DNA of 64,000 nucleotides. Source: Euzebya tangerina (lineage in GTDB: Bacteria; Actinomycetota; Nitriliruptoria; Euzebyales; Euzebyaceae). Shown in pieces: positions 1-64,000 of the stretch. Location of the stretch: assembly GCF_003074135.1 (NCBI RefSeq), contig NZ_PPDK01000001.1:2480001-2544000 (forward strand), in the 5' to 3' direction. The position numbers were made by a program, and so were the translations under genes. Below the pieces are notes generated by a model that saw only the letters and a list, made by a program, of their open reading frames with translations, did not search any database and was not told where the DNA came from. Positions within the stretch are counted from its first letter, which is position 1. Each line of letters begins with the position of its first letter.

Positions 1-75
1 TCGTCAACCACGCCGAGGGACGTGTTCCACGCACTGCGCACCAGCCCAACTCGTCCAACCGAAGACCCACTTCCC

Positions 76-1998
76 ATGCCCCCCTCACCCGTGTCCGTCT
101 GGTCACAACTCGAGCCGCACCTGCTTGCCGTTCGCAAGCCCGCCAGGTACGTCGGCGGCGAGGACAACATCGTGGTCAAGGACCCCTCTGCGGTCTCGTC
201 CCGGTGGCTGCTGTGCTACCCCGACACCTACGAGATCGGCCAGCCGAACCAGGGCATCCAGATCCTCTACGAGGTGCTGAACGAGCGCGCCGACACCGCC
301 GCCGAACGCGGCTTCGCGCCCTGGCCCGACATGGAAGAGGTCATGCGTGCCGAGGGCATCCCGTTCTTCTCGCTCGAGAACCACCTCCCCGGCCGCACGT
401 TCGACGTGGTGGCCTTCTCCCTGGCTGCCGAGGTCGGCCACACCAACCTGCTGACCTGCCTCGACCTGGCCGGCATCCCCCTCCGCGCCGCCGACCGCGG
501 GCCCGACGACCCGATCGTCATGATCGGTGGGCACGCCGCCTTCAACCCTGAGCCTCTCGCCCCCTTCGTGGACGTCGCCTGCGCGGGCGACGGGGAGGAG
601 TTCGTGCTCGCCGTCGACGATGTCCTGAAGACGGTCGAGGGCCGAGCAGACCGGCTGGAGGCCATCGCGGCGATCAGCGGGGCCTACCTGCCGGACCGCT
701 ACCGGCCGGAGTACCTGGACCCCAAGGACGGCGAGTCCATGGGGCGCCTCCGCGGCATGTTCCCCACCCGGGGTGCCACGCCGACGGTGGAGAAGCGTAC
801 CGTCACCGACCTGGATGAGTGGCCCTACCCCAAGCAGCAGATCGTGCCGCTGACCGAGACGGTCCACGAGCGCTACGCCGTCGAGATCTTCCGCGGCTGC
901 ACCCGTGGATGCCGGTTCTGCCAGGCCGGGATGATCACCCGCCCTGTCCGCGAACGCTCCAGCGAGACGATCCAGCAGATGGTCGCCGACGGCCTGGCCA
1001 ACACCGGCTTTGAGGAGGTCGGGCTGCTCTCCCTCTCCTCGGCTGACCACGCCGAGATCCGCGGGCTCTGCGGCGACCTGGCCGACACCTACGAGGGGAC
1101 CGCCACCTCCCTGGCCCTGCCCTCCACCCGCGTCGACGCATTCAACGTCGAACTGGCTGACGAGCTGGCCCGCAACGGCCGGCGTACCGGCCTTACCTTC
1201 GCGCCCGAAGCGGGCAGCGAACGCATGCGGAAGGTCATCAACAAGATGGTCTCCGAAGACGATCTGCTCCGCACCGCGGAGACGGCGTTCAGCTCCGGCT
1301 GGCGCCACATCAAGCTGTATTTCATGATCGGTCTGCCAACCGAGACCGATGAAGACGTACTCGCGATTGCCGACATGGGCCTGAAGGCCCTCGAGATCGG
1401 CAGATCCTACGGACGAAAGAACAAGGTCACGATCTCGGTCGGCGGCTTCGTCCCCAAACCGCACACACCGTTCCAGTGGGCGGCCCAGGACGACCCGGCA
1501 GAGCTCGACCGCAAACTCGGGCTGATCAAGCACCGCGTTGCGCGCGACCGCAACCTCAACCTGCGCTACCACGACCCCTACCCCGGTCAGATCGAGGGCC
1601 TGCTGGCCCGTGGCGACCGACGTGTCGCCGACGTCGTCCAACGAGCCTGGGAGCTCGGCGCCCGCTTCGACGGGTGGGACGAGATGTTCGACTACCGGGC
1701 CTGGATAGACGCCGCCACCGAGCTTGGCGTCGACCTGGACTGGGTGTGTCAGCGGGAGCGCGCGGAGAACGAGGTCTTCGCCTGGGACGTCATCGACTCG
1801 GGACTGGACAAGTCCTGGTTGTGGACGGACTACCGCGATGCCCTCGGCTCACTCGCCGAACTCGACGATTGCCGCTGGACCCCGTGCTACGACTGCGGTG
1901 TGTGTCCCAGTCTGGACCTGTCCAACCAGACCGCACACGCCCAACCGTCGCAACAACACAGCAGGCGCCTGCCGATACTCAGTGCGAGTCCGGGTTAG
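76..1998 (+). CDS. TIGR03960-type B12-binding-like radical SAM protein
   Basis: The protein (640 aa from the ATG at 76) has an N-terminal cobalamin-binding-like region followed by a radical SAM core. The iron-sulfur motif CTRGCRFC lies at residues 275-282, with cysteines 275, 279 and 282 placed to bind the SAM-cleaving 4Fe-4S cluster. The following stretches 'LTFAPEAGSERMR' and 'YFMIGLPTETDEDV' are typical of this family. Its function is not established; it is usually paired with a DUF2344 protein, as here, since the next gene overlaps its 3' end by 17 bases. A GTG at 22 is an alternative start, but family members begin close to the 'KPARYVGGE' stretch, which favours 76 or even the GTG at 91. 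The family call is secure; the reaction is unknown. Confidence 0.9.
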   Translation: MPPSPVSVWSQLEPHLLAVRKPARYVGGEDNIVVKDPSAVSSRWLLCYPDTYEIGQPNQGIQILYEVLNERADTAAERGFAPWPDMEEVMRAEGIPFFSLENHLPGRTFDVVAFSLAAEVGHTNLLTCLDLAGIPLRAADRGPDDPIVMIGGHAAFNPEPLAPFVDVACAGDGEEFVLAVDDVLKTVEGRADRLEAIAAISGAYLPDRYRPEYLDPKDGESMGRLRGMFPTRGATPTVEKRTVTDLDEWPYPKQQIVPLTETVHERYAVEIFRGCTRGCRFCQAGMITRPVRERSSETIQQMVADGLANTGFEEVGLLSLSSADHAEIRGLCGDLADTYEGTATSLALPSTRVDAFNVELADELARNGRRTGLTFAPEAGSERMRKVINKMVSEDDLLRTAETAFSSGWRHIKLYFMIGLPTETDEDVLAIADMGLKALEIGRSYGRKNKVTISVGGFVPKPHTPFQWAAQDDPAELDRKLGLIKHRVARDRNLNLRYHDPYPGQIEGLLARGDRRVADVVQRAWELGARFDGWDEMFDYRAWIDAATELGVDLDWVCQRERAENEVFAWDVIDSGLDKSWLWTDYRDALGSLAELDDCRWTPCYDCGVCPSLDLSNQTAHAQPSQQHSRRLPILSASPG

Positions 1999-2710
1999 GT
2001 TCTCCAAGACCGGCAAGCTCCGGTTCATCAGCGCCATCGACCTCGGGAGAGTCTGGGAACGAGCTCTCCGGAAGGCGAACCTCCCTGTCGCCTACTCCGA
2101 GGGGTTCAGCCCCCATCCCAAGGTGAGCTTCGGTGATGCCCTGCCACTTGGCTTCGCCTCGACGGCGGAGTTCGCGGAGGTGACGTTCGCCATCCCGGTT
2201 GACCTGGTCGACATGTCGACCCGGCTGACCGCCGCCTTCCCCGAGGGGATGGCGGTACTCGACGCCGTGGAGGTGGTGGACGGCGACCGCCGTCTGGGCA
2301 AGCTGCTGCAGGCATCGCTGTGGACCTTCACCTACGGCGCCCCCGACGGGCTCGCCGAAGCGGTCGCCGCCCTTCCCCCCGACGGTCCCTTGACCACGCG
2401 GCGCGAGCGCAAGGGTGAGATGGTCACCGTCGACGTCCGTCCTGCTCTGGTGGGCGTGATCGCGGCCGGCCCGACGATCCGTGCCGTGCTGCACCACCCC
2501 GGGTTCATCCCCGACGACGACCGGGTCGAGGGCCCGGCTGTCCGCGCCGACGACGTCCCCGCCGTCCTCGGCCTTCCCGACCCCCCACACATCACGACGC
2601 GCACCGCACAGGGCCGCGTCTCCGAACAGCCGCGCGGCATCGCCGATGCCCTGCGCGAGACCACGACGCCGCTCGACGAGCCGGTGTCCGAGAGGACCAT
2701 CAATGAGTGA
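1982..2710 (+). CDS. TIGR03936 / DUF2344 radical SAM-associated protein
   Basis: The 242-residue protein begins 'RVRVRFSKTGKLRFISAIDL' and contains 'SEGFSPHPKVSFGDALPLG', both hallmarks of the DUF2344 family that accompanies TIGR03960 radical SAM enzymes. I chose the GTG at 1982 because the family signature starts at once after it; longer reading frames upstream only repeat the preceding gene in another frame. It overlaps that gene by 17 bases and overlaps the following RNase gene by 8 bases, so the three are almost certainly co-transcribed and translationally coupled. In some genomes this domain is fused to the radical SAM protein. The exact role is unknown. Confidence 0.85.
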   Translation: MRVRVRFSKTGKLRFISAIDLGRVWERALRKANLPVAYSEGFSPHPKVSFGDALPLGFASTAEFAEVTFAIPVDLVDMSTRLTAAFPEGMAVLDAVEVVDGDRRLGKLLQASLWTFTYGAPDGLAEAVAALPPDGPLTTRRERKGEMVTVDVRPALVGVIAAGPTIRAVLHHPGFIPDDDRVEGPAVRADDVPAVLGLPDPPHITTRTAQGRVSEQPRGIADALRETTTPLDEPVSERTINE

Positions 2711-4670
2711 ACCAACAAGCGACGACGTGTCGCCCGAGTCGGACGGGAACCGGACCCGCGTCCGCAAGCGCCCGGTCCGCGGAGCAGCTGCTGACCCGTT
2801 CGCGGTGACCGACTCGCCACGTCGCGGGAAGACTGTCGCGCGGGGGGACACCTCCAGCGACGCCGGGTCTGAGGCGTCCGATGGCTCGGACGGCTCCGGT
2901 GGGGCTGACGCCGACGAGGGGGGTGGTCGCTCTCGACGCCGGCGTCGACGCGGTCGCGGTCGTGGCGGATCGAAGCAGGGCGCCGCGAACCGAGGCTCCG
3001 AGGGCACGGACTCGGGCGACACAAGCTCGGGCGACACGGGCTCGGGCAACAAAGCCTCGGACGACAAGGCCTCGGGCAACAAGGGCTCGGGCGCCGCGGG
3101 TTCGGGCGACACCGCAACCGACGACGCTGGCTCGGAGGACTCATCGGACGCCTCCGCTGCCACAGACTCCTCCGACGACGCGGCAGCCAAGGGCGGCTCC
3201 TCCGGCGGGAAGTCCTCTGGCGGCGGGCGTTCCTCCAGCCGACGACGCCGAGGTCGGCGCGGGCGGGGGCGACGCGGCAAGGGTGGGTCCAAGAAGCCGT
3301 CCTCCCAGGGTGAGGAGTCCAAGGACGCGGGCTCGACCCGGCTGGCCGCACGCTCGAACCGCTCCGGCGGAGGCCGCCGTCGCGTCCCCACGGTCAGCGC
3401 CGAGACCCGCCGTGTGATGGCCGAGAGCCCGCCCAAGCGGATGCTGGTGACCGTCGGGAATGAGCGGACGCAGATCGCGGTCCTCGAGGAACGCACGCTG
3501 GTCGAGCACTACGTCACCCAAGCCTCGGAGCAGTCCTACGTCGGCAACATCTACAAGGGCCGCGTCCAGAACGTCCTGCCCGGCATGGAGGCCGCGTTCG
3601 TCGACATCGGCAAGGGCCGCAACGGCGTCCTGTACGCCGGTGAGGTGAACTACGACGAGGCTGACCGCGACAGCGGGTTGCCCCGCATCGAGAAGGCCCT
3701 CAAGCCCGGTCAGTCCGTCATCGTGCAGGTCACCAAGGACCCGATGGGGACCAAGGGCGCCCGTCTCACCCAGCACCTCTCATTGGCCGGTCGCTACTGC
3801 GTGTTGGCGCCGGGCGACGACATGTTGGGCATCAGCCGGAAGCTGCCGGACGACCAGCGTGACCGGCTGCGAAAGATCCTGAAGGCGATCAAGCCGGACG
3901 GGTACGGCCTGATCGTCCGCACGGCCGCGGAGACCGCCACCGCCGAGCAGTTGGAGGCCGACGTCGAGCGGCTGGTCAAGCGCTGGACGGCGGTGGAGGA
4001 GAAGCAGGCGTCGGCGAAGCCCCTGGAGTCGATCTACTCCGAGCCGCAGCTGGTCCTGCGGGTCATCCGGGACGTCTTCGGGCCTGAGCACACCCAGCTC
4101 ATCATCAACGAGGCCGACCTGGCCGAGCAGGTTCGCGAGTACCTCCGGGAGGTCAGCCCCGAACACGTCGACAAGGTCGTGACCTACGAGGGTGATGAGC
4201 GTCTGTTCGACGCCTATGAGGTGACGACCCAGATCCGCCGGGCCCTGGAGAAGAAGGTCTGGCTCAAGTCCGGTGGGTACCTCATCATCGAGAAGACCGA
4301 GGCGATGTGGGTCATCGACGTCAACACCGGCAAGTTCGTCGGCAAGGACAACCTGGAGGAGACGGTCCTCCGCAACAACATCGAGGCGGCCGAGGAGATC
4401 GCCCGCCAGCTCCGCCTGCGCGACATGGGCGGGATCATCGTCATCGACTTCGTGGACATGATCGTCCCGGCCAACCGCGACGAGGTGCTCAAGCGCTTCA
4501 AGCGCGAACTGGCGCGTGACAAGACCAAGTCACGCGTGATGGAGATCTCCAAGCTCGGCCTGGTGCAGATGACCCGGAAGAACGTGTCCAAGGGACTGAT
4601 GGAGGCCTTCACCGAGGAGACGGACGACGTCATCCCCGGCCGGCGCATCGTGGAGGATCTCCTGGCCTGA
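2703..4670 (+). CDS. rne: Ribonuclease E/G family endoribonuclease lacking the zinc-link cysteines
   Basis: This endonuclease for mRNA decay and rRNA/tRNA processing is 655 aa. Residues 1 to about 230 are disordered: Ser/Gly/Asp-rich repeats at about nt 3010-3130, then Arg-rich blocks likely to bind RNA. The S1 domain is visible as 'SYVGNIYKGRVQNVLPGMEA'. The catalytic region carries 'VIDVNTGKFVG' and 'IIVIDFVDM', matching the two metal-binding aspartates of E. coli RNase E. The protein ends soon after 'GLVQMTRKNVSKGLMEAF'. Where relatives place a CxxC zinc-link motif, this one reads 'TEETDDVIPGRRIV' with no cysteine. The ATG overlaps the preceding stop region, indicating coupling. Either rne or rng could be the correct symbol. 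Confidence 0.9.
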   Translation: MSEPTSDDVSPESDGNRTRVRKRPVRGAAADPFAVTDSPRRGKTVARGDTSSDAGSEASDGSDGSGGADADEGGGRSRRRRRRGRGRGGSKQGAANRGSEGTDSGDTSSGDTGSGNKASDDKASGNKGSGAAGSGDTATDDAGSEDSSDASAATDSSDDAAAKGGSSGGKSSGGGRSSSRRRRGRRGRGRRGKGGSKKPSSQGEESKDAGSTRLAARSNRSGGGRRRVPTVSAETRRVMAESPPKRMLVTVGNERTQIAVLEERTLVEHYVTQASEQSYVGNIYKGRVQNVLPGMEAAFVDIGKGRNGVLYAGEVNYDEADRDSGLPRIEKALKPGQSVIVQVTKDPMGTKGARLTQHLSLAGRYCVLAPGDDMLGISRKLPDDQRDRLRKILKAIKPDGYGLIVRTAAETATAEQLEADVERLVKRWTAVEEKQASAKPLESIYSEPQLVLRVIRDVFGPEHTQLIINEADLAEQVREYLREVSPEHVDKVVTYEGDERLFDAYEVTTQIRRALEKKVWLKSGGYLIIEKTEAMWVIDVNTGKFVGKDNLEETVLRNNIEAAEEIARQLRLRDMGGIIVIDFVDMIVPANRDEVLKRFKRELARDKTKSRVMEISKLGLVQMTRKNVSKGLMEAFTEETDDVIPGRRIVEDLLA

Positions 4671-4692
4671 GGTGCGCTGTGCTGGCGGGCCG

Positions 4693-4887
4693 CTACTCCA
4701 GGACGAAGGTGACCTTGAGCGAGACCTGGTGCTGCGCCTGACCGTCGGCCAGACGGATCTCGTGGTCCTTGACCCAGACGTGTTCGACACCCCGCAGGGT
4801 CTCCTGGGCGCGAGTGATCCCGGCGTCGATGGCGGCCTCGTAGCTGTCGGCGCGGGCGGTGATCTCGGTGACACGTGCAACTGACAT
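4693..4887 (-). CDS. Dodecin family flavin-binding protein
   Basis: This small 64-residue protein matches dodecin, which forms a hollow dodecamer that stores and buffers flavin. The visible signature is an N-terminal strand 'VARVTEITARADSYEAAID', a helix 'AGITRAQETLRGVEHVWV' with the tryptophan expected to stack on the flavin ring, and a C-terminal strand ending 'HQVSLKVTFVLE'. Length is typical for the family. The ATG at 4885-4887 is preceded by an AGGAG about 9 bases upstream, so translation is Shine-Dalgarno dependent, unlike several neighbours. It converges on the RNase E/G gene with 22 bases between stops. Confidence 0.88.
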   Translation of the reverse strand: MSVARVTEITARADSYEAAIDAGITRAQETLRGVEHVWVKDHEIRLADGQAQHQVSLKVTFVLE

Positions 4888-4951
4888 TGGCTCTGACTCC
4901 TGCGGTCTCGGAGAACCGAGGCCCTCGGACGAGGGGTCGGCGGCGCCGACT

Positions 4952-4957
4952 TAGGAT
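4952..4957 (+). promoter_or_regulatory. -10 hexamer TAGGAT, leaderless promoter of the aroQ fusion gene
   Basis: TAGGAT matches the actinobacterial -10 consensus TAnnnT and ends 8 bases before the ATG at 4966. Transcription would therefore begin at or very near the start codon. Confidence 0.6.
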
Positions 4958-4965
4958 CGGCGCTG

Positions 4966-6147
4966 ATGCGCATCCTCGTACTGAACGGTCCGAACCTCAA
5001 CCTCCTCGGGGTGCGCGCACCTGAGGTCTACGGCTCGACCACACTCGATGACCTGGTGACCCAGACCCGGGCATGGGCTGCTGAGTTGGGCGTTGCGCAC
5101 GTCGAGGACTTCCAGAGCAATCACGAAGGCCAGCTGCTCGACCGGCTGCACGCGGCCCGCGGCCAGGTGGACGGCATCGTCTTCAACCCCGGAGCCTTCA
5201 CGCACTCGTCCTATGCACTGCACGACGCGATCGAGGCGATCGAGGTCCCGACCGTGGAGGTGCACATCTCCAACGTCGAGGAGCGCGAGCCCTGGCGTCG
5301 GATCTCCCTGGTCAGGCCCGCCTGCGTGCACACGATCTACGGGCGCGGCGTCGAGGGCTATCGCTGGGCGGTGCGGCACCTGGTGAGCCGGTCCGCCTGG
5401 CCCGTCGAACGGGTTCGGTACGGAGACGATCCCGACGCGTGGCTGGACGTCCGGCTGCCCGATGCGCCGGGCCCGCATCCCGTCGTCGTGTTGGTCCACG
5501 GTGGCTTCTGGCGCCACTACTGGACCTTCGACACGGTCGAGTCGATCGCCGTCGATCTCGCGCGTCGCGGGGTGGCGGTCGCCGTCCCGGAGTATCGACG
5601 GGTCGGTCCGGTGAGCCGGTCGGAGGATGATCCGCCCGTCTGGGATGCCCACCTGGATGTGGCTCGAGCCGTCAGTGCGGTGCTGTCACACGACGAGATC
5701 GACGGCGGGCGCTGGGCGATCGCCGGTCACTCGGCCGGCGGGCAGTTGGCCATCGCCGCCCTCGACGCGCTGCAGCACTCGGACGGAGGCGAGGTCGAGC
5801 CACCGCGGCTGGTGGTGTCGTTGGCTGGTGTGGTCGACCTGCCCCGTGCCGTGGAGGACGACCTCGGCGGCGGAGCGGCCGGCCGGTACGTGGCCGGCCT
5901 GGCTGATCCGGTGCGGGTGTCCCCCATGCACCGGTTGCCCCTGACGGCGCCGCTCCTGGTCGCCCACGGGCGGCAGGACCCGAGCGTTCCGGTGGCCTAC
6001 AGCGAGGCATACGCAGCGGCGGCAGCGGACACGGGCGTCGACGTCGAGTCGCTGATCACGGACGGCGGGCACTTCGAGTACCTCGAGCCCGAGGATCCGG
6101 CGTGGACGGCCGTGGCGGACCGCCTGGTGGCCTCTGTCCGGAGCTGA
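4966..6147 (+). CDS. aroQ: Fusion: type II 3-dehydroquinate dehydratase (AroQ) + alpha/beta hydrolase
   Basis: Residues 1 to about 145 are a type II 3-dehydroquinase of the shikimate pathway: 'LVLNGPNLNLLG' at the N-terminus, Tyr22 in 'EVYGSTT', 'NPGAFTHSSYALHDAI' and His100 in 'VEVHISNVEERE' match the known active-site elements. From about residue 150 to 393 there is an alpha/beta hydrolase. It has the oxyanion motif 'HGGFWRHYW', a nucleophile elbow 'GHSAGG', an acidic residue in 'HGRQDPSVPV' and a histidine in 'DGGHFEYLEP'. The hydrolase resembles kynurenine-formamidase/esterase types. No stop, frameshift or start signal separates the halves. Free-standing AroQ is about 145-150 aa, so the second domain is a full addition. 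Its substrate cannot be told from sequence. Confidence 0.88.
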   Translation: MRILVLNGPNLNLLGVRAPEVYGSTTLDDLVTQTRAWAAELGVAHVEDFQSNHEGQLLDRLHAARGQVDGIVFNPGAFTHSSYALHDAIEAIEVPTVEVHISNVEEREPWRRISLVRPACVHTIYGRGVEGYRWAVRHLVSRSAWPVERVRYGDDPDAWLDVRLPDAPGPHPVVVLVHGGFWRHYWTFDTVESIAVDLARRGVAVAVPEYRRVGPVSRSEDDPPVWDAHLDVARAVSAVLSHDEIDGGRWAIAGHSAGGQLAIAALDALQHSDGGEVEPPRLVVSLAGVVDLPRAVEDDLGGGAAGRYVAGLADPVRVSPMHRLPLTAPLLVAHGRQDPSVPVAYSEAYAAAAADTGVDVESLITDGGHFEYLEPEDPAWTAVADRLVASVRS

Positions 6148-6182
6148 CCACCTGCAGGCCCAACTCGGCGCGGGCACTGGTG

Positions 6183-6230
6183 CACGATCGGGGCCCAACC
6201 CACGTATTCGCGGCGTCTTGCACGATCGTG
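6183..6230 (+). repeat. 48-bp palindromic repeat, copy A
   Basis: The element starts CACGATCG, followed by GGGCCCAACCC, and ends CACGATCGTG, exactly 48 bases in all. Two further copies of the same length and layout lie at 43866-43913 (same strand) and 44914-44961 (opposite strand). This copy sits between the aroQ fusion gene and the sigma factor gene. Confidence 0.75.
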
Positions 6231-6285
6231 CAGTTGATCGTCCATAGCCGACGAAGTCCACGATCGCGCCGAATCACCCCTGCCA

Positions 6286-6291
6286 TAAGGT
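6286..6291 (+). promoter_or_regulatory. Candidate -10 (TAAGGT) of the sigma factor gene
   Basis: TAAGGT fits TAnnnT and lies upstream of the sigma factor gene. It overlaps the GTG at 6290, which argues against that codon as the true start. Confidence 0.35.
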
Positions 6292-6325
6292 GGGAACTCG
6301 AGCGCTGTCCGTCACGACTCCTGAG

Positions 6326-6949
6326 GTGATCCCAACGTCCGTGTCCCGTCGTTCGGATGACGATGAGATTCAACTCGCAGCAGCCCGCGCCGCCGCTGGT
6401 GACAGCCGTGCGTTCGACGACGTCTGCCGCGCGCACGCCGACGACGTGTGGCGCTACTGCAACGCCATCCTGCGCGACCGCGAGCGCGCCTTCGACGCGA
6501 CCCAGGACACGTTCCTGCGCGCCACCTCGAGCATCCGCCGATTCCGCGGCGACGCCCCCGTCCGGGTGTGGCTGTTGATCATCGCCCGCCGTGCGGTGAT
6601 CGACATGCTCCGTCGTGACGACCGTCGCAATGACCGTCAGGCCCTTGCCCCCGCCCCCGACGCGGTGACCGGCGCCGACACCGAGGCGGTTCTGATCGAG
6701 CAACTGGTCGCTGAACTCCCCGAGGACCGGCGGCAGGCGTTCGTGCTCACGCAACTCGTGGGCCTGAGCTACGAAGAAGCCGCGGGTGTCGCCGACGTCC
6801 CCGTCGGCACGATCCGCTCCCGGGTGTCGCGGGCCCGACGCGACCTGGTCACGGCACTGGCCGCCACCGACGAGGCGGAACCACGCCGCGACCAGGACCC
6901 GGTCGCTCCCACAGCCACGCTCCGACGACCCGAGGTCTCCCATGGGTAG
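6326..6949 (+). CDS. ECF-type RNA polymerase sigma factor
   Basis: This is a group IV (ECF) sigma-70 factor. Region 2 is seen as 'FDDVCRAHADDVWRYCNAIL' and 'ATQDTFLRATSSIRRFRGDA', and region 4 as 'LPEDRRQAFVLTQLVGLSYE' with the helix-turn-helix 'GVADVPVGTIRSRVSRARRD'. The start is uncertain: GTG codons at 6290, 6326 and 6341 are all in frame. I prefer 6326 (207 aa) because a plausible -10 hexamer covers 6286-6291. The next gene overlaps its end by 8 bases and encodes a membrane protein likely to be its regulator. The signal it answers to is unknown. Confidence 0.88.
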   Translation: MIPTSVSRRSDDDEIQLAAARAAAGDSRAFDDVCRAHADDVWRYCNAILRDRERAFDATQDTFLRATSSIRRFRGDAPVRVWLLIIARRAVIDMLRRDDRRNDRQALAPAPDAVTGADTEAVLIEQLVAELPEDRRQAFVLTQLVGLSYEEAAGVADVPVGTIRSRVSRARRDLVTALAATDEAEPRRDQDPVAPTATLRRPEVSHG

Positions 6950-7505
6950 ACACACCGACCAGCCCACGCTCGACGAGCAGGTGCTGCACTTCCGCGAACG
7001 GATCGGGGCTGCGCCACCCGACGTCACCCGTGCCGCCAGCCTTGCGTTCGCACAGCGGTCCCAACCAGCGGGACAGCAGGTCCGAGCCGGACGGGTCCTG
7101 CTGGCGGTGGCAGGGGTACTGGGTCTGAGCCTCTCAGCCGTCGCGCTCGCGGGTCTGGCTGGGTGGGGCTTGGGTGCCTCGGTGGCTCGTGACATGCACC
7201 TCGGGCTGGACCTGTCCGCCGTGCAGATCGCCCTCGCTGTCGGTTGGCTCCTCGCCGCCTGGCGTCCCGAGCGGTACCGCTCGGGGTTGCTGCCCGTCAG
7301 TGCGGCCGCGGCCATCGCACTCACCCTGTCGAGTTCACTCGCCTCACCGGTCACCGCGACGGCAGGGACACAGGTGATCCTGGCGGAGGCGTCCCACCTC
7401 CCCGTGCTGCTCGGAACGGCCGGACTCTGGCTGGTGGCGCCCGGGGCCGGCACCTCGTTCCGACATCGATCGGGCCGCCGACCGGCTTCTCAAGCGACCG
7501 CCTGA
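6942..7505 (+). CDS. Membrane protein, probable anti-sigma factor without a zinc motif
   Basis: The 187-residue protein has a short soluble N-terminus ('DEQVLHFRERIGAAPPDVTR') and then several hydrophobic segments. The arrangement 'ALAVGWLLAAWRPERYRSGL', then 'LLPVSAAAAIALTLSSSLAS', resembles the membrane part of actinobacterial zf-HC2 anti-sigma factors. Those normally carry an HxxxCxxC zinc-binding motif in the N-terminal region, but this protein contains no cysteine at all. The ATG at 6942 overlaps the sigma factor stop by 8 bases, so the two are translationally coupled. The anti-sigma role is inferred from position and membrane topology, not from a conserved domain. Confidence 0.6.
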   Translation: MGRHTDQPTLDEQVLHFRERIGAAPPDVTRAASLAFAQRSQPAGQQVRAGRVLLAVAGVLGLSLSAVALAGLAGWGLGASVARDMHLGLDLSAVQIALAVGWLLAAWRPERYRSGLLPVSAAAAIALTLSSSLASPVTATAGTQVILAEASHLPVLLGTAGLWLVAPGAGTSFRHRSGRRPASQATA

Positions 7506-7528
7506 GGACACCCCCCTCCTGCGACCGG

Positions 7529-8263
7529 TCAGCGCAACGCCGCGCGAATCGACAGGTGGGTGATCGCGACGACCAGGTCGTCGGTTCCCGTCGTCCCGCC
7601 GCGTTCGGCTCGGAGGTCCAACACCGCCTGCAGCGAACTCGGCTCGGCCGCCAGCAGCGTTGCGGCCGTCTCATCGTCCGGGTCGATCCACCTGAGCAGG
7701 TCGTGGCTGTCACCGCTCAGTGCTCGGGTGATCGCCACGGCCCGGTCGGCCTCGGCGGAGTAGCCGTCGGGCCGCAGGCTGCCCAGACCATAGGTCTCGG
7801 GACCGACGGTGCCCTCGGCAACCGTGCTCGGGCAGGGCATCCACGACGGGTTGACCGCCTCCGTCTCCTCGGCGTCGGTCATGCTCAGCGCCGCCACGGC
7901 CACCCCACACTCGCCGAGCAGGTGGGCCAGGTCCTCACCGCCGACGCGCACGGCAGCGTGCAGCAGCTCGAGGGTCCACACCGGTCGATCCTGGACGGGA
8001 AGGGCCACGTTGACCGTGTCGAGCGGCGGGAGCGACCGTGCGGCGACGAAGGGATGGGACGCCACCCTGGCGGCAACCTCTCCGGACTGCTGCCGCAGCC
8101 GGATGCCGGCGATCCCCTCCGGCTCTCCGGCCAGGGCTGCGACCAGGTGGGCCACGGTCGCGGGACGAGCGGCGCGGTCCGGTCCGGGAGCGGGGAGCGA
8201 GCGTGCCAGAAGGACGGCGACACGCGCCTGATCGGTCAGCCGAGGCAGTGATTGAGCATCCAC
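7529..8263 (-). CDS. Stand-alone protein resembling Clp N-terminal domains
   Basis: The protein is 244 aa from the GTG at 8261-8263. An N-terminal stretch ('LTDQARVAVLLARSLP' then 'TVAHLVAALAGEPEGIAGIR') and a second one ('LELLHAAVRVGGEDLAHLLG') look like the helical repeats of ClpA/ClpC N-terminal domains, which bind adaptors or substrates. There is no AAA+ module. The C-terminal half is unrecognised. It faces the sigma/anti-sigma pair, ending 23 bases from it, and is divergent from rplU. The start is supported by a TACCCT hexamer 7 bases upstream. The domain match is by eye and moderate; the function is unknown. Confidence 0.5.
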   Translation of the reverse strand: MDAQSLPRLTDQARVAVLLARSLPAPGPDRAARPATVAHLVAALAGEPEGIAGIRLRQQSGEVAARVASHPFVAARSLPPLDTVNVALPVQDRPVWTLELLHAAVRVGGEDLAHLLGECGVAVAALSMTDAEETEAVNPSWMPCPSTVAEGTVGPETYGLGSLRPDGYSAEADRAVAITRALSGDSHDLLRWIDPDDETAATLLAAEPSSLQAVLDLRAERGGTTGTDDLVVAITHLSIRAALR

Positions 8264-8270
8264 AGCGGCG

Positions 8271-8276
8271 AGGGTA
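8271..8276 (-). promoter_or_regulatory. -10 hexamer TACCCT, leaderless promoter of the Clp-N-like gene
   Basis: Read on the minus strand, TACCCT ends 7 bases before the GTG start. This spacing would place transcription initiation at the start codon. Confidence 0.5.
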
Positions 8277-8401
8277 TCCTGCAAGGTCGCGTGCCCACCG
8301 GGCGCGCTCGTCGTGCAGCCTGACGTCACGCGCCACCACACCCCTCCGGCCGGCAGACGGCGCATCAACCCCGGTAACCCTCCCCACACAAAGGCCCACC
8401 C

Positions 8402-8713
8402 ATGTTCGCCGTTATCGCCACTGGCGGGAAGCAGTACAAGGTCGCCGTCGGCGACGAACTCGAGATCGAGAAGCTCGACGCCGAGGTCGACTCCTCCGTC
8501 GATCTGCGCGCGATCATGCTGGTCGACGACAACGACGAGGTGACCACCAACGCCGACGCGCTCGACAAGGCGTCCGTCTCGGCCACCGTCGTGGGGCAGT
8601 ACATGGGTGACAAGGTCAGGATCTTCAAGTACCGGAACAAGACCGGCTACCGCCGCAAGACCGGCCACCGTCAGCCGATCACCCGCATCCGCGTCGACTC
8701 CATCTCGGCCTAG
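8402..8713 (+). CDS. rplU: 50S ribosomal protein L21
   Basis: This 103-residue protein is ribosomal L21, which binds 23S rRNA in the large subunit. The start '[20 protein letters not shown]' and the C-terminal '[20 protein letters not shown]' region are diagnostic, and the length is typical. An AAAGG lies about 7 bases before the ATG. It is followed after 30 bases by the L27 gene. In most bacteria this pair continues directly into obg; here obg is some 8.5 kb further on, so the usual cluster has been split. Confidence 0.97.
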
Positions 8714-8743
8714 CGCCGCACTCGTCTCCAGGAGGAACACACC

Positions 8744-8998
8744 ATGGCAACCAAGAAGGGCGGCGGCTCAACCAACAACGGCCGCGACTCCAACCCCAAG
8801 TACCTGGGCGTCAAGCGGTTCGGTGGCGAGGTCGTCACCACCGGCTCGATCATCGTCCGACAGCGAGGGACCAAGATCCACCCCGGCGAGAACGTCGGTC
8901 GGGGCAGTGATGACACCCTGTTCGCGCTGATCGACGGTCAGGTCAGCTTCCGCAACTCCGGCAAGCGCAAGTTCGCCGAGGTCCTGCCGGTCGAGTAG
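8744..8998 (+). CDS. rpmA: 50S ribosomal protein L27
   Basis: This 84-residue protein is ribosomal L27, whose N-terminus reaches the peptidyl transferase centre. '[20 protein letters not shown]' and '[20 protein letters not shown]' are diagnostic. The N-terminus is not preceded by the cleavable extension found in Firmicutes. A strong Shine-Dalgarno AGGAGG precedes the ATG. It follows rplU, and a hairpin downstream probably ends the transcript. Confidence 0.97.
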
Positions 8999-9016
8999 AC
9001 CCACCGCCACGCACCG

Positions 9017-9047
9017 ACGCCGCCAGCCCACCTCGGGTGGGCGGCGT
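9017..9047 (+). terminator. Probable terminator after rpmA
   Basis: A GC-rich hairpin has arms ACGCCG...GCCCACC and GGTGGGC...GGCGT around a TCG loop, beginning about 19 bases after the rpmA stop and followed by a T-poor tail. It lies between the convergent rpmA and acetyltransferase genes. Confidence 0.55.
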
Positions 9048-9103
9048 TCGTCGTGTCGGGGCGATGTGTCAGGGGACGACCCCACAGGCCCCGGAGGTGG
9101 CAC

Positions 9104-10354
9104 CTACCAGACCTCCGGTGGCCACCCGGCCTCGGGCGCAGCCAGTGCGGCATCGAAGTCCCTGACCGCCTCCGGCGACGTGGCGTCGATCAGGCCCGCC
9201 CGCAGCAGGTCCATGGCACGGACGTCGCCCATGTACACTGCAGCCAGGTCGTGGATGTCGAGGGAGATGTCGGCCGAGGAGTCATCGTCCACCTGCTCGA
9301 CCGACGCACCCTCCGGCGCGACCTCAATACGCCACACGCCACGGTTCGCGGTGATCAGGTCGTCGTGGACCGCCACGGTCACGCTGGCCGAGCCGACGTA
9401 GCTGCGTGCCAGCAGCGCTGCCCGGACGTCGAGGACGCGCACGTACAACGCATCTGACCGAGTTCGGGTGATCCGCCGCACATCTTCCACGGCGAGGGGG
9501 AGCGAGTCGTCCACGGGCCGACGTGGGGCGCGGATCGTGTGGAGGAGATCGTGTCCGGCCAGGAAGCGCCACATCGCGATCTCGGCCGCAGGGTCCACAC
9601 CGGCCAGCTCGGTGACGCGGAGCTCCATCCGTTGCTGGTCGGCGACGTCGACCCAGGTCATCCCGTACGCCGCATACGCCACATCCCGGCCGTCCCGGGT
9701 CGCCACGGCCACGACCTTGTCCGTCGCCCCGGCCAGACAGCTCTTGCGGGTGGAGAGGACCTGGAAGTCCCACCAGCCCTCCGACCGGCCGTGGAGCCCC
9801 GCACGGCGCCGGCGGGTTGCCTCATAGATCGGCTCGATCACCGTCCGCGCCTCCTCGAGCGGGACCAGACGAACCGAGTCCGCGGGGCCGGCCGCGCCTC
9901 GTTTGAACGCCAACCCACCGTGCACGTCCACGACCAGCTTCTGCAGGTCGATGGACGGCGCGAAGCCCCAGCGGCCGTAGATCGTCGCCTCCGATGCCCA
10001 TAGCGCGGCCAGTGGCTCGCCGCGGTCACGAGCCTGCAGCAGCTGGTCGGTCAACATCCGCCGGGCAATGCCCCGTCGGCGATGGGTCGGGGACACGCCG
10101 ACCCAGGTCGTCCCGGCACAGGCCACCGTGCCGCCCGGCACCGACAGCTCCAACCCGTAGTCCCCCAGACACCCGACCAATCGGCCGCTGTCGAAGGCCG
10201 CGATCGAGCGGGACACGTCCTGGATCGCCATCTCGGCGGCCCGGTCGGCGTCGTCGAACTCCTCGCCGAACACAAGCCCGAGCAGGTCCAGGGCATCGTC
10301 GGCCTCGTCGGTCGTGAACGGGCGGTACGTCAGGCTGTCGGCGGGAGCACGCAT
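9104..10354 (-). CDS. Eis-like GNAT family N-acetyltransferase
   Basis: The 416-residue protein has the three-part layout of the Eis family. An N-terminal GNAT domain carries the acetyl-CoA-binding stretch 'VGVSPTHRRRGIARRML'. A second GNAT-like fold starts around 'YEATRRRRAGLHGRSEGWWD', and a C-terminal sterol-carrier-like domain holds 'DISLDIHDLAAVYMGD'. In mycobacteria Eis acetylates aminoglycosides and other amines, but homologues vary, so no substrate is claimed here. The ATG at 10352-10354 has a TACCCT hexamer 9 bases upstream, consistent with a leaderless transcript. It is divergent from cbs. Confidence 0.85.
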   Translation of the reverse strand: MRAPADSLTYRPFTTDEADDALDLLGLVFGEEFDDADRAAEMAIQDVSRSIAAFDSGRLVGCLGDYGLELSVPGGTVACAGTTWVGVSPTHRRRGIARRMLTDQLLQARDRGEPLAALWASEATIYGRWGFAPSIDLQKLVVDVHGGLAFKRGAAGPADSVRLVPLEEARTVIEPIYEATRRRRAGLHGRSEGWWDFQVLSTRKSCLAGATDKVVAVATRDGRDVAYAAYGMTWVDVADQQRMELRVTELAGVDPAAEIAMWRFLAGHDLLHTIRAPRRPVDDSLPLAVEDVRRITRTRSDALYVRVLDVRAALLARSYVGSASVTVAVHDDLITANRGVWRIEVAPEGASVEQVDDDSSADISLDIHDLAAVYMGDVRAMDLLRAGLIDATSPEAVRDFDAALAAPEAGWPPEVW

Positions 10355-10363
10355 ACCTCGATG

Positions 10364-10369
10364 AGGGTA
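10364..10369 (-). promoter_or_regulatory. -10 hexamer TACCCT, leaderless promoter of the Eis-like gene
   Basis: On the minus strand TACCCT ends 9 bases before the ATG of the acetyltransferase gene. Confidence 0.5.
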
Positions 10370-10500
10370 GTGGCCGAGAGCCCCGACGAGGTGGTCGAAT
10401 CGGTCAAGCGACGCCCGCCCGTCTACTCTCCGAGGCGTCGCCGGACCCCGTTTGTGCCAAGCCAGGCGCAGGCCGCCGACGGAACGCGCGAGGCAACCAC

Positions 10501-11907
10501 ATGGACGTAGTCGACTCACTCATGGACGTCGTGGGCAACACGCCCCTGGTCCGCATGCGGGCCTTCTCCCGCGACGTGAAGCCAACAATCCTCGCGAAGG
10601 TCGAGTACCTCAACCCCGGCGGGTCGGTGAAGGACCGCATCGGCATGGCCATGATCGAGGCGGCGGAGGCGTCCGGGGAACTCCAACCCGGCGGCACCAT
10701 CGTCGAGCCGACCAGCGGGAACACCGGTGCCGGGCTGGCGATCGCGGCCTCCCAGCGGGGCTACAAGTGCATCTTCGTCATGCCGGACAAGATGTCGGCG
10801 GAGAAGATCAACCTGCTGCGCGCCTATGGAGCCGAGGTCGTGGTCTGCCCCACCGACGTCGACCCGGAGGATCCCCGGTCCTACTACAAGACCTCCGACC
10901 GACTCGTCGAGGAGACCCCTGGGGCCTTCAAGCCCGGCCAGTACTGGAACCAGGCCAACCCCCAGGCCCACTACGAGAGCACCGGCCCGGAGATCTGGCA
11001 GCAGACCGACGGCACCATCGACGTCTTCGTGGCTGGCGTCGGGACGGGCGGGACGATCACCGGAACGGCCCGGTACCTGAAGGAGCGCAACCCCGACATC
11101 CTGGTCGTCGGCGCCGACCCAGAAGGGTCGATCTACAACTCCGCGGAGGTGCACAGCTACCTCACCGAGGGCGTGGGCGAGGACTTCTGGCCCGGCACCT
11201 TCGACCCCGACCTGGTCGATGAGTACATCACCGTCAGCGACCGTGATGCGTTCCTGACGGCGCGCCGGATCACGAAGGAGGAGGGGATCCTGGTCGGTGG
11301 ATCGTGCGGCACCGCGGCGTACGCGGCGCTCCAGGTCGCCAAGCGATTCGAGGAGGACGCTGTCATCGTCACGCTGCTCCCCGACAGCGGCCGCAACTAC
11401 CTCTCCAAGATCTACAACGACGACTGGATGCGCGACCACGGCTTCCTGCGCTCCGGCGGCGCGGCCCGCCTGTCTGCGGTCCTCGACCACAAGCGGAGCG
11501 CCACGGACCTGCCGACCATCGTGCACGTCCATCCGCACGAGTCGGTCCGGGAGGCCATCGGAACGATGTCGGACTTCGGCGTCTCGCAGATGCCGGTCGT
11601 TGCCACAGCGGACGAGGGTCAGCAGACCCCGTCACGCTTCGACGAGCGGGCCAAGCTGATCGGCTCGATCCGCGAGCGGGGGCTGCTGGACCGCGCGTTC
11701 AACGACCCCGGCGTGCTCGAGAAGACCGTGGCCGACGTGATGGACGAGCCGCTCCCGGTGGTCGACACCTCCGACACCGTCGACGACGCGATGGGCCAAC
11801 TGACCAAGCAGGCCTCAGCCGTCCTGGTGTGCGAGGGCCAGTCTCCGGTCGGGGTCCTGACGCGCGCCGACATCCTCGAGTTCATGACGGCATCGAAGGA
11901 CACCTGA
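10501..11907 (+). CDS. cbs: Cystathionine beta-synthase with C-terminal CBS domains
   Basis: This PLP enzyme joins homocysteine and serine to make cystathionine. The PLP lysine is Lys44 in 'NPGGSVKDRIG'; 'EPTSGNTGAGLA' and the phosphate loop 'GVGTGGTITGTARYL' follow. The core reaches about residue 320. A pair of CBS domains occupies roughly residues 340-465 ('VREAIGTMSDFGVSQMPVVA', 'ADVMDEPLPVVDTSDTVDDA'), suggesting regulation by an adenosine ligand. At 468 aa it has the length of a full CBS rather than cysteine synthase. A GAGG lies 8 bases before the ATG. Its stop shares a base with the start of the following cystathionine lyase/synthase gene, so the two form a transsulfuration operon. Confidence 0.93.
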   Translation: MDVVDSLMDVVGNTPLVRMRAFSRDVKPTILAKVEYLNPGGSVKDRIGMAMIEAAEASGELQPGGTIVEPTSGNTGAGLAIAASQRGYKCIFVMPDKMSAEKINLLRAYGAEVVVCPTDVDPEDPRSYYKTSDRLVEETPGAFKPGQYWNQANPQAHYESTGPEIWQQTDGTIDVFVAGVGTGGTITGTARYLKERNPDILVVGADPEGSIYNSAEVHSYLTEGVGEDFWPGTFDPDLVDEYITVSDRDAFLTARRITKEEGILVGGSCGTAAYAALQVAKRFEEDAVIVTLLPDSGRNYLSKIYNDDWMRDHGFLRSGGAARLSAVLDHKRSATDLPTIVHVHPHESVREAIGTMSDFGVSQMPVVATADEGQQTPSRFDERAKLIGSIRERGLLDRAFNDPGVLEKTVADVMDEPLPVVDTSDTVDDAMGQLTKQASAVLVCEGQSPVGVLTRADILEFMTASKDT

Positions 11908-13217
11908 TGGCGGACCGTGACGCTGCTGCGCACGACGAGGCGTCGGCTTCCGAGCCGGCGGGATTCTCAGCCGACTCGGCGCGCGATGCTCATCCTGCGC
12001 CCCGCGAGGCGTCGGCTTCCGAGCCGGTGGGATTCTCAGCCGACTCGGCGCGCAGTTCCCTGAAGCGCTGGCAGGACGCCGGCTTCGCCACCCGCGCCAT
12101 CCACGCCGGGCAGGACCCCGAACCCCGGACCGGGTCCGTCGCCGTCCCGGTCTTCCAGACCTCCACCTTCGCCCAACCCGCTGTCGGGCAGGACCTCGGG
12201 TGGGATTACGCCCGCTCCGCCAACCCGACGCGCGATGCGTTGGAGGAGTCGCTGGCCTCCATCGAGAAGGGCCGGTACGGTCTGGCCTTCGCCAGCGGCT
12301 CCGCGGCGCAGGACGCCATCGTGCGGACCCTGCGACCCGGCGACCACGTGGTCATGGCCCCCGACGTCTACGGCGGCACATACCGGCAGTTCAAGCACGT
12401 CCACGAGCCCTGGGGTCTGACCTTCGACCCGGTCGACCTCGGTGACCTCGCCGCCGTCGAAGCGGCGTGGCGGCCCGAGACCGCCGTCATCTGGATCGAG
12501 TCACCGACCAACCCGCTGCTCAACGTCTTCGACATCCAGGCGTTGGCCGAGTTCGCGCACGAGCGAGGCGCCACGGTTGTGGTCGACAACACCTTCGCGA
12601 CGTCCTACCTGCAGCAGCCGCTGACGCTCGGCGCCGACGTGGTGGTGCACTCGACGACCAAGTACCTGGGCGGCCACTCCGACGTCGTCGGCGGGGGCAT
12701 GGTCACCAACGACGAGGAGACCTACGAACGCGTCAAGTTCAATCAGAACGCCATGGGTGCGGTGCCCGGCCCGTGGGACGTCTACCTCGTGCTGCGGGGC
12801 ATCAAGACCCTCGCGCTGCGGATGGACCGGCACTGTGACAACGCCCAGGCCTGTGTGGAGGTGCTGACCTCCTCCGACGTGGTGACCTCGGTGCTCTACC
12901 CGGGCCTGGCGGGGCATCCCGGCCACGACATCGCCACCCGCCAGATGCGCGACTACGGCGGCATGATCAGCTTCCGGGTGGGTGATGAGGACACGGCACG
13001 TCGGATCTGTGCGTCCTTCGAGGTCTTCACCCTGGGCGAGTCGCTCGGCGCTGTCGAGTCACTGGTCGAACACCCCGGAGCGATGACCCACCAGTCTGTG
13101 GCAGGCTCGCCCTTGGAGGTGCCGAGCGATCTGATCCGCCTCAGCGTGGGGGTGGAGTCCCGCGAAGACCTGGTGGAGGATCTCCGACAGGCCCTGGCCG
13201 CCGGCTCGGCAGGCTGA
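11907..13217 (+). CDS. metB: Cystathionine gamma-synthase/lyase (Cys/Met metabolism PLP enzyme) with repeat-bearing N-terminal extension
   Basis: The 436-residue protein is a Cys/Met-metabolism PLP enzyme. The fold starts at about residue 58 ('FATRAIHAGQDPEPRTGSVA'); 'SANPTRDALEESLASIEKGR' follows and the PLP lysine is Lys252 in 'HSTTKYLGGHSDVVGG'. Synthase and lyase cannot be separated by eye; pairing with cbs suits reverse transsulfuration from methionine to cysteine. The first 57 residues are unusual: they hold two copies of a 16-residue block (EASASEP-GFSADSAR) encoded by a nearly identical 49-bp DNA repeat, and have no counterpart in the family. The ATG shares its A with the cbs stop, with GAAGGA as ribosome binding site. 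Confidence 0.9.
   Translation: MADRDAAAHDEASASEPAGFSADSARDAHPAPREASASEPVGFSADSARSSLKRWQDAGFATRAIHAGQDPEPRTGSVAVPVFQTSTFAQPAVGQDLGWDYARSANPTRDALEESLASIEKGRYGLAFASGSAAQDAIVRTLRPGDHVVMAPDVYGGTYRQFKHVHEPWGLTFDPVDLGDLAAVEAAWRPETAVIWIESPTNPLLNVFDIQALAEFAHERGATVVVDNTFATSYLQQPLTLGADVVVHSTTKYLGGHSDVVGGGMVTNDEETYERVKFNQNAMGAVPGPWDVYLVLRGIKTLALRMDRHCDNAQACVEVLTSSDVVTSVLYPGLAGHPGHDIATRQMRDYGGMISFRVGDEDTARRICASFEVFTLGESLGAVESLVEHPGAMTHQSVAGSPLEVPSDLIRLSVGVESREDLVEDLRQALAAGSAG
11936..11984 (+). repeat. In-frame repeat block 1 in metB
   Basis: A 49-bp block (core 48 bp, 16 codons) with inverted arms GTCGGCT and AGCCGAC, ending CTCGGCGCGC. It is matched at all but one position by 12005-12053. Confidence 0.8.
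12005..12053 (+). repeat. In-frame repeat block 2 in metB
   Basis: This second copy starts 69 bases after the first and differs from it at one base (C to T, giving Val for Ala). A 20-base spacer separates the two. Confidence 0.8.
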
Positions 13218-13233
13218 CCGGACGAGGTTGCTG

Positions 13234-13968
13234 GTGCTCGACACGCTGGTGTGTGCGGTCCAGAACGCCCTGCTCACGCTCACGGGAGCCGTGGGCCGGG
13301 TGAATCCGCTGGGGCGACTGCGCGAGGGCGTCGGGATCACCAGCGGTCAGGTCGATCAGTACCGCTGGGCGTGGGAGGCGCACAACGCGGCTGCTCTTGC
13401 GAAGGACGGCCCGCTGCTGGTCGTGCTCGGGGACTCTGCGGCCCAGGGCATCGGCGCGTCGACGCCCTTCGACGGGTGGGTCGGCCAGGTGGTGGGGCGG
13501 ATGCGCGATGCTGATGGGGTGCCGTGGCGAGTGGTGAACCTGTCGGTCAGCGGGGCACGTGCGCGAGACGTCCTCGACTCCCAGCTGCCACGGCTGTACC
13601 GGCTGGGTCAGCCGGTGCAGCTGGTGATCTGCGCCGTCGGTGGCAATGACATGTATCGCACGCCGTCGTGGCTCGTGCGCGAGCACTTCTCACGGCTCGT
13701 GCGGTCCCTGCCGGCGCCGGGAACCCTCGCCGAGGACCAACGAACGGTCATGACCACGCTCCCGCAGGGGCTCGGTCGACGACGTGCCCGCATTGCCGGG
13801 GACATCGTGACGCAGCAGGCACCGCAGCGCGGCATCCTCGTCGCCGACCTGTGGGCGACGACCGGACCGCCGTGGCAGGGCAAGTACGCCGAGGACTACT
13901 TCCATCCCAACGACGTCGGGTACGGCTTGTGGGCCGATGCCATCGTCCCGGCTGCACGTGCGGCATGA
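13234..13968 (+). CDS. SGNH/GDSL-family hydrolase
   Basis: This 244-residue protein is a GDSL-type serine esterase/lipase. The nucleophile motif is 'VVLGDSAAQGIGAS', the glycine block is 'NLSVSGARARDVLDSQL', the Asn block is 'VGGNDMYR' and the catalytic Asp/His pair lies in 'EDYFHPNDVGYGLWADA'. I chose the GTG at 13234, which has ACGAGG 6 bases upstream, over the TTG at 13228. No signal peptide is apparent, so it is probably cytoplasmic. It follows metB after 16 bases and may be co-transcribed. The substrate is unknown. Confidence 0.85.
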   Translation: MLDTLVCAVQNALLTLTGAVGRVNPLGRLREGVGITSGQVDQYRWAWEAHNAAALAKDGPLLVVLGDSAAQGIGASTPFDGWVGQVVGRMRDADGVPWRVVNLSVSGARARDVLDSQLPRLYRLGQPVQLVICAVGGNDMYRTPSWLVREHFSRLVRSLPAPGTLAEDQRTVMTTLPQGLGRRRARIAGDIVTQQAPQRGILVADLWATTGPPWQGKYAEDYFHPNDVGYGLWADAIVPAARAA

Positions 13969-14013
13969 CGGCCGACGGACGGCCCACTCCGTGACTGAGG
14001 AGACGGCGTCACC

Positions 14014-14802
14014 GTGACGCGGCTGGTAGCGCTCCTCATGGTCCTCGCGCTGCTGCTGACGGCCTGTGATGGCGGCGACGAGCCAGAGCCGCCCGAGCAG
14101 GCGGCGTCGGATGCCTCCGCTGATGGGTCAGCCGATGAGGAAGCAGCCCTGCCGGACAGCGCAGCAGGAATCCGTCTCGGCTACCGCCCGCAGTGGCCCA
14201 CCCCGATCCAGATCGGCCAAGATGACGGCTTCTTCGCCCAGGCGGTGGGGGTCGACGTGGAGTGGGTTGCCCTGGACAGCGGGCCAGAGATGGGGGAGGC
14301 GTTGGCAGCTGGCGAGGTCGACATCGCCTACTCCCTGGACCTCGCCTCGTTCGCCGAGGCTGTCCAGAACGGTCCGGCCAGCCGTGTGGTCGGTATTGCG
14401 GTCAGCTACTCCGAGGCAGTCGAGACGAGTGGTGGCGGCACCTACGACATCGTGGCCGTCCCCGAGACGGTGGCCGACGAGCGTCCGCAAGTGGTCGCCG
14501 CCTTCCTCCGGGTCACCCAGGACTTCAATCGCATGTGGGCCGACAGCTCCGAGGAGCTCAACCCGATCATCGCCCAGGCGGCGGGGATGGAGGGCGTGGG
14601 CGACTTCCTGGCCGGTGAGCAGTGGTTCTCCTTCCCGACGCTGGAGGAGCAGCTCAGCGAGGAGTGGATGGGCGGCCGGGTCGTCGAGGAACTGGCTGCC
14701 CAGATGGACACGCTGGCCGAGACGGGCGAGGGCCCCGCGGCACCATCCGATGTGAGCGAGTTGGTCACCACGAGCTTCCTCGAGACCGCCCTCGATGGCT
14801 GA
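14014..14802 (+). CDS. Lipoprotein related to TauA/SsuA substrate-binding proteins, internally shortened
   Basis: The GTG start has GAGGAGA about 9 bases upstream. A lipobox 'LLTAC' puts the lipidated cysteine at residue 18, followed by an acidic linker. Residues 52-138 ('IRLGYRPQWPTPIQIGQDDG', 'DSGPEMGEALAAGEVDIAYS') match the first lobe of taurine/sulfonate-binding ABC proteins. The text then jumps from 'AVSYSEAVE' directly to 'TYDIVAVPETVADERPQVVA', which is the C-terminal part of the family. Compared with E. coli TauA from memory, about 80-90 residues of the second lobe are absent, without a frameshift. No ABC permease or ATPase gene is nearby. It may be a decaying gene or a binding protein with a changed role. 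Confidence 0.7.
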   Translation: MTRLVALLMVLALLLTACDGGDEPEPPEQAASDASADGSADEEAALPDSAAGIRLGYRPQWPTPIQIGQDDGFFAQAVGVDVEWVALDSGPEMGEALAAGEVDIAYSLDLASFAEAVQNGPASRVVGIAVSYSEAVETSGGGTYDIVAVPETVADERPQVVAAFLRVTQDFNRMWADSSEELNPIIAQAAGMEGVGDFLAGEQWFSFPTLEEQLSEEWMGGRVVEELAAQMDTLAETGEGPAAPSDVSELVTTSFLETALDG

Positions 14803-14829
14803 GGCAGACCCGCGTCTGGGCAGAGGGGC

Positions 14830-15780
14830 TCAGTAGCCGAGGGCCGGGTCGACCAGGCCGAGCAGGGACTCACCCGCGGCGAAGCGACGGAGATTCGCCC
14901 GGATGCGGGCCGTCACCAACGGCCTGGCCATCTCCTCGGTGTTGGCAACGTGTGGCGTGATCAGGCAGTTCGGGTGCGCCCACAGCGGATGGCCGTCGGG
15001 CAGCGGTTCTGGATCGGTGACGTCGAGCGCCGCTCCCGCGATCACATCGGCGCGAAGAGCATCGACCAGGTCCTCGGTCACGACGTGAGCCCCGCGAGCC
15101 ACGTTGACGAGCCAGGCGTGGTCGGGCATCGCAGCCAGCGCCTGGGCGTCGATCACACCGCTGGTCTCTGGCGTGAGCGCCAGGGCCAGCACCACTGCGT
15201 CGGCATCGGCCAACGCCTCCGTGGTGTGGTCGGCTGCAAGGACCCGGGCCACGCCATCCATGGGGGAGGGGTCCCGACGCACCACGGTGATCTGGGCCTC
15301 GAAGGGCATCAGCATGCGGATGAGCGACGTGGCGATCCCGCCGCCACCGAGGATCGTGACATTGCCACCCATCAGCGACGTGCCCCACTGCGGCCCCCAC
15401 GACCTCGCCGCTGCCCGGGCCGGCAGGTCGCGCAGGCCGGCCAGCAACAACGCCAACGCGTGTTCGGCGACGGGGTCGGCGTAGATCCCCTTGCCGCAGG
15501 CCCAGGTCCGACCGTCATCGAAGAGCCCGGCCTCGGCGAAGGCCTCGACGCCGGCCCAGAGCAGCTGGACGGTGGTGATCTGCGGGCAGCGCTCCAGCAG
15601 CTCGGCCAGCGGGGCAGGGTCGGTCGGGTCCGTCCAGATCAGCACCTCGGCGTCCTCGGGTGGGACGACGACTGCGCCGCTGTCACCGACGACGTCGATC
15701 AGGTAGGACCGGACGTCGTCCGGCTGGACGGCGACCAGCGGGCCGCTGGCTGCCGCGCTGGTGTCACTCTCGCCGCCCAC
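14830..15780 (-). CDS. D-2-hydroxyacid dehydrogenase (NAD(P)-dependent)
   Basis: The 316-residue protein is a D-isomer-specific 2-hydroxyacid dehydrogenase. The Rossmann motif appears as 'VTILGGGGIATSLIRML', with catalytic Arg in 'NVARGAHVVTEDLVDAL', Glu in 'DVTDPEPLPDGHPLW' and His in 'ITPHVANT'. It resembles glyoxylate/hydroxypyruvate reductases of the GhrA/GyaR type, but the substrate cannot be read from sequence. The start is a GTG. It begins 6 bases after the stop of the upstream beta-lactamase-like gene, so the two are probably one operon. It converges on the TauA-like gene. Confidence 0.88.
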   Translation of the reverse strand: MGGESDTSAAASGPLVAVQPDDVRSYLIDVVGDSGAVVVPPEDAEVLIWTDPTDPAPLAELLERCPQITTVQLLWAGVEAFAEAGLFDDGRTWACGKGIYADPVAEHALALLLAGLRDLPARAAARSWGPQWGTSLMGGNVTILGGGGIATSLIRMLMPFEAQITVVRRDPSPMDGVARVLAADHTTEALADADAVVLALALTPETSGVIDAQALAAMPDHAWLVNVARGAHVVTEDLVDALRADVIAGAALDVTDPEPLPDGHPLWAHPNCLITPHVANTEEMARPLVTARIRANLRRFAAGESLLGLVDPALGY

Positions 15781-15786
15781 GACGCG

Positions 15787-17277
15787 TCAGCTTGCCGGCA
15801 GCAGGTCGCGCGCCGCCGCCATCAGCAAGACGGCCTGGGCGGTGTCGATCTCCGTGTCCGGGTCCACGACGGAGCCGGCAAACACGTACACCCCACCGTC
15901 GGCGTCCTCGACGAGGAAGGCGGTGGTCACCAGACCCGGCTCGGAGCCGCCCTTGAACAGGATCTGGGACCACCGTCCTTCGCTGTCCGGAACACCCGGG
16001 TTGGTCGTGAGTGCCTCGGCCAGCGGCTCCATGCCCTCCTGGCCGATCCGCTGGTGCAGCGCGGCGAGCACCCGGCACAGATCGGCTGGTGACGCGAACC
16101 ACTCCACGGTGTCCGGGCGGATCGGCCCATCGGCGAACAGGTCAAGGCCCGGCAACGCCGTGCCTGCCAGGTCATCCAGGATGGCCCGGCGGGCCGCCTC
16201 GTCGCCTGCCTCCCAGGCGTCAAGGACCGCTGGGTCGGCGGCCTTCAGCTGGAACAGCTCCCTGGTGGTCGGGAACGGCAGGTTCAGCTCCGGCGAAGAA
16301 TGGCCCCAGCCCGACTGGGCTGCCTCGACGGCCTCCCTCCCCACGGTGTCCATGAGGAGATCCGTGGCGGTGTTGTCGCTGATCGAGATCATCAGGGTGG
16401 CCGCCTCCGCGACGCTGACCTGCTCGCCAGCCGGCGCGTCCTGCAGCTGACCGCTCGGCAGGCTCCGGATCTCGTCGGTGACCGTGAGCTGGTCGGACCA
16501 GGCCAGGTCGCCGGCTTCGATGGCATCCACCACCGCGCCGAGCACGTAGAGCTTGAAGGCTGATCCGATCGGCGCTGGGGTGTCTGCGTCCACGCCCAGG
16601 TCGACCGCGCACGCGCCGTCGGTCACGGTCGCCGCGGCAAGGTTCACCGCTCCGAGCGCTTCCAGTCGGCTGACTGCGTCGGTCAGGGACTCAACGGGTG
16701 GGTCGAGCTCGGGCGGCTCGCCGGGGGAGGCCAGGAGACCGACGATCTGGCCGTCCTGATCCAGGCTGAGGGAGAGGATCAACGACATCCCGTCGGTCCC
16801 GATGATCTCCTGGACCAGGTCGGTGCTGGTCCGCTCCAACTCCTCGCCCAGCGCATAGGGGGCGATCGCGGCCAACTGGTCCAGGACGGGCAGGAACTGG
16901 TCGAACGGCACCTGCGTGCGGAATTGCTCGGCGAACACCTCCTCATAGGTAGCGGCGTCGATCGGCGCACCGTTGAGCAGCCCGAGTGCGAATTCGAACC
17001 GCTCGTCGAGCAGGTCTGTCGTGTTTTCGCCCGCCTCGTCGACGGCGGTGTCGGTCGGAGTGTCAGTTGCCGCGTCATCGTCGGACGCCGTCGGGTCGGC
17101 GTCGGGCGATGAGGTCGCGACGTCTGCCTCGGTCGTCGTGGCCTCCGCGACCGTGGGGGTCGCCTCCTCCTCCGTCGGCTCGGTATCGCCACCGGAGCAG
17201 GCGGCGAGCAGCGCTGCGACCAGCATCGTCAGCAGCAGAGGTAGGGACGGTCGAGGCGGCGGTCCTCCCGAAGTCAT
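15787..17277 (-). CDS. Secreted serine hydrolase of the class A beta-lactamase fold (lipoprotein)
   Basis: The protein is 496 aa. A lipobox 'LLAAC' follows the N-terminal hydrophobic segment, then a Thr/Asp/Glu-rich linker of about 70 residues. A DUF3887-like or unassigned middle domain precedes a penicillin-recognising fold. In that fold are the SxxK serine motif 'GSAFKLYVL', an SDN-type motif 'SISDNTATDLL' and a KTG-equivalent 'LFKGGSEPG'. It resembles the ORF12/serine-hydrolase branch rather than a resistance enzyme, since the third motif is KGG and the protein is much longer than a beta-lactamase. The ATG at 17275-17277 lies 6 bases after a TATCGT hexamer. Cell-wall or ester hydrolysis is possible; no activity is asserted. 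Confidence 0.8.
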   Translation of the reverse strand: MTSGGPPPRPSLPLLLTMLVAALLAACSGGDTEPTEEEATPTVAEATTTEADVATSSPDADPTASDDDAATDTPTDTAVDEAGENTTDLLDERFEFALGLLNGAPIDAATYEEVFAEQFRTQVPFDQFLPVLDQLAAIAPYALGEELERTSTDLVQEIIGTDGMSLILSLSLDQDGQIVGLLASPGEPPELDPPVESLTDAVSRLEALGAVNLAAATVTDGACAVDLGVDADTPAPIGSAFKLYVLGAVVDAIEAGDLAWSDQLTVTDEIRSLPSGQLQDAPAGEQVSVAEAATLMISISDNTATDLLMDTVGREAVEAAQSGWGHSSPELNLPFPTTRELFQLKAADPAVLDAWEAGDEAARRAILDDLAGTALPGLDLFADGPIRPDTVEWFASPADLCRVLAALHQRIGQEGMEPLAEALTTNPGVPDSEGRWSQILFKGGSEPGLVTTAFLVEDADGGVYVFAGSVVDPDTEIDTAQAVLLMAAARDLLPAS

Positions 17278-17283
17278 GAGGCG

Positions 17284-17289
17284 ACGATA
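17284..17289 (-). promoter_or_regulatory. -10 hexamer TATCGT, leaderless promoter of the serine hydrolase
   Basis: On the minus strand TATCGT ends 6 bases before the ATG. The rest of the 292-base gap up to obg holds no gene that I can support. Confidence 0.5.
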
Positions 17290-17554
17290 CCGGCGATGTC
17301 GCCCCCAGGGTTGCCGAGTCGGCGGCGAACTGGCCGGCCGTCCACTGGCGCCGGGCGCCATCGATTGCGTAGCGTGGCCACTCCGGCACACCGGGTTGCC
17401 GGAACGCTGGACAAGGAGGCACGGGAGACGTTGGCTGACACGGTTCTACCGGCGTCAGCGACCAGCTAGCCGCCGCGCTCGCCGACTGACCCTGGTGGAG
17501 GACCATTCCAGTTCTCCACCAGGGCCTGGCCACCTCCTGCCCCAACCGAACCAC

Positions 17555-17560
17555 TACTGT
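17555..17560 (+). promoter_or_regulatory. -10 hexamer TACTGT, leaderless promoter of obg
   Basis: TACTGT ends 9 bases before the obg ATG at 17570. Confidence 0.5.
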
Positions 17561-17569
17561 GGCCCGGTC

Positions 17570-18997
17570 ATGTTCACCGACCTCGTCAAGATCAACGCGC
17601 GCGGCGGCAACGGCGGCGATGGGGTCACGTCGTTCCGCCGGCAGCCGTATGAGCCCAAGGGGCCACCGGAGGGCGGTGGTGGCGGAGACGGAGGCGACGT
17701 CATCGTCCGGGCCGATGCCCAGCTCGCGACCCTCATCGACCTGCACTACCGGCCGCACCGAACGGCCGAGAGTGGCACCAACGGCTCCGGGGACCTGCGG
17801 CATGGCGCGAAGGGCGAAGACGAGATCGTGCTCGTGCCGGTCGGCACCGTCGTCACGGAGGCCGACACCGAGGAGGTCCTGGCCGACCTCGTCCGTGACG
17901 GACAGGAGGTGATCGTCGCCGCCGGCGGGCGTGGGGGTCGGGGCAACGCCGCCTTCCGCACGCGGGAACGCCGCGCGCCGGCCTTCCACGAGTACGGCGC
18001 GAAGGGTGAGGAGGTCTGGATCACCCTCGAACTCAAGCTGATGGCCGACGTGGCCCTGGTCGGCTTCCCGAACGGAGGCAAGTCTTCGCTGATCGCCCGG
18101 CTGTCCGCGGCCCGTCCCAAGATCGCGGACTACCCGTTCACCACGCTCACGCCGAACCTCGGCGTGGTCACGGCCGGGGACACCGACTTCGTCGTCGCAG
18201 ACGTGCCCGGTCTGATCGAGGGAGCCGCGGATGGCAAGGGTCTGGGCCACGAGTTCCTGCGCCACGTTGAGCGGGCCGGCGCGCTGGTGCACGTCCTCGA
18301 CTGCGCCTCCGGCTACGCCGCCGAGGCCGGTAGCCACCGCCGCTACGAGCAGCGGAACCCGGCAGAGGACCTGCAGGTGACGCTGGCCGAGCTGCGGACC
18401 TACATGCCCGAGCTCATCGACCGGCCTGCCCTGGTCTGGCTGAACAAGGCCGATGCCGATCCCGACATGGCCGAGCTCATCCGACCCGAGCTGGAGGCTG
18501 ACGGGTGGGAGGTCCTCGCCGGCTCGGCCGTGACGGGTGCGGGAGTCGACACGCTCAAGTGGCGGCTGGCCGACCTGGTCAAGCAGGCGCGGAGTGAACG
18601 AGCAGACCCCGGCCACCCGGAGCCGACGGCGCGTCCGGTGCTCCGGCCACGCCAACAGAGCGACCAGCGCGACTTCCACGTCGAGAAGGTCGGCCTCGGG
18701 GGCGGCGAGTACGGCTGGCGAGTGCACGGCGACCGCCTCGAACGGTGGATCCACCAGCTCGACCTCAGCAACGATGATGCCGTCAGCTATCTCCAAGGAC
18801 GGCTGTCACGTGCCGGTGTCGAGGCGGCGCTGGCCGAGGCCGGCGCCCAACCAGGTGACGATGTCGAGATCGGCGGCAGCGTCTTCGTGTTCAAGCCGGA
18901 GGAGTGGGACGACCCCGACTCGGGCTTCTACGACGACGAGCTCGACCTGCCCGTCGAAGCCGCGGGGCCACACGAGTGGACCGAGGAGGTGGAGTGA
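17570..18997 (+). CDS. obgE: GTPase Obg/CgtA
   Basis: This 475-residue GTPase acts in large ribosomal subunit assembly. The glycine-rich Obg domain starts 'MFTDLVKINARGGNGGDGVT' and contains 'EGGGGGDGGDVIV'. The G domain follows with P-loop 'GFPNGGKSSLI', switch region 'YPFTTLTPNLGVV', 'DVPGLIEGA' and 'NKAD'. A C-terminal OCT domain ends the protein ('FHVEKVGLGGGEYGWRVHGD', 'VSYLQGRLSRAGVEAALAEA'), followed by an acidic tail. The start is fixed by the conserved N-terminus and by the -10 hexamer just upstream. The stop overlaps the GTG of proB. In most genomes rplU and rpmA lie directly upstream; here they do not. Confidence 0.97.
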   Translation: MFTDLVKINARGGNGGDGVTSFRRQPYEPKGPPEGGGGGDGGDVIVRADAQLATLIDLHYRPHRTAESGTNGSGDLRHGAKGEDEIVLVPVGTVVTEADTEEVLADLVRDGQEVIVAAGGRGGRGNAAFRTRERRAPAFHEYGAKGEEVWITLELKLMADVALVGFPNGGKSSLIARLSAARPKIADYPFTTLTPNLGVVTAGDTDFVVADVPGLIEGAADGKGLGHEFLRHVERAGALVHVLDCASGYAAEAGSHRRYEQRNPAEDLQVTLAELRTYMPELIDRPALVWLNKADADPDMAELIRPELEADGWEVLAGSAVTGAGVDTLKWRLADLVKQARSERADPGHPEPTARPVLRPRQQSDQRDFHVEKVGLGGGEYGWRVHGDRLERWIHQLDLSNDDAVSYLQGRLSRAGVEAALAEAGAQPGDDVEIGGSVFVFKPEEWDDPDSGFYDDELDLPVEAAGPHEWTEEVE

Positions 18998-20136
18998 CCT
19001 CGCCCGCTCAGGAGCCGGTGGCCGCCACGCGCTTCCCCCGACCCGACCGGGTGGTCATCAAGGTCGGGTCCTCCTCGTTGACGGCTGCCGACGGGGGGCT
19101 GGACGGTGGGCTGATCAGCACTCTCTGCGATCAGATCGCCGACATCATCGAGGCGGGTGTGCAGGTCGTCCTGGTCTCCTCCGGCGCTGTTGCTGCGGGG
19201 CTCCGTCCGCTGGGTCTGGCGGCACGGCCGACGGATCTCGGTCGCCAGCAGGCGGCAGCGAGTGTCGGGCAGGGGGCGTTGATCCAGGCCTACACGGCAG
19301 CCTTCGACACCAGGTCTCTCGCGTGCGGCCAGGTGCTGCTGACGCCTGACGATGTCATCGACCGGCAGCGCTACCTCAATGCTCGTACGACCTTCACCGA
19401 GTTGCTGGCCTACGGGGCCGTGCCCGTCGTGAACGAGAACGACACCGTCGTCACGGATGAGTTGCGCTTCGGGGACAACGATCGCTTGGCGGCGCTGGTC
19501 GCGTCCATGCTGGGGGCCGGCTTGCTCCTGCTGCTCAGCGACGTGGACGGACTCCATGACGGGTCACCGTCGTCGGGAGCGCCCGTTCTGGACCGGGTCG
19601 ATGCGCTGCACGACCTGGACGAGCGGCACTACGGGGCCTCGACCAGTGGCGTCGGGACCGGTGGGATGGCCAGCAAGCTGGAGGCGGCCCGGATCGCCAC
19701 GTTCTCAGCTGCGAACTGCGTGATCGCCCGGGCCCACCGGCCCGACGTGGTCACCCAGGTGCTCTCCGGTGAGCAGGTCGGTACCTGGTTCCCTCCGGCG
19801 GACAAGCGGCCGGAGTCGCGTCGGCTCTGGGAGGTGTTCGCCCACCGGCCGACCGGTCGCCTCCACCTCGATGCCGGCGCTGTGACCGCAATTCGCCGGG
19901 GCGGGGCGTCGCTGCTCGCCATCGGGGTGACCGGCTGCGATGGTGCGTTCGCCCGGGGAGACGCGGTCGATCTCGTCGGCCCCGACGGCGTGGCGGTCGC
20001 CAGGGGTGTCACGGCCTTCGACGCCGACGATGTCGCCGCGGTCGTGGGACGCTCCAGCGGTGCGGTGCGCGAGGCGCTGGGAGCGGCCTCGGCGAAGCCT
20101 CTCGTGCACCGCGACCACCTCGTCGTCACGGTCTGA
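18994..20136 (+). CDS. proB: Glutamate 5-kinase
   Basis: This is the first enzyme of proline synthesis, which phosphorylates glutamate. The amino-acid kinase domain shows 'RVVIKVGSSSLTA', 'VSSGAVAAGLRPLGL', 'VNENDTVVTDELRFGDNDRL' and 'GTGGMASKLEAARIA'. A C-terminal PUA domain follows from about residue 290 ('GRLHLDAGAVTAIRRGGASL'). Length (380 aa) is normal for the PUA-bearing form. The GTG start overlaps the obg stop as GTGA, with GAGGAGG just upstream. proA, the usual partner, is not in this window. Confidence 0.95.
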   Translation: MTSPAQEPVAATRFPRPDRVVIKVGSSSLTAADGGLDGGLISTLCDQIADIIEAGVQVVLVSSGAVAAGLRPLGLAARPTDLGRQQAAASVGQGALIQAYTAAFDTRSLACGQVLLTPDDVIDRQRYLNARTTFTELLAYGAVPVVNENDTVVTDELRFGDNDRLAALVASMLGAGLLLLLSDVDGLHDGSPSSGAPVLDRVDALHDLDERHYGASTSGVGTGGMASKLEAARIATFSAANCVIARAHRPDVVTQVLSGEQVGTWFPPADKRPESRRLWEVFAHRPTGRLHLDAGAVTAIRRGGASLLAIGVTGCDGAFARGDAVDLVGPDGVAVARGVTAFDADDVAAVVGRSSGAVREALGAASAKPLVHRDHLVVTV

Positions 20137-20253
20137 CGGGCCCCTGGGCGGGGTCGGAACACGTGCCGCACCACCCGGGAAGCGACACAGCAACTCCGCT
20201 TCGCGGCCGGCCGGCCACGGCGCCAGGAGTCCGGCCCTGCGATCCTGGGACGC

Positions 20254-21642
20254 GTGCGTTCCGCCAGGCAGCCGAGACGGCGGGGGAGTGTCCCCCGACG
20301 GGGTTTCGCCGCCGCGTTCGCTGGCCTGTTGCTCATCGCGGCCGTACCCAACGACCCCCTCGTCGAGCAGCAGGCCCACCTGGAGGTCATCCGTGCCTTC
20401 GACGCGTGGAACAACCAGCAGGGCGCTGGCGCCGTGGTCGCTGTGCTCGACACCGGCGTCGACCTGGAGCATCCCGACTTGGACGGCCGCCTGGTGCCGG
20501 GTGTCGACCTGGTCGATCCCGGAACCGAACCGGATGACCCACAGGGCCATGGGACCATCGTGGCGGGCATCGTCGCCGCCAACGCCGACAACGGTCAGGG
20601 GACGGCGGGTGTTGCGCCGGAGGCCAGCATCATGCCGATCCGGGTCCTCGACGCCGAGGGTCGCGGTGACAGCCAGATCGTGGCCGACGGCATCCGCTAC
20701 GCCATAACCCAGGAGGTCGAGATCATCAACCTCTCGCTGGCAGAGGTCCAGCAGGAGGGGCTGATCGGCCTCAGCCTGGTCCAGAACGCCGAGGTGCGCC
20801 AGGCCATCTCCGAGGCCGACGCCGCCGGCATCCTGGTCGTGGCAGCTGCCGGGAACGCCGGGCGGTCGTCAACGCCCTACGCCTCGGACTCGCCCGTGCT
20901 CGTGGTCGGTGCGACGACCGGAGCCGACGATCGTGTCTGGATCGACTCCAACGTCGACGACCGAACGATCTTCGCACCGGGCGTCGACATCTACTCCACC
21001 TGGGAGGACGGCCGCTACGCCCGCGGTGACGGCACCTCGTTCGCCACCCCCATCGTGGCGGGCGGTGCCGCGGTGTTGATGGGTGCGGGTGCCGACTCGG
21101 TGACCACCCGCCAGCTGTTGGTGGACAACGCCGTCGACATCGGGATCGGCTTGGGTCGGATCGATCTGGCCGCCGCCGTCCAGGCGTTCGAGGTCGCTGC
21201 GCCGGTGGCGCCTGCGCCAGCCTCAACCGGAGTGGCCACGCCAGACGTCGCCGTGGCTGCCTCCCCGCGGCCCGAGCCGACCGGATCCTCCACCGCACCT
21301 GACGTGGGCCTGGAGGTCGTCCAAGAGGTACCCGCCGTGCCACAGGCCACGCCGGTGCCCGAGCCGACGTCGGTCGTGACGGAGGCGCCCCCCGATATCG
21401 CGACGGTCACGACACCGACGGCCAGCCCAGCCACGACAGCCGAGACCGAGCCGACCTCCGGCCCAACACCAGCCGATGCGGCTGAGCCTCTCGCGGGCAA
21501 CGCCGATCTCCGGATTGGCGAGGGCAGTGGCGGCATGAGCGTCCGGACCGCGGCAACGGTCGCCGGGATCGTGCTGGGTGCCGATGTCATCCTGCTCGGC
21601 GTCCTGCTCGGCCGCCGCCGGAGGGACACGCCGACGGCCTAG
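20254..21642 (+). CDS. Membrane-anchored subtilisin-like serine protease (S8)
   Basis: The 462-residue protein has an Arg-rich N-terminus followed by a hydrophobic segment ('AFAGLLLIAAVP') that is probably a signal peptide. The S8 triad is clear: Asp in 'VLDTGVDLEHPDLDG', His in 'GHGTIVAGIVAAN' and Ser in 'GDGTSFATPIVAGGA', with 'VVAAAGNAG' carrying the oxyanion Asn. A Pro/Thr/Ala-rich linker (about residues 315-415) leads to a C-terminal membrane helix ('VAGIVLGADVILLGVLLG') and a basic tail. This layout resembles mycosins, but no type VII secretion gene is present in the window. Only a short propeptide-like stretch precedes the catalytic domain. The start is a GTG. Confidence 0.9.
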   Translation: MRSARQPRRRGSVPRRGFAAAFAGLLLIAAVPNDPLVEQQAHLEVIRAFDAWNNQQGAGAVVAVLDTGVDLEHPDLDGRLVPGVDLVDPGTEPDDPQGHGTIVAGIVAANADNGQGTAGVAPEASIMPIRVLDAEGRGDSQIVADGIRYAITQEVEIINLSLAEVQQEGLIGLSLVQNAEVRQAISEADAAGILVVAAAGNAGRSSTPYASDSPVLVVGATTGADDRVWIDSNVDDRTIFAPGVDIYSTWEDGRYARGDGTSFATPIVAGGAAVLMGAGADSVTTRQLLVDNAVDIGIGLGRIDLAAAVQAFEVAAPVAPAPASTGVATPDVAVAASPRPEPTGSSTAPDVGLEVVQEVPAVPQATPVPEPTSVVTEAPPDIATVTTPTASPATTAETEPTSGPTPADAAEPLAGNADLRIGEGSGGMSVRTAATVAGIVLGADVILLGVLLGRRRRDTPTA

Positions 21643-21659
21643 TTCGTGCTGGCTCTGAC

Positions 21660-21771
21660 ATGGTGGGTGGGCTTCCCCCCGCTGAGGCGCGCAAACTCCA
21701 CCCACCCGTCCTCAGCGCGCCATGGTGGGTGGGCTTCCCCCCGCTGAGGCGCGCGAAGTCCACCCACTCGT
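21660..21771. repeat. Tandem palindromic repeat between convergent genes
   Basis: Two units start at 21660 and 21722 (period 62). Their first 33 bases are identical: ATGGTGGGTGGGCTTC, then CCCCCCGCTGAGGCGCGC with one base shared at the join. Each unit can fold, pairing GTGGGTGGGCTTC with (in unit 2) GAAGTCCACCCAC. The units lie between the subtilase gene and the convergent coiled-coil gene, where a two-way terminator would be expected. Confidence 0.75.
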
Positions 21772-21797
21772 CGACCAGCCGCCGACGTGGACCGCCG

Positions 21798-22298
21798 CTA
21801 CTCCTCGGGTTCGTCAGCTCCCGGGAAGCGAGGCGGACGACGCCCGGACCACGCCCCGTCGTCGGCCACCTGCAGCACCATCTGGGTGATCATCTCCGGG
21901 GTGACCTCCAGCAGCCGCCACACCTCGATGGCCGTGCCGATGTCAGAGGTCCAGCGGGCCAGCACCTCGTCGTCGTCCCGGTCGACCTCGACGTACAACT
22001 CCCGCTTCGGCGACATCTGACGGGTCTTCATCCGTGCCAGGTACTCCTCGCCCGACGCCGACCAGCCCGTTCGGACGATGAAGCTGTCCGGCTTGCTGGC
22101 CTTGAGCTGCTCGGCCACGACCTGCAGGTGGGCAGACAGTTCGGCGTGCCGATCGCGCTTGGCCTGGTCGAGCGCGGCGTCTCGCTGGGCCTCCTCCTCA
22201 CGGACGCGGTCCATCTCGGCTTCGGCCTGCTCCCGTTCGGCGGCCAGTTTCTGATTGCGGGAGAGACGCTGCTGCAGTGCGTCGGAGAAATCGCTCAT
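21798..22298 (-). CDS. Hypothetical coiled-coil protein
   Basis: I do not recognise this 166-residue protein. Its N-terminal half is a highly charged helix rich in Glu, Arg, Gln and Ala ('RLSRNQKLAAEREQAEAEMD', 'VREEEAQRDAALDQAKRDRH'), predicted to form a coiled coil. The C-terminal half looks globular ('FIVRTGWSASGEEYLARMKT', 'RELYVEVDRDDDEVLARWTS') and ends in an Arg/Pro/Glu-rich tail. There is no signal peptide. The ATG lies 7 bases after a TACAGT hexamer, supporting the start. It is divergent from the MoxR gene. Confidence 0.7.
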   Translation of the reverse strand: MSDFSDALQQRLSRNQKLAAEREQAEAEMDRVREEEAQRDAALDQAKRDRHAELSAHLQVVAEQLKASKPDSFIVRTGWSASGEEYLARMKTRQMSPKRELYVEVDRDDDEVLARWTSDIGTAIEVWRLLEVTPEMITQMVLQVADDGAWSGRRPPRFPGADEPEE

Positions 22299-22305
22299 CA
22301 CCGCC

Positions 22306-22311
22306 ACTGTA
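22306..22311 (-). promoter_or_regulatory. -10 hexamer TACAGT, leaderless promoter of the coiled-coil gene
   Basis: On the minus strand TACAGT ends 7 bases before the ATG. Confidence 0.5.
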
Positions 22312-22393
22312 GGTCGGCCGGTGACCACCCTCTGGCGCCTGCTGCTGGCCGCGGCTGGAGACCGCCGCCCATGTGAGCAACACACCCCCGACC

Positions 22394-22399
22394 TAAACT
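22394..22399 (+). promoter_or_regulatory. -10 hexamer TAAACT, leaderless promoter of the MoxR gene
   Basis: TAAACT ends 10 bases before the ATG at 22410. Confidence 0.5.
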
Positions 22400-22409
22400 G
22401 ACCCGGGTC

Positions 22410-23351
22410 ATGTTCGTGCCGGCCGATCCGGCCCCCAGTCAAAGGCCTCCTGTGTCATCCGACAACCACTCCGGGGAGTTCACGGGCCTGCCTGACACCG
22501 AGGCCCGCCTCGAAGCCGTCGGCTACCTCCCGTCGACCTCGATCGCGACCACCACCTATCTCGCGGACCGGCTGGCCAAGCCGGTGCTGGTCGAGGGGCC
22601 CGCCGGAGTTGGCAAGACCGAGTTGGCCAAGGCCGTCGCCGCAGCCAAGAACGCCCGGCTGGTTCGACTGCAGTGCTACGAAGGTCTGGACGAGGCGAAG
22701 GCGCTGTATGAGTGGAACTACTCCAAGCAGCTGCTCCGCATCCAGGCAGCGCAGGGCAGCGATCGGGTCTGGGAGCAGACCCACGAGGACATCTTCAGCC
22801 GCGAGTTCCTGCTGACCCGCCCGCTGCTGGAGGCCATCAGCGTGGACACGCCAACCGTCCTGCTGATCGACGAGATCGACAAGGTCGACTTCGAGTTCGA
22901 GGCCCTGCTGCTCGAGATCCTCTCCGACTTCCAGGTCACCATCCCCGAGTTGGGCACCGTGGCGGCGGTCCACCAGCCCTATGTGGTCCTGACGTCGAAC
23001 TCGACCCGGGAGCTGTCCGAGGCCCTCAAGCGCCGCTGCCTCTTCCTCCACATCGACTACCCGGAGGTCGAGCGCGAGAAGGCCATCGTCATGGCCAAGG
23101 TCCCGGAGGTGCCGGAGGCACTGGCCGACCAGCTCGTCCGCGTGGTCCGCAGCCTGCGGAACCTCGAGCTGAAGAAGAGCCCGTCCATCTCAGAGAGCCT
23201 GGACTGGGCCCGCACGCTCATGGCCCTGGGCTATGACTCCCTGAACAGCGAGGTGGCCATATCGACGCTGAACGTCGTGCTGAAGTACCAGGCCGACCTG
23301 GACAAGGCGATCAAGCACCTCGACGTCCCGCCGGACCCCTCACTGAACTAG
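22410..23351 (+). CDS. MoxR-type AAA+ ATPase
   Basis: This 313-residue AAA+ ATPase belongs to the MoxR/CoxD branch, chaperone-like ATPases that work with von Willebrand A proteins to mature or insert metal centres. The Walker A is 'VEGPAGVGKTELAKAVA' and the Walker B is 'VLLIDEIDKVDFEFEALLLE'. Sensor 1 ('VVLTSNSTRELSEALKRRC') and the Arg-finger region are also present. It lies 15 bases upstream of a VWA/CoxE-like gene, the standard pairing. No oxidoreductase target is adjacent, so the client is unknown. Confidence 0.92.
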   Translation: MFVPADPAPSQRPPVSSDNHSGEFTGLPDTEARLEAVGYLPSTSIATTTYLADRLAKPVLVEGPAGVGKTELAKAVAAAKNARLVRLQCYEGLDEAKALYEWNYSKQLLRIQAAQGSDRVWEQTHEDIFSREFLLTRPLLEAISVDTPTVLLIDEIDKVDFEFEALLLEILSDFQVTIPELGTVAAVHQPYVVLTSNSTRELSEALKRRCLFLHIDYPEVEREKAIVMAKVPEVPEALADQLVRVVRSLRNLELKKSPSISESLDWARTLMALGYDSLNSEVAISTLNVVLKYQADLDKAIKHLDVPPDPSLN

Positions 23352-23366
23352 CACCACACTGACCCG

Positions 23367-24773
23367 ATGCCGCAGATCACACCGCCCGATCCGACTCTCC
23401 AGGGGTTGCAGGCGCGGCTGCTCGACTTCCACCACGCGCTGCGCGATGCCGGTGTCGGGGTTGCGATCAGCGACGGCATGGACGCCATGCGAGCGACCAC
23501 GCACATCGACCTGCTGGACCGCGAGGTCTTCCGTGAGGCGCTGGCTGCAACGCTCACCTCGGCACCCAGCCACCGGGTGGCCTTCGACACGCTCTTCGAC
23601 ATCTACTTCCCGCGGACGCACGCGTTGCCGGGGGAGGAGGAGGCCCCCGCCGGCACCCCCGGGGCCCCGGACGGGCCGCCGCTGGAGCCGATGGCGTTCC
23701 TCTCTGATCTGATCGCCCAGCTCATGGAGGGTGATGACGCCGCTCTTCGCCGCATGGCCCAGGAGGCCGTTGGCCAGTTCGGGCGGGTGGAGAACGCCGA
23801 CGGGTCCAACTCCTACTTCGCCTACCGGGTCTATCGGCACTTCAACCTGCGCGGGTTGCTCCGTCGGCTCCTGCAGGAAGCGGGGATCGAGGATCAGGAC
23901 GACCTGGTTTCGCGGCTGGCGGCGGACGAGTTCGAAGCCCGCCTGCGCCGCTTCCGGGAAGAGATCGATGCAGAGATCCGCCGTCGCCAGGTCGAGTCCC
24001 GCGGCGCCGAGGCCATCGCCAGACGCGCGGTTCGCCCCCTGCCCGAGGACGTCGACTTCTTCTCCATCACCGCCGACGAGCAGGCCCACATGCGCCGTGC
24101 CGTACGGCCCCTGGCCCGGAAGCTCGCGACGCGGCTGGCCGTCAAGCGCAAGCGGGCGAGGGACGGGACGTTCGACATCCGCCGGACGTTGCGGAGGTCG
24201 CTGGGCACCGGCGGCGTGCCCATCGACCCGGCGTTCAAGTCCAGGAAGATCCACCGTCCCGAGCTGATCCTGATCTGTGACGTGTCGGGGTCGGTGGCGG
24301 CGTTCGCCAAGTTCACCCTCATGTTCACCCACGCCCTGCAGGGCCAGTTCAGCAAGGTGCGGTCGTTCGCCTTCATCGACACCGTCGACGAGGTCACACA
24401 TCTGTTCGAGGACGGCGACTTCGGTCGGGGGATGGCTCGGATGACCGATGAGGCGGACCTCGTCTGGCTGGACGGCCACTCGGACTACGGTCACGCCTTC
24501 GAGGTCTTCGCCCAGCGGTACGCGACCGCGGTGACGGCCCGCTCGACCGTGCTCGTCCTGGGCGACGCGCGGAACAACTATCGGGCCGCGAACGTCTGGG
24601 CGCTGAAGGAGATCGCGACCAAGGCCAAGCGCACGTTCTGGCTGAATCCCGAGCCCGCGCTGCAGTGGGACTCGGGCGACTCGATCGCCCGCGACTACGC
24701 AGCTGTCTGCGACCAGATGGTGGAGTGCCGCAACTTGGGGCAGTTGGCCGAGTTCGTCGAGCAGATCGCGTGA
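23367..24773 (+). CDS. VWA-domain protein, CoxE-like
   Basis: The 468-residue protein has a helical, charged N-terminal half and a C-terminal von Willebrand A domain. The MIDAS metal site appears as 'LILICDVSGSVAAFAKFTL', with supporting 'IDTVDEVTHLF' and 'VLVLGDARNNYRAANVWALK'. It belongs to the CoxE/VWA-containing family that partners MoxR ATPases; the preceding gene supplies such a partner. Such pairs help assemble molybdenum-copper or other metalloenzymes in some bacteria, but no such target gene is nearby. There is no signal peptide. Confidence 0.88.
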   Translation: MPQITPPDPTLQGLQARLLDFHHALRDAGVGVAISDGMDAMRATTHIDLLDREVFREALAATLTSAPSHRVAFDTLFDIYFPRTHALPGEEEAPAGTPGAPDGPPLEPMAFLSDLIAQLMEGDDAALRRMAQEAVGQFGRVENADGSNSYFAYRVYRHFNLRGLLRRLLQEAGIEDQDDLVSRLAADEFEARLRRFREEIDAEIRRRQVESRGAEAIARRAVRPLPEDVDFFSITADEQAHMRRAVRPLARKLATRLAVKRKRARDGTFDIRRTLRRSLGTGGVPIDPAFKSRKIHRPELILICDVSGSVAAFAKFTLMFTHALQGQFSKVRSFAFIDTVDEVTHLFEDGDFGRGMARMTDEADLVWLDGHSDYGHAFEVFAQRYATAVTARSTVLVLGDARNNYRAANVWALKEIATKAKRTFWLNPEPALQWDSGDSIARDYAAVCDQMVECRNLGQLAEFVEQIA

Positions 24774-24827
24774 CCTGATGAGGCTGACGGGACGAACCGC
24801 CTGGTGTGATCTGACCTGCTTCGCCCC

Positions 24828-24833
24828 TAGACT
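24828..24833 (+). promoter_or_regulatory. -10 hexamer TAGACT, leaderless promoter of nadD
   Basis: TAGACT ends 9 bases before the ATG at 24843. Confidence 0.5.
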
Positions 24834-24842
24834 CTGATCTCT

Positions 24843-25481
24843 ATGGCCCGCCGGCTCGGCATCATGGGCGGCACCTTCGACCCGATCCATATGGGGCATC
24901 TGGTGGCCGCCGAGACGGCGCGCGTGGATGTCGGCCTGGACGAGGTCGTCTTCGTGCCCGCAGGTGATCCGTGGCAGAAGACGGACCGGGATGTCTCCCC
25001 AGCCGAGCAGCGCTATCTGATGACCGTGCTGGCAACGGCGGCCAACCCGGCCTTCAGCGTCAGCCGGCTCGAGGTCGACCGGGACGGCCCGACCTACACC
25101 GTCGACACGCTTCGAGCAGTCCGGGACGAGCGCCCCGGTACCACGCTGTTCTTCATCACCGGGGCCGATGCGATACTGAACATCCTGACCTGGAAGGACG
25201 CGGAGGAGGCCCTCCAGTTGGCGACGTTCGTCGCCGCCACCCGTCCTGGCCATGACCTGTCCTCTTTGGAGCGGCAGGGGCTCCGGGAGCACGTCACGGT
25301 GCTCGACATCCCGGCCCTCGCCATCTCCTCGAGCGACATCAGGGCGCGCTTCGCTGCGGATGCTGCCGTGCGCTACCTGATCCCGGACTCCGTCGAGCAG
25401 TTCGCCAGGAAGCACGCCCTGTACGCAGCGGCGGCGGCGCGACCCGGCGAGCACCTGCAGGAGGTGGCCGTCGGTGGCTAG
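24843..25481 (+). CDS. nadD: Nicotinate-nucleotide adenylyltransferase
   Basis: This 212-residue enzyme adenylates nicotinate mononucleotide in NAD synthesis. The nucleotidyltransferase signature 'GGTFDPIHMGH' is at residues 9-19, and the second motif 'ISSSDIRARFA' near the C-terminus. 'FFITGADAILNILTWKDAEE' is also typical of NadD. It opens the conserved actinobacterial operon nadD - LCP-like gene - rsfS. The last bases overlap the start of the next gene by 8 bases. Confidence 0.95.
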   Translation: MARRLGIMGGTFDPIHMGHLVAAETARVDVGLDEVVFVPAGDPWQKTDRDVSPAEQRYLMTVLATAANPAFSVSRLEVDRDGPTYTVDTLRAVRDERPGTTLFFITGADAILNILTWKDAEEALQLATFVAATRPGHDLSSLERQGLREHVTVLDIPALAISSSDIRARFAADAAVRYLIPDSVEQFARKHALYAAAAARPGEHLQEVAVGG

Positions 25482-27714
25482 CGACGACACCGAGGAGCTC
25501 GAACCGATCCAGCTGGGCCCGCAGGGGCGAGCCACCGTGCAGCAGCGCGTCGCCGAACGCGAAGCCTCGACCGTGGACACCGGGCCGCTGCCGACTCGGA
25601 CGGCCCGGCGAACCGCGGCCACGGCAGCCGGCAAGCCAGAGCCACTGCCCAGGCGAACGCCTCCCCAGCGCCCCCCGCGACGACCGGGACAGCCCGCCGC
25701 GGCGAAGCGGCGCCCGGCTACAGGTCAGCCGACGGCCGGCGCCCGACCCGCCGCCCGCTCAGCGCCGTCGGAGGACATCGACACCCCACCGCGTCGTCGC
25801 CATCAGGAGTCATCCACGGTCGCGCCGCAGCCTCGCGAGGACGAAGGCCGTCGGCAGCCCCGCACGCGACAGCGTCGCAGCGGTCGTCGCACGGCCTACG
25901 TCGCCAAGCAGCGCCGCAGGTCGCGCTTCTCGCTCCGCAGCCTCTTCCGTCGACGACGGCCGCCTGAACGACGGCAACGGCCGGCGACGTCGCCCCCGAG
26001 CCGCACGCCGCAGAAGCAGGAGGAGGCCGCCGGACAGCGTCAGCGGACGACATCGCCGCAGCACGGCGATGGACCGACGCAGGCGTCCAGACGGACGGCG
26101 GACCCCACTCGTGTCCGGCCTGCCGATGGTCGCCGCTCAGACCGTGGCGGCACGCCACGACCAGCGGGAGGGCAGCAGCGCAGACCGACGCCGACGACGC
26201 GACAATCGAATCGGCGCGGAACCCGTCCGGCCGAAGGTGCGACACCACAGCCCGCCACACGTCAGCCAGGACGTGGGCGGCCTGCTGAACGGCGGCCCGA
26301 ACGGCGGGAGGGTCCCCGGCAGCGAGCGGCTGGTCAGCGGCGTCAGGACGGACCGGGGACCGGTCGCGCCCTCCTCGACGATCCAGACATCCGGCCGGGT
26401 GAGGTCGAGCCGTCCGAGGTCGAGGACAGCCCGACGCCGCGCCCGGCCGTCCGTGAGGCGTTGCGAGACGTCGGAGCCCGTCTCGCGGCCGCCGTCCGGC
26501 GCCTCCTCCGCAGCCTCGGCTACACCCTGATCGCGGTCGGGTTGGCCAGTCTGGTCATCGTCGGGCTCGTCGCCCTGTTGACCGACGTCGAAGCCGACCC
26601 CGAGGCGGCCGAGTCCGAGGCCGCTGCCGCGCCCGTCATCGAGCAGACCGTCATCGCACTCATCAGGACCGAGGACGGCACCCCAGGGGCGGCCGGCCTG
26701 ACCCTGCTGGCGTCCGGAGCCGATGGCAGCGCGAGCGCCACGTTCATCCCCACGACCACCCTCGCCGAGGTGCCAGGCGTCGGCTTGGACCGCATCGGCC
26801 TGGCACAGCAGTACGGCGGGGCGGATCTCGCCGCGGCGACCATCGAGAACGCGATCGGGATCCAGATCGACGGGACGGTCACGGTCGACCGCAACGACCT
26901 CGGTTCACTGCTGCAGCGGGCCGGGGGAGCGGAGATCGAGATCCCCAGCCGGCTGGTCGCGCGAGCTGCCGACGGGACCGGAACCGTTGCGTTCGAGTCG
27001 GGCACGCAGTTCCTGAACGGTCTCCGTCTGGCCGAGTACTGGGCGTTCGAACAGCGTGGTGAGAGCGAGCTCGACACCTTCCCCCGCCAGCAGCGAGCCC
27101 TGGAGGCAAGCCTGGCAGCGCTGGCTGAGGACGACCTGGTGGAGGAGCTCTTCAGCACCACTCCGCGCGAGCTCAGCACCCGGCTGGACTCAGCCGTCCT
27201 GCGCACCGTGATCGAGACCGCGGCGGTCGCGGCTCGTGAGAACCGACTGGCCGTGCAGTTGCTGCCCGTCGAGCCCTTCGGGTCCACCGACGAGACCTTC
27301 GGGGCCAGCTATCAGATCCGGGAGGACGAGGTCGCCGACCTGGTGGCCACCCACTTCGCCGGAGCCGTCCCCGACGGTGCCGGTGACGGACCTGTCGCGA
27401 TCCAGGTGCTCAACGGCGTCGGGGTTCCTGGGATCGGCCAGCAGGTCGACGGGCGCCTGCGAGGGCTTGATCTCCGGATCGTCCGGACCGAGAACGCCCG
27501 GACCTTCGACTTCACCGAGACCCAGATCGTCGTCTACGACGAGGATCCGGAGCTGATGGCGACGGCCCGCCAGGTGCGCGAGTCTCTGGGCGTCGGTACG
27601 ATCTTGATCAGTCGGCAGCCCCAAAGCGTGGTCGATCTGACCGTTGTTGTCGGGGATGACTTCCTGGGAAGTCCTGCCGCCCCGACTGATCTTCAGCCGG
27701 GCCCGCAATCCTGA
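25474..27714 (+). CDS. LCP-like membrane protein with LytR C-terminal domain and long basic N-terminus
   Basis: The 746-residue protein starts at a GTG overlapping the nadD stop. The first 345 residues or so are disordered and rich in Arg, Pro, Gln and Thr, with no clear fold. One membrane helix follows ('LIAVGLASLVIVGLVALL', about residue 350). Outside the membrane is a LytR-CpsA-Psr-like domain ('IPTTTLAEVPGVGLDRIGLA', 'RGESELDTFPRQQRALEASL'), then a LytR_C domain ('VAIQVLNGVGVPGIGQQVDG'). LCP enzymes attach glycopolymers to peptidoglycan; several of their usual arginines look altered, so activity is uncertain. The gene order with nadD and rsfS is conserved in actinobacteria. The length of the basic region stands out. 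Confidence 0.82.
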   Translation: MASDDTEELEPIQLGPQGRATVQQRVAEREASTVDTGPLPTRTARRTAATAAGKPEPLPRRTPPQRPPRRPGQPAAAKRRPATGQPTAGARPAARSAPSEDIDTPPRRRHQESSTVAPQPREDEGRRQPRTRQRRSGRRTAYVAKQRRRSRFSLRSLFRRRRPPERRQRPATSPPSRTPQKQEEAAGQRQRTTSPQHGDGPTQASRRTADPTRVRPADGRRSDRGGTPRPAGGQQRRPTPTTRQSNRRGTRPAEGATPQPATRQPGRGRPAERRPERREGPRQRAAGQRRQDGPGTGRALLDDPDIRPGEVEPSEVEDSPTPRPAVREALRDVGARLAAAVRRLLRSLGYTLIAVGLASLVIVGLVALLTDVEADPEAAESEAAAAPVIEQTVIALIRTEDGTPGAAGLTLLASGADGSASATFIPTTTLAEVPGVGLDRIGLAQQYGGADLAAATIENAIGIQIDGTVTVDRNDLGSLLQRAGGAEIEIPSRLVARAADGTGTVAFESGTQFLNGLRLAEYWAFEQRGESELDTFPRQQRALEASLAALAEDDLVEELFSTTPRELSTRLDSAVLRTVIETAAVAARENRLAVQLLPVEPFGSTDETFGASYQIREDEVADLVATHFAGAVPDGAGDGPVAIQVLNGVGVPGIGQQVDGRLRGLDLRIVRTENARTFDFTETQIVVYDEDPELMATARQVRESLGVGTILISRQPQSVVDLTVVVGDDFLGSPAAPTDLQPGPQS

Positions 27715-27753
27715 TAGGCCCTGATCGCTGACCGACAGCCAAGGACGAAGACG

Positions 27754-28161
27754 CTGATCACAGAGCACGCCCCCACCACGACCATCGACCTGGACACCAT
27801 CCGCGAGCAGGTCCTGACCGGAGCGGCGGCTGCGAGCAGCAAGAACGCGACAGACGTGGCGATCCTCGATGTCGGGCCGCTGCTCGGCATCACGGACTTC
27901 TTCCTGCTCATGTCCGCCAGCAACGAGCGACAGTTGTCTGCGGCCGTCGACGAGGTCGAGGCGAAGCTGCTGGAGACCCATGGTCGCAAGCCGCTGGGGC
28001 GGGAGGGGACGGCCGAGGCCGGCTGGCTGGTTCGGGACTTCGGGGACTTCGTCCTCCATGCGTTCACGACCGAGCAGCGTGAACTCTACGGGCTGGAGCG
28101 GCTCTGGGCGGACGCGCCACGGACCCCCTTCGCGGACCCGGCCATCGCCGTGGAAGGCTGA
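27754..28161 (+). CDS. rsfS: Ribosomal silencing factor RsfS, apparently starting at CTG
   Basis: RsfS binds L14 and blocks subunit joining. 'VAILDVGPLLGITDFFLLMS', 'SNERQLSAAVDEVEAKLLE' and 'WLVRDFGDFVLHAFTTEQRE' identify it. The first standard start in frame is the GTG at 27856, but that would remove the conserved leading helix ('REQVLTGAAAASSKNATD'), which is plainly encoded upstream. Between the in-frame TAG near 27716 and 27856 there is no ATG, GTG or TTG. The CTG at 27754 has AAGGA 8 bases upstream and gives 135 aa, close to the normal length, so I annotate a CTG start. It follows the LCP-like gene after 39 bases. Confidence 0.85.
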   Translation: MITEHAPTTTIDLDTIREQVLTGAAAASSKNATDVAILDVGPLLGITDFFLLMSASNERQLSAAVDEVEAKLLETHGRKPLGREGTAEAGWLVRDFGDFVLHAFTTEQRELYGLERLWADAPRTPFADPAIAVEG

Positions 28162-28167
28162 TACACT
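28162..28167 (+). promoter_or_regulatory. -10 hexamer (TACACT) of tRNA-Ala
   Basis: TACACT begins one base after the rsfS stop and ends 12 bases before the first base of the mature tRNA. Confidence 0.5.
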
Positions 28168-28179
28168 CCGCGGCTCTCT

Positions 28180-28252
28180 GGGGCTGTAGCTCAATTGGTA
28201 GAGTGCTTCGATGGCATCGAAGAGGTCAGGGGTTCGATTCCCCTCAGCTCCA
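28180..28252 (+). tRNA. tRNA-Ala (anticodon GGC)
   Basis: A full cloverleaf folds. The acceptor arm GGGGCTG pairs with CAGCTCC (one G-T pair), the D arm contains AGCTCAATTGGTAGAG, and the anticodon stem is CTTCG/CGAAG. The seven-base loop ATGGCAT reads GGC, and the T arm contains GGTTCGATTCC. The CCA end is not encoded. It decodes GCC, the main alanine codon in this GC-rich genome. Confidence 0.95.
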
Positions 28253-28257
28253 CGCTT

Positions 28258-28276
28258 CCCCCGGTCCGCTCGGGGG
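28258..28276 (+). terminator. Probable terminator after tRNA-Ala
   Basis: CCCCCG and CGGGGG form a 6-bp GC stem around a 7-base loop, starting 6 bases after the tRNA and followed by CGTTC. Confidence 0.5.
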
Positions 28277-28351
28277 CGTTCAAGGCCACGTAGGCCAAGC
28301 TGATTCTGTTGGTCGTTCAAGTCGGTGGGTGGGGCCGGTCTGGTCACATCG

Positions 28352-28419
28352 TGGGGAAGGTTGCCATGGCTTGGGGACGGTTGGCTTGGGGAAGGTTGCC
28401 TCGGCGTGGGGAGGGTTAC
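28352..28419. repeat. Four imperfect G-rich repeats at the 3' end of the GH13 gene
   Basis: The motif TGGGGAnGGTT begins at 28352, 28372, 28387 and 28407, giving spacings of 20, 15 and 20. The last unit overlaps the stop codon of the minus-strand glucosidase gene. The rest of the 28277-28351 stretch shows nothing I can name. Confidence 0.6.
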
Positions 28420-30122
28420 GGTCCGGCGAGCCAGACGCAGGTGTTCCCTGGGACCATCACGGTCTGGTCTGACGACTCTTCGGAGGGGGAGGGGTCGAGC
28501 GCCGAGGAGAGGACCGTCCGTCGTCCAGCCACCATCCCCTCCTCAAGCGTCATGGACTCCTCGCCCATGTTGAGCACGACCACCAGCCCGCCCCGCTCGA
28601 ACGCCACCGTGTCTCCACCCGCCTCCACCCACCTGAAGACCCCCGACCGCACATCCGGGCTGGCGCGCCGAACCTCCAGAGCACGACGGTAGGCCTGGTG
28701 CACCGGCCCGTCGGCCTCCGCGCTGAACTGGCCCCACCCGTCCGGCTGCGGCAACCACGGATCGTCGGATCCGGCAGGGGAGAAGCCATGGGAACCCTCC
28801 GCCGAGACGGTCCACGGCAGCGGCACACGGCACCCGTCACGACCTCGACGTTCCCCGTCGGTCGAGAGGAAGACGGGGTCCTCGCGGACGTCGTCCGGCA
28901 GGTCGAGCACCTCCGGCAGCCCCAACTCCTCACCCATGTAGAGATACACCGAACCTGGCAGCGCAAGGATCATCATCGCGGCCGCCGTGGCTCGGTGCTG
29001 CCCCAAGCCGACGTCCACATGGCCGTCGCGGTAGACCAGATTGCCCTGGGTGATGTCCCTGTCCGCCGTCGCGTCTGCACGGCCGAACCGCGTTACCGAC
29101 CGCTCCGCATCGTGGTTGTTCAGCGTCCACGCCGGCGCAAGTCCGCGGGGCAGCAGCAGGTCGAGGACCGCCGTGATCGCGTCCCGGTACGCGCCTGCCT
29201 GCCACGGTGAGAGCAGCAGGTCGAAGTAGAAGCTCTGGTGGAACTCGCTCGGGCTGACGTAGGTGGCGAAGACATCTGGCCGCTCGGGCGTGTACGCCTC
29301 GGCGATGAGGAAGACATCCCGTTCGGGGTGCTGCAGGTTGTAGTCATCAACGGTGCGACGCCACCGCTCCCACGCCCGGTGGCCGTCCTCGTGGTACAGG
29401 AACAAGGGGTCGGGCCGGCCCCACTCCGGGGGCTCGTCGCTATCTGGCAGTCCGTCCACCTTCCCGAGCACCGTGACGGCATCCGCTCGGAAGCCCTCGA
29501 CTCCCCGGTCGAACCAGAAGCCGAGCATCTCGTCGAAGTGGTCGGCCACCTCGGGGTTGTTCCAGTTGAAGTCCGGTTGGTGCGGGGTGAAGACCCCCAG
29601 ATACCACTGCCCCGGTGACCCATCCGGCTCGAGGACCCGGGTCCAGGCCGACCCCCCGAAGATTGCCTGCCAGTTGTTCGGTGGCTCGCTCCCGTCGGGA
29701 CCCCGGCCATCGCGGAACCAGAAGCGCTCCCGCTCGGCCGACCCCCGCCCCGCCTCGACGGCGGCCACGAACCACGGGTGCTCGGATGAACAGTGGTTGG
29801 GCACGACGTCCATCACGATCCGGATGCCGCGAGCAGCGGCATCCGCGACCAGTCGGTCGAATTCCTCGAGGTCGCCGTAGTCGGGCTCGATGCCGAAGTA
29901 GTCCGCCACGTCGTAGCCATGATCGCGTTGGGGGGATGGGTAGCAGGGGTTCAGCCAGATCGCGTCGACCCCGAGCTCGGCGATGTGGTCGAGTCGGTGA
30001 CGGATGCCGGCCAGATCACCCTTGCCGTCACCGTCGTCGTCGGCGAAGGACCGGACGTACAACTGGTAGATGACGGCGGTGGCCCACCAGTTGTCGGGCA
30101 GGGAGGTCGGCATGGGCGACAT
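28416..30122 (-). CDS. GH13 alpha-glucosidase / oligo-1,6-glucosidase family
   Basis: The 568-residue enzyme is a glycoside hydrolase family 13 member. It starts 'WWATAVIYQLYVRSFADDDG' and carries 'GVDAIWLNPCYPSPQRDHGY' and 'IVMDVVPNHCSSEHPWF'. The nucleophile Asp is in 'VEGFRADAV', the acid/base Glu in 'FLIAEAYTPE' and the third acidic residue in 'NNHDAERSVTRFG'. It fits alpha-glucosidases or trehalose-acting relatives that cleave or transfer alpha-linked glucose. No signal peptide is present, so it acts in the cytoplasm. The ATG at 30122 is followed 3 codons later by another possible ATG. It is divergent from a small HhH membrane protein gene. Confidence 0.92.
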   Translation of the reverse strand: MSPMPTSLPDNWWATAVIYQLYVRSFADDDGDGKGDLAGIRHRLDHIAELGVDAIWLNPCYPSPQRDHGYDVADYFGIEPDYGDLEEFDRLVADAAARGIRIVMDVVPNHCSSEHPWFVAAVEAGRGSAERERFWFRDGRGPDGSEPPNNWQAIFGGSAWTRVLEPDGSPGQWYLGVFTPHQPDFNWNNPEVADHFDEMLGFWFDRGVEGFRADAVTVLGKVDGLPDSDEPPEWGRPDPLFLYHEDGHRAWERWRRTVDDYNLQHPERDVFLIAEAYTPERPDVFATYVSPSEFHQSFYFDLLLSPWQAGAYRDAITAVLDLLLPRGLAPAWTLNNHDAERSVTRFGRADATADRDITQGNLVYRDGHVDVGLGQHRATAAAMMILALPGSVYLYMGEELGLPEVLDLPDDVREDPVFLSTDGERRGRDGCRVPLPWTVSAEGSHGFSPAGSDDPWLPQPDGWGQFSAEADGPVHQAYRRALEVRRASPDVRSGVFRWVEAGGDTVAFERGGLVVVLNMGEESMTLEEGMVAGRRTVLSSALDPSPSEESSDQTVMVPGNTCVWLAGP

Positions 30123-30147
30123 TTGACCACGCTCCGGACTCGTGGAG

Positions 30148-30153
30148 TACGGT
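30148..30153 (+). promoter_or_regulatory. -10 hexamer TACGGT, leaderless promoter of the HhH protein gene
   Basis: TACGGT ends 7 bases before the ATG at 30161. Confidence 0.5.
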
Positions 30154-30160
30154 TCTGCCG

Positions 30161-30712
30161 ATGCGAAATCGTCTGCTCAAGCTGTTGCTCCTCGCCGTGG
30201 CTGCTGCCGGAGGTGTCGTGTTCTGGCAGCGGAAGAACGAGACGCCGCCGCTGGACCCTGCCGGCGGTCGGCACCTGCGTCCCTCGGAACCGTTCATGGA
30301 CCCCGCCAGCGAATCCGAGACGGGCACGGCTGCGATGGAGGAGCCAGAATCCCTGGCCGACGACGCCTCCGAGACCGCGGCAGACGGCCCCGCTCCCCGG
30401 CAGAGCATCCGACCGGCTGAGCTCGACACCGACGAGTTGCCGACGGTCAGCGAGGGCGGTCAGAAGCCACTGCCGCAGCCGCCCCACCGACCCTTCAGCT
30501 CTGCCCCGGATGGACCAGCTGACGACCTGAAGCAGATCAGTGGAGTCGGTCCCAAGCTCGAGGAGACCCTGAACGAGGAGGGCATCACCACCTTCGCCCA
30601 GCTGGCGGCCCTGGACGACGCCGAGGTCGACGCGTTGCAGGAACGGATCGGCGGAGTGGCCGGCCGGATCCGGCGCGAGGAGTGGGTGGCACAGGCCAAG
30701 AAGCTCCTGTAG
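30161..30712 (+). CDS. Membrane-anchored helix-hairpin-helix protein
   Basis: The 183-residue protein has one N-terminal membrane helix ('LLKLLLLAVAAAGGVVFW') and an acidic, Pro-rich linker. Its C-terminal domain begins 'DDLKQISGVGPKLEETLNEE' and continues 'GITTFAQLAALDDAEVDALQ', a helix-hairpin-helix fold like that found fused to ribosomal or NADH-dehydrogenase proteins. Such folds often bind DNA or RNA non-specifically. It sits just upstream of comEA, which also has HhH motifs on a membrane anchor, so a link to DNA uptake is possible but not shown. The first residues after the ATG are basic, consistent with the C-terminus being outside. Confidence 0.75.
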   Translation: MRNRLLKLLLLAVAAAGGVVFWQRKNETPPLDPAGGRHLRPSEPFMDPASESETGTAAMEEPESLADDASETAADGPAPRQSIRPAELDTDELPTVSEGGQKPLPQPPHRPFSSAPDGPADDLKQISGVGPKLEETLNEEGITTFAQLAALDDAEVDALQERIGGVAGRIRREEWVAQAKKLL

Positions 30713-30726
30713 CGCCACGACCGGGG

Positions 30727-30735
30727 TTGTCCACA
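30727..30735 (+). promoter_or_regulatory. DnaA-box-like nonamer
   Basis: TTGTCCACA matches the actinobacterial DnaA box exactly and lies between the HhH gene and comEA. It is a single site, so it is not an origin; it could be chance. Confidence 0.3.
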
Positions 30736-30788
30736 GCCCTGCCCGGATTCTTCTCGGGAGCTCCGCTCGGTTCGGCACTCTCCTATAG

Positions 30789-31523
30789 GTGTCAGAACCG
30801 CTCGACAGAACTCGCTCGCGCCTGAGCGAGCTTGGCGTCACTGTTCCCGAAGTGGCGGCCGTCTTGGTGTTGCTGTTGGGTGCCGTGGTGCTCACGCTCG
30901 TCGTGGGCGGCCGACCTGGGCCAGAAGCGGTCGAGTTGTCGGGGGCGCCTGAGACAACCACGCCAGTTAACCCCACGACGACCACGGAATCTCCGGGTGG
31001 GGCCGCGGGGGGTCACTCGCTGGCACCGGCGCCGCCAGCCGCACAGCCGAGCCCGAGCGGGGTCCGGCCCGCGCCGGTTGTGGTGTACGTGTCTGGCCAG
31101 GTGGTCAACCCCGGGCTCGTCCACCTGACGGAGGGGGCACGCGTCGACGACGCCATCGCGGCCGCTGGCGGTCCGACCAGCCGTGCCGACCTGGCGGAGC
31201 TCAACCTCGCCCGCGTCATGTCCGACGGCGAGCAGATCCACGTCCCCGAACCGGGGGAGGAGCCCCCGCGCGAGGCCGGTCCGTCAACCACGGACGGCAG
31301 TGGCCCGTCAGGGACGCCGGAGGCGATGCCGCTGGACCTCAACCGGGCCGACCCAGCAGAGCTCGAGGCGCTGCCGGGCATCGGACCGGTGACGGCCGGT
31401 CGAATCGTCGCGCATCGCGAGCAGATCGGTGGGTTCGTGGATGTCACCCAACTCCTGGAGGTGCCAGGAATCGGCCCCGCACGACTGGCCGAGCTGCAAC
31501 GTGTCGTCCGGATCGGGCCGTGA
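30789..31523 (+). CDS. comEA: ComEA-like competence DNA receptor
   Basis: ComEA binds incoming DNA at the outer face of the membrane during natural transformation. The 244-residue protein has a membrane helix ('VAAVLVLLLGAVVLTLVVGG'), a Thr/Pro linker and an SLBB domain ('VVVYVSGQVVNPGLVHLTEG'). It ends with a double helix-hairpin-helix ('LDLNRADPAELEALPGIGPV', 'LLEVPGIGPARLAELQRVVR'). The GTG start is uncertain because TATAGG at 30784-30789, a good -10, touches it; a start further downstream is possible. The stop overlaps the GTG of comEC, so the two are coupled. Confidence 0.92.
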   Translation: MSEPLDRTRSRLSELGVTVPEVAAVLVLLLGAVVLTLVVGGRPGPEAVELSGAPETTTPVNPTTTTESPGGAAGGHSLAPAPPAAQPSPSGVRPAPVVVYVSGQVVNPGLVHLTEGARVDDAIAAAGGPTSRADLAELNLARVMSDGEQIHVPEPGEEPPREAGPSTTDGSGPSGTPEAMPLDLNRADPAELEALPGIGPVTAGRIVAHREQIGGFVDVTQLLEVPGIGPARLAELQRVVRIGP

Positions 31524-33934
31524 ACCAGGCCGTCGCCGCCACGACTCTGGCAGCGGCCTGGCTGGGGTCACTCGCCGGACTGCGACTGGGTCGGGCACTC
31601 ACCGTCGAGAGCGGCCGGCGTCTGCTCGTCGCCACGGCGTGGTTCGCCGTGCTGACCCTGGTCATCGTGTTGGTGGGGGCGGTGCGCCGCGGTCGGGCGC
31701 CGGCGGAGGAGCCAATCCGCAGCGGGGAGTCGGGCAGGTCGGTGGGTCGCCGCTTCAGCCGGATCGCCCTGCTGGCGTTGGCGGTGGGTGCCGTGGCGAC
31801 GGCGGGTGCTGCCGTCCGAACGGCGTGGGTGGTTGGAGGACCTGCGGTGCGCGTGGCCACCAGTGGTGGCGAGCATGGCGTCACCGTTCGGGCCGAACTG
31901 CTCGTGGTCGGCGACCCGATCGGGGGGGCATCGAGGGACCACCGCGTCCCGGCCCGCCTGGTCTGGCTCGAGCCGGTCCAGGCCCGCCCGCACCTCGGCC
32001 TACGGCCACACGATGCCCGGGTCGCGACGCGGGAACGGGTGCTGATGGCCTCCTCAGCGGGGCTCGGGGACGTGGAGGTCGGCCACCGGCTGGTGATCAC
32101 CGGACTCCTCCGGGAACCGGACCCGGGGTCGCGCGCGTGGCTGCGCAGCCTGGGCATCGGAACGGAACTCGACGTCGTCGAGGCGCGAGTGCGTGGCGAC
32201 CCGACCATCCTGTGGCGCGGGGCCAACCACGTCCGACGACGCACTGCGGAAGCTGCGCACGCAGCCCTCTCGCCGGCCCCGGCCTCGCTGCTGACCGGAC
32301 TCACGACGGGGGAGCTGCGTGGCCAGCCGGAGACCGTCGCGAGCAACGTCGACCGCAGTGGCCTGCGCCATCTGGTTGCGGTCTCGGGCTCCAATGTCGC
32401 CCTCGTTGTCGGCGCCGTTGCTGCCGTCATCCTCGGCCTGGGCGGCAGTCGTCGGCTGGCCTGGTGGGCTTGCCTCGCCGCGGTCTGGTGGCTGGTGCTG
32501 GTCGTGCGGGCGGAGCCGAGTGTCGTCCGTGCCGCGCTCATGGCCACCCTCGTCCTGGTCGCCCTGATCGTCGGACGGGCGCGTGATCCGGTGAACGTCC
32601 TCGCCGTGGCCGGGACGGTGGCCTTGCTGGTCGACCCGCTCCTCGCCGGCCGGCTGGGCTTTGCGCTGTCCATGACCGCCACCGGCGGCGTTCTGATCAT
32701 CGGCACCCGTGTCGCCGAGTGGTTGCCGGAGGTCATCCCGCGGTCGGTCGGCCTGCTGATCGGGGCCACGGTCGGCGCCCAGACGGCCGTTGCGCCGCTG
32801 CTCCTCGCCATCGGCTCGTCACTGCATCCGGCTGCGCTCTTCGCCAACCTGATCGCGGTCCCGGCAGCGGCGGTCGGCGGCCTGGTCGGTGGCGGCGTGG
32901 CCGTGGTCGCCTCGGTCGACATCGGCGCCGGTCGCGTGGTCGCGCACGCTGCTCGCCCGGCCCTCTGGCTCGTGCTGTGGGCGGCCGAGTGGTTCGCCTC
33001 TCCCGCCGGCCGGGAGATGTCGGTCATGCTCGTCGCGGGCGTGATGGTTGCGACCGGCGTGGTGCGGGTTCGTCGGGTGATCGGACGCCGAGACCACTCG
33101 GCCACGGCAGGTCGCGGCGCGATGCACCTCGGGGCGCTCGCCACGGCGACCGTTGTGGTGGTCGTCGCGGCCGCACTCCCGCTGCGCGGATCCGGTCTTC
33201 CGTCGCAGCCCGTCCTGGTGGCTCTCGACGTCGGACAGGGCGATGCCATCCTGCTGGGTGACCCGGAGGCGGGCTGGATGCTGGTCGACGGCGGAGCGGA
33301 GGAGGCCCGTGTGGTCGACCTGCTCCGACGACGCGGGGTGGCCCGGCTGTCGCGGGTCGTGGCCACGCACGCCGACTCCGACCACGTCGGCGGGCTGCCC
33401 GCGGTGTTGGACGCCATGCCGGTCGGCAGCCTGACCGTCGGGCCCAGAGCGGAGGACGCGGACCGTCTCCTCGCCGCCGCGACAGAACACGAGGTGCCCG
33501 TCCACCGCGTCCACGCCTCGGATGTCTTCACCCATGGGCGCTTCGGCGTCGAGGTGCTCTCACCGCCAGCGACGGGGCTCGGCACGCAACGAAACGACAA
33601 CTCGCTGGTGCTCCGCATCGACGGCGACGCTGGGACCCCTGCGGTGCTGTTGCCCGGGGATGCTGAGGTGGTGGCTCAGCAGGTGCTCCTCGACCGGGTC
33701 GAACCCGATGTCCTGGACGTCGACGTCATGGTCGTCCCCCATCACGGCGGTAACACGTCAGACCCGGCATTCCTTGCCGCCACCTCGCCCGACGTCGCGA
33801 TCATCAGCGCCGGTCGCGACAACTCGTTCGGGCACCCACATCCGGCTGTGCTCGCCCAACTCAGCCGCGCAGAGGTTCGGCGCACCGATCAGGACGGAGA
33901 CATCGTCGTGCCGCTGGGACCTCAAGAGCAGTGA
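31520..33934 (+). CDS. comEC: ComEC/Rec2 family DNA uptake channel
   Basis: The 804-residue membrane protein is the predicted channel for single-stranded DNA in transformation. An N-terminal DUF4131 region with membrane helices precedes the Competence domain ('GLRHLVAVSGSNVALVVGAV', 'AEPSVVRAALMATLVLVALI'). A C-terminal metallo-beta-lactamase-like domain has 'VLVALDVGQGDAILLGDP', 'VATHADSDHVGGLPAVLDA' and 'MVVPHHGGNTSDPAF', suggesting nuclease activity that degrades the non-transported strand. The GTG overlaps the comEA stop as GTGA. comEB is not in the window, which is common in actinobacteria. It converges on the YbaK gene with 7 bases between them. Confidence 0.95.
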   Translation: MNQAVAATTLAAAWLGSLAGLRLGRALTVESGRRLLVATAWFAVLTLVIVLVGAVRRGRAPAEEPIRSGESGRSVGRRFSRIALLALAVGAVATAGAAVRTAWVVGGPAVRVATSGGEHGVTVRAELLVVGDPIGGASRDHRVPARLVWLEPVQARPHLGLRPHDARVATRERVLMASSAGLGDVEVGHRLVITGLLREPDPGSRAWLRSLGIGTELDVVEARVRGDPTILWRGANHVRRRTAEAAHAALSPAPASLLTGLTTGELRGQPETVASNVDRSGLRHLVAVSGSNVALVVGAVAAVILGLGGSRRLAWWACLAAVWWLVLVVRAEPSVVRAALMATLVLVALIVGRARDPVNVLAVAGTVALLVDPLLAGRLGFALSMTATGGVLIIGTRVAEWLPEVIPRSVGLLIGATVGAQTAVAPLLLAIGSSLHPAALFANLIAVPAAAVGGLVGGGVAVVASVDIGAGRVVAHAARPALWLVLWAAEWFASPAGREMSVMLVAGVMVATGVVRVRRVIGRRDHSATAGRGAMHLGALATATVVVVVAAALPLRGSGLPSQPVLVALDVGQGDAILLGDPEAGWMLVDGGAEEARVVDLLRRRGVARLSRVVATHADSDHVGGLPAVLDAMPVGSLTVGPRAEDADRLLAAATEHEVPVHRVHASDVFTHGRFGVEVLSPPATGLGTQRNDNSLVLRIDGDAGTPAVLLPGDAEVVAQQVLLDRVEPDVLDVDVMVVPHHGGNTSDPAFLAATSPDVAIISAGRDNSFGHPHPAVLAQLSRAEVRRTDQDGDIVVPLGPQEQ

Positions 33935-33941
33935 CGAAGCG

Positions 33942-34415
33942 TTACGACGCTTCTGACTCGGTCACGTCCACGACTGAGGCGCCCACGGCGCTGATGAACG
34001 CATCGGTCCGGACGATCAGCGAGACGCCGGGAGAGCCCGATCCGATGGCGATCTGCGCGTGATCCGCGGCAACGCGATCGATGAGCACGGGCAGTTCCTG
34101 TGCCGCACCCAGCACGGTCACGGTCCCGGGCGCGTAGCCGGTCACGGCCTCGACCTCATCGCGTCTGGTCATCGACGCCCGCTTCACCCCGAGCTCGTGC
34201 CGCAGCTTCGCCCATGCCATCCGGCGGCCGCCCGAGACCACGACGAACACGTAGCTGTCCTCGGCCTGTCGCACGACCAATGTCTTGCAGAGCGTTCCCG
34301 TCGGGACGCCGAGCTTCGCCTCGTGTTCTTCCATGGAACTCGAGGGGCCGACGTCCGTGACCTCGACCGGCAGACCGAGATCCGCCGCCGCCCGGACGCC
34401 GGGCACATCCGTCAC
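33942..34415 (-). CDS. YbaK/EbsC-family aminoacyl-tRNA deacylase
   Basis: The 157-residue protein has the YbaK/ProX fold. 'GTLCKTLVVRQAEDSYVFVV' supplies the conserved lysine region and 'GSGSPGVSLIV' the GxxxP-type loop; 'MAWAKLRHELGVKRASM' lies between them. Relatives hydrolyse mis-acylated tRNAs, for example Cys-tRNA(Pro) or Ala-tRNA(Pro), as trans-editing factors. The substrate here is not determined. Its GTG start overlaps the stop of the upstream isochorismatase-like gene (GTGA), so the two form a coupled pair. Confidence 0.87.
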   Translation of the reverse strand: MTDVPGVRAAADLGLPVEVTDVGPSSSMEEHEAKLGVPTGTLCKTLVVRQAEDSYVFVVVSGGRRMAWAKLRHELGVKRASMTRRDEVEAVTGYAPGTVTVLGAAQELPVLIDRVAADHAQIAIGSGSPGVSLIVRTDAFISAVGASVVDVTESEAS

Positions 34416-35023
34416 GAACGGGAAGGGGTGGCCAGATGCGACAGGGCCGCCTCGGCCGTCATGACCCCGTTGGTCGTGAGGGAGAGGTTGGCCAACGACG
34501 CGTCATGGGTGGCTTCGTCGGCCGCGGCCACACAGTCGCTGATCACGTGGGCCATGAAGCCCAGATCGGTTGCATGTCGAGCTGTCTGTTCGACCGTCAG
34601 GTTGGTGGCGACACCGGTGATCAGCAGGGTGTCGACCCCACGCCGTCGAAGACGTTCCGGGAGGTCCGTCTCGGCCAGGCCGGACAGCCGCTGGTTGTCG
34701 CTCACGACGTCATCGGGCCTCACACCGATGCCATCGACCAGTGCCGCTCCCCAGCTGTCGGGGCGAAACGACTCCGCGGCGTCATCGACCATCCGCATGA
34801 AGTCCGTGTTCCGCACCAGACCACCGCCGTCCGACGGAATGGTGAAGCGCGTGAACACGATCGGGACGCCGAGGTCGCGGGCCGCATCGTGAAACGCGCG
34901 ACTGCGCTCCACGACGCCGGACGACGCCACGGGTTCGGCCAACATCGGACCAAACACGCCGTCTGGGTGAATGACGTTGTGCTGCCAGTGAAGGGCCATC
35001 ACGGTGGTCGAGGTCGGGGTCAC
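34412..35023 (-). CDS. Isochorismatase-fold protein with altered catalytic residues
   Basis: The 203-residue protein has the isochorismatase/cysteine-hydrolase fold: 'SRAFHDAARDLGVPIVFTRF', 'LITGVATNLTVEQTARHATD' and 'VISDCVAAADEATHDASLAN'. In cysteine hydrolases the position after 'TN' carries the nucleophilic Cys; here it is Thr ('NLTVEQTA'). The N-terminal Asp of the triad also appears to be His ('MALHWQHNV'). The GTG at 35023 is chosen because AAGGAG lies 8 bases upstream; an ATG at 35068 is longer but has no such site. The gene is coupled to the YbaK gene. Its function is unknown. Confidence 0.78.
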   Translation of the reverse strand: MTPTSTTVMALHWQHNVIHPDGVFGPMLAEPVASSGVVERSRAFHDAARDLGVPIVFTRFTIPSDGGGLVRNTDFMRMVDDAAESFRPDSWGAALVDGIGVRPDDVVSDNQRLSGLAETDLPERLRRRGVDTLLITGVATNLTVEQTARHATDLGFMAHVISDCVAAADEATHDASLANLSLTTNGVMTAEAALSHLATPSRS

Positions 35024-35124
35024 AGATGAGTCTCCTTGGTGGGTCGGGCCGGCCTCATGGTCGATCATCCCGACGGATCTGTCGACATCGGGGCACAGCT
35101 GCTGGTGATGTCGTCGTGCCTGCC

Positions 35125-35130
35125 TACACT
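35125..35130 (+). promoter_or_regulatory. -10 hexamer TACACT, promoter of holA
   Basis: TACACT ends 11 bases before the ATG at 35142, giving a leader of at most a few bases. Confidence 0.45.
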
Positions 35131-35141
35131 GCCCAGAACCG

Positions 35142-36128
35142 ATGCCCCGTCCCCCCGCCTACCTCTTCACCGGTCCGGAACATCTTCTGGTTCGGCGGGC
35201 TGCCGACCAGTTGCTGGCAGAATTGCAGGACGAGGCTGGTGGCGAGTTGGACGTCACCGAAGTTCGCGGTAGCGACCTCGGCGAGGACAACCTGCCCGAC
35301 CTCCGAACGGCTTCCCTGTTCGCGGTTCCGCGTGCCTACGTCGTCCGTGACGCCCAGCTGTTGCCGAAGGTGGCGGGACGGGCGCTGCAGCGGGAGATCG
35401 AGAACGGCACCGCGTCGGCGACCATCGTCCTGCTGTCCTCGGGGACCAAACCCATCCTGGGGCTGGCCAAGGCGGTCAAGGCCGTCGGCGGCCGGGTGGA
35501 CACCGCCCCCCCGAAGGAGTGGGAGGAGTCCGCCTGGCGGCGCCTGGTCCTCGACGAGTTCCGGCGGCTCGGCCGGACGGCGGACGAGGGCGCGGTCGAC
35601 GCGATCCTCGATGCCGCGGGCCTGAGCGTGAACGGGATCGCCGAGAAGGCGGCCCAAGCCGCCACGACCGGACCGCCCGATCACCCCATCACCCGCGAGG
35701 CGGTGGAGAGGGTCGTGGTGGGGCACGGCTCCCGCGGCGGCTTCGCCGTCGCCGACGCCATGTGTGCCCGCCAGCCCGCAGAGGCGCTCACCCTGCTGCG
35801 CGGCTGCTTGGAAGCCGGCGATCATCCGGTGATGATCCTGGGGGCACTCACCTACAAGATGCGCCAACTCATCGCCGTCGCTGCCGGGCTTCCGGGCAAG
35901 GAGGTGGGCCTCAGCCTCTCACGCCCCCAGATCCAACGGCTGCAGTCGGTCCGCAGCCGGTTCGGGCCGGGGGAGCTGACCGCGGCCATGCAGCACCTCG
36001 CCGCCTGTGACCTCGAGATCAAGTCCGGTGATCTCGACGCTGAGCTCGCGATCGAGCGGGCGGTTCTCGGCGTCGCCAGCACCGATCACCTGCCGGTTCC
36101 GGATCCCGACCGCGCCATCCTCCGCTGA
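35142..36128 (+). CDS. holA: DNA polymerase III subunit delta
   Basis: HolA is the delta subunit of the clamp loader, which opens the beta sliding clamp. The 328-residue protein shows the expected pattern: 'RPPAYLFTGPEHLLVRRAAD' at the N-terminus, 'LPDLRTASLFAVPRAYVVRD' and a helical C-terminal collar region ('VLGALTYKMRQLIAVAAGLP', 'LEIKSGDLDAELAIERAVLG'). Length is typical. In actinobacteria holA usually follows comEC and precedes rpsT, as it does here apart from inserted genes. It is 3 bases upstream of the FAD oxidoreductase. Confidence 0.92.
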   Translation: MPRPPAYLFTGPEHLLVRRAADQLLAELQDEAGGELDVTEVRGSDLGEDNLPDLRTASLFAVPRAYVVRDAQLLPKVAGRALQREIENGTASATIVLLSSGTKPILGLAKAVKAVGGRVDTAPPKEWEESAWRRLVLDEFRRLGRTADEGAVDAILDAAGLSVNGIAEKAAQAATTGPPDHPITREAVERVVVGHGSRGGFAVADAMCARQPAEALTLLRGCLEAGDHPVMILGALTYKMRQLIAVAAGLPGKEVGLSLSRPQIQRLQSVRSRFGPGELTAAMQHLAACDLEIKSGDLDAELAIERAVLGVASTDHLPVPDPDRAILR

Positions 36129-36131
36129 GCC

Positions 36132-37565
36132 GTGCGCGCCATCGTGGTCGGATCGGGCCCCAACGGGCTTGCCGCGGCGATCACGTTGGCGGAGGCCGGC
36201 TGTGACGTCACCGTCCTCGAAGCGGCCGCCGAGCCGGGCGGGGCCACCCGGTCCGCCCCGCTGGTCGGGCCGGGCTACATCAACGACCTGGGCAGCGCGA
36301 TCCATCCGCTGGCGAAGGCGTCACCGTTCTTCTCACGACTCGACCTGGCAGCCCACGGGCTTACCTGGATCACCCCTCCGGCCGCCGTTGGTCATGCCCT
36401 CGATGACGGCCGAGCGGCCGTCGCCTGGAACGACCTCGATCGCACGGCCGCGGGACTGGGTCGGGATGGGCCGGCCTACCGCAAGCTGGCCCGCCCCCTG
36501 ATCGACGGGTACGACCGGTTGCTGGACCTCATCTTCACCCCGCCCCTCCGGATACCACCACATCCGGTCTTCACTGCCCAGTTCGGCCTCAAGGCCATGC
36601 TCCCGGCGCAGGTCCTCGCCCCCCGGGTCTTTGCCGATGAGGCTGCTCGAGCCCTGTTCGCCGGTCACGCGGCACACGCGGTCATGCCGCTGAACCGACC
36701 CTTCACGGCCGCCTTCGGACTGCTGTTCAGCGCCATGCCCCATGTCGCTGGGTGGCCGTTTCCCCGGGGCGGCGCCGGTGCGCTGGCCACCGCGCTGGTC
36801 AGCGTTCTGGAGGGGCTTGGCGGTCGCGTCCTCACGAACTCCCCGGTCCGCTCGATGGCTGACGTGTCCGATGCCGACACGGTCATCTTCGACCTGACGC
36901 CGGTGCAGGTCCTTCGGATCACCGGCACCCACTTCCCACCGCGATACCGGGCAGCACTGGCCCGATTCCGCTACGGCACCGCCGTGTTCAAGCTGGACTA
37001 CGCCCTGTCGGATCCGATCCCCTGGACCAACCCGGATCTGGGACAGGCAGGCACCGTGCACGTCGGCGGGTCCCTGGAGGAGGTGGCAGCGTCCGAGGCG
37101 GCTGCAGGCCGGGGCCAACACGCGGAGCGGCCGTTCTTGATCCTCGCCCAGCACACACCGTTCGATCCCACACGCGCTCCGGCGGGCAAGCACACCTGCT
37201 GGGTCTACTGCCACGTCCCCAACGGCTCGACGGTGGACATGACCACCGCCATCGAAGACCAGATCGAGCGCTTCGCCCCCGGCTTCAAGGACACCATCAT
37301 CACGCGACACGCCACCAACACGGTCGCCATGGAGGCGTGGAACAGCAACCTCGTCGGCGGCGACATCGGCGGTGGAGCCATGACCGGACGGCAGCTGGTG
37401 GCCCGACCCCGACTGCAGCGCTCCCCCTACACGACGCCCGACCCGCGGCTGTTCATCGGGTCCTCATCGGCCTGGCCCGGGGGTGGGGTTCACGGCATGG
37501 CCGGGCATCAGGCCGCGCTCGTCGCCCTCGACCGAGGGTTGCGGTCCCTCGGTCGGCTCGGCTAG
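36132..37565 (+). CDS. FAD-dependent oxidoreductase, phytoene-desaturase-like
   Basis: The 477-residue protein has an N-terminal dinucleotide-binding motif 'AIVVGSGPNGLAAAITLAEA' followed by 'VLEAAAEPGGATRSA', both typical of the phytoene dehydrogenase-like NAD(P)/FAD oxidoreductases. A C-terminal FAD contact appears as 'LFIGSSSAWPGGGVHGMAGH'. It is not close enough to carotenoid desaturases for a substrate to be assigned, and no other carotenoid genes are present. The GTG start is 3 bases after the holA stop, suggesting co-transcription. Confidence 0.88.
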   Translation: MRAIVVGSGPNGLAAAITLAEAGCDVTVLEAAAEPGGATRSAPLVGPGYINDLGSAIHPLAKASPFFSRLDLAAHGLTWITPPAAVGHALDDGRAAVAWNDLDRTAAGLGRDGPAYRKLARPLIDGYDRLLDLIFTPPLRIPPHPVFTAQFGLKAMLPAQVLAPRVFADEAARALFAGHAAHAVMPLNRPFTAAFGLLFSAMPHVAGWPFPRGGAGALATALVSVLEGLGGRVLTNSPVRSMADVSDADTVIFDLTPVQVLRITGTHFPPRYRAALARFRYGTAVFKLDYALSDPIPWTNPDLGQAGTVHVGGSLEEVAASEAAAGRGQHAERPFLILAQHTPFDPTRAPAGKHTCWVYCHVPNGSTVDMTTAIEDQIERFAPGFKDTIITRHATNTVAMEAWNSNLVGGDIGGGAMTGRQLVARPRLQRSPYTTPDPRLFIGSSSAWPGGGVHGMAGHQAALVALDRGLRSLGRLG

Positions 37566-37594
37566 GGAACCGACGGCCGGGCCGGGCGCTGAGA

Positions 37595-37624
37595 TTGCGT
37601 CGACGGGCCGGAGATCCCTAGAGT
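37595..37624 (+). promoter_or_regulatory. Promoter of the M14 peptidase gene
   Basis: TTGCGT and TAGAGT are separated by 18 bases, a good vegetative promoter. The start codon lies 63 bases after the -10, so this gene has a leader and a Shine-Dalgarno GGAG, unlike many neighbours. Confidence 0.5.
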
Positions 37625-37687
37625 GACGGCTCGCAAGACAGTCATGCCAAGGCCCTGCCCGATCTGAGCCGCCGCTTGGAGACCGCC

Positions 37688-40600
37688 GTGAAGAGATCAC
37701 TTGCCCGCCTGCTCCTGCTCGCCCTCGTCCTCACGCTGCTGCCAGCGGTGGCGGGTGCCCAGCCCGCGGAACCCGACTTCGACAGCGACCGGCGCAACCC
37801 GGAGCTCGAGTCGGTGCGGGCCGATGAGGTCCCCGATGTCGCTGATCGGGCGGCCGACGCGCCGTCCCCCGAACTCTTCGCCCGCCCACTGGCCGAACCG
37901 CCGGCGGGGACGCTGTCCCAGGCCGAGGCCGACCCGTGCCCGCTCAGCTTCTTCCCCCCCGACCCCGATGACGCGTCGTTCTTCATCGGTGTGGTGCCCT
38001 ACGAGAGCGTCGCACCGCGGTTGTGCAGCGCAGCAACGTCTGACCGCGTCTCGGTCGCCGTCGCGGGCGAGAGTGCGTCTGGCCGTGAGGTTCCCGTGGT
38101 CGACATCACCGCGCCCTGGTCGGCGGAGGAGGCGGCGGCCAACGAGGCGCTCGAGGACCTGCTGATCGAGGACCCGACCGAGGCCGAGAGCCTCCTCGCC
38201 AGCGGGGGGTACGACGAGTACCGCCCCCACATAACCCTGATCGCCAACATCCACGGCAACGAGTACGAGGGTCTGGATGCAACCCTCGACTTCATCGACT
38301 ACGTGGCGACCGCGCCTGCTGATGCACCGATCGTGCAGAACCACGATGGTCTCGACGCCGACGAGATCGACCAGCTGCCCACCATCGAGCAGGTCCTCGA
38401 CGACTTCATCATCACGATCCTGCCGACCACGAACCCTGACGGCCGGGTGGCGGGCGAACGCCGCAACGCCAACGGATTCGACCTGAACCGCGACCACATC
38501 ACGGCGAGCCAGCCCGAGACACGGGTCATCCAACAGGCCATCACCGAGACTCTGCCGCTGCTGTTCCTGGACATCCACGGCTACGTCGGCCCCGGCGGGC
38601 TCATCGAGCCGTGCACCCCACCGCACAACTTCGCCTACGAGTACGACCTGTACCTGCCCAACGCCCTCGCCAACGCCGAGACGATGGAGGCCGAGGCCTT
38701 CCGCCGCTCGACCGTGCTCGACAACACCGGCGAGACGGGCACCTACCTGCCCTACCGCGACGACGAGCAGGGCTGGGACGACTGGCCACCGATCTTCACG
38801 GCGATGTATGCGATCTACCACGGCGGCAGCGGCCACACCATCGAGATCCCGCTCAGCCCTCGCTCATCCAGCCTCACGCCGGAGGAGCGCGCGGCCCGTG
38901 TGGCGACCAACGTCGAGTTCGCCCGAGCCTCGATCGACGGGACCATCATGCACGGCATGACGGCTCGTGACGAGATGCTGGCCAACCAACTCGAGTGGCA
39001 TCTCCGTGGTGTCACGGCTGCCGAGCAGACCAACGACAGCCTGCTCGGGACCTTCCCGGGCTTCGACGAGGTGGACCTCTGGGAGACCGAGTACCCCGAC
39101 GCCTACGTCATCCCCGTGGGGGAGGGGCAGGAGAGCGAGGCCGCGGCAACCCGTCTGGTCGATGCCCTGCTCGATCAGGACGTCGAGGTCACCAGCCTGC
39201 CAGCCGAGACGACCATCGGCGGCACCAGCTACCCGGCCGGGAGTTGGGTGGTGCCCATGGCTCAGGCCAAGCGCGCCGTGGCTCAGACGATGCTCGACGC
39301 GGGACAGGACATCACCCCCCGCGGGATCATCCGGATGTACGACATCTCGGGATGGAGCCACAGCGACCTGTGGGGCGCCACGGTCGACGTCATCGAGTCC
39401 GACCCGTTGAGCGACATCGGCGACCCCGTGGGCGATACGCCCGAGATCGGCAGCGTCGAACCGGGCGAGGCAGCTGCGTACACCTTCCAGATCCGCGACG
39501 CCGCTGACATCCGGATCCTGAACGACTTGCTGGACGACGGGGTGGCGGTCCAGCGCGCTGCCGACGGGACGATCCTGGTCTCGCCTGCGGCGCGGGACGA
39601 CCTGATCGCGATTGCCGCCGAGACCGACGTGACGTTCGAGCCGGTGGCCGAGTTGCCAGCTGAGCGGACCGAGTTGGAGGCGTTGACGGTCGGGACCTTC
39701 ACCTTCGACACCGACGAGTACGTGATCGCGGATGTCCTCGGCTTCGACCTCGTCGAGATCGACGAGACGGTCATCAACGGGACCAACCCCGACACGAGCC
39801 TGGACGACATCGACGTGATGTACCTGTTCGGCGCCGTCGGGGGTGTCGACACCACCGGGGACACCAACCTCGTGGCGTGGCTGGAGGACGGTGGCGGCAT
39901 CGTCGGCGTCGGCGACGCTGGCGAGACCCTGGCCAACGCCGGCTACGAGGTGCCCACCGACAGCCCGGTCAGCTTCGCCACGAACGGGACCGTCAACGTC
40001 ACGCAGGACCCTGCCTCCACGGTCATGCCGGCGCGACCCGCTGATGACGTGACCTTCGTCTACGGCCCTACGTTCTTCGAGGATCTGCCGGCCGGGTTCG
40101 CGGCCCAGCAGACGCTCGCCGAGGGCACCACGACCGGTGGCGCGCTGCGGGCTGGTCACTGGGCGCAGACCGACGTCTATCCGCAGGCTGACTACGTCGG
40201 CCTGCCACTGACGGTCAGCGGCCAGCTGCCCGGTGAGGCGAGAGTGGTGCTCACCGGCACCGATGTGCTGTTCCGCGATCACGTCAAGGGGCTGTACAAG
40301 GACCTGGCCGACTGGATGTTGTGGACCACCGAAGGCCCGCTGACGACAGAGGACCTGGGCGAGCCGTTCGTCCCGTCTCCGGGCCCGGGCGACCCGGGTG
40401 ACCCCGGTGACCCGGGTGACCCCGGCGATCCGGGTGACCCCGGCGATCCGGGTGATCCCGGCGACCCGGGCGATCCGGGGGATCCCACCGACCCTGGCGA
40501 GGACGTCGTCGTGGACCGGATCGCCGGTCCCGAACGGATCGCCACGGCCATCGCCCTGTCGCAGGACGCCTTCCCCGACGGCGCGGACACCGTCGTGCTC

Positions 40601-41398
40601 GCAACCGCGGAGAACTTCCCCGACGCGCTGACCGCCGGGCCGTTGGCTGGCCTGGCCGACGGACCGGTTCTGCTCACCCCCGGTGCTGAACTGCCAGGAG
40701 CGGTGCTCGCCGAAATGGAGCGACTGGACCCCGAGGAGATCATCATCGTCGGCGGGACCGCTGCCGTCGGTCAGGCCGTCGAAACCGCGGCGGAGGCCGT
40801 TGCCGCGGTAGAGCGATTGGCTGGTCCGACCCGCTACGGGACCGCGGCGGCCGTCTCGGCCCGCTTCGCCGACACAGGCGCGCCGGTTGTGATCGCCACC
40901 GGTGAGGTGTTCCCCGACGCCCTGTCCGGTGGGGTCCTCGCTGGCCGCCAGGCAGGCCCTGTCCTGCTGGTCCGCCCCGATGGTGTTCCGGCCGAGACCA
41001 CGGCCGAGCTGGACCGCTTGGCGCCCGACGACGTCGTCGTGATGGGCGGCACGGCTGCGGTCAGCGACGACACGCTCGGCGAGGTCGCAGCGACGATCGG
41101 ATTCGATCCCCGACGAATCGCCGGTGCAACTCGCTTCGAGACCGCCGCGCTGGCGGCAGCAGAGATCGGTTCGGCGGACGTCGCCTATCTCGCGACCGGG
41201 GGCGAGTTCGCAGACGCCCTCGCCGCGGTTCCGGTCGCCGTCATCACCGACGGGGTGCTGCTGCTGGTCCAGACCGATGGCGTGCCGCCGGAGGTGACCG
41301 ACGTGCTGACGGCGCTGTCCCCGGCTCGTATCCGGATCCTCGGCGGCACTGCGGCCGTCAGCGAAGCCGTGGAGGCGGCGCTGCTGGCCGACGGCTGA
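37688..41398 (+). CDS. Secreted M14 zinc carboxypeptidase with cell-wall-binding type 2 repeats
   Basis: The 1236-residue protein has a signal peptide ending near 'LLPAVAGA'. The M14 domain carries the zinc motif 'NIHGNEYEG' (His189, Glu192), a third ligand His297 in 'LDIHGYVG' and the catalytic Glu386 in 'GHTIEIPL'. A beta-rich middle region follows. Residues of about 900-935 are a GDP-type collagen-like linker from a 9-bp DNA repeat. Three cell-wall-binding type 2 repeats follow, starting near 941 ('DRIAGPERIATAIALS'), 1040 and 1141. It probably trims peptides while held on the cell wall. The GTG is supported by GGAG 6 bases upstream; a TTG at 37676 is less likely. Confidence 0.93.
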   Translation: MKRSLARLLLLALVLTLLPAVAGAQPAEPDFDSDRRNPELESVRADEVPDVADRAADAPSPELFARPLAEPPAGTLSQAEADPCPLSFFPPDPDDASFFIGVVPYESVAPRLCSAATSDRVSVAVAGESASGREVPVVDITAPWSAEEAAANEALEDLLIEDPTEAESLLASGGYDEYRPHITLIANIHGNEYEGLDATLDFIDYVATAPADAPIVQNHDGLDADEIDQLPTIEQVLDDFIITILPTTNPDGRVAGERRNANGFDLNRDHITASQPETRVIQQAITETLPLLFLDIHGYVGPGGLIEPCTPPHNFAYEYDLYLPNALANAETMEAEAFRRSTVLDNTGETGTYLPYRDDEQGWDDWPPIFTAMYAIYHGGSGHTIEIPLSPRSSSLTPEERAARVATNVEFARASIDGTIMHGMTARDEMLANQLEWHLRGVTAAEQTNDSLLGTFPGFDEVDLWETEYPDAYVIPVGEGQESEAAATRLVDALLDQDVEVTSLPAETTIGGTSYPAGSWVVPMAQAKRAVAQTMLDAGQDITPRGIIRMYDISGWSHSDLWGATVDVIESDPLSDIGDPVGDTPEIGSVEPGEAAAYTFQIRDAADIRILNDLLDDGVAVQRAADGTILVSPAARDDLIAIAAETDVTFEPVAELPAERTELEALTVGTFTFDTDEYVIADVLGFDLVEIDETVINGTNPDTSLDDIDVMYLFGAVGGVDTTGDTNLVAWLEDGGGIVGVGDAGETLANAGYEVPTDSPVSFATNGTVNVTQDPASTVMPARPADDVTFVYGPTFFEDLPAGFAAQQTLAEGTTTGGALRAGHWAQTDVYPQADYVGLPLTVSGQLPGEARVVLTGTDVLFRDHVKGLYKDLADWMLWTTEGPLTTEDLGEPFVPSPGPGDPGDPGDPGDPGDPGDPGDPGDPGDPGDPGDPTDPGEDVVVDRIAGPERIATAIALSQDAFPDGADTVVLATAENFPDALTAGPLAGLADGPVLLTPGAELPGAVLAEMERLDPEEIIIVGGTAAVGQAVETAAEAVAAVERLAGPTRYGTAAAVSARFADTGAPVVIATGEVFPDALSGGVLAGRQAGPVLLVRPDGVPAETTAELDRLAPDDVVVMGGTAAVSDDTLGEVAATIGFDPRRIAGATRFETAALAAAEIGSADVAYLATGGEFADALAAVPVAVITDGVLLLVQTDGVPPEVTDVLTALSPARIRILGGTAAVSEAVEAALLADG

Positions 41399-41419
41399 CA
41401 GCCGCCGGCACCGGCCCCT

Positions 41420-41447
41420 GGCTGAGCGCTCTAGAGAGCGTTCAGCC
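41420..41447. terminator. Hairpin terminator between convergent genes
   Basis: Almost perfect arms GGCTGAGCGCTCT and AGAGCGTTCAGCC face each other. The hairpin covers the last codons and the stop of rpsT and can serve both strands. Confidence 0.6.
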
Positions 41448-41691
41448 GTGCGGCCATCCGCGACTTCTTGTTCGCGGCGGTGTTCTTCTTGACGATGCCC
41501 TTGGTGGTCGCCTTGTCGAGCTTCTGGGCGGCCTCTCGGTACGCGCTGGTGGCCGCGTCCTTGTCACCATCATCGACGGCGCTCTCGAAGCGCTTGATGT
41601 AGGTCTTCAGTTCGGTCTTGGAGTCCTTGTTCCGCATGCGGCGGACCTCGTCCTGCCGGATGCGCTTGATCTGGCTCTGGATGTTCGCCAT
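41431..41691 (-). CDS. rpsT: 30S ribosomal protein S20
   Basis: This is the 86-residue S20, which binds 16S rRNA early in small-subunit assembly. '[20 protein letters not shown]', '[20 protein letters not shown]' and '[20 protein letters not shown]' are diagnostic. Length is normal. It lies opposite to lepA and shares a 188-base divergent region with it, the usual actinobacterial placement. Confidence 0.97.
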
Positions 41692-41863
41692 TGCTGCACC
41701 TTGGTTGGGTTCGCGGCCGGACGCGGCCGAGTGGGGGAGTCTGGATTGCGGGGCGGACGTGTACTTGCAGGGGCCACCACTCGCGGGCACACGAGGGTAG
41801 CAGTGGCGCCTGGGGCCGACAGGTCCAGCCAGTCAAGAGCCGCGTCGTCTCCGCGGGCACAGC

Positions 41864-41869
41864 TACCCT
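41864..41869 (+). promoter_or_regulatory. -10 hexamer TACCCT, leaderless promoter of lepA
   Basis: TACCCT ends 10 bases before the lepA ATG at 41880. Confidence 0.5.
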
Positions 41870-41879
41870 CGGCAGCCAG

Positions 41880-43688
41880 ATGACCTACCCCCTCGACCGC
41901 ATCCGGAACTTCGCGATCATCGCCCACGTCGACCACGGGAAGTCGACCTTGGCGGACCGGATGCTGCAGGTCACCGAACTGGTGGACGCGCGCCAGATGC
42001 GCGACCAGTACCTCGACAAGATGGACATCGAGCGCGAACGCGGCATCACCATCAAGGCCCAGGCCGTCCGCATGCCCTACCGGACGCCGGAGGGGGAGCA
42101 CCTCCTCAACCTCATCGACACCCCCGGCCACGTGGACTTCTCCTACGAGGTGTCGCGGGCCATGAACGCCTGCGAGGGCGCGATCCTGCTGGTCGACGCC
42201 GCCCAGGGCATGGAAGCCCAGACGATCGCCAACCTCTACCTGGCCATCGACGCCGGCCTCGAGGTCATCCCCGTCCTGAACAAGATCGACCTGCCGGCGG
42301 CCCGTCCCGAGGCGGTTGCGGCCGAGATCTGTTCGCTCCTCGGCGGCGAGCCCGACGACATCCTCAAGGTCAGCGCCAAGACCGGCGATGGTGTGCCCGC
42401 GGTCCTCGACCGGGTCGTCGAGCGGGTCCCGCCGCCGACCGGCGACGCGGACGCCCCAACCAAGGCGCTGATCTTCGACTCCATCTTCGACGCCTACCGT
42501 GGGGTGATCGTCTACGCCCGTGTCATGCAGGGTCGTCTGCGCCCGGGCGCCGACATCCAGATGATGGCCACGGGCTTCGAGGGGACCATCGACGAGTTGG
42601 GGGTCACCTCACCGGAAGCCAAGCCCATCGAGGAGCTCGGGCCGGGCGAGGTCGGATACCTCACGGCCGCGATCAAAGGCGTGGGCGAGGCCAAGGTCGG
42701 TGACACGATCACGCTGGGCGGCAAGCAGGCGGCGCCCGAGCCGCTCCCCGGGTACCGGGAACCCACGCCGATGGTGTTCAGCGGGCTGTACCCGGTCGAC
42801 TCCGGCGACTTTCCCGACCTGCGGGACGCACTGGACAAGCTGCAGCTCAACGACGCGAGCTTCACCTTCGAGCCGGAGACCTCCGTCGCCCTGGGATTCG
42901 GGTTCCGCGCCGGCTTCCTCGGCCTCCTCCACATGGAGATCATCTCCGAGCGGCTGGACCGCGAGTTCAACATCCCGCTGGTCACGACCGCGCCGAACGT
43001 GGCCTATCAGGTGCACCTGGTCGGCGGCGAGACCCAGCGCGTGTCGAACCCGGCCGAGCTGCCGCAGCCCAATCAGATCGAGCACATCGACGAGCCCACC
43101 GTCGACGCGATGATCTACACCCCGAGCGAGTACGTCGGGGCGGTCATGCAGCTGTGCGAGAAGCGACGGGGGACGATGCTCAAGATGGACTACCTGACCG
43201 AGGAGCGGGTGGAGCTCCGCTACAACATGCCGCTGGCCGAGATCGTGTTCGACTTCTTCGACCGGCTGAAGTCCTCAACCCGCGGGTACGCCTCGCTGGA
43301 CTACGAGCCCGCGGACTCCCAGACCGCGGACCTCGTCAAGGTCGATGTGCTGCTCAACGGTGACCCGGTGGACGCCTTCAGCTCGATCGTCCACCGCGAC
43401 AAGTCCTACGAGTACGGCAAGGCCATGGTCGGCAAGCTCAAGGAGCTGATCCCCCGCCAGATGTTCGACGTGCCGATCCAGGCGGCGATCGGCTCGAAGA
43501 TCATCAGCCGTGAGACGGTGAAGGCCCGTCGCAAGGACGTGCTGGCGAAGTGCTACGGCGGGGACGTCAGCCGGAAGCGCAAGCTGCTGGAGAAGCAGAA
43601 GGAGGGCAAGAAGAAGATGAAGAACATCGGGACCGTCGAGATCCCCCAGGAGGCCTTCGTCGCCGCCCTCTCCATCGGCGACAGCTAG
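41880..43688 (+). CDS. lepA: Elongation factor 4 (LepA)
   Basis: LepA is a ribosome-bound GTPase involved in back-translocation or 30S maturation. The 602-residue protein begins '[20 protein letters not shown]' with P-loop '[13 protein letters not shown]', switch '[11 protein letters not shown]', '[12 protein letters not shown]' and 'NKIDLPAA'. The C-terminal LepA-specific domain shows '[20 protein letters not shown]' and ends with '[15 protein letters not shown]'. Length and motifs are standard. Reading frames that extend upstream only lengthen it into the promoter. It is followed at once by hemW, a common pairing. Confidence 0.98.
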
Positions 43689-43696
43689 CAGCCGCC

Positions 43697-44875
43697 GTGG
43701 AAGGGCTCGAACGGGGCCGCGGGGTCTACGTCCACATCCCGTTCTGCCTCCGGCGCTGCGACTACTGCGACTTCACGACGTTCGCCGACCGGGACGAGGA
43801 CATCCCCGCGTACGTGGACGCCCTGGTGGCCCATATCGAGCGGTTCGGGGGTGGGCCGGTTTCTGCACGATCGGGGCCTAACCCCCACCTGGGCGGGTTT
43901 TGGCACGATCGTGACGACGATGTCGCGCTGGACTCGGTCTTCATCGGCGGTGGCACGCCGACCTACCTCCCCCCGGCCGACCTCTCCCGGGTCCTGGCCG
44001 CCGTGGCCGAGGCGCTCCCGCTGGACGCAGACGCCGAGATCACCGTCGAGGCCAACCCCGAGACCATCTCCGCCGAGATGGCACAAGCGCTGGCCGCCGG
44101 CGGCGTCACCCGCGTGAGCTTGGGCGCCCAGTCCTTCGACGACCGGGTCCTGACCACCCTGGGCCGCTGGCACGACCCGGCCTCGGTCGAGACCGCCACC
44201 GGTCGGCTGACCGAAGCCGGCATCAGCCGCCTGAGCCTCGACCTGATCTACGGCACGCCGGGGGAGTCCGACGGATCGTGGCAGCGCAGCCTCCAGCGTG
44301 TGGTGGACCTCGGGGTGACCCACGTGTCCGCCTACGCGCTGACGGTGGAGCCGAACACGCCCTATGCCAGCCGGGTCCGCCGCCAACCGGCGCTGGAGCC
44401 CGACGAGGATGTTCAGGCGGCCAGGATGCAGATGGCGGAGGAGACGCTGTCGACGGCGGGCCTGTCCCGCTATGAGGTCTCCAACTGGGCGGTCCCGGGC
44501 CACGAGAGCCGGCACAACCTCACCTACTGGCGGGGCGGGGAGTGGCTGGCCTTCGGCTCGGGCGCGCACGGCTCGTGGCAGGGCCGGCGATACTGGCTGG
44601 TCCGGGACCCGTCGAGGTATGCCCGGCTGGTCGGAGCCGGTGCCGAACCCCTCGGTGGAGAGGAGTGGCCCGACGCCGATCAGGTCCGCCTGGAGCGGCT
44701 GATGATGGGCCTCCGACTGGTCGAGGGGGTGCCCCGGGCTGCTGTCGAACCGTTGGACTCCACGGTGCTCGGGACGCTGATCGAGCGGGGCCTGGTCCGG
44801 GCCGACCATGGGTGGGTCGCGGTCACCCCGACGGGGAGGCCGCTGACCGACCGGATCGTGCGCCAGTTGGCCTAG
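43697..44875 (+). CDS. hemW: HemW-like radical SAM heme chaperone with an in-frame repeat insertion
   Basis: The 392-residue protein belongs to the HemW branch of radical SAM proteins, heme carriers once annotated as coproporphyrinogen oxidase HemN. The cluster motif is Cys17, Cys21 and Cys24 in 'PFCLRRCDYCDFTTF'; 'FIGGGTPTYL', 'TVEANPETIS' and 'VSLGAQSFDD' follow. Between 'IERFGG' and 'DSVFIGGGTP', where relatives have a short connector, residues 57-72 ('ARSGPNPHLGGFWHDR') are encoded by a 48-bp repeat also present at 6183 and 44914. The insert keeps the frame and lies in a loop before a core strand. The GTG at 43697 is the best start. Confidence 0.93.
   Translation: MEGLERGRGVYVHIPFCLRRCDYCDFTTFADRDEDIPAYVDALVAHIERFGGGPVSARSGPNPHLGGFWHDRDDDVALDSVFIGGGTPTYLPPADLSRVLAAVAEALPLDADAEITVEANPETISAEMAQALAAGGVTRVSLGAQSFDDRVLTTLGRWHDPASVETATGRLTEAGISRLSLDLIYGTPGESDGSWQRSLQRVVDLGVTHVSAYALTVEPNTPYASRVRRQPALEPDEDVQAARMQMAEETLSTAGLSRYEVSNWAVPGHESRHNLTYWRGGEWLAFGSGAHGSWQGRRYWLVRDPSRYARLVGAGAEPLGGEEWPDADQVRLERLMMGLRLVEGVPRAAVEPLDSTVLGTLIERGLVRADHGWVAVTPTGRPLTDRIVRQLA
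43866..43913 (+). repeat. 48-bp palindromic repeat, copy B (inside hemW)
   Basis: Starts CACGATCG, then GGGCCTAACCCCC, and ends CACGATCGTG; exactly 48 bases (16 codons). It is preceded by CCGGTTTCTG, a string found inside copy C as well. Confidence 0.8.
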
Positions 44876-44913
44876 CCCGTCGGGCTTCGGCCTCGCTTGG
44901 TCCGGTCATTCGA

Positions 44914-44961
44914 CACGATCGTGCAGAAACCGGCATATGCGGGGGTTAGCCCCCGATCGTG
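44914..44961 (-). repeat. 48-bp palindromic repeat, copy C
   Basis: On the minus strand it reads CACGATCG, GGGGCTAACCCCC, then GCCGGTTTCTG and CACGATCGTG, 48 bases in all. It lies in the 155-base gap between hemW and hrcA. No CIRCE-type HrcA operator is visible in the same gap. Confidence 0.8.
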
Positions 44962-45030
44962 ACGAATCCAGCGCTGGCAAACCCGGCCCTATACGGTCGG
45001 ATGTGCAGGCAGTGGCAGGATTGGAGGGTG

Positions 45031-46206
45031 ATGGCAGTCGGAACGACAGGCCAGCCAGGCCCCCCTCCGGAGTTGGATGACCGCAAGTCTGCGGTCCTCC
45101 TGGCCGTCGTGCGGGCCTACGTCCGCGAGGGCGAACCGGTGGGGTCCAAGCGCGTCGTCGACGAGGCCGGCCTCGGCGTCTCAGCGGCGACGGTGCGCAA
45201 CGACATGGTGGTGCTGGAGGACGCCGGGTACATCATGCACCCGCACACCTCAGCTGGACGCGTGCCCACCGACAAGGGCTACCGCTACTTCGTCGATGCC
45301 CTCCGCGGGCAGGTCAGCGACGACCCGGACGTCAGCGGCGAGCAGATCGCGGTCCTGGACGACCTCATGGACGGCGCGACCGACCTCGAGGACCTGCTCC
45401 GCCGGGCCACGACCGCGCTGTCGCGCCTGACCCGGTACGCCGGACTTGTGGCCGCACCGCAACTGGACCAGTCACGTCTGAAGCACATCGAGTTGGTGCA
45501 GCTCAGCCCTGCCACGGTCCTGGTGGTCTCGATCGCCGACACCGGTCGAGTGTCCAAGCGAATGGTCGAGCTGGCCGAACCGGTCCCCGAGGTGGACGTC
45601 CATCGTGTCCGGCACGCCGTCAACGGCGCCGCCGCGGGCCTCCGGGGCCTCGAGGCCCCCGACGCGATCGCGGGGCTGTCCGCCGGCGCCCCCAGCGAGC
45701 TGACCGAGCTGATCGAGCGGACCGCCGACGCCGTCCGCTCCGGCATCGCCGACCCCGAGACCCGTTCGACCGGACTCTACGTCGGTGGCAGCTCGACCCT
45801 CGCGGGTGAGGGCCAGTTCGCCGGCATCGAGGAGGTCCGGCAGGTCTATGAGACCCTCGAGGAGCAAGTCGTGGTCATGCAGGTCCTCAAGGACGCGTTG
45901 GCCGACACCGATCCGGGGGTGCGCATCGGCGCTGAGCTGTCCCTGAGCGAGCTCCAGGCGTGCGCCATCGTGGCCACCTCCTACGACACGCCGTCCGACT
46001 CTGCGGGACAGGTCGGGGTGCTCGGCCCGTCACGTATGGACTACCGCGCGACCCTGGGTGCAGTTCGGGCCGTGGCCGACACACTTGAACGGGCCATCGC
46101 CGGCATGACCGGCACCTCCTCGCCGTCGCCCACGACCGCTGCGAGCCAGACCTCTGCCCACCCGTCCACCGAAGCAGGACCTAACTCGAATGCCCACCGT
46201 GCGTGA
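45031..46206 (+). CDS. hrcA: Heat-shock repressor HrcA
   Basis: HrcA represses heat-shock genes by binding CIRCE elements. The protein (391 aa) begins its fold with 'LDDRKSAVLLAVVRAYVREG' and the winged helix 'GLGVSAATVRNDMVVLEDAG', then 'PHTSAGRVPTDKGYRYFVDA'. The C-terminal half has the expected GAF-like features ('LYVGGSSTLAGEGQFAGIEE') and a Ser/Thr-rich tail. ATG 45031 is chosen because upstream codons (GTG 44959, ATG 45001) lie in or beside repeat C and a TATACGGT promoter-like string. Its end overlaps dnaJ by 17 bases. Confidence 0.92.
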   Translation: MAVGTTGQPGPPPELDDRKSAVLLAVVRAYVREGEPVGSKRVVDEAGLGVSAATVRNDMVVLEDAGYIMHPHTSAGRVPTDKGYRYFVDALRGQVSDDPDVSGEQIAVLDDLMDGATDLEDLLRRATTALSRLTRYAGLVAAPQLDQSRLKHIELVQLSPATVLVVSIADTGRVSKRMVELAEPVPEVDVHRVRHAVNGAAAGLRGLEAPDAIAGLSAGAPSELTELIERTADAVRSGIADPETRSTGLYVGGSSTLAGEGQFAGIEEVRQVYETLEEQVVVMQVLKDALADTDPGVRIGAELSLSELQACAIVATSYDTPSDSAGQVGVLGPSRMDYRATLGAVRAVADTLERAIAGMTGTSSPSPTTAASQTSAHPSTEAGPNSNAHRA

Positions 46207-47320
46207 CCTCTATGAAGTCCTTGGGGTGTCCAAGGAGGCGTCGGACGCCGACATCAAGAAGGCCTATCGGCAGAAGGCCCGTGAGCTGCACCCTGACCAG
46301 GGTGGGGACGAGGAGCACTTCAAGGAGCTGACCGCGGCCTACGAGGTGCTCAAGAACCCACAGGCCCGCGCCAACTACGACCGCTTCGGCGATCCACGCG
46401 GGCCCGGCGGTGGCATGGGCGGCGGGGACCCGTTCGCCGGCTTCGGCGACCTGGGCGACCTCATCAACTCCTTCTTCGGTGGAGGGATGGGCGGGACCTC
46501 ACGTCGTGGTCAACCGACCAACGCAGGTCGGGACGCCATCGTCGACGTCACCGTGACCCTGGAGGAGGCAGCCACCGGTGTGGAGAAGGACGTGGACGTC
46601 ACCCTCGACCGCACCTGCTCGACCTGCTCAGGGTCCGGGGCTGCCGACGGATCGGGCCCCATCACCTGCTCGACCTGCAACGGTCAGGGGGCCGTCCAGC
46701 GGGTCCGCAACGGGATCTTCGGTCAGATGCTGACCCAGACCGCCTGCCCGGAGTGCGAGGGCAGCGGCCGGATCGTCGCCGATCCGTGTCGGACCTGTCG
46801 CGGTGAGGGACGGACACGCGAGACCGAGACGTTGACCATCCCCGTGCCGATCGGGATCGACGACGGTCGACGCGTCCGGCTCTCGGGCCGTGGCGAGGCC
46901 GGCCGCCAAGGAGGCCCCGCCGGCGACCTGTACGTCCGCGTGAACGTGCGGCCGCACGAGATCTTCACCCGGGACGGCGACGACCTGCACTGCGAGCTGC
47001 GGATCGGCATGATCCCGGCAGCGCTCGGAACGGAGCTGAAGCTGCCGACGCTGTACGGCGAGACGAAGGTCTCCGTGCCGGAGGGGACCCAGTTCGGGGA
47101 CGTCATCACCCTGCGACGGGAGGGGATGCCGCGGCTCGGGATGGACGGCCACCAGAAGGGCAACCTCCACGTGCACTGCCGGATCGAGACCCCCCGAGAC
47201 CTGGACGACAGCGACCGTGAGGTTCTGAAGGCCTTGGCCGACAAGCGGGGCGAGACGGTGATGAGCGGATCGGGCGGCAAGGGCCTGTTCGGCCGACTCC
47301 GAGACGCCTTCACCGGCTGA
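46190..47320 (+). CDS. dnaJ: Molecular chaperone DnaJ
   Basis: DnaJ delivers unfolded proteins to DnaK. The 376-residue protein has the J domain with HPD ('KARELHPDQGGDEEHFKELT'), a Gly/Phe-rich region ('GGGMGGGDPFAGFGDLGDLI') and four zinc-binding repeats ('CSTCSGSG', 'CSTCNGQG', 'CPECEGSG', 'CRTCRGEG'). The C-terminal substrate-binding domain ends the protein. All key residues are present. It overlaps hrcA and is followed 5 bases later by rsmE, so the three form an operon. dnaK and grpE are not in the window. Confidence 0.97.
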   Translation: MPTVRDLYEVLGVSKEASDADIKKAYRQKARELHPDQGGDEEHFKELTAAYEVLKNPQARANYDRFGDPRGPGGGMGGGDPFAGFGDLGDLINSFFGGGMGGTSRRGQPTNAGRDAIVDVTVTLEEAATGVEKDVDVTLDRTCSTCSGSGAADGSGPITCSTCNGQGAVQRVRNGIFGQMLTQTACPECEGSGRIVADPCRTCRGEGRTRETETLTIPVPIGIDDGRRVRLSGRGEAGRQGGPAGDLYVRVNVRPHEIFTRDGDDLHCELRIGMIPAALGTELKLPTLYGETKVSVPEGTQFGDVITLRREGMPRLGMDGHQKGNLHVHCRIETPRDLDDSDREVLKALADKRGETVMSGSGGKGLFGRLRDAFTG

Positions 47321-47325
47321 TCGCT

Positions 47326-48063
47326 GTGTCGGCGAGGCCCGGCCTGCCCACACATGGCCATCACGTCTTCGTCCCGCAGGTTGGTGAGGATCGGGATGAG
47401 GTGCTGATCCGCGGTGATGCAGGCCATCACCTCCGGGCCGTCCTCCGGGTCCGGACGGGAGAGCCGCTCAGCCTGGCGGACAACTCCGGCGCTGTGTGGC
47501 AGGGCCGCGTGCAGGACCTCTTGACCGACGGCGTGGTGGTCGGTCTGGACGAACACGTCGACATCCCCCCGGCCACACCAGCAGTCACCGTGATCCAGTC
47601 CATGCCGAAGGGCCGGAAGATGGAGGAGGTGGTCACCCGGCTCAGTGAGGTCGGCGTCGACCGGCTCGTCCCGGTCCACTCGGCTCGCAGTGTCAAGCAG
47701 CTCAAGGGCGCGAAAGCGGAGAAGGCGCGCGAGCGCTGGGATGCCCTGGCGGTGGCGGCCGCCCAGCAGTCGCGACGGGCACGGCTGCTGCAGGTCGAGA
47801 CGATCACACCCTGGCCGGTGCGGGACGTGTCAGGTGTGGTGCTCTGGGAGCAGGCCACGACGCCGCTGTCCGAGGCCCTTGACGAGCTGGACGGCGTGGA
47901 GCAGATCGTGATCGCCGTCGGCCCCGAGGGCGGCTGGGAGCAGGCCGAGGTCGCGGACAGCGGCCTCCACCCCGTGGCGCTGGGGCAGGGCATCCTGCGA
48001 ACGGAGACCGCAGGGGTGGTTGGAGCTGCACTGGTGCTGCACCACCTGGGGCGCCTGGGCTGA
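47326..48063 (+). CDS. rsmE: 16S rRNA (uracil-1498-N3)-methyltransferase RsmE
   Basis: RsmE methylates U1498 of 16S rRNA. The 245-residue protein has an N-terminal PUA-like part ('RGDAGHHLRAVLRVRTGEPL') and a C-terminal SPOUT knot ('VTVIQSMPKGRKMEEVVTRL', 'IVIAVGPEGGWEQAEVADSG', 'LGQGILRTETAGVVGAALVL'). The last stretch contains the SAM-binding knot. The GTG start is 5 bases after dnaJ. It converges on the PspC-domain gene with a 15-base gap. Confidence 0.95.
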   Translation: MSARPGLPTHGHHVFVPQVGEDRDEVLIRGDAGHHLRAVLRVRTGEPLSLADNSGAVWQGRVQDLLTDGVVVGLDEHVDIPPATPAVTVIQSMPKGRKMEEVVTRLSEVGVDRLVPVHSARSVKQLKGAKAEKARERWDALAVAAAQQSRRARLLQVETITPWPVRDVSGVVLWEQATTPLSEALDELDGVEQIVIAVGPEGGWEQAEVADSGLHPVALGQGILRTETAGVVGAALVLHHLGRLG

Positions 48064-48078
48064 CCCCCGAGTCCTGAG

Positions 48079-48267
48079 CTAGCGCCCTGCCTTCGGCATG
48101 ATGATCCACAGCACCAGGTAGGCGATCTCCCCAGCGCCGACGAGGCCGAAGATCACGAAGATGATCCGGACGAGGAAGACCGGCAAGCCGAAGCGGTGGG
48201 CCAGTCCGCCGCAGACGCCGGCGATGATCCGGCCCTGTCCGCGTGGTGGGCGTTCGAGGACCGCCAT
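48079..48267 (-). CDS. Small PspC-domain membrane protein
   Basis: This 62-residue protein is a stand-alone PspC domain: 'GRIIAGVCGGLAHRFGLPVF', then 'LVRIIFVIFGLVGAGEIAYL' and 'VLWIIMPKAGR'. It has one or two membrane segments. In actinobacteria such proteins are linked to envelope stress and membrane-bound regulators, but a single small copy says little about function. Its ATG overlaps the stop of the upstream DUF2237 gene by one base, so the two are coupled. Confidence 0.82.
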   Translation of the reverse strand: MAVLERPPRGQGRIIAGVCGGLAHRFGLPVFLVRIIFVIFGLVGAGEIAYLVLWIIMPKAGR

Positions 48268-48629
48268 CAGCCGGTCACCGCGTGGGACTGGAGGTCCTCC
48301 AGCCGACACCACTCGAGCGTCTGGACGTGGGTCGCGTCGAGGACCACCTGGGGGGCGCTTCCGGCCTCGAAGGCCTCCTGCCACCGGGGAGCACATAGGC
48401 ACCACTGGTCGCCGGGCTTCAGGCCCGGGAAGCCGTACTGCGGCGCCGGTGTCGACAGGTCGTTGCCGACCGAGGCCGAGTAGGCCAGGAAGTCCGCCGT
48501 CATGACGGCACAGACGGTGTGGACGCCGGTGTCGCCAGCACCGGTGTTGCAGCAGCCGTCGCGGTACCAGCCGGTCATCGGATTGCGTGAGCAGTCCACG
48601 AGGTCGCCGCCGAGCACGTTCTTGGCCAT
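48267..48629 (-). CDS. DUF2237 family protein
   Basis: The 120-residue protein starts 'MAKNVLGGDLVDCSRNPMTG' and contains 'GWYRDGCCNTGAGDTGVHTV' and 'PGLKPGDQWCLCAPRWQEAF', the recognised DUF2237 pattern with several conserved cysteines. The family is widespread in bacteria and of unknown function. The upstream sequence reads CAGACT 8 bases before the ATG, a near match to the local leaderless promoter pattern. It is coupled to the PspC gene downstream. Confidence 0.87.
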   Translation of the reverse strand: MAKNVLGGDLVDCSRNPMTGWYRDGCCNTGAGDTGVHTVCAVMTADFLAYSASVGNDLSTPAPQYGFPGLKPGDQWCLCAPRWQEAFEAGSAPQVVLDATHVQTLEWCRLEDLQSHAVTG

Positions 48630-48682
48630 GAGCCCTCAGTCTGCCGCGCCAGCCTCGTTCATGTGCCTGTCCGGTCACGGGC

Positions 48683-48721
48683 GGGTGGACTTCACCGTCC
48701 TCGAGGACGGGAAGTCCACCC
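48683..48721. repeat. 39-bp perfect hairpin in the gap after the nuclease gene
   Basis: Arms GGGTGGACTTC and GAAGTCCACCC (11 bp, perfect) enclose A plus the fully palindromic core CCGTCCTCGAGGACGG. It sits about 43 bases beyond the stop of the minus-strand nuclease gene and may end its transcript. The outer arms resemble those of the repeat at 21660-21771. Confidence 0.75.
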
Positions 48722-48763
48722 ACACTGCCGGGACGCGCAACACCGGTGCTCCGCGTCCGATGG

Positions 48764-51700
48764 TCACAGACCGGCGGAGGCCACCACGGCATCACATGCC
48801 GCTTCGCTGGCCGCGCAGATGATGGTCCCCCCGTCGTCAGCGGGATCGAATGCGGCGTCCAGGAACGCCTGGGTCTCGGGTGGCACGTCATCGCCGTTGA
48901 CCAAGACGATCGGGGCGTCGGACGCTGCTGACAGACCGGCGAGGGTGAACCCGGCCGCCCAGGCGTTGTCGCCCTGACCCTCGAGGACGATGATTCGCTG
49001 CGCTGGGTTCTCGGCGTCGAAGCCGCGGATGTTGGCTATGGCGACCGCCGTGGCGAAGCGGTTGGGGCCGCTCACCCGGGTGCTTGCCACGCCCAACTCC
49101 GTCAGGCGGTCAGTGACGGCCTCGGCGACCGCGTCGATGCCGCCGATGACCGTGGTGCTCTCGATCTCGCTGGCTGCCAGATAGGCGTCCGTCGACGCGG
49201 TCAGCACATCCGGCTGGGTCAGCAGGATCGGGGTGCCGCCCACAGCCCCGTACGCACCCACGGCGAGGGAGTCGGCAAACGCCTGGGTCGGATCCGCGTC
49301 ACCCGTTGGATAGGCGCGCGCCAGGATGGAGTCCGTCGTGGTGTCGGTGTCAGTGCCGGTATCGGTCTCGGTGTCGGTACCGGTGTCCGGACCCATACCC
49401 GCGGTAGCCGTCAGGGCCAGGCTGCTGATCTCCAGAGCTGTCTCGACCCTCGTCTCGCCGGCCGTCCGGCTGACCGCGAACCCTGAGGTCACGAGCTCCT
49501 CCTCCACCGCTTGGCTGATGGCCGCCACGCCGCCGAGGATCCGGACCTGGGTTGCGCCGAGTCGCCGCAGTTCGGCCAGGACGGCGTTCTCCAGCGTGTC
49601 AGGGTTGTTCAGCAGGAGCGAGGTTCCGCCCGTCTGAATCGCACCCGAGGCCAGCGCGTCTGCGAACACGACATCGGAGGCGATCAGGACCTCGACATCC
49701 GTGCCGGCCAGCGCCCCGTTGTCGGGGTTCACCAGTTGAGAGCCCAGCACCGACAGCGCGGTGTTGTCCGTCTGGGCGGGATCCTCGGGGAGGAGGTTGA
49801 TGACGCCGTCATTCGGGTCGGGGTCGACCGGGTTCGGGTCCGTCGGACCGGGGTCGGTGGGGCCTGGGTCGGTCGGCCCGGGGTCAATCGGGTCATCCCC
49901 AAGATCAAGGCCGACGATCACCGGGTCGTGATCAGAGGACCGGAAGGCGTCGGGGGCGAAGAGCGGGAGCGCGTCGGACTTGCGCTCGAAGCTGCGCTCG
50001 GTCGCATCCTCGACGGTGTCGTTGTAGTCGAGCAGCGGCACCTCGTCGGCGTTGATGTGCCACGAGGTCACCCCTGTCACCTGGTCGGCCATCGGGCTGT
50101 TGGCCATGGCGTAGTCGAGGTACCCCAATTGGCCGTCGAAGAGATAGGTGTAGGCGTCCTCGCCGATCTCGGTCTCGAGCAAGTCCGCGAAGCCGGCGTT
50201 CTCGAGCGTCACGATGGCGTCTTCGTTGCGGTAGGCGTTCAGGTCTCCGAGAATCAGCACATCCGGGTCGCCAGATCCGGTCGGGTCCGTGGCCAGGAAG
50301 TCGGCGATGGCCGCGGCCGCATCGTTGCGGGTCTCCGAACAGTTGGCCTGGCCGTCGACGATGGACTCGTCCTCACCGATGTCGGCGCAGTCAGAGCCCT
50401 TGGACTTCAGGTGGTTGACGGCCGCGGTGAAGACCTCACCGGTCGCGACCTCCGAGAAGGTTTGGACCAGCATCGGTCGGTTCTTGCTGTCGACGAAGCG
50501 CGCGTCGACGCTGGAGTCCAGGATCGCGGAGTCGCCGACCGGAGCAACGGTTGCGGGCTGGTAGATGAAGCCGACCTTGATGGCGTCGGTGCCAATGGGG
50601 CCGGTGTCGATCTGGGCGTACGTGCCCGCGCCGACTACACCGTTCAACGCATCGACCAGGTCTTGCACCGCCAGCGCGGAGTTCTCGATCTCGATCAGCC
50701 CCACGACATCGGCATCCATCTCAGCCAGCGCAGCGACGATCTTGGCTTGTTGCCGATCGAGTTCGGCCTCGGAGTCGGCCCCCCGACACCCGGCATCGTC
50801 GCCGACCGTCGGGTCCGGGCAGACGTTCACGCCGTCGTCGATGGTGGGGAAGTAGTTGAGGACGTTGAAGCTGGCCACGGTGAGGTCGCCGCCGACGTCA
50901 TCTGGCTGGTCCTGCCGTGGCTCGACGTCGGCGAAGGTGTATGCCAGACCGTCGATGGGTCGGATGCGCCAGGCATCGGTGCCGGTCTGTCCGGCGAACG
51001 ACCAGTGCATGACGCCGGTGAGGTCGTCGATGGTCTGGCCACCTCGAAGGGTGTTATCGACGGAGAGCCCGCCCGTCGGCCACGAGGCGGATGGGAAGGG
51101 GTAGGGCTCGTCGGTAGCCCCGTTGGTGGCGTCGTTCTGGTCGTTGTTGTCATCGTCCAGGATGATGCGGCGAGTGGCCAGATCGTCCAGGAATGCTTGG
51201 TAGCCGGCGACGTCGGGCGCCGAGACGTGCGTGAACTGGAATGGGCGAGCCGACTCGGTCAGCACGACCTGCCCGTACCGGGCCAACTCGAAGTACTCGC
51301 TGACCACCAGCGTGTCAGGGAAGGTCACGACCATGCCCTCGACTGCCTCGAAGGTTGCTTCGGCCTCCGTCGACCCACCAGCCGGCATGGCCACCGGCAC
51401 CGCCGGGGGCAGTTCATTGCCCGACGACACGATCGCGAGGTCGACGGCGCCGGACGGCTCGAGCTGGGTCATGCCGAAGAACTCGTCAACGACGGCGTCG
51501 ACCGTGACCTGATCCCCGACCGCCAGGTCCACCGGGCAGAACCCGCGACAGAAGACGAACACCCCCTCGGAGGTCGCTGCATCGGTGTCGGCGTCTGCGT
51601 CCTCCTCCTGCAGGAAGAAGGCGTCCAGCATGTCGTCATCGGTGAACAGCGACGTCACGATGCCCGTGACCTCCACGGTGTCGCCGTCCAGTGGCGAGGC

Positions 51701-53005
51701 GGCGCCGTCACCCTGGACGTCGTGGATCGCCACCGGCGTGCCGTCGAGCCCGCCCGGGCCACCTCCACAGTCGTTGGCCTCACCGGGCGTGTCAGCGGTG
51801 AGGTCGCTGAAGGAACCCGGCTCGAAGTCGCCGGTGCCATCCGGGCAGCGGTAGGCGTGTGCGGTGACGAAACTCCCGTCGCCTGGTACCGCCGTGTCCG
51901 CGTAGCTGAGGTCAGGGGTTGCGTCCCCATCGATGAACGAGACCGCGTCGACGACGGCAGTCCAGGGCTCGCTGTCAAGCGTCCCATCGTCGTTGGTGTC
52001 GTAGTCCTCGCCAGCAGCTCCGGTGAAGCCGGTTACCAGCAGGTAGGTCACCGGGCTGCCGAAGAAGTCGGCATCGGTGTCCAGATCGATGTTGTCGACG
52101 CCTGGGTCCTCGCCGAGCACGTAGAAGCCGTCCGGGGGCATCGTGCCGGCAAGGTCGAAGGCGAAGTCGACCTGACCGGGCGCGAACTCACCGGAGAGGA
52201 TCACCAGGGAGAGGTCGGACAGGTCCTCGTCGGCAGGACCGGTGATCTCGACGTAGTCGCTGTCAGCGCCAGATTGCGAGTGACGGACCTCGTTGATCGT
52301 CACGGCCGGACCTGCCCCGCTCGAGACGGAGATGTCATCGATCCCGATCATCGAGTCCGAGCTGCCGGCGTTGGTGGTGATGATCCGGATGTCGACGCTG
52401 GCCTGATCGTCCGCCGCGGCGGGGAGGGTGACGCTGACGGGCGTCGAGAGCCCGGTGCCGTCGCTGGCGTCCGCGATGTAGCCCGCCGGCAGGTCCGTGA
52501 AGTCCCCGGTGGTGCCGACCCGGTACTGGGTCGCGACCTGTTGGACCGCGTCGCTGGTGTCCAGTTCGACCGCCGAGTAGTCCACGGCGATCCCGCTCTG
52601 CCCGGTCGTGACCACGCGGATGACCAGGTGAGGGGCGTCTGCGGTCCCGGAGCCCTGCAGCGCGACGACACCCTCCGTCTCCAACTCATGGACGCCACCG
52701 GCGGTGGACCCGGCACTCGAGCCCTCGATCACGTCGACTGGCGTCGCAGCTCCGTCGGCCGTGACCGTTCGGGGGTCGACGTCGTTGGCACTCGTCAGAC
52801 CGTCCCCGCGGTACCCGATGATCCCCGGTACCCCGCTCCAATCGTCATCGGCGGTGATCAACCCCCCGTCCTCCCACGCCTGTGAGAAGGGCAGCGGCTG
52901 GGCGGTGTCATCAGCCCGAACAGGTGTGACCAACGAGATGGCCAGCAGCAGGCTCAGCAGCGCCGAGAGTAGGGGAATGGACGGAACCGGACGGCGGATG
53001 ATCAT
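48764..53005 (-). CDS. Secreted ExeM/NucH-type nuclease with cell-wall-binding repeats
   Basis: The 1413-residue protein has a signal peptide ending near 'SLVTPVRA' (residue 31). A lamin-tail domain ('AVTINEVRHSQSGADSDYVE') and an OB-fold region ('VTGIVTSLFTDDDMLDAFFL') precede an endonuclease/exonuclease/phosphatase domain. That domain has 'VASFNVLNYFP', Glu in 'VVGLIEIENSAL', 'LILGDLNAYRNEDAI' and a final 'RSSDHDPVIVGL', as in extracellular nucleases ExeM and NucH. A DPGPT repeat linker then leads to cell-wall-binding type 2-like repeats, interrupted by a Thr/Asp/Glu-rich stretch near nt 49330-49390. It probably digests external DNA at the cell surface. GAGAGG lies about 10 bases before the ATG. 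Confidence 0.92.
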   Translation of the reverse strand: MIIRRPVPSIPLLSALLSLLLAISLVTPVRADDTAQPLPFSQAWEDGGLITADDDWSGVPGIIGYRGDGLTSANDVDPRTVTADGAATPVDVIEGSSAGSTAGGVHELETEGVVALQGSGTADAPHLVIRVVTTGQSGIAVDYSAVELDTSDAVQQVATQYRVGTTGDFTDLPAGYIADASDGTGLSTPVSVTLPAAADDQASVDIRIITTNAGSSDSMIGIDDISVSSGAGPAVTINEVRHSQSGADSDYVEITGPADEDLSDLSLVILSGEFAPGQVDFAFDLAGTMPPDGFYVLGEDPGVDNIDLDTDADFFGSPVTYLLVTGFTGAAGEDYDTNDDGTLDSEPWTAVVDAVSFIDGDATPDLSYADTAVPGDGSFVTAHAYRCPDGTGDFEPGSFSDLTADTPGEANDCGGGPGGLDGTPVAIHDVQGDGAASPLDGDTVEVTGIVTSLFTDDDMLDAFFLQEEDADADTDAATSEGVFVFCRGFCPVDLAVGDQVTVDAVVDEFFGMTQLEPSGAVDLAIVSSGNELPPAVPVAMPAGGSTEAEATFEAVEGMVVTFPDTLVVSEYFELARYGQVVLTESARPFQFTHVSAPDVAGYQAFLDDLATRRIILDDDNNDQNDATNGATDEPYPFPSASWPTGGLSVDNTLRGGQTIDDLTGVMHWSFAGQTGTDAWRIRPIDGLAYTFADVEPRQDQPDDVGGDLTVASFNVLNYFPTIDDGVNVCPDPTVGDDAGCRGADSEAELDRQQAKIVAALAEMDADVVGLIEIENSALAVQDLVDALNGVVGAGTYAQIDTGPIGTDAIKVGFIYQPATVAPVGDSAILDSSVDARFVDSKNRPMLVQTFSEVATGEVFTAAVNHLKSKGSDCADIGEDESIVDGQANCSETRNDAAAAIADFLATDPTGSGDPDVLILGDLNAYRNEDAIVTLENAGFADLLETEIGEDAYTYLFDGQLGYLDYAMANSPMADQVTGVTSWHINADEVPLLDYNDTVEDATERSFERKSDALPLFAPDAFRSSDHDPVIVGLDLGDDPIDPGPTDPGPTDPGPTDPNPVDPDPNDGVINLLPEDPAQTDNTALSVLGSQLVNPDNGALAGTDVEVLIASDVVFADALASGAIQTGGTSLLLNNPDTLENAVLAELRRLGATQVRILGGVAAISQAVEEELVTSGFAVSRTAGETRVETALEISSLALTATAGMGPDTGTDTETDTGTDTDTTTDSILARAYPTGDADPTQAFADSLAVGAYGAVGGTPILLTQPDVLTASTDAYLAASEIESTTVIGGIDAVAEAVTDRLTELGVASTRVSGPNRFATAVAIANIRGFDAENPAQRIIVLEGQGDNAWAAGFTLAGLSAASDAPIVLVNGDDVPPETQAFLDAAFDPADDGGTIICAASEAACDAVVASAGL

Positions 53006-53047
53006 GACTGCGCGGCCTCTCGATGGATGTTCTTGCGGAGCAGCAGA

Positions 53048-53053
53048 CTAGTA
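53048..53053 (-). promoter_or_regulatory. Candidate -10 (TACTAG) of the nuclease gene
   Basis: On the minus strand TACTAG lies about 43 bases before the nuclease ATG, giving a normal leader. Close by, ACAGG and CCTGT form an inverted repeat spaced by 10 bases in the divergent nuclease/tetR region. Confidence 0.35.
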
Positions 53054-53106
53054 CAGGCCTGCGACCGCCTGTCCATCAGGTGACGAGGAGATGAAGCTGT
53101 CCGCGA

Positions 53107-53112
53107 TACCGT
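53107..53112 (+). promoter_or_regulatory. -10 hexamer TACCGT, leaderless promoter of the TetR gene
   Basis: TACCGT ends 8 bases before the ATG at 53121, supporting that start over the ATG at 53091. Confidence 0.45.
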
Positions 53113-53120
53113 TCACCACG

Positions 53121-53735
53121 ATGGCCAGGATGACCGCCGGCGAGCGACGAGATCAGCTGATCGGCGTCGCCAAGGAGACCTTCGCCGAGTTGGGTTACGA
53201 CGGTGCCAGCGTCGAGGAGATCGCTGCGCGGGCTGGGGTGTCCAAACCCGTCGTCTACGAGCACTTCGGTGGCAAGGAGGGGATCTACGCCGTCGTTGTT
53301 GATCGTGAGGCCACGCGCCTGCTGGACAAGATCAGTGCCTACATCGACGACAAGAACGGCGGGCGACAGATCATCAACGCCTCCGCGCTGGCGTTCCTCC
53401 ACTACATCGAGGAGGATCCGGCGGCCTTCCGGGTCCTGACCCGAGACTCGCCGGCGTCCGTGACGACCCCGGGCATCGCCGGCCTGTTGAGCGACGTCGC
53501 CGACAAGGCGGCAGGGGTGCTCGCGGCGTTCTTCGACCGCTCTGGGCTTGATCCCGCCACCGCGCCGTTGTACGCCGGTGCCCTGGTCGGCATGGTCGCC
53601 TACGTCGGGTCGTGGTGGGCGACGGCCCGGGAGCCGTCAGCAGAAGAGGTGGCCCAACACATCACCGCCCTGGCGTACCACGGGCTTCGCGACCTGCCTC
53701 ACCACCCCGCCGGCGGCTCCTCACCCTCAAGCTGA
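53121..53735 (+). CDS. TetR/AcrR family transcriptional regulator
   Basis: The 204-residue protein has an N-terminal TetR DNA-binding domain: 'RRDQLIGVAKETFAELGYDG', then 'ASVEEIAARAGVSKPVVYEH' and 'FGGKEGIYAVV'. The helical C-terminal domain would bind a small ligand. An ATG at 53091 would add ten residues; the -10 hexamer just before 53121 favours the shorter form. It converges on the acyl-ACP desaturase gene, whose upstream region holds a tandem palindrome of the size TetR dimers bind. A role as regulator of the desaturase is inferred from this alone. Confidence 0.88.
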   Translation: MARMTAGERRDQLIGVAKETFAELGYDGASVEEIAARAGVSKPVVYEHFGGKEGIYAVVVDREATRLLDKISAYIDDKNGGRQIINASALAFLHYIEEDPAAFRVLTRDSPASVTTPGIAGLLSDVADKAAGVLAAFFDRSGLDPATAPLYAGALVGMVAYVGSWWATAREPSAEEVAQHITALAYHGLRDLPHHPAGGSSPSS

Positions 53736-53821
53736 GGTGGAGGGTCAGGCTGGAACGTTCTTCCAGTTGTTGACGCAGCGACAGGCAGGCTCACCCTGCG
53801 TCGATGCGCAACTTCCAGGAA

Positions 53822-54772
53822 TTAGGAGACCAGTTTGCGGTCGCGCGATTCGGCTCGTTGCCGCTTCTTCTCACGACGCTCCTCGAACCGTGTGGCCTGG
53901 GCATCCAAGTTCTCGATGAACTGGGCCAACTCCTCACGACGCTGTTCTGCGGCCGAATCGAGCCCCTCCATCTCGAAGATGCCCCACTTGCGCAGAATCG
54001 GCCACACGACGTCATCGTGGTGAACCCGCAGGTCATAGATGCCTGCGAGCGCTATCTGGGCGGCCATCCGGTTGAAGTTCGGGATTCCGTCGCCCGGCAT
54101 CGAGAATCCCATGACCTCGGCCGCGACGGCCTCGACGACCCCGTTCGGGTCCACGTGCTTCGCCGCGTCCATCATGTCCCGGTAGAAGAGCATGTGGAGG
54201 TTCTCGTCCTTGGAGATCCGCTCCATGATCCGGTCGGCCACCGGGTCCCCGGAGTACTTTCCGGTGTTGCGGTGACTGATGCGCGTGGCCAGTTCCTGGA
54301 ACGAGACGTAGGCAATTCCGCGCAGGGTGTTCTTCCCGTCCGCGTCGTAGCCGACCTCCATGGCCCCCATCCGACCGTCCTCGAGCTTCTTCGGGTCTTC
54401 GTTGCGGGTCAACATGAGGTAGTCCCGTAGCACGATCGAGTGTCGCCCCTCCTCCGCGGTCCAGCGGTGGACCCACGACATCCACGCCGTGTCCTTCTTG
54501 CCGAACATCGAGTAGATCTCGCGGTGGTAGGAGGGAAGGTTGTCCTCCGTCATCAGGTTCATGAAGAAGGCGGTCCGTGCGACACCGTCGAGGCTGGGCT
54601 GGTCGGGGGTCCAGGGCTCAGCCTCGAAGTCCCGCCCGTCGCCGTAGGGCACGTAGTCGTGGGGGTACCACATCTCCACGACCTTCATGTGGCGGTTGAG
54701 GTACTGCTCCGCCATCGGTTCGAGCTCGTTCAGGAGGTCGGCGTCGGAGAGGCGAGTGGCCATGGTCTGCAT
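53822..54772 (-). CDS. Acyl-ACP desaturase (di-iron, DesA-like)
   Basis: The 316-residue protein matches soluble acyl-ACP desaturases, which place a cis double bond in fatty acids. Di-iron ligands are seen as Glu76 in 'LMTEDNLPSYHREI', the Glu107-Glu108/His111 cluster in 'WTAEEGRHSIVLRDY' and 'ISKDENLHMLFYRDMM'. These match the DesA1/DesA2-like proteins of mycobacteria. The C-terminus is a charged helical tail. A second ATG lies at 54761-54763. Control by the tandem palindrome at 54795-54823, which overlaps the likely promoter, is probable. The electron donor is not nearby. Confidence 0.9.
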   Translation of the reverse strand: MQTMATRLSDADLLNELEPMAEQYLNRHMKVVEMWYPHDYVPYGDGRDFEAEPWTPDQPSLDGVARTAFFMNLMTEDNLPSYHREIYSMFGKKDTAWMSWVHRWTAEEGRHSIVLRDYLMLTRNEDPKKLEDGRMGAMEVGYDADGKNTLRGIAYVSFQELATRISHRNTGKYSGDPVADRIMERISKDENLHMLFYRDMMDAAKHVDPNGVVEAVAAEVMGFSMPGDGIPNFNRMAAQIALAGIYDLRVHHDDVVWPILRKWGIFEMEGLDSAAEQRREELAQFIENLDAQATRFEERREKKRQRAESRDRKLVS

Positions 54773-54794
54773 CCAGTTCCGTCGGGGGTCAGGG

Positions 54795-54823
54795 TTACGG
54801 TTGCGTAAGTTACGGTAGCGTAG
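54795..54823. promoter_or_regulatory. Tandem palindromic operator upstream of the desaturase
   Basis: TTACG-GTTG-CGTAA (54795-54808, perfect) and TTACG-GTAG-CGTAG (54810-54823, one mismatch) repeat with a 15-base period. On the minus strand the second site includes TACGCT and TACCGT, both possible -10 hexamers for the desaturase, so bound repressor would block transcription. Confidence 0.65.
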
Positions 54824-54910
54824 GTTGCCTCCGGGCGTCTACCGCAGATACGTGTCCGACGGGTCGGGCCGGGTTGGGACCGCAGCCTGATCCTGAGCCT
54901 AGAGCAGGCG

Positions 54911-54916
54911 TAGGAT
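54911..54916 (+). promoter_or_regulatory. -10 hexamer TAGGAT, leaderless promoter of the HIT gene
   Basis: TAGGAT ends 6 bases before the ATG at 54923. Confidence 0.5.
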
Positions 54917-54922
54917 CCGGGC

Positions 54923-55351
54923 ATGGCGACCCTGTTCACGATGATCATCGACGGCGACCTACCCGGCCGATTCGTCTGGGAGGACGAGGTGTGCGTGGCC
55001 TTCCTGACGATCGAGCCCCTGACGCCCGGACACACCCTGGTCGTGCCGCGGCGGGAGTTCGACCACTGGTTGGACGCCCCGGCGGATCTCAGGGCGCACC
55101 TGTTCGAGGTGTGCCACGAGATCTCAGGAGCCATCGACCAGGCCTACCAGCCGGAGAAGGTCGGCCTGATGATCGCCGGCCTCGAAGTACCGCATCTCCA
55201 CATCCACCTGGCCGCGATCAACGAGTTGTCCGACCTCGACTTCGCCGGGGTGGACCGTGACCCGGATGCAACGGCCCTTGACGAGGCAGCCAGCCGGATT
55301 CGACAGGCCCTGCGTGACCGAGGGGCCGCAGGGGTCTCGGACCGCGGCTGA
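54923..55351 (+). CDS. HIT family protein
   Basis: The 142-residue protein belongs to the histidine triad superfamily of nucleotide hydrolases and transferases. The signature is His91, His93 and His95 in 'VPHLHIHLAAI', with 'MIIDGDLPGRFVWEDEVCVA' and 'LTPGHTLVVPRREFDHWLD' upstream. HIT enzymes split AMP-linked compounds; the exact substrate is not predictable. The gene is the last before the copper operon, which starts 48 bases downstream on the same strand with its own regulated promoter. Confidence 0.92.
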   Translation: MATLFTMIIDGDLPGRFVWEDEVCVAFLTIEPLTPGHTLVVPRREFDHWLDAPADLRAHLFEVCHEISGAIDQAYQPEKVGLMIAGLEVPHLHIHLAAINELSDLDFAGVDRDPDATALDEAASRIRQALRDRGAAGVSDRG

Positions 55352-55373
55352 CGGGCCAAGCCGTGTGAGCGGG

Positions 55374-55390
55374 TACCCCTGGGGGGTATA
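55374..55390 (+). promoter_or_regulatory. CsoR-type copper operator
   Basis: TACCCC and GGGGTA form an inverted repeat within TACCCCTGGGGGGTATA, the pattern bound by CsoR copper repressors. It overlaps the -10 hexamer of copZ. Confidence 0.75.
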
Positions 55391-55392
55391 GT
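55387..55392 (+). promoter_or_regulatory. -10 hexamer TATAGT, leaderless promoter of the copper operon
   Basis: TATAGT ends 7 bases before the copZ ATG and overlaps the CsoR-type operator. Confidence 0.6.
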
Positions 55393-55399
55393 CGGTGCT

Positions 55400-55612
55400 A
55401 TGCAGACCACCGATACCATCAGCGTTCCCGAGATCCACTGCGACCACTGCAAGACCTCGATCGAGGGGGCTCTCAATCCACTCGACGGGATCACCGAGGC
55501 CACGGTCGACGTCCAGGATGCCAGCGTGACGGTGACGTTCGATCCGGCGCTCATCGATCGCCGCGCGCTGGTCGGGGCCATCGAGGACCAAGGCTATGAG
55601 GTCCCCTCATGA
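55400..55612 (+). CDS. copZ: Copper chaperone CopZ (heavy-metal-associated domain)
   Basis: This 70-residue HMA protein carries copper in the cytoplasm and hands it to the exporter. The metal site is Cys14 and Cys17 in '[12 protein letters not shown]', and '[20 protein letters not shown]' completes the ferredoxin-like fold. Many relatives have MxCxxC; here the first position is His. Its ATG follows a -10 hexamer by 7 bases. The TGA overlaps the ATG of copA, so the genes are coupled. Confidence 0.93.
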
Positions 55613-57846
55613 GCGCGCTCGATGACGCCGTCGGGAAGACGTCGACCACGTCGGCGGAGCTCGTCTTCGATGTCGAGGGGATGACCTGCGGGTCGTGCGC
55701 GGCCCGGGTGCAGCGAGTCCTCGGCAAGGAGGACGGCGTGGTTGACGCACGGGTCAACTACGCGACGGGCATGGCCCACGTCGACGTCGGTCCGGACGTG
55801 GCCGAAGACAGCCTGCACGAATCAGTCAGCCGCATCGGGTACGAGCTCGTGCCGCACCGGGACGCGGCGGCACGGCGGCGTGAACAGGAGGATGAGGAGA
55901 CGAGGTGGCGACGCCGGCTGGTGATCGGCATCCCCATCGCAGCGCTGTTCGGCGTCATGATGGCCCTCGGTCTCTCGGGCGGAGAGATGCCGGGGTGGTT
56001 CGAGAACGGTGTCGCGCCGCTGCTGGCGACGGTCACCGTGTTCGGCATCGGCTGGCCGTTCCTGCGGGAGGCAGCGCGCAGAGCCCGAGCGCTGACCACC
56101 AACATGGACACGCTGATCGCCATCGGAACGGTGTCGGCATGGGCCTTCTCGCTCGCGCAGTGGTTGGGTGGCCGGACCCCGCGGTACTGGGATGCCCCGG
56201 TGTTCATCGTGGTGTTCCTCGTGGCCGGCCGCTACGCCGAGGCACGTGCCAAGAGTCGCGCGGGTGACGCGCTGCAGTCGCTGCTCGAACTTGGTGCCAA
56301 GGAGGCCCGACGTCTCGACCCGGAGACCGGTGAGGAGACGGGGATGGTCGATGTCCTCGAGCTCGAGCTGGACGACCACATCCGGGTTCGGCCCGGTGAG
56401 ACGATCCCGGTCGATGGCGAGGTCGTGGCTGGCTCGACCGCCGTCGACGAGTCGATGCTGACGGGTGAGAGCGCGCCCGTGGAGAAGACGGTCGGCGACC
56501 CCGTGACGGGGGCCACCATCAACGCCGGCGGCGCCATCACCGTCGCCGTCAAGGCGGTCGGGGGTCGAAGCAAGCTGGCGCAGATGGCGGCGTTGGTCCA
56601 GCGGGCCCAGGACAGCAAGGGTGAGGCGCAGCGCCTGGCCGATCGTGTGTCCGCGGTCTTCGTCCCCATCGTCATCGTGATCGCGCTCGTGACCGCCGCG
56701 ATCTGGCTGCTCGTTTCGGGCGATGTCGCGGAAGCCGTCACCGCCGCCGTGAGCGTGCTGATCATCGCCTGCCCCTGTGCTCTGGGGCTGGCAACGCCGA
56801 TGGCGATGATGGTCGGGACGGGGCGCGCCGCCCAACTCGGCATCGTCGTGAAGGGCATCGAGGCGCTGGAGCAGACCCGGCGCGTGGACACCGTGGTCTT
56901 CGACAAGACGGGCACGCTGACCGAGGGTCGGATGTCCGTGGTTGCGGTCCACGGTGACGACGACGTCCTGGCCAAGGTCGCGGCAGTCGAGCAGGACTCA
57001 GAACACCCGATCGGTGCGGCGATCGTGGAGGCCGCCGAGCAGGTGGACCAGTCGGCGGAGGTGACCGACTTCACGGCTCACGCCGGACGAGGGGTCTCCG
57101 CCACGGTGGATGGCCAGACCGTGTACGTCGGTACCCGGCGGCTGTTGGCCGAGGAGGACCTCACGGTGGCGGAGGAGTTCGAGCAGTTGGCAGCGAAGGC
57201 CGAGTCGACGGGTGCGACCGTGGTGTTCGCCGGCTGGGATGGCCGGTGCACCGGCGTCATCTCCGTCGCCGACACCGTCAAGTCGAGCGCCGTTGGCGTC
57301 GTGGATGCCCTTCGTGACATGGGGGTGGACGTGGCCATGATCACGGGGGACAACCAGCGCACGGCGCGGTCGATCGCCGACGACCTTCGCATCACCACCG
57401 TTCTGGCCGAGGTGCTGCCGGAGGACAAGCAGGCCGAGGTGGAGCGTCTGCAGGGACAGGGTCTGACCGTCGCCATGGTCGGTGATGGTGTAAACGATGC
57501 ACCTGCCCTCGCCCAGGCCGACCTCGGGATAGCGATGGGGACGGGAACAGACGTGGCGATCGAGGCGTCCGATCTGACCCTGATGGCCGGCCGGCTGCAG
57601 TCGGTCCCGACCGCGATGCGCCTGGCTGCGGGGACCGAGCGGACCATCCGTCAGAACTTGGCCTGGGCCTTCGGGTACAACACCCTGGCCATCCCGGTGG
57701 CGGCGCTCGGGCTGTTGACGCCGGCTGTGGCGGGCGCGGCGATGGCCTTCTCGTCGGTGTCGGTGGTGCTGAACAGCCTACGGCTGCGCCGCTTCGGTCA
57801 GGTTGAGGCCCGTGGGGCGGACGATCAGATGGAGGTGGCTCGGTGA
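55609..57846 (+). CDS. copA: Copper-exporting P1B-type ATPase CopA
   Basis: The 745-residue pump exports Cu(I) and has one N-terminal metal-binding domain ('[19 protein letters not shown]', Cys27 and Cys30). The transmembrane metal site is the CPC motif in '[17 protein letters not shown]'. The phosphorylation motif is '[13 protein letters not shown]', with 'TGES', the HP of 'SEHPIGAAI' and '[20 protein letters not shown]'. All catalytic elements are present. It overlaps copZ by four bases and csoR by four bases, forming a three-gene operon under a CsoR operator. Confidence 0.96.
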
Positions 57847-58142
57847 GCGCGGAGCCCGGGTACGTGACCGGCGGTGACCAGGCCGCCCTGCTTCGGCGCC
57901 TCAAGCGGATCGAGGGGCAGGTGCGAGGCGTCCACCGGATGGTGGAGGAGGACACCTACTGCATCGACGTGTTGACCCAGGTCTCGGCGATCAAGAGAGG
58001 CCTCGAGAAGGTGAGCGTGCTGCTGGTGGAGGACCACCTTCGTGGCTGCGTGCTGGACGCAGCCAAGTCGGGTGATGACGCGGAGGCCGACGCCCACCTG
58101 ACTGAGGTGACGACGGCCCTGGGCCGCCTCCTCCGCAGCTAG
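57843..58142 (+). CDS. csoR: Copper-sensing transcriptional repressor CsoR
   Basis: The 99-residue all-helical repressor releases DNA when Cu(I) binds. The copper ligands Cys40, His65 and Cys69 are seen in '[11 protein letters not shown]' and '[12 protein letters not shown]', which is the CsoR pattern and separates it from FrmR or RcnR. '[20 protein letters not shown]' is the conserved N-terminal helix. Its GTG overlaps the copA stop. It likely represses its own operon through the palindrome at 55374-55390, so copper induces export. Confidence 0.93.
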
Positions 58143-58235
58143 CGCCCCACACCTGTACTCCGCCTCGGGTCACCGTTACCGTGGAAGGCCCGCCGGCCGA
58201 ACCCCACGTCACCTACGCCGAAACGGAGCATCCGC

Positions 58236-60275
58236 GTGTCCGAGCCCATGAACGTCGCCCGCAAGATCATCAGCGAGCACCTCGTCGACGGCGAGATGAC
58301 GCCCGGCACACCGATCGGGCTGAAGATCGACCAGACGCTGACGCAGGATGCGACTGGCACCATGGTCATGCTCGAACTCGAGGCGATGCAGTTGGACCGT
58401 GTCCGCACCGAGGTGTCGGTGCAGTACGTCGATCACAACCTGATCCAGCAGGACCACAAGAACCCCGACGACCACCTGTTCCTGCAGAGCGCGTGCGAGC
58501 GCTTCGGGATCCACTACTCGCGTGCCGGCAACGGCATCAGTCATGCCGTGCACATGGAGCACTTCGGCAAGCCGGGCACGACCCTGGCGGGCTCTGACAG
58601 CCACTCGCCCGCCGCCGGGGCTCTGGGGATGGTGGCGATCGGATCCGGTGGGCTCGACGTCGCGCTGGCCGCCGCAGGTGAGCCGCTCCGGATCAAGATG
58701 CCCGAGGTCTGGGGTGTCGAGTTGACCGGCGAACTGCCGCCATGGACGTCCGCGAAGGACATCATCCTGGAGATGCTGCGCCGCCACGACGTCGACGGTG
58801 GTGTGGGCCGGATCATCGAGTACTACGGACCGGGGTTGGACGGTCTGTCCGCGATGGATCGCCACGTCATCGCCAACATGGGCGCCGAACTGGGCGCCAC
58901 GACCACCGTCTTCCCGGCCGACGAGGAGGTCCGCCGGTTCCTCACCTCGATGGGCCGTGAGGGGGACTTCACCGAGATCGTCGCCGACGAGGGCGCATCC
59001 TACGACCACCACGAGTCGATCGACCTGTCCGCCATCGTCCCGCTGATCGCCGAGCCGGTCTCGCCCGGCAACGTGCGACCGGTCAGCGAGGTGGCCGGCA
59101 AGCCGATCTCACAGGCCTACGTCGGCTCCTCGGCGAACCCTGGCTATCGGGACTTCGCGATCTGCGCGGAGATCGTCAGAGCCGCGGGCGAGCGGGCCAA
59201 CACCGCCGTCAGCTTCGACATCAACCCCTCGAGCCGGCAGGTGCTCGCCAACCTGATCAACGATGGCCACCTGCTCAGCCTGGTCACCGCTGGCGCGCGC
59301 ATCCACCAGGCCGGCTGCAACGGCTGCATCGGCATGGGTCAAGCGCCGGCGACCGACACGATCTCGCTGCGCACGACGCCCCGCAACTTCCCGGGTCGCT
59401 CCGGGACGATGGAGGACATGGTCCATCTGTGCTCGCCGGAGACGGCGACAGCATCGGCGCTGACCGGCGTCATCACCGACCCGCGCGACCTGGCGGACAA
59501 GTACGGCATCTCCTTCCCCCAGGTCACCGACCCGGAGACGCCGATCATCGACAAGGAGAACCTCCTCGCGCCGGTGCCGAAGGAGGAGGCGCTGCAGGTG
59601 AAGTTGCGCAAGGGGCCGAACATCGCCTCGATCCCCGACTTCGACGGCGTGCCCGATGCGATGGACCTCGAGGTCATGCTCGTCGTCGGCGACGACGTCT
59701 CCACCGACGAGATCTCCCCGGCCGGCTCCCGGGTGCTGCCGTTTCGGTCCAACATTCCCAAGATCTCGGAGTTCACCTACGACATCGTCGACGAAACCTA
59801 TCACGTGCGTGCCGCCGAGGCGCGCGACGACGGACGGGGCCACGCAATCGTCGGCGGGACCAACTACGGGCAGGGCTCCTCCCGCGAGCACGCGGCGCTG
59901 GCGCCGCGGTACCTGGGGTTGCGGGCGGTGCTGGCCAAGGACTACGCGCGCATCCACTGGCAGAACCTCGTCAACTTCGGGGTCCTGCCCCTCGAGTTCA
60001 CCAGCGACGAGGACAAGGACGCAATCAACAGCGGCGACGTGCTGGAACTGCGTGATCTGCACGCAACGCTGGCAGGCGGCGGTGACGTGGCCGTCAGGAA
60101 CGCGACCCAGGGCACCGAGTTCCGGATGTCGCATCGCCTGTCTGAGCGTCAGGTCGACGTCCTGCTCGCCGGCGGCGTCATCAACGTGATGAAGGAGCGA
60201 CTGGGCGGCTCGGGCGAGCCCGTCGCCACCGATCAGGTCGCGCCAGGCCGCGAGGACGGTCCCGGCGACCGCTGA
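58236..60275 (+). CDS. Aconitate hydratase (TIGR01342-type)
   Basis: The 679-residue protein belongs to the aconitase family, the short form similar to the Aquifex-type enzyme; it interconverts citrate and isocitrate in the TCA cycle. 'DSHSPAAGALGMVAIGSGGL' and 'AGCNGCIGMGQAPATDTISL' lie in the cluster-binding part, and the swivelling domain carries 'VGGTNYGQGSSREHAALAPR'. Two cluster cysteines are visible in 'CNGC'. The third classical position, 'GSCTN' in pig aconitase, reads 'GSSANPGYRDF'. GGAG lies 7 bases before the GTG start; a TACCGT hexamer at 58177-58182 may be the promoter. It converges on the molybdopterin oxidoreductase gene. Confidence 0.9.
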   Translation: MSEPMNVARKIISEHLVDGEMTPGTPIGLKIDQTLTQDATGTMVMLELEAMQLDRVRTEVSVQYVDHNLIQQDHKNPDDHLFLQSACERFGIHYSRAGNGISHAVHMEHFGKPGTTLAGSDSHSPAAGALGMVAIGSGGLDVALAAAGEPLRIKMPEVWGVELTGELPPWTSAKDIILEMLRRHDVDGGVGRIIEYYGPGLDGLSAMDRHVIANMGAELGATTTVFPADEEVRRFLTSMGREGDFTEIVADEGASYDHHESIDLSAIVPLIAEPVSPGNVRPVSEVAGKPISQAYVGSSANPGYRDFAICAEIVRAAGERANTAVSFDINPSSRQVLANLINDGHLLSLVTAGARIHQAGCNGCIGMGQAPATDTISLRTTPRNFPGRSGTMEDMVHLCSPETATASALTGVITDPRDLADKYGISFPQVTDPETPIIDKENLLAPVPKEEALQVKLRKGPNIASIPDFDGVPDAMDLEVMLVVGDDVSTDEISPAGSRVLPFRSNIPKISEFTYDIVDETYHVRAAEARDDGRGHAIVGGTNYGQGSSREHAALAPRYLGLRAVLAKDYARIHWQNLVNFGVLPLEFTSDEDKDAINSGDVLELRDLHATLAGGGDVAVRNATQGTEFRMSHRLSERQVDVLLAGGVINVMKERLGGSGEPVATDQVAPGREDGPGDR

Positions 60276-60338
60276 CGTCGGTCGCCAAGGTGCGTGCACC
60301 AGCCGTGGTTGAGACTGACGGCCACGCTGACCTTCGGC

Positions 60339-62555
60339 CTAGCCGACTGACAGCGGCGCAGGCTCGACCGTCACCTGTACCCCATTCAGGATCGCGTTCC
60401 CGCTCAGGGGGTCCACGTCCGGGCCGGTCAGGACGTTCGGGTTGACGCCCGGGTGCTCGGTCGCCACCGACAGCTGGACCCCGTCGACGTCATGCCCCCA
60501 GCCGTGCGGCAGCGAGACGGTGCCCGGCGTGATCCGCTCAGTCACTTCCACCACGACCTCCACGGTCCCGGTCTTCGACGTCACCCTCGCCCGTCCCTCG
60601 TCCGCCAGGCCCCTCGCCTCAGCGTCCTCCGGGTGCATCTGCAAGCTCGAGCGGTTCGTGCCGCCCAGCAGCGCCTCGACGTTGTGGCCCCAGGAGTTGT
60701 TGGACCGCAGGTGCCGCCGGCCGACCAGCAACAGCCCGTCCGGATCCTGCTCGAGCGTCGCCACCAGGCGTGGGAGGTCCTCGATGATCGCCTGCGGCGC
60801 GACGTCCACCTCGCCGGACGGGGTGAGCAGCACCTCCGGCAAGCGCGGCTCGAGCGGCCCCAGGTCCAGACCGTGCGGATGCCACTGCACCTCGTCCAAC
60901 GTCAAGCCGTCGGGAACGGACCCGAAGCCGTCTCCGAATGGCCCGACCCGGATGAGGAAGTCCAGCCACCGCTCCGGACCACGACGTTCGCCCAGCTGGT
61001 CCAGCACCCACGACGGCTCCTTCCCTGCGATCGGGGACGACGCCGCCGTCACCTCCTTCTGGATGTGGGTCGACAGCACGAACGTGTCCACGGCATCCAC
61101 GTCGCACGCCGCCCCCAATCCGCGGAGGATGCCGGCCAACCTGGCGTGCACCTCCCACTCCTGCGGCTGATCGGTCTCGAACACCGGATCCGACCAGTTG
61201 GCGACGTTGCGGATCGCGAGCTGCATGAAGGCCACGTCGTAGTGCGACCGCTGGAGGACGGACGGGATGGGCAGCACCACATCCGCATGCCGGGTGGTCT
61301 CATTGCGGTAGCAGTCGACCGAGATCATCACGTCCAGGCCAGTCAACGCCTCGGCGACCCGATCCCCGTTCGGCACGGACAGGGCGGGGTTGCCCGCAAT
61401 GGTGATCAGCCCGCGGACCGGTCCGTCGAGCAGCTCCTCGGCGAACGCGGCGGAGGGCAACTCGCTGAACACCTCCGGAAGACCGCGAACCGCGGTGTGG
61501 TAGCGGCCGAACCTGGTCTCCCGTGCCGCCGCCCCCGACGAGGAGTTGGTCTGCCCGGCAGCCGCGGTCGTGAACATGGCCCCTCCCGGCCGGTCGAGGT
61601 TGCCGGTCAGGACGTTGATGACGTCGACCAGCCACGACGTGGTGGTCCCGAAGGCAACCGTCGTGGTTCCCAGTCGCCCGTACACCGCCGCCGAGGGTGC
61701 GGCGGCCAACTCGCCGGCGACCCGTCGAGTCACCTCGGCCGGCACCCGCGTGGGACCCGCTACCGCCTCGGGCGTGAACGGTGCCAGCGCCTCTGGCAAC
61801 ACCTCCAACCCGGCAACACCTTCGACAGGAGGGGAGGCCGTGCCCGAGGCCAGCAGCGTCTGTGCGATCGCGGCCAGCCACAGGGCGTCGGTGCCCGGGC
61901 GGATGCCGATGTGCTCGTCTGCCGCTCGGGCCGTCCGGCTGACCCGCGGGTCGACCACCACGAGCCGCCCACCTCGCTGGCGGAGCGCACGAAGCCGCCC
62001 CGGCATGTCGGGCGCCGTCATCAGGGAGCCGTTGGAGGTCATCGGGTCCGCGCCCAGGACCAGCAGGTAGTCGGTGCGGTCGATGTCCGGGATGGGGATC
62101 GACAGCTTGTGGCCGAACATCAGCGCCGCCGAGACGTGCTTGGGCTGCTGGTCGACCGTCGTCGCCGTGAACACGTAGGGGCTGCCCAGTGCCTTCGCCA
62201 CAGCGGGGGTGGTGTAGGCGCCGGCGAGGTTGTGGACGTTCGGGTTGCCGAGGTACATGGCCACGACGTCACGGCCGTGGGCCTCGATCAGACCCATCAA
62301 CCGCTCCTCCACGGTCTCCCACGCCTGGTCCCAGCTGACCTCCTGCCCGTCGACCAGCGGCTGCGTGAGGCGGTCCGGGTCGGCGTGCAGTGCCCCGATC
62401 GACAGCCCCTTCGGACACGCGAACCCACCGCTGAACACGTCATCGGCGTCCCCCCTGACGGACAGCACGGTGCGCTCCCTCGGGTCGACTTCTATGGCCA
62501 GCCCACAGGTGGCCTCGCACAGCGGACAGGTGTGGATGTGGGTTTCGCTCGCCAT
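60339..62555 (-). CDS. Molybdopterin-dependent oxidoreductase, formate-dehydrogenase-like
   Basis: The 738-residue protein is a bis-MGD oxidoreductase of the FdhF/Nar superfamily. An N-terminal 4Fe-4S motif spans 'THTCPLCEATCGLAIEV' and the Cys of 'GGFACPKG'. 'DIDRTDYLLVLGADPMTSNG', 'APDMPGRLRALRQRGGRLVV' and 'ADEHIGIRPGTDALWLAAIA' are typical. A C-terminal molydop-binding domain follows ('GLADEGRARVTSKTGTVEVV'). The usual Sec/Cys at the Mo site is not evident; the region reads 'TTVDQQPKHVSAALMFG', so the reaction is uncertain. There is no Tat signal, so it is cytoplasmic. ATG 62555 has GGAGGAGAG 8-9 bases upstream. It is divergent from the IlvG-like gene. Confidence 0.88.
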   Translation of the reverse strand: MASETHIHTCPLCEATCGLAIEVDPRERTVLSVRGDADDVFSGGFACPKGLSIGALHADPDRLTQPLVDGQEVSWDQAWETVEERLMGLIEAHGRDVVAMYLGNPNVHNLAGAYTTPAVAKALGSPYVFTATTVDQQPKHVSAALMFGHKLSIPIPDIDRTDYLLVLGADPMTSNGSLMTAPDMPGRLRALRQRGGRLVVVDPRVSRTARAADEHIGIRPGTDALWLAAIAQTLLASGTASPPVEGVAGLEVLPEALAPFTPEAVAGPTRVPAEVTRRVAGELAAAPSAAVYGRLGTTTVAFGTTTSWLVDVINVLTGNLDRPGGAMFTTAAAGQTNSSSGAAARETRFGRYHTAVRGLPEVFSELPSAAFAEELLDGPVRGLITIAGNPALSVPNGDRVAEALTGLDVMISVDCYRNETTRHADVVLPIPSVLQRSHYDVAFMQLAIRNVANWSDPVFETDQPQEWEVHARLAGILRGLGAACDVDAVDTFVLSTHIQKEVTAASSPIAGKEPSWVLDQLGERRGPERWLDFLIRVGPFGDGFGSVPDGLTLDEVQWHPHGLDLGPLEPRLPEVLLTPSGEVDVAPQAIIEDLPRLVATLEQDPDGLLLVGRRHLRSNNSWGHNVEALLGGTNRSSLQMHPEDAEARGLADEGRARVTSKTGTVEVVVEVTERITPGTVSLPHGWGHDVDGVQLSVATEHPGVNPNVLTGPDVDPLSGNAILNGVQVTVEPAPLSVG

Positions 62556-62585
62556 CGCCGACTTCTCTCCTCCGGGGTCGCCCGT

Positions 62586-62591
62586 TACCCT
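62586..62591 (+). promoter_or_regulatory. Candidate -10 (TACCCT) of the IlvG-like gene
   Basis: TACCCT lies about 97 bases before the ATG at 62689, in the divergent region shared with the oxidoreductase gene. Confidence 0.35.
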
Positions 62592-62688
62592 GACATGACT
62601 CGGGTCACCTTCACAACGTCGCACCCGCCGACACCCGTGACCGCCACCGCCGCGCCCGCAGGCCCGGCCGATCCAAGGACCGCAGCGC

Positions 62689-64000
62689 ATGAGTGATCAG
62701 TCCGGAACACGCGTCGACGACAACACGGACCAGCAGGACGAGACCAGCCAGGAGGCCAGCGGCGCCCTGGCCGTCCACGCGCTGGAGGCGGCGGGGGTCG
62801 AGCACCTCTTCACCCTCTCCGGCGGGCACATCTTCCCGCTGTACGACGGCTGCCGTCAGACTGGCGTCCAGCTGTGGGACTTCCGCCACGAGCAGTCCGC
62901 GACCTTCGCCGCCGAGGGGCTGGCCAAGCTGACCCGGCAGACCCAGGTGGCCGCGCTGACGGCCGGACCGGGAGTCACCAACTCGGTCAGCGCCACGGCC
63001 AGCGCCCGCTTCGGCGGCTCACCCCTCCTCGTCATCGGCGGGCGTGCGCCCGCGGCGACCTGGGGCACCGGCAGCCTGCAGGAGATCGATCACACCGCCT
63101 TCATGGGTCCGCTCACCAAGTCGGCCACGACGGCCATGACGCCCGACACCGTCGCCCGGACCGTGGCCGAGGCCTACCGCGTGGCCGGGTCATCCCACCG
63201 CGGTCCGACCTTCGTCGACATCCCGATGGACGTCGTGTTCACTCCGGCGCAGACCGACACGGTCCGCGCACCCGCCGTCCCGGACACCGTCGCCCATGAC
63301 CCGAGTGACGTTTCCCGGATCGCCGAGATGCTAGCTGCCTCCACCGCCCCTGTCCTGATCGGCGGCGGGGACGTCTGGCTGGACGGCGCCGTCGAGGCCT
63401 TCACGACGTTGGCCGAGACCACCGGCGCTGCCGTCATCCAGAACGGCATGGGCCGCGGCTGCATGCCGGCCGACCACCCGCAGGTCCTCTCCCGCGCCCG
63501 CGGTGCCGCGTTCAAGTCCGCCGACCTGGTCATCGTGATCGGCACACCGCTCGACTTCCGGCTGGGCTTCGGGACCTTCGGTGACGCCCGGACCGTCCAC
63601 ATCGCCGACCACCCCGACCAGCTCTCCTCGCACGCCAGCCCGGCGGCGACGGCTGCGGGCTCCCTGGGGCCGCTGCTCCAGGCGCTGACCGAGGCCGCCG
63701 GCGGGCCATCAGGCGAGATCGCCCAGGCTCGAGCCGCCAGACTCGACACCCTGCGAGATGCAGAAGAGGCAAAGGCTGCCGAGGACGCCGACCTGCTGAC
63801 CACGGACGGCACCACCATCCATCCGGCCCGCGTGTACGGCGCACTGCAGGAGGTCCTCGACCGTGATGCCGTCGTCATCGGTGATGGGGGCGACTTCGTC
63901 AGCTTCGCCGGCCGGTACGTCAAGTCCTACCAGCCAGGCCACTGGATGGACCCGGGCCCGTACGGCTGCCTCGGCACCGGCATGGGGTACGCCGCCGCCG
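62689..64000 (+). CDS. IlvG-like thiamine-diphosphate enzyme (acetolactate synthase family), 3' end outside window
   Basis: The first 437 codons are present and open to the window end. The TPP-activating Glu68 is in 'WDFRHEQSATFAAEGLAKL', followed by 'AALTAGPGVTNSVSATASAR' and 'LLVIGGRAPAATWGTGSLQE'. The central domain has 'VLIGGGDVWLDGAVEAFTTL' and 'IVIGTPLDFRLGFGTFGDAR', and the pyrophosphate-binding part begins 'VVIGDGGDFVSFAGRYVKSY'. The pattern closely recalls M. tuberculosis IlvG, an orphan acetolactate synthase-like protein. Whether it makes acetolactate or is a relative such as oxalyl-CoA decarboxylase cannot be settled. AAGGA lies about 9 bases before the ATG. It is divergent from the molybdopterin oxidoreductase. 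Confidence 0.88.
   Translation, partial: MSDQSGTRVDDNTDQQDETSQEASGALAVHALEAAGVEHLFTLSGGHIFPLYDGCRQTGVQLWDFRHEQSATFAAEGLAKLTRQTQVAALTAGPGVTNSVSATASARFGGSPLLVIGGRAPAATWGTGSLQEIDHTAFMGPLTKSATTAMTPDTVARTVAEAYRVAGSSHRGPTFVDIPMDVVFTPAQTDTVRAPAVPDTVAHDPSDVSRIAEMLAASTAPVLIGGGDVWLDGAVEAFTTLAETTGAAVIQNGMGRGCMPADHPQVLSRARGAAFKSADLVIVIGTPLDFRLGFGTFGDARTVHIADHPDQLSSHASPAATAAGSLGPLLQALTEAAGGPSGEIAQARAARLDTLRDAEEAKAAEDADLLTTDGTTIHPARVYGALQEVLDRDAVVIGDGGDFVSFAGRYVKSYQPGHWMDPGPYGCLGTGMGYAAA

Follow-up and report, generated by a model that had tools for sequence, protein, structure and literature searches.

A dispersed 48-bp palindrome family in Euzebya brackets the gene of a predicted AbiEi-DUF559 nuclease, a candidate RAYT-like partner

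Palindromes of the REP type have so far been tied to the RAYT transposase, and one criterion for recognising them is that one end of the palindrome carries the tetranucleotide GTAG or CGTC (PMC3733652). REP-like repeats without RAYTs also exist, for example the CGTC families (PMC3733652), and these have had no known mobiliser. Rickettsia palindromic elements (RPE), which are about 150 bp long, lie in-frame in unrelated protein-coding genes and prefer one reading frame (PMC10969869). In the 64,000-nucleotide stretch of Euzebya tangerina DNA analysed here (the window), a sequence-only reading had singled out three repeats of 48 bp as a possible small mobile or REP-like element. We find that they belong to a family dispersed through Euzebya genomes, inverted copies of which bracket a nuclease gene. 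Our main reading, which we hold at a probability of roughly 0.6, is that these are REP-like, non-autonomous palindromes with an AbiEi-Vsr(DUF559) nuclease as their RAYT-like partner, whose part in binding, cutting and spreading is inferred.

The three repeats lie where that reading had placed them, each 48 bp long (Table 1). Their common ends proved real, since the arms CACGATCG and CGATCGTG are almost invariant family-wide, and what had been described as a middle diverging at constant length is a variable core, 41 distinct copies being alignable over 48 bp without a gap. Nineteen of the 64 columns in the copy alignment are invariant, taking in most of both 8-bp arms. Because the left arm was fixed by the search pattern and the right arm lay outside it, conservation of the right arm, from which only two copies depart, is not a product of ascertainment, aside from the limit of two mismatches over both arms together that was tolerated in a follow-up scan. 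About 45 palindromes are scattered through the window's genome (G000), where an exact pattern search for the 13-mer core CACGATCGGGGNC returned 51 occurrences (4.78 Mb, 12 contigs) and the reversed, uncomplemented control pattern returned none. The palindromic nature of the repeats stands only in part: of the 41 copies only 9 keep near-perfect symmetry through the core, and the rest carry an asymmetric right half, TTTCTGCACGATCGTG. Folded copies form hairpins of -18 to -42 kcal/mol, with near-perfect ones at -35 to -42 kcal/mol (three folded). The suggestion that the unit is modular is borne out by copy A, which overlaps a second 48-bp unit through a single shared CACGATCGTG box, and by CCGGTTTCTG ahead of copy B, which is the right-half module of another unit. 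Chaining by the shared box is also seen in L007 and L008, and further units stand in tandem, 72-73 bp apart. A HIP1-like methylation motif was ruled out, as the hexamer CGATCG is not in excess in the window (57 observed, 72 expected), and a function at the RNA level was rejected, as covariation of core pairs was not clearly beyond shuffles.

Table 1. Palindrome copies and associated features in the window (positions are those of the whole stretch).
Feature	Position	Strand	Remarks
Copy A	6183-6230	+	Asymmetric core; 3' of a gene ending at 6147
Second 48-bp unit chained to copy A	6221-6268		10-bp box CACGATCGTG in common with copy A; core differs; CGATCGCG as last arm
Second-family doublet	21662-21768 (repeat-finder listing 21659-21772)		45-bp units GGTGGGTGG..CCACCCACC with 62-bp spacing, at a convergent junction
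Host gene of copy B, hemW-like, radical SAM	43697-44875	+	Pfam Radical_SAM, HemN_C; start codon predicted
CCGGTTTCTG, right-half module abutting copy B	43856-43865	+	Identical to the module inside copy C
Copy B	43866-43913	+	In-frame inside hemW; with flanks encodes ..SARSGPNPHLGGFWHDRD..
Copy C	44914-44961	-	38 bp past the hemW stop codon, before hrcA
Second-family single 45-bp copy, diverged	48680-48724 (repeat-finder listing 48680-48723)

We then considered where the copies lie relative to genes. Thirty-two of the 41 copies are intergenic, 12 between plus-strand genes, 11 between minus-strand genes, 8 at convergent junctions and 1 at a divergent one; a further 7 fall within predicted ORFs and 2 across the predicted start of a gene. 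These counts are approximate, the genes having been called by a simple codon-usage gene finder. Divergent junctions thus hold 1 of 32 intergenic copies, compared with 11 of the 51 junctions in the window. Copies are mostly 3' of genes and rare in divergent promoters, which meets the REP-type criterion for location. Many lie 5-40 bp past a stop codon, and some end 5-7 bp ahead of the neighbouring gene.

Comparison with orthologues revealed sites that are filled in one genome and empty in another. Copy B is in-frame in hemW, and HemW of G001-G004 lacks the insertion; carB of G000 contains an in-frame copy (L169) that is missing from carB of G001-G003; a VWA gene carries an in-frame copy (L027) at a site that is also filled in G001 and is empty in G002 and G003. 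At the hemW-hrcA junction, copy C is absent from the same position in G001. Six of the seven intragenic copies are read in the same frame, giving peptides of the type (A/S/T)RSGP..DR. Predicted in-frame copies occur in four further ORFs (E2 subunit, DUF2520-like, methyltransferase and hydratase), which were not compared with orthologues; these four, like carB and the VWA gene, are named by sequence resemblance only. No target-site duplication could be defined, the filled and empty pairs being too diverged to fix boundaries. The sequence-only reading would have failed had the genome held no further copies, or had the three loci been alike merely by descent of their flanks. Neither is the case: the family is genome-wide and multi-copy, and orthologous sites in relatives are empty, which supports its view of a small mobile or REP-like element.

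A model built from sequence alone detects the family in all four Euzebya genomes, with at least 65, 24, 29 and 58 matches over the two strands; outside Euzebya it gave only weak matches. The genomes used are in part drafts. The second replicon of the E. pacifica genome is identical to plasmid NZ_CP031166.1 across the 20 kb that were compared. The core variant differs from species to species at a length that is nearly always 48 bp, and orthologous sites in G002 and G003 retain the arms with the core swapped for another palindrome. At one such pair of loci (L139 in G003, L204 in G002), a tandem pair inside an ORF has had both cores exchanged with arms and length retained, so that blocks of residues are replaced.

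Searches for a RAYT or Y1 transposase (Y1_Tnp, PF01797) gave no match in G000-G003 and G005, whereas the controls did give matches. A RAYT was excluded as the mobiliser, there being no Y1 transposase gene in the genus. At G000:C1:3083757-3084983, two plus-strand and two minus-strand copies instead enclose an ORF of 293 aa that has a DUF559 domain. In G001 and G002 the orthologues have inverted pairs or triplets of the local variant around them, and bracketing by inverted tandem copies of the species' own variant holds at the orthologous locus in all four Euzebya species. In E. pacifica the bracketing pairs remain around a nuclease gene (L225 601-2769) that an istA/istB insertion of the IS21 type has broken up. 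The neighbours of the locus are trpD and an AsnC-type gene (the trpD side falls outside the E. pacifica stretch examined), and among these no AbiEii-type toxin gene was found. The nuclease gene of G001 (L227 3009-3899) is flipped relative to these conserved neighbours, as expected of recombination between inverted repeats. The locus itself has not been seen to move, given its shared genomic position in the four species and the IS21-type break in E. pacifica. There was no Rfam match at the locus. Seven other DUF559 genes are unflanked by the 48-bp family, and several of them have palindromes of their own.

The G000, G001 and G002 proteins score above the cut-off for PF04480 (DUF559), and D, E, H and D columns are conserved in the alignment of homologues. 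An AlphaFold2 model computed from 24 homologues had a mean pLDDT of 92.6 (a model from only 3 sequences reached 40 and was discarded). AbiEi antitoxin aligns with its N-terminal half over ~185 columns (E = 4.8e-6), and the match to 3r3p, the catalytic domain of I-Bth0305I, has a weaker E-value with a probability of 0.99 and a target TM-score of 0.76. Judged from this predicted structure, the protein joins a DNA-binding domain of the AbiEi type to a Vsr-like (DUF559) PD-(D/E)XK nuclease, in line with the description of DUF559 as Vsr-like PD-(D/E)XK (PMC12907096).

Homologues of the nuclease were found in 66 of the 397 actinobacterial genomes searched, and the association with palindromes recurs there. 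A hairpin (score 11 or more) was present near the gene at 14 of 22 non-Euzebya loci, compared with 17 of 208 control intergenic junctions. When the left flank was matched to the reverse complement of the right, 24 of 60 loci exceeded the 99th percentile of 600 mismatched pairs (0.6 expected; Euzebya main locus left out), and ~60% of DUF559 loci had no inverted flank match at that cut-off. The best flank alignments inspected were mostly palindromes of ~45-50 bp, often in tandem; four matches (L236, L250, L334 and L340) are long alignments that are partly composition-driven. Palindromes from 12 such flanks were searched together against their 12 genomes, and eight of them proved to be dispersed in their own genome, with almost no matches across genomes (G008, ~30 places; G010, ~22; G247 and G017, ~10 each; G339 and G376, ~7 each; G013, 4; G116, 3); these are hand-counted distinct places at E below ~1e-4 to 3e-4 and are to be read as at least so many. 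In the other four (G175, G076, G034 and G074) the palindrome was found beside the nuclease gene only. The 12 had been chosen for being palindromic, and the comparison was made without control palindromes. Copies in G008 are all 44 bp long, mostly in pairs 71 bp apart and mostly 90-100% identical, and those in G247 are 50 bp long with conserved arms and unrelated cores.

Tandem spacings at the nuclease loci are whole helical turns. The best period per locus clusters at 60-62, 72-73, 81-82, 92 and 103 bp, with phasing at a 10.5-bp period (Rayleigh R = 0.82; p = 1e-6; 17 loci). With 12 weaker loci added, p is 4e-5, which is the safer figure because the 17-locus subset was picked by score and by eye.

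The window contains a second family of palindromes (Table 1), which a repeat finder had listed before the nuclease model arose. Another DUF559 gene in the same genome, L349, has palindromes with these arms on either side (E = 4e-6 and 5e-5), an independent match. The palindrome flanking a third paralogue, L310, likewise has a dispersed copy (L014; E = 7e-14). Other DUF559-type genes in G000 (L350, L352 and L353) and G001 (L354) are flanked on each side by inverted repeats of other kinds, such as GGTGTGTCGGC..GACACA and GGGTGCGCC..GGCGCACCC. Two other repeats were also seen in the window. A 59-bp tandem repeat with a 69-bp period at 11926-12053 (93% identical, partly palindromic) sits at the N-terminus of ORF 11907-13217, has a weak match in L175 (E = 6e-4), and is possibly a further palindrome family. 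The other, at 40375-40500 within the large ORF 37676-41398, is a run of tandem repeats of 9 bp, of the collagen-like Gly-Asp-Pro type if read in the frame of that ORF.

Could the palindromes be binding sites through which the AbiEi-DUF559 protein regulates its own gene and a dispersed regulon, without being mobilised by it? Binding to inverted repeats in the promoter of their own gene is a property of AbiEi proteins. The AbiEi antitoxin fold of the N-terminal half and the helically phased pairs, which would suit cooperative binding, give this idea some footing. It is nevertheless unlikely, though it keeps a real minority chance, in that copies flank the nuclease gene downstream as well as upstream, avoid divergent promoters and lie in several cases within ORFs, and in that the near-identical copies at ~30 places in G008 are typical of recent spread. 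A different objection is that another, unidentified transposase spreads the palindromes and that the DUF559 gene is a passenger beside them, or is domesticating them. No transposition by DUF559 proteins was reported in the literature searched, and in E. pacifica copies persist beside an interrupted gene; we still consider this improbable, and hard to sustain given that the association recurs phylum-wide at homologues with unrelated palindromes and that DUF559 paralogues of one genome are flanked by differing ones.

That the copies are selected transcription terminators or mRNA-stabilising hairpins, multiplied by ordinary duplication, would account for their folding and for the many that closely follow stop codons. 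Yet no T-run follows the copies inspected, several lie within ORFs or end just before a neighbouring gene, the core pairs do not clearly covary, and orthologous copies in G002 and G003 have had their cores replaced, so we give this explanation very little weight. Chance likeness of GC-rich palindromes, which the sequence-only reading had already discounted, can be practically dismissed: CACGATCG by itself exceeds its expected count in the window only about twofold, but the core count of 51 against 0 in the control, and an element scan without a match in 486 kb of non-Euzebya DNA, leave it almost no room.

We therefore return to mobilisation of the palindromes by the nuclease, which is an inference, no transposition, binding or cleavage having been observed. 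The AbiEi domain would bind paired palindromes that share a face of the helix, and the Vsr domain may then nick or cut at the bound palindromes. Copy-in repair or transposition, or else the exchange of a core between its two arms, would spread the copies, the nuclease taking the role that RAYT has for classical REPs. Surviving copies would be found mostly where they are tolerated, 3' of genes or in-frame, the RSGP..PDR reading presumably encoding a short hydrophilic loop. Evenly poised, in our judgement, is the wider proposal that AbiEi-Vsr(DUF559) nucleases mobilise many lineage-specific palindrome families. These would form a selfish REP-like system built on a homing-endonuclease-type nuclease and not on Y1, with recognition of phased pairs, one family per paralogue, and in-frame protein insertions and loop block replacement as by-products.

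We found no report of an association of DUF559 with palindromic or inverted repeats in the open-access literature searched (subscription papers and preprints were outside our scope). Palindromes bracketing the gene of a DNA-cutting protein to which they had not been linked suggest an unrecognised kind of selfish repeat system. If the proposal is true, a second and unrelated partner nuclease would explain the origin of RAYT-less repeats of this kind across the phylum, and DUF559, a common domain of 'unknown function', would gain a function together with the AbiEi-type domain it is paired with. CarB and HemW, with their inserted peptides (RSGPDPHMRGSAPDR), would then be examples, accessible to study, of proteins into which selfish DNA has written peptides.

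Among known systems, AbiE (type IV) toxin-antitoxin shares with the Euzebya protein the N-terminal AbiEi antitoxin fold; unlike it, the Euzebya locus has no adjoining AbiEii-type toxin gene and its protein has an extra nuclease domain. Vsr/EDxHD homing endonucleases (I-Bth0305I, Caulobacter VsrA) share the catalytic fold of the C-terminal domain, but the Euzebya nuclease is fused to AbiEi, has not been seen in an intron or intein, and is bracketed by palindrome pairs. MITEs are likewise short and non-autonomous with terminal inverted repeats; in the present case no same-ended parent transposon has been shown to move and no target-site duplication was found, the sole same-ended autonomous candidate seen being the DUF559 unit bracketed by the elements, whose transposition has not been demonstrated. 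The in-frame insertion of RPE is met again in hemW, carB and the VWA gene by orthologue comparison. RPE, however, are ~150 bp long and belong to Rickettsia, with no partner gene named in PMC10969869, whereas the Euzebya family is 48 bp long, actinobacterial and mostly intergenic, and has a candidate partner nuclease.

The closest likeness is to REP/BIME (RAYT, TnpA-REP), which are also short dispersed palindromes, often paired and some inside genes (compare PMC3733652), lying mostly 3' of genes between co-directional or convergent genes and bracketing the gene of a DNA-processing protein. The palindromes described here differ in being 44-50 bp long with conserved arms at both ends and a variable core, in standing in helically phased pairs, and in having as partner an AbiEi-Vsr/DUF559 nuclease without a Y1 tyrosine transposase; their pairs bracket this nuclease gene and not a RAYT, its role as mobiliser remaining to be shown. 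No conserved GTAG or CGTC tag was seen in the flank columns of the Euzebya copy alignment. Lacking both RAYT and tag, the family is not filed under REP/RAYT, which it would nonetheless resemble in its way of working.

Follow-up and report, generated by a model that had tools for sequence, protein, structure and literature searches.

A conserved tandem palindrome before an acyl-ACP desaturase gene of Euzebya tangerina as the probable operator of the neighbouring Rv1019-group TetR repressor

Introduction

In Euzebya tangerina, the gene for a soluble acyl-ACP desaturase is preceded by two palindromes and adjoined by a TetR-type gene, raising the question of whether the palindromes form an operator, which protein would bind it and whether such a circuit is confined to this locus. 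In Mycobacterium tuberculosis, Rv1019 was described in 2022 as a negative regulator of Rv3230c-Rv3229c, with oleic acid synthesis as the repressed target, according to the report (doi 10.1111/febs.16647) as it is cited in PMC9861118, and a review lists it in addition as a repressor of mfd or mfd-mazG (PMC9579286). Here we analyse a window of 64,000 nucleotides, the whole stretch of DNA presented above, together with 61 relatives and a 396-genome sample of the phylum. The operator led to the desaturase genes independently of the report linking Rv1019 with Rv3230c-Rv3229c.

Results

A tandem palindrome upstream of the desaturase gene

The locus comprises the following features.

54795-54808, no strand assigned: palindrome 1, TTACGGTTGCGTAA, perfect TTACG-N4-CGTAA, gene-proximal
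54810-54823, no strand assigned: palindrome 2, TTACGGTAGCGTAG, last base deviating, displaced by +15 bp
53822-54772, minus strand: soluble acyl-ACP desaturase, proposed target (PF03405, 224.3 bits, cut-off 22.7)
53091-53735, plus strand: TetR-type regulator, proposed operator binder (PF00440 DNA-binding domain of the TetR family, 56.3 bits, cut-off 24; PF19344, 31.9 bits)

The whole tandem operator, TTACGGTTGCGTAAGTTACGGTAGCGTAG at 54795-54823 of the forward strand, reads CTACGCTACCGTAACTTACGCAACCGTAA on the minus strand, towards the desaturase, and consists of two YTACGN4CGTAR palindromes in a 15-bp register; the two palindromes, their coordinates and the 15-base period given in the original prediction were all confirmed on the sequence. 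It lies upstream of the desaturase ORF, 22 bases from the first ATG, with an alternative in-frame ATG at 54763. The desaturase belongs to the FA_desaturase_2 family, is the sole PF03405 gene found in the genome, and has DesA2 of M. tuberculosis as its closest solved structure (1za0, E 2.3e-36). The TetR ORF is convergent with it, the two ends being 86 bp apart, in agreement with the adjoining convergent regulator that had been predicted.

Elsewhere in the neighbourhood, a protein of 1413 aa, encoded on the minus strand at 48764-53005, combines an endonuclease/exonuclease/phosphatase domain with three CWB2 repeats for cell-wall binding and is probably an extracellular nuclease. A copper-type P-ATPase (HMA, E1-E2 ATPase) is encoded on the plus strand at 55609-57846; a small chaperone-like ORF lies before it, and the stretch after it appears by eye to contain a CsoR-type regulator.

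Single palindromes are no commoner than expected, with five sites of up to two mismatches found in the window against 4.56 expected, which is background, and with sites of up to one mismatch numbering 47/46 genome-wide against 53/59 for the reversed control, showing no enrichment; palindrome 1 is the sole exact TTACGN4CGTAA of the genome. By contrast, the tandem pattern TACGN4CGTAN3TACGN4CGTA has one exact occurrence in the 4.78 Mb genome, with ~0.0003 predicted from base composition, and the reversed-control tandem had no match in the 61 genomes searched and one match each in three large genomes of the 396-genome sample. The signal is the tandem arrangement, not the single palindrome. In our literature search, the operator was described in no title or abstract found.

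Conservation upstream of desaturase orthologs

The original prediction had named conservation upstream of orthologous desaturases as its touchstone by sequence, and the result was positive. The desaturase is present in 37 of the 61 relatives, and 35 loci include the 5′ end of the gene (30 from one set and five of six from another, L050 being cut off), amounting to 34 independent loci because L047 and L038 share one contig. A tandem with 0-2 mismatches lies no more than 150 bp upstream of the orthologous desaturase at 27 of the 35 loci, the best tandem having no mismatch at 20 loci, one at six, two at one, three at one and five to seven at seven, and among 7000 dinucleotide shuffles none had two or fewer mismatches and nine had three. 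Eight loci lack a tandem at this level, four of which (L028, L030, L033 and L044) retain one perfect palindrome; no perfect palindrome was found at L042 or at L045, L046 and L048, three loci titled Chloroflexi MAGs, in whose available DNA no TetR ortholog was found either. Judged by these comparisons, the tandem is a conserved regulatory site. That it should be a chance palindrome without function, as the ordinary frequency of single palindromes might suggest, is scarcely credible in the light of the shuffles and of the empty reversed control in the 61 genomes.

The operator is 100 bp away from the start of a divergent HIT-domain gene (54923-55351), which has a counterpart at this place in G002 and G003, and one might argue that it serves this gene and not the desaturase. 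We consider this very unlikely, since no HIT match was found at the other 28 complete-flank loci, all outside the genus, and the tandem stays with the desaturase.

The neighbouring TetR protein

The closest solved structures to the TetR protein are 6o6p and 6o6n, which we take to be M. tuberculosis FasR structures, and the similarity to FasR spans the whole length. Its orthologs in other families are 47-55% identical, against 28-37% for the second, FasR-like matches, so that the best match stands far above the FasR-like one, placing the protein in the Rv1019 group, a group assigned through orthologs in the glmU-mfd gene position and not through Rv1019's own sequence. In a tree, the orthologs form one branch apart from the FasR-like rows (support 100/98), with two FasR-like paralogs on a separate branch. 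Among the orthologs read, the recognition region hardly varies, which fits an operator that is itself constant.

FasR of mycobacteria (NF053731) was rejected as the identity of the protein, which scores 103.2 bits against a curated cut-off of 330, and NCBIfam FabR gave a weak match only. MadR was rejected as the regulator, its reported consensus TCTGTGxxxxxxxGT being unlike YTACGN4CGTAR. An AlphaFold model built from three sequences was poor, with a mean pLDDT of 57. In the window, the neighbours of the TetR gene are an exonuclease-like gene and the desaturase gene instead of glmU and mfd; the glmU-TetR-mfd gene order is not a defining feature of function.

Co-occurrence of regulator and operator across the phylum

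Of the 61 relatives, 46 have a close TetR ortholog (E 1e-30 or better). Among the 396 genomes of the phylum, 56 contain the exact tandem, 81 the ortholog (E 1e-36 or better) and 53 both, the ortholog thus occurring in 53 of 56 tandem-bearing versus 28 of 340 tandem-free genomes (Fisher p 3e-41, with ancestry not corrected, from a table counted by hand in which related genomes are not independent). The three tandem-bearing exceptions are G046, which is 84% complete, and G097 and G119, which have partial TetR matches. Because the exact tandem occurs in 13 families of the sample (f1-f5, f14, f23, f29, f34, f38, f44, f52 and f57), the circuit is not merely local; of the local circuit for membrane lipid unsaturation originally proposed, the link between regulator, operator and desaturase is supported and the restriction to this locus is lost. 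In a check set of 32 genomes, namely the 28 tandem-free genomes with the ortholog and four relatives, a tandem with up to two mismatches was found in 23, and in 16 its coordinates place it upstream of either the desaturase or the TetR operon, figures to be read with the reversed control, which also matches in these genomes (17 control matches against 42). Triple palindromes in the 15-bp register take the place of two at L082/L121, L168, L170, L172 and L173.

Two genomic arrangements of the proposed circuit

Within the window's order (families f1-f3), the TetR gene is convergent with the desaturase in all 19 genomes with both genes on one contig, at distances of 34-5262 bp; in G001 of the same order the two genes are on different contigs, and in family f4 they are far apart (G032 and G039) or on different contigs.

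A second arrangement is found in f4, f5, f6, f11, f14, f23, f38 and f44, where the tandem lies upstream of the gene preceding the TetR gene. In 41 tabulated genomes, chosen for having operator and TetR gene near each other on one contig and comprising exact tandems as well as tandems with one or two mismatches, the tandem lies 989-1329 bp upstream of the TetR start in 40 and 3414 bp upstream in G139. The ORFs between them fall within one cluster of 28 ORFs, some counted twice, and all that were scanned are PF00487 membrane desaturases (three, then ten of ten, then L222, the last eleven scans including f6, f11, f14, f38 and f44), placing the regulator in line behind its own operator in these genomes. 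In G204 (contig C12), a tandem with one mismatch that lies away from the TetR gene likewise precedes a PF00487 gene. The original prediction had seen no palindrome at the TetR promoter and doubted self-control. This holds in E. tangerina, where the promoter stretch 52880-53140 has no operator-like site, the sole stretch with up to two core mismatches being GGACGGAACCGGAC, but not in the many genomes whose TetR gene lies downstream of the operator.

Mycobacteria-like genomes connect these arrangements with Rv1019. Of the tandems in G096 (f29/g69), one (L213:2594-2622) stands before an oxidoreductase carrying FAD, NAD and 2Fe-2S domains, like Rv3230c, and a second (L213:3814-3842) before a DesA3-like PF00487 gene; nine of ten desaturase ORFs from g69 and g212 cluster with a scanned PF00487 gene. 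The TetR ortholog of G198 and G129 has mfd on one side and glmU on the other, a ribose-phosphate diphosphokinase gene adjoining glmU, and this is the position of Rv1019 in M. tuberculosis. The two settings are bridged by G118, in which glmU, a PF03405 desaturase gene preceded by one palindrome, and the TetR gene are neighbours. No exact palindrome was found near mfd in L210 or L211.

These arrangements bear on which TetR protein binds the operator. The FasR-like paralog (31% identical, G000:C3:211354) also carries the SKPVLYQHF recognition region, and the DNA in the FasR crystal, as described in PMC7382501, contains TACCN4CGTAG, one core base from this palindrome, so another TetR, above all this paralog, might be the main binder while the neighbour serves other genes. 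We hold this to be improbable, since it is the close ortholog that the tandem accompanies, through operon-like order in many genomes, as a convergent neighbour in the window's order and in the co-occurrence, and in G096 the FasR-like gene lies 25 kb from the tandems. On these comparative grounds, the neighbouring TetR is most likely the regulator acting on the operator, and it is the best candidate for that role.

Other genes behind the operator

The search for the palindrome near other lipid genes, proposed with the original prediction, yielded one gain against single sites otherwise at background: a third exact genome site, TTACGCGACCGTAG at L013:4806-4819 (G000:C1:3126805-3126818), which immediately precedes a PF01553 (PlsC-type) acyltransferase gene. 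Together with the operator's two, it makes up the exact YTACGN4CGTAR sites of the single-site list; it is kept in all four genomes of the window's genus searched and absent in the more distant G004.

In G006, G013 and G026 (the last 76% complete), the soluble desaturase was not found. In these genomes and in G025, the tandem, a triple in G006, precedes related ORFs that are 60-72% identical.

L121:3054-4648, and also in L123, L125 and L093: NMO/FabK-related gene with tandem or triple operator

The G006 ORF, the only one scanned, belongs to PF03060 and gave weak matches to chains of FabK and of 2-nitropropane dioxygenase, among them 7e1q, which we take to be Helicobacter FabX, an enzyme making unsaturated fatty acids without oxygen. 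It is possible from these matches that ORFs of the G006 type encode an oxygen-independent enzyme of unsaturated fatty acid synthesis, a reading that is only a lead because the match is distant. Tandems also precede alpha/beta hydrolase ORFs in G018 (L124:3036-3064) and G108 (L151:1500-1528), cases that the desaturase model does not predict.

Position of the operator relative to the promoter

The palindromes had been predicted to cover possible -10 hexamers of the desaturase gene, and one hexamer lies at their junction.

54807-54812, minus strand: candidate -10 hexamer TAACTT, where the two palindromes meet

The hexamer fits TANNNT, but so by construction does any match to the tandem pattern; between 54740 and 54960 no promoter was found by a sigma-70 consensus scan, and the window has no -35 box at 17 bp. 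Among 48 desaturase-oriented operators, the junction reads TAGGTT in 22, TAACCT in 13, TAACTT in nine and TAAGTT in four. In nine of the 48, a hexamer sharing five or six positions with TTGACA stands upstream of the junction hexamer at a spacing of exactly 17 bp, whereas every other spacing between 8 and 33 has 0-2; for matches of at least four, spacing 17 has ten and spacing 10 has nine. The TTGACA-like box at spacing 17 indicates that the operator embraces the -10 box in some genomes, and a -10 box at the window junction is plausible.

The place of the operator bears on the sign of regulation. The closest solved relative, FasR, is reported as an activator (PMC7382501), and the window TetR could likewise activate; this seems unlikely to us, as Rv1019 is, in the account cited above, a negative regulator, and the tandem surrounds a possible -10 box, preceded at 17 bp by a TTGACA-like box in those nine operators, a placement that suits blocking.

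Discussion

We consider it highly probable that the tandem is the operator of the neighbouring Rv1019-group TetR, an acyl-CoA-sensing repressor of which two dimers shut off the desaturase gene. Two TetR dimers would occupy the two 14-bp palindromes, one each, the 15-bp step turning them to almost opposite sides of the helix. Lying over the -10 region at the junction, they would block polymerase and keep the desaturase gene off. Fatty acyl-CoA, the probable ligand by analogy with FasR and MadR, would be sensed by the C-terminal domain and alter binding, so that the desaturase level would track the need for unsaturated membrane lipid. For this organism, we infer binding and repression, the two dimers, the acyl-CoA ligand and the promoter position from the comparisons above. 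Given the shared operator, the co-occurrence with the ortholog and the report on Rv1019, the window appears to hold a further instance of the Rv1019-type circuit repressing fatty acid unsaturation, one that seems to extend across the phylum.

With confidence only a little better than even, we further propose that, in a large part of the actinobacterial phylum, fatty acid unsaturation is governed by one TetR and one tandem operator, which follow function instead of a particular enzyme: a soluble acyl-ACP desaturase, a membrane desaturase with its reductase, an oxygen-independent FabX/FabK-like enzyme in genomes without the desaturase and, for the genus of the window, also a PlsC-like acyltransferase, with the -10 box at the operator centre. 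A regulator studied, as far as the literature searched shows, in mycobacteria is hereby linked to a seemingly phylum-wide control of membrane lipid unsaturation, through a precise operator that can now be searched for in any genome. Where one operator stands ahead of unrelated enzymes that perform equal tasks, how regulation follows function can be studied as a natural experiment. It may also be asked whether the effect of Rv1019 on mfd-mazG that has been reported is a secondary one.

Among other bacteria, TetR repressors known to control unsaturated fatty acid synthesis include DesT of Pseudomonas aeruginosa and FabR of Escherichia coli, which differ from the present case in phylum and in operators. 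MadR (Rv0472c) is closer in being an acyl-CoA-responsive TetR repressor whose targets desA1 and desA2 are by name acyl-ACP desaturases, like that of the window, and is set apart by its reported operator consensus (PMC8872791). FasR (Rv3208) resembles the window regulator as a TetR regulator of fatty acid synthesis with whole-length similarity and a related DNA site, but lies on a separate branch, is described in PMC7382501 as an activator of fas-acpS, and defines an NCBIfam family whose cut-off the window TetR falls far below. The closest parallel is Rv1019, which shares the TetR group, by sequence and by gene order in mycobacteria-like genomes, and the same tandem operator, found there before the genes corresponding to Rv3230c-Rv3229c (oxidoreductase and DesA3). 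The Rv1019 target is a membrane acyl-CoA desaturase with its reductase, unlinked to the regulator, whereas the proposed target in the window is a soluble acyl-ACP desaturase whose gene adjoins that of the regulator.
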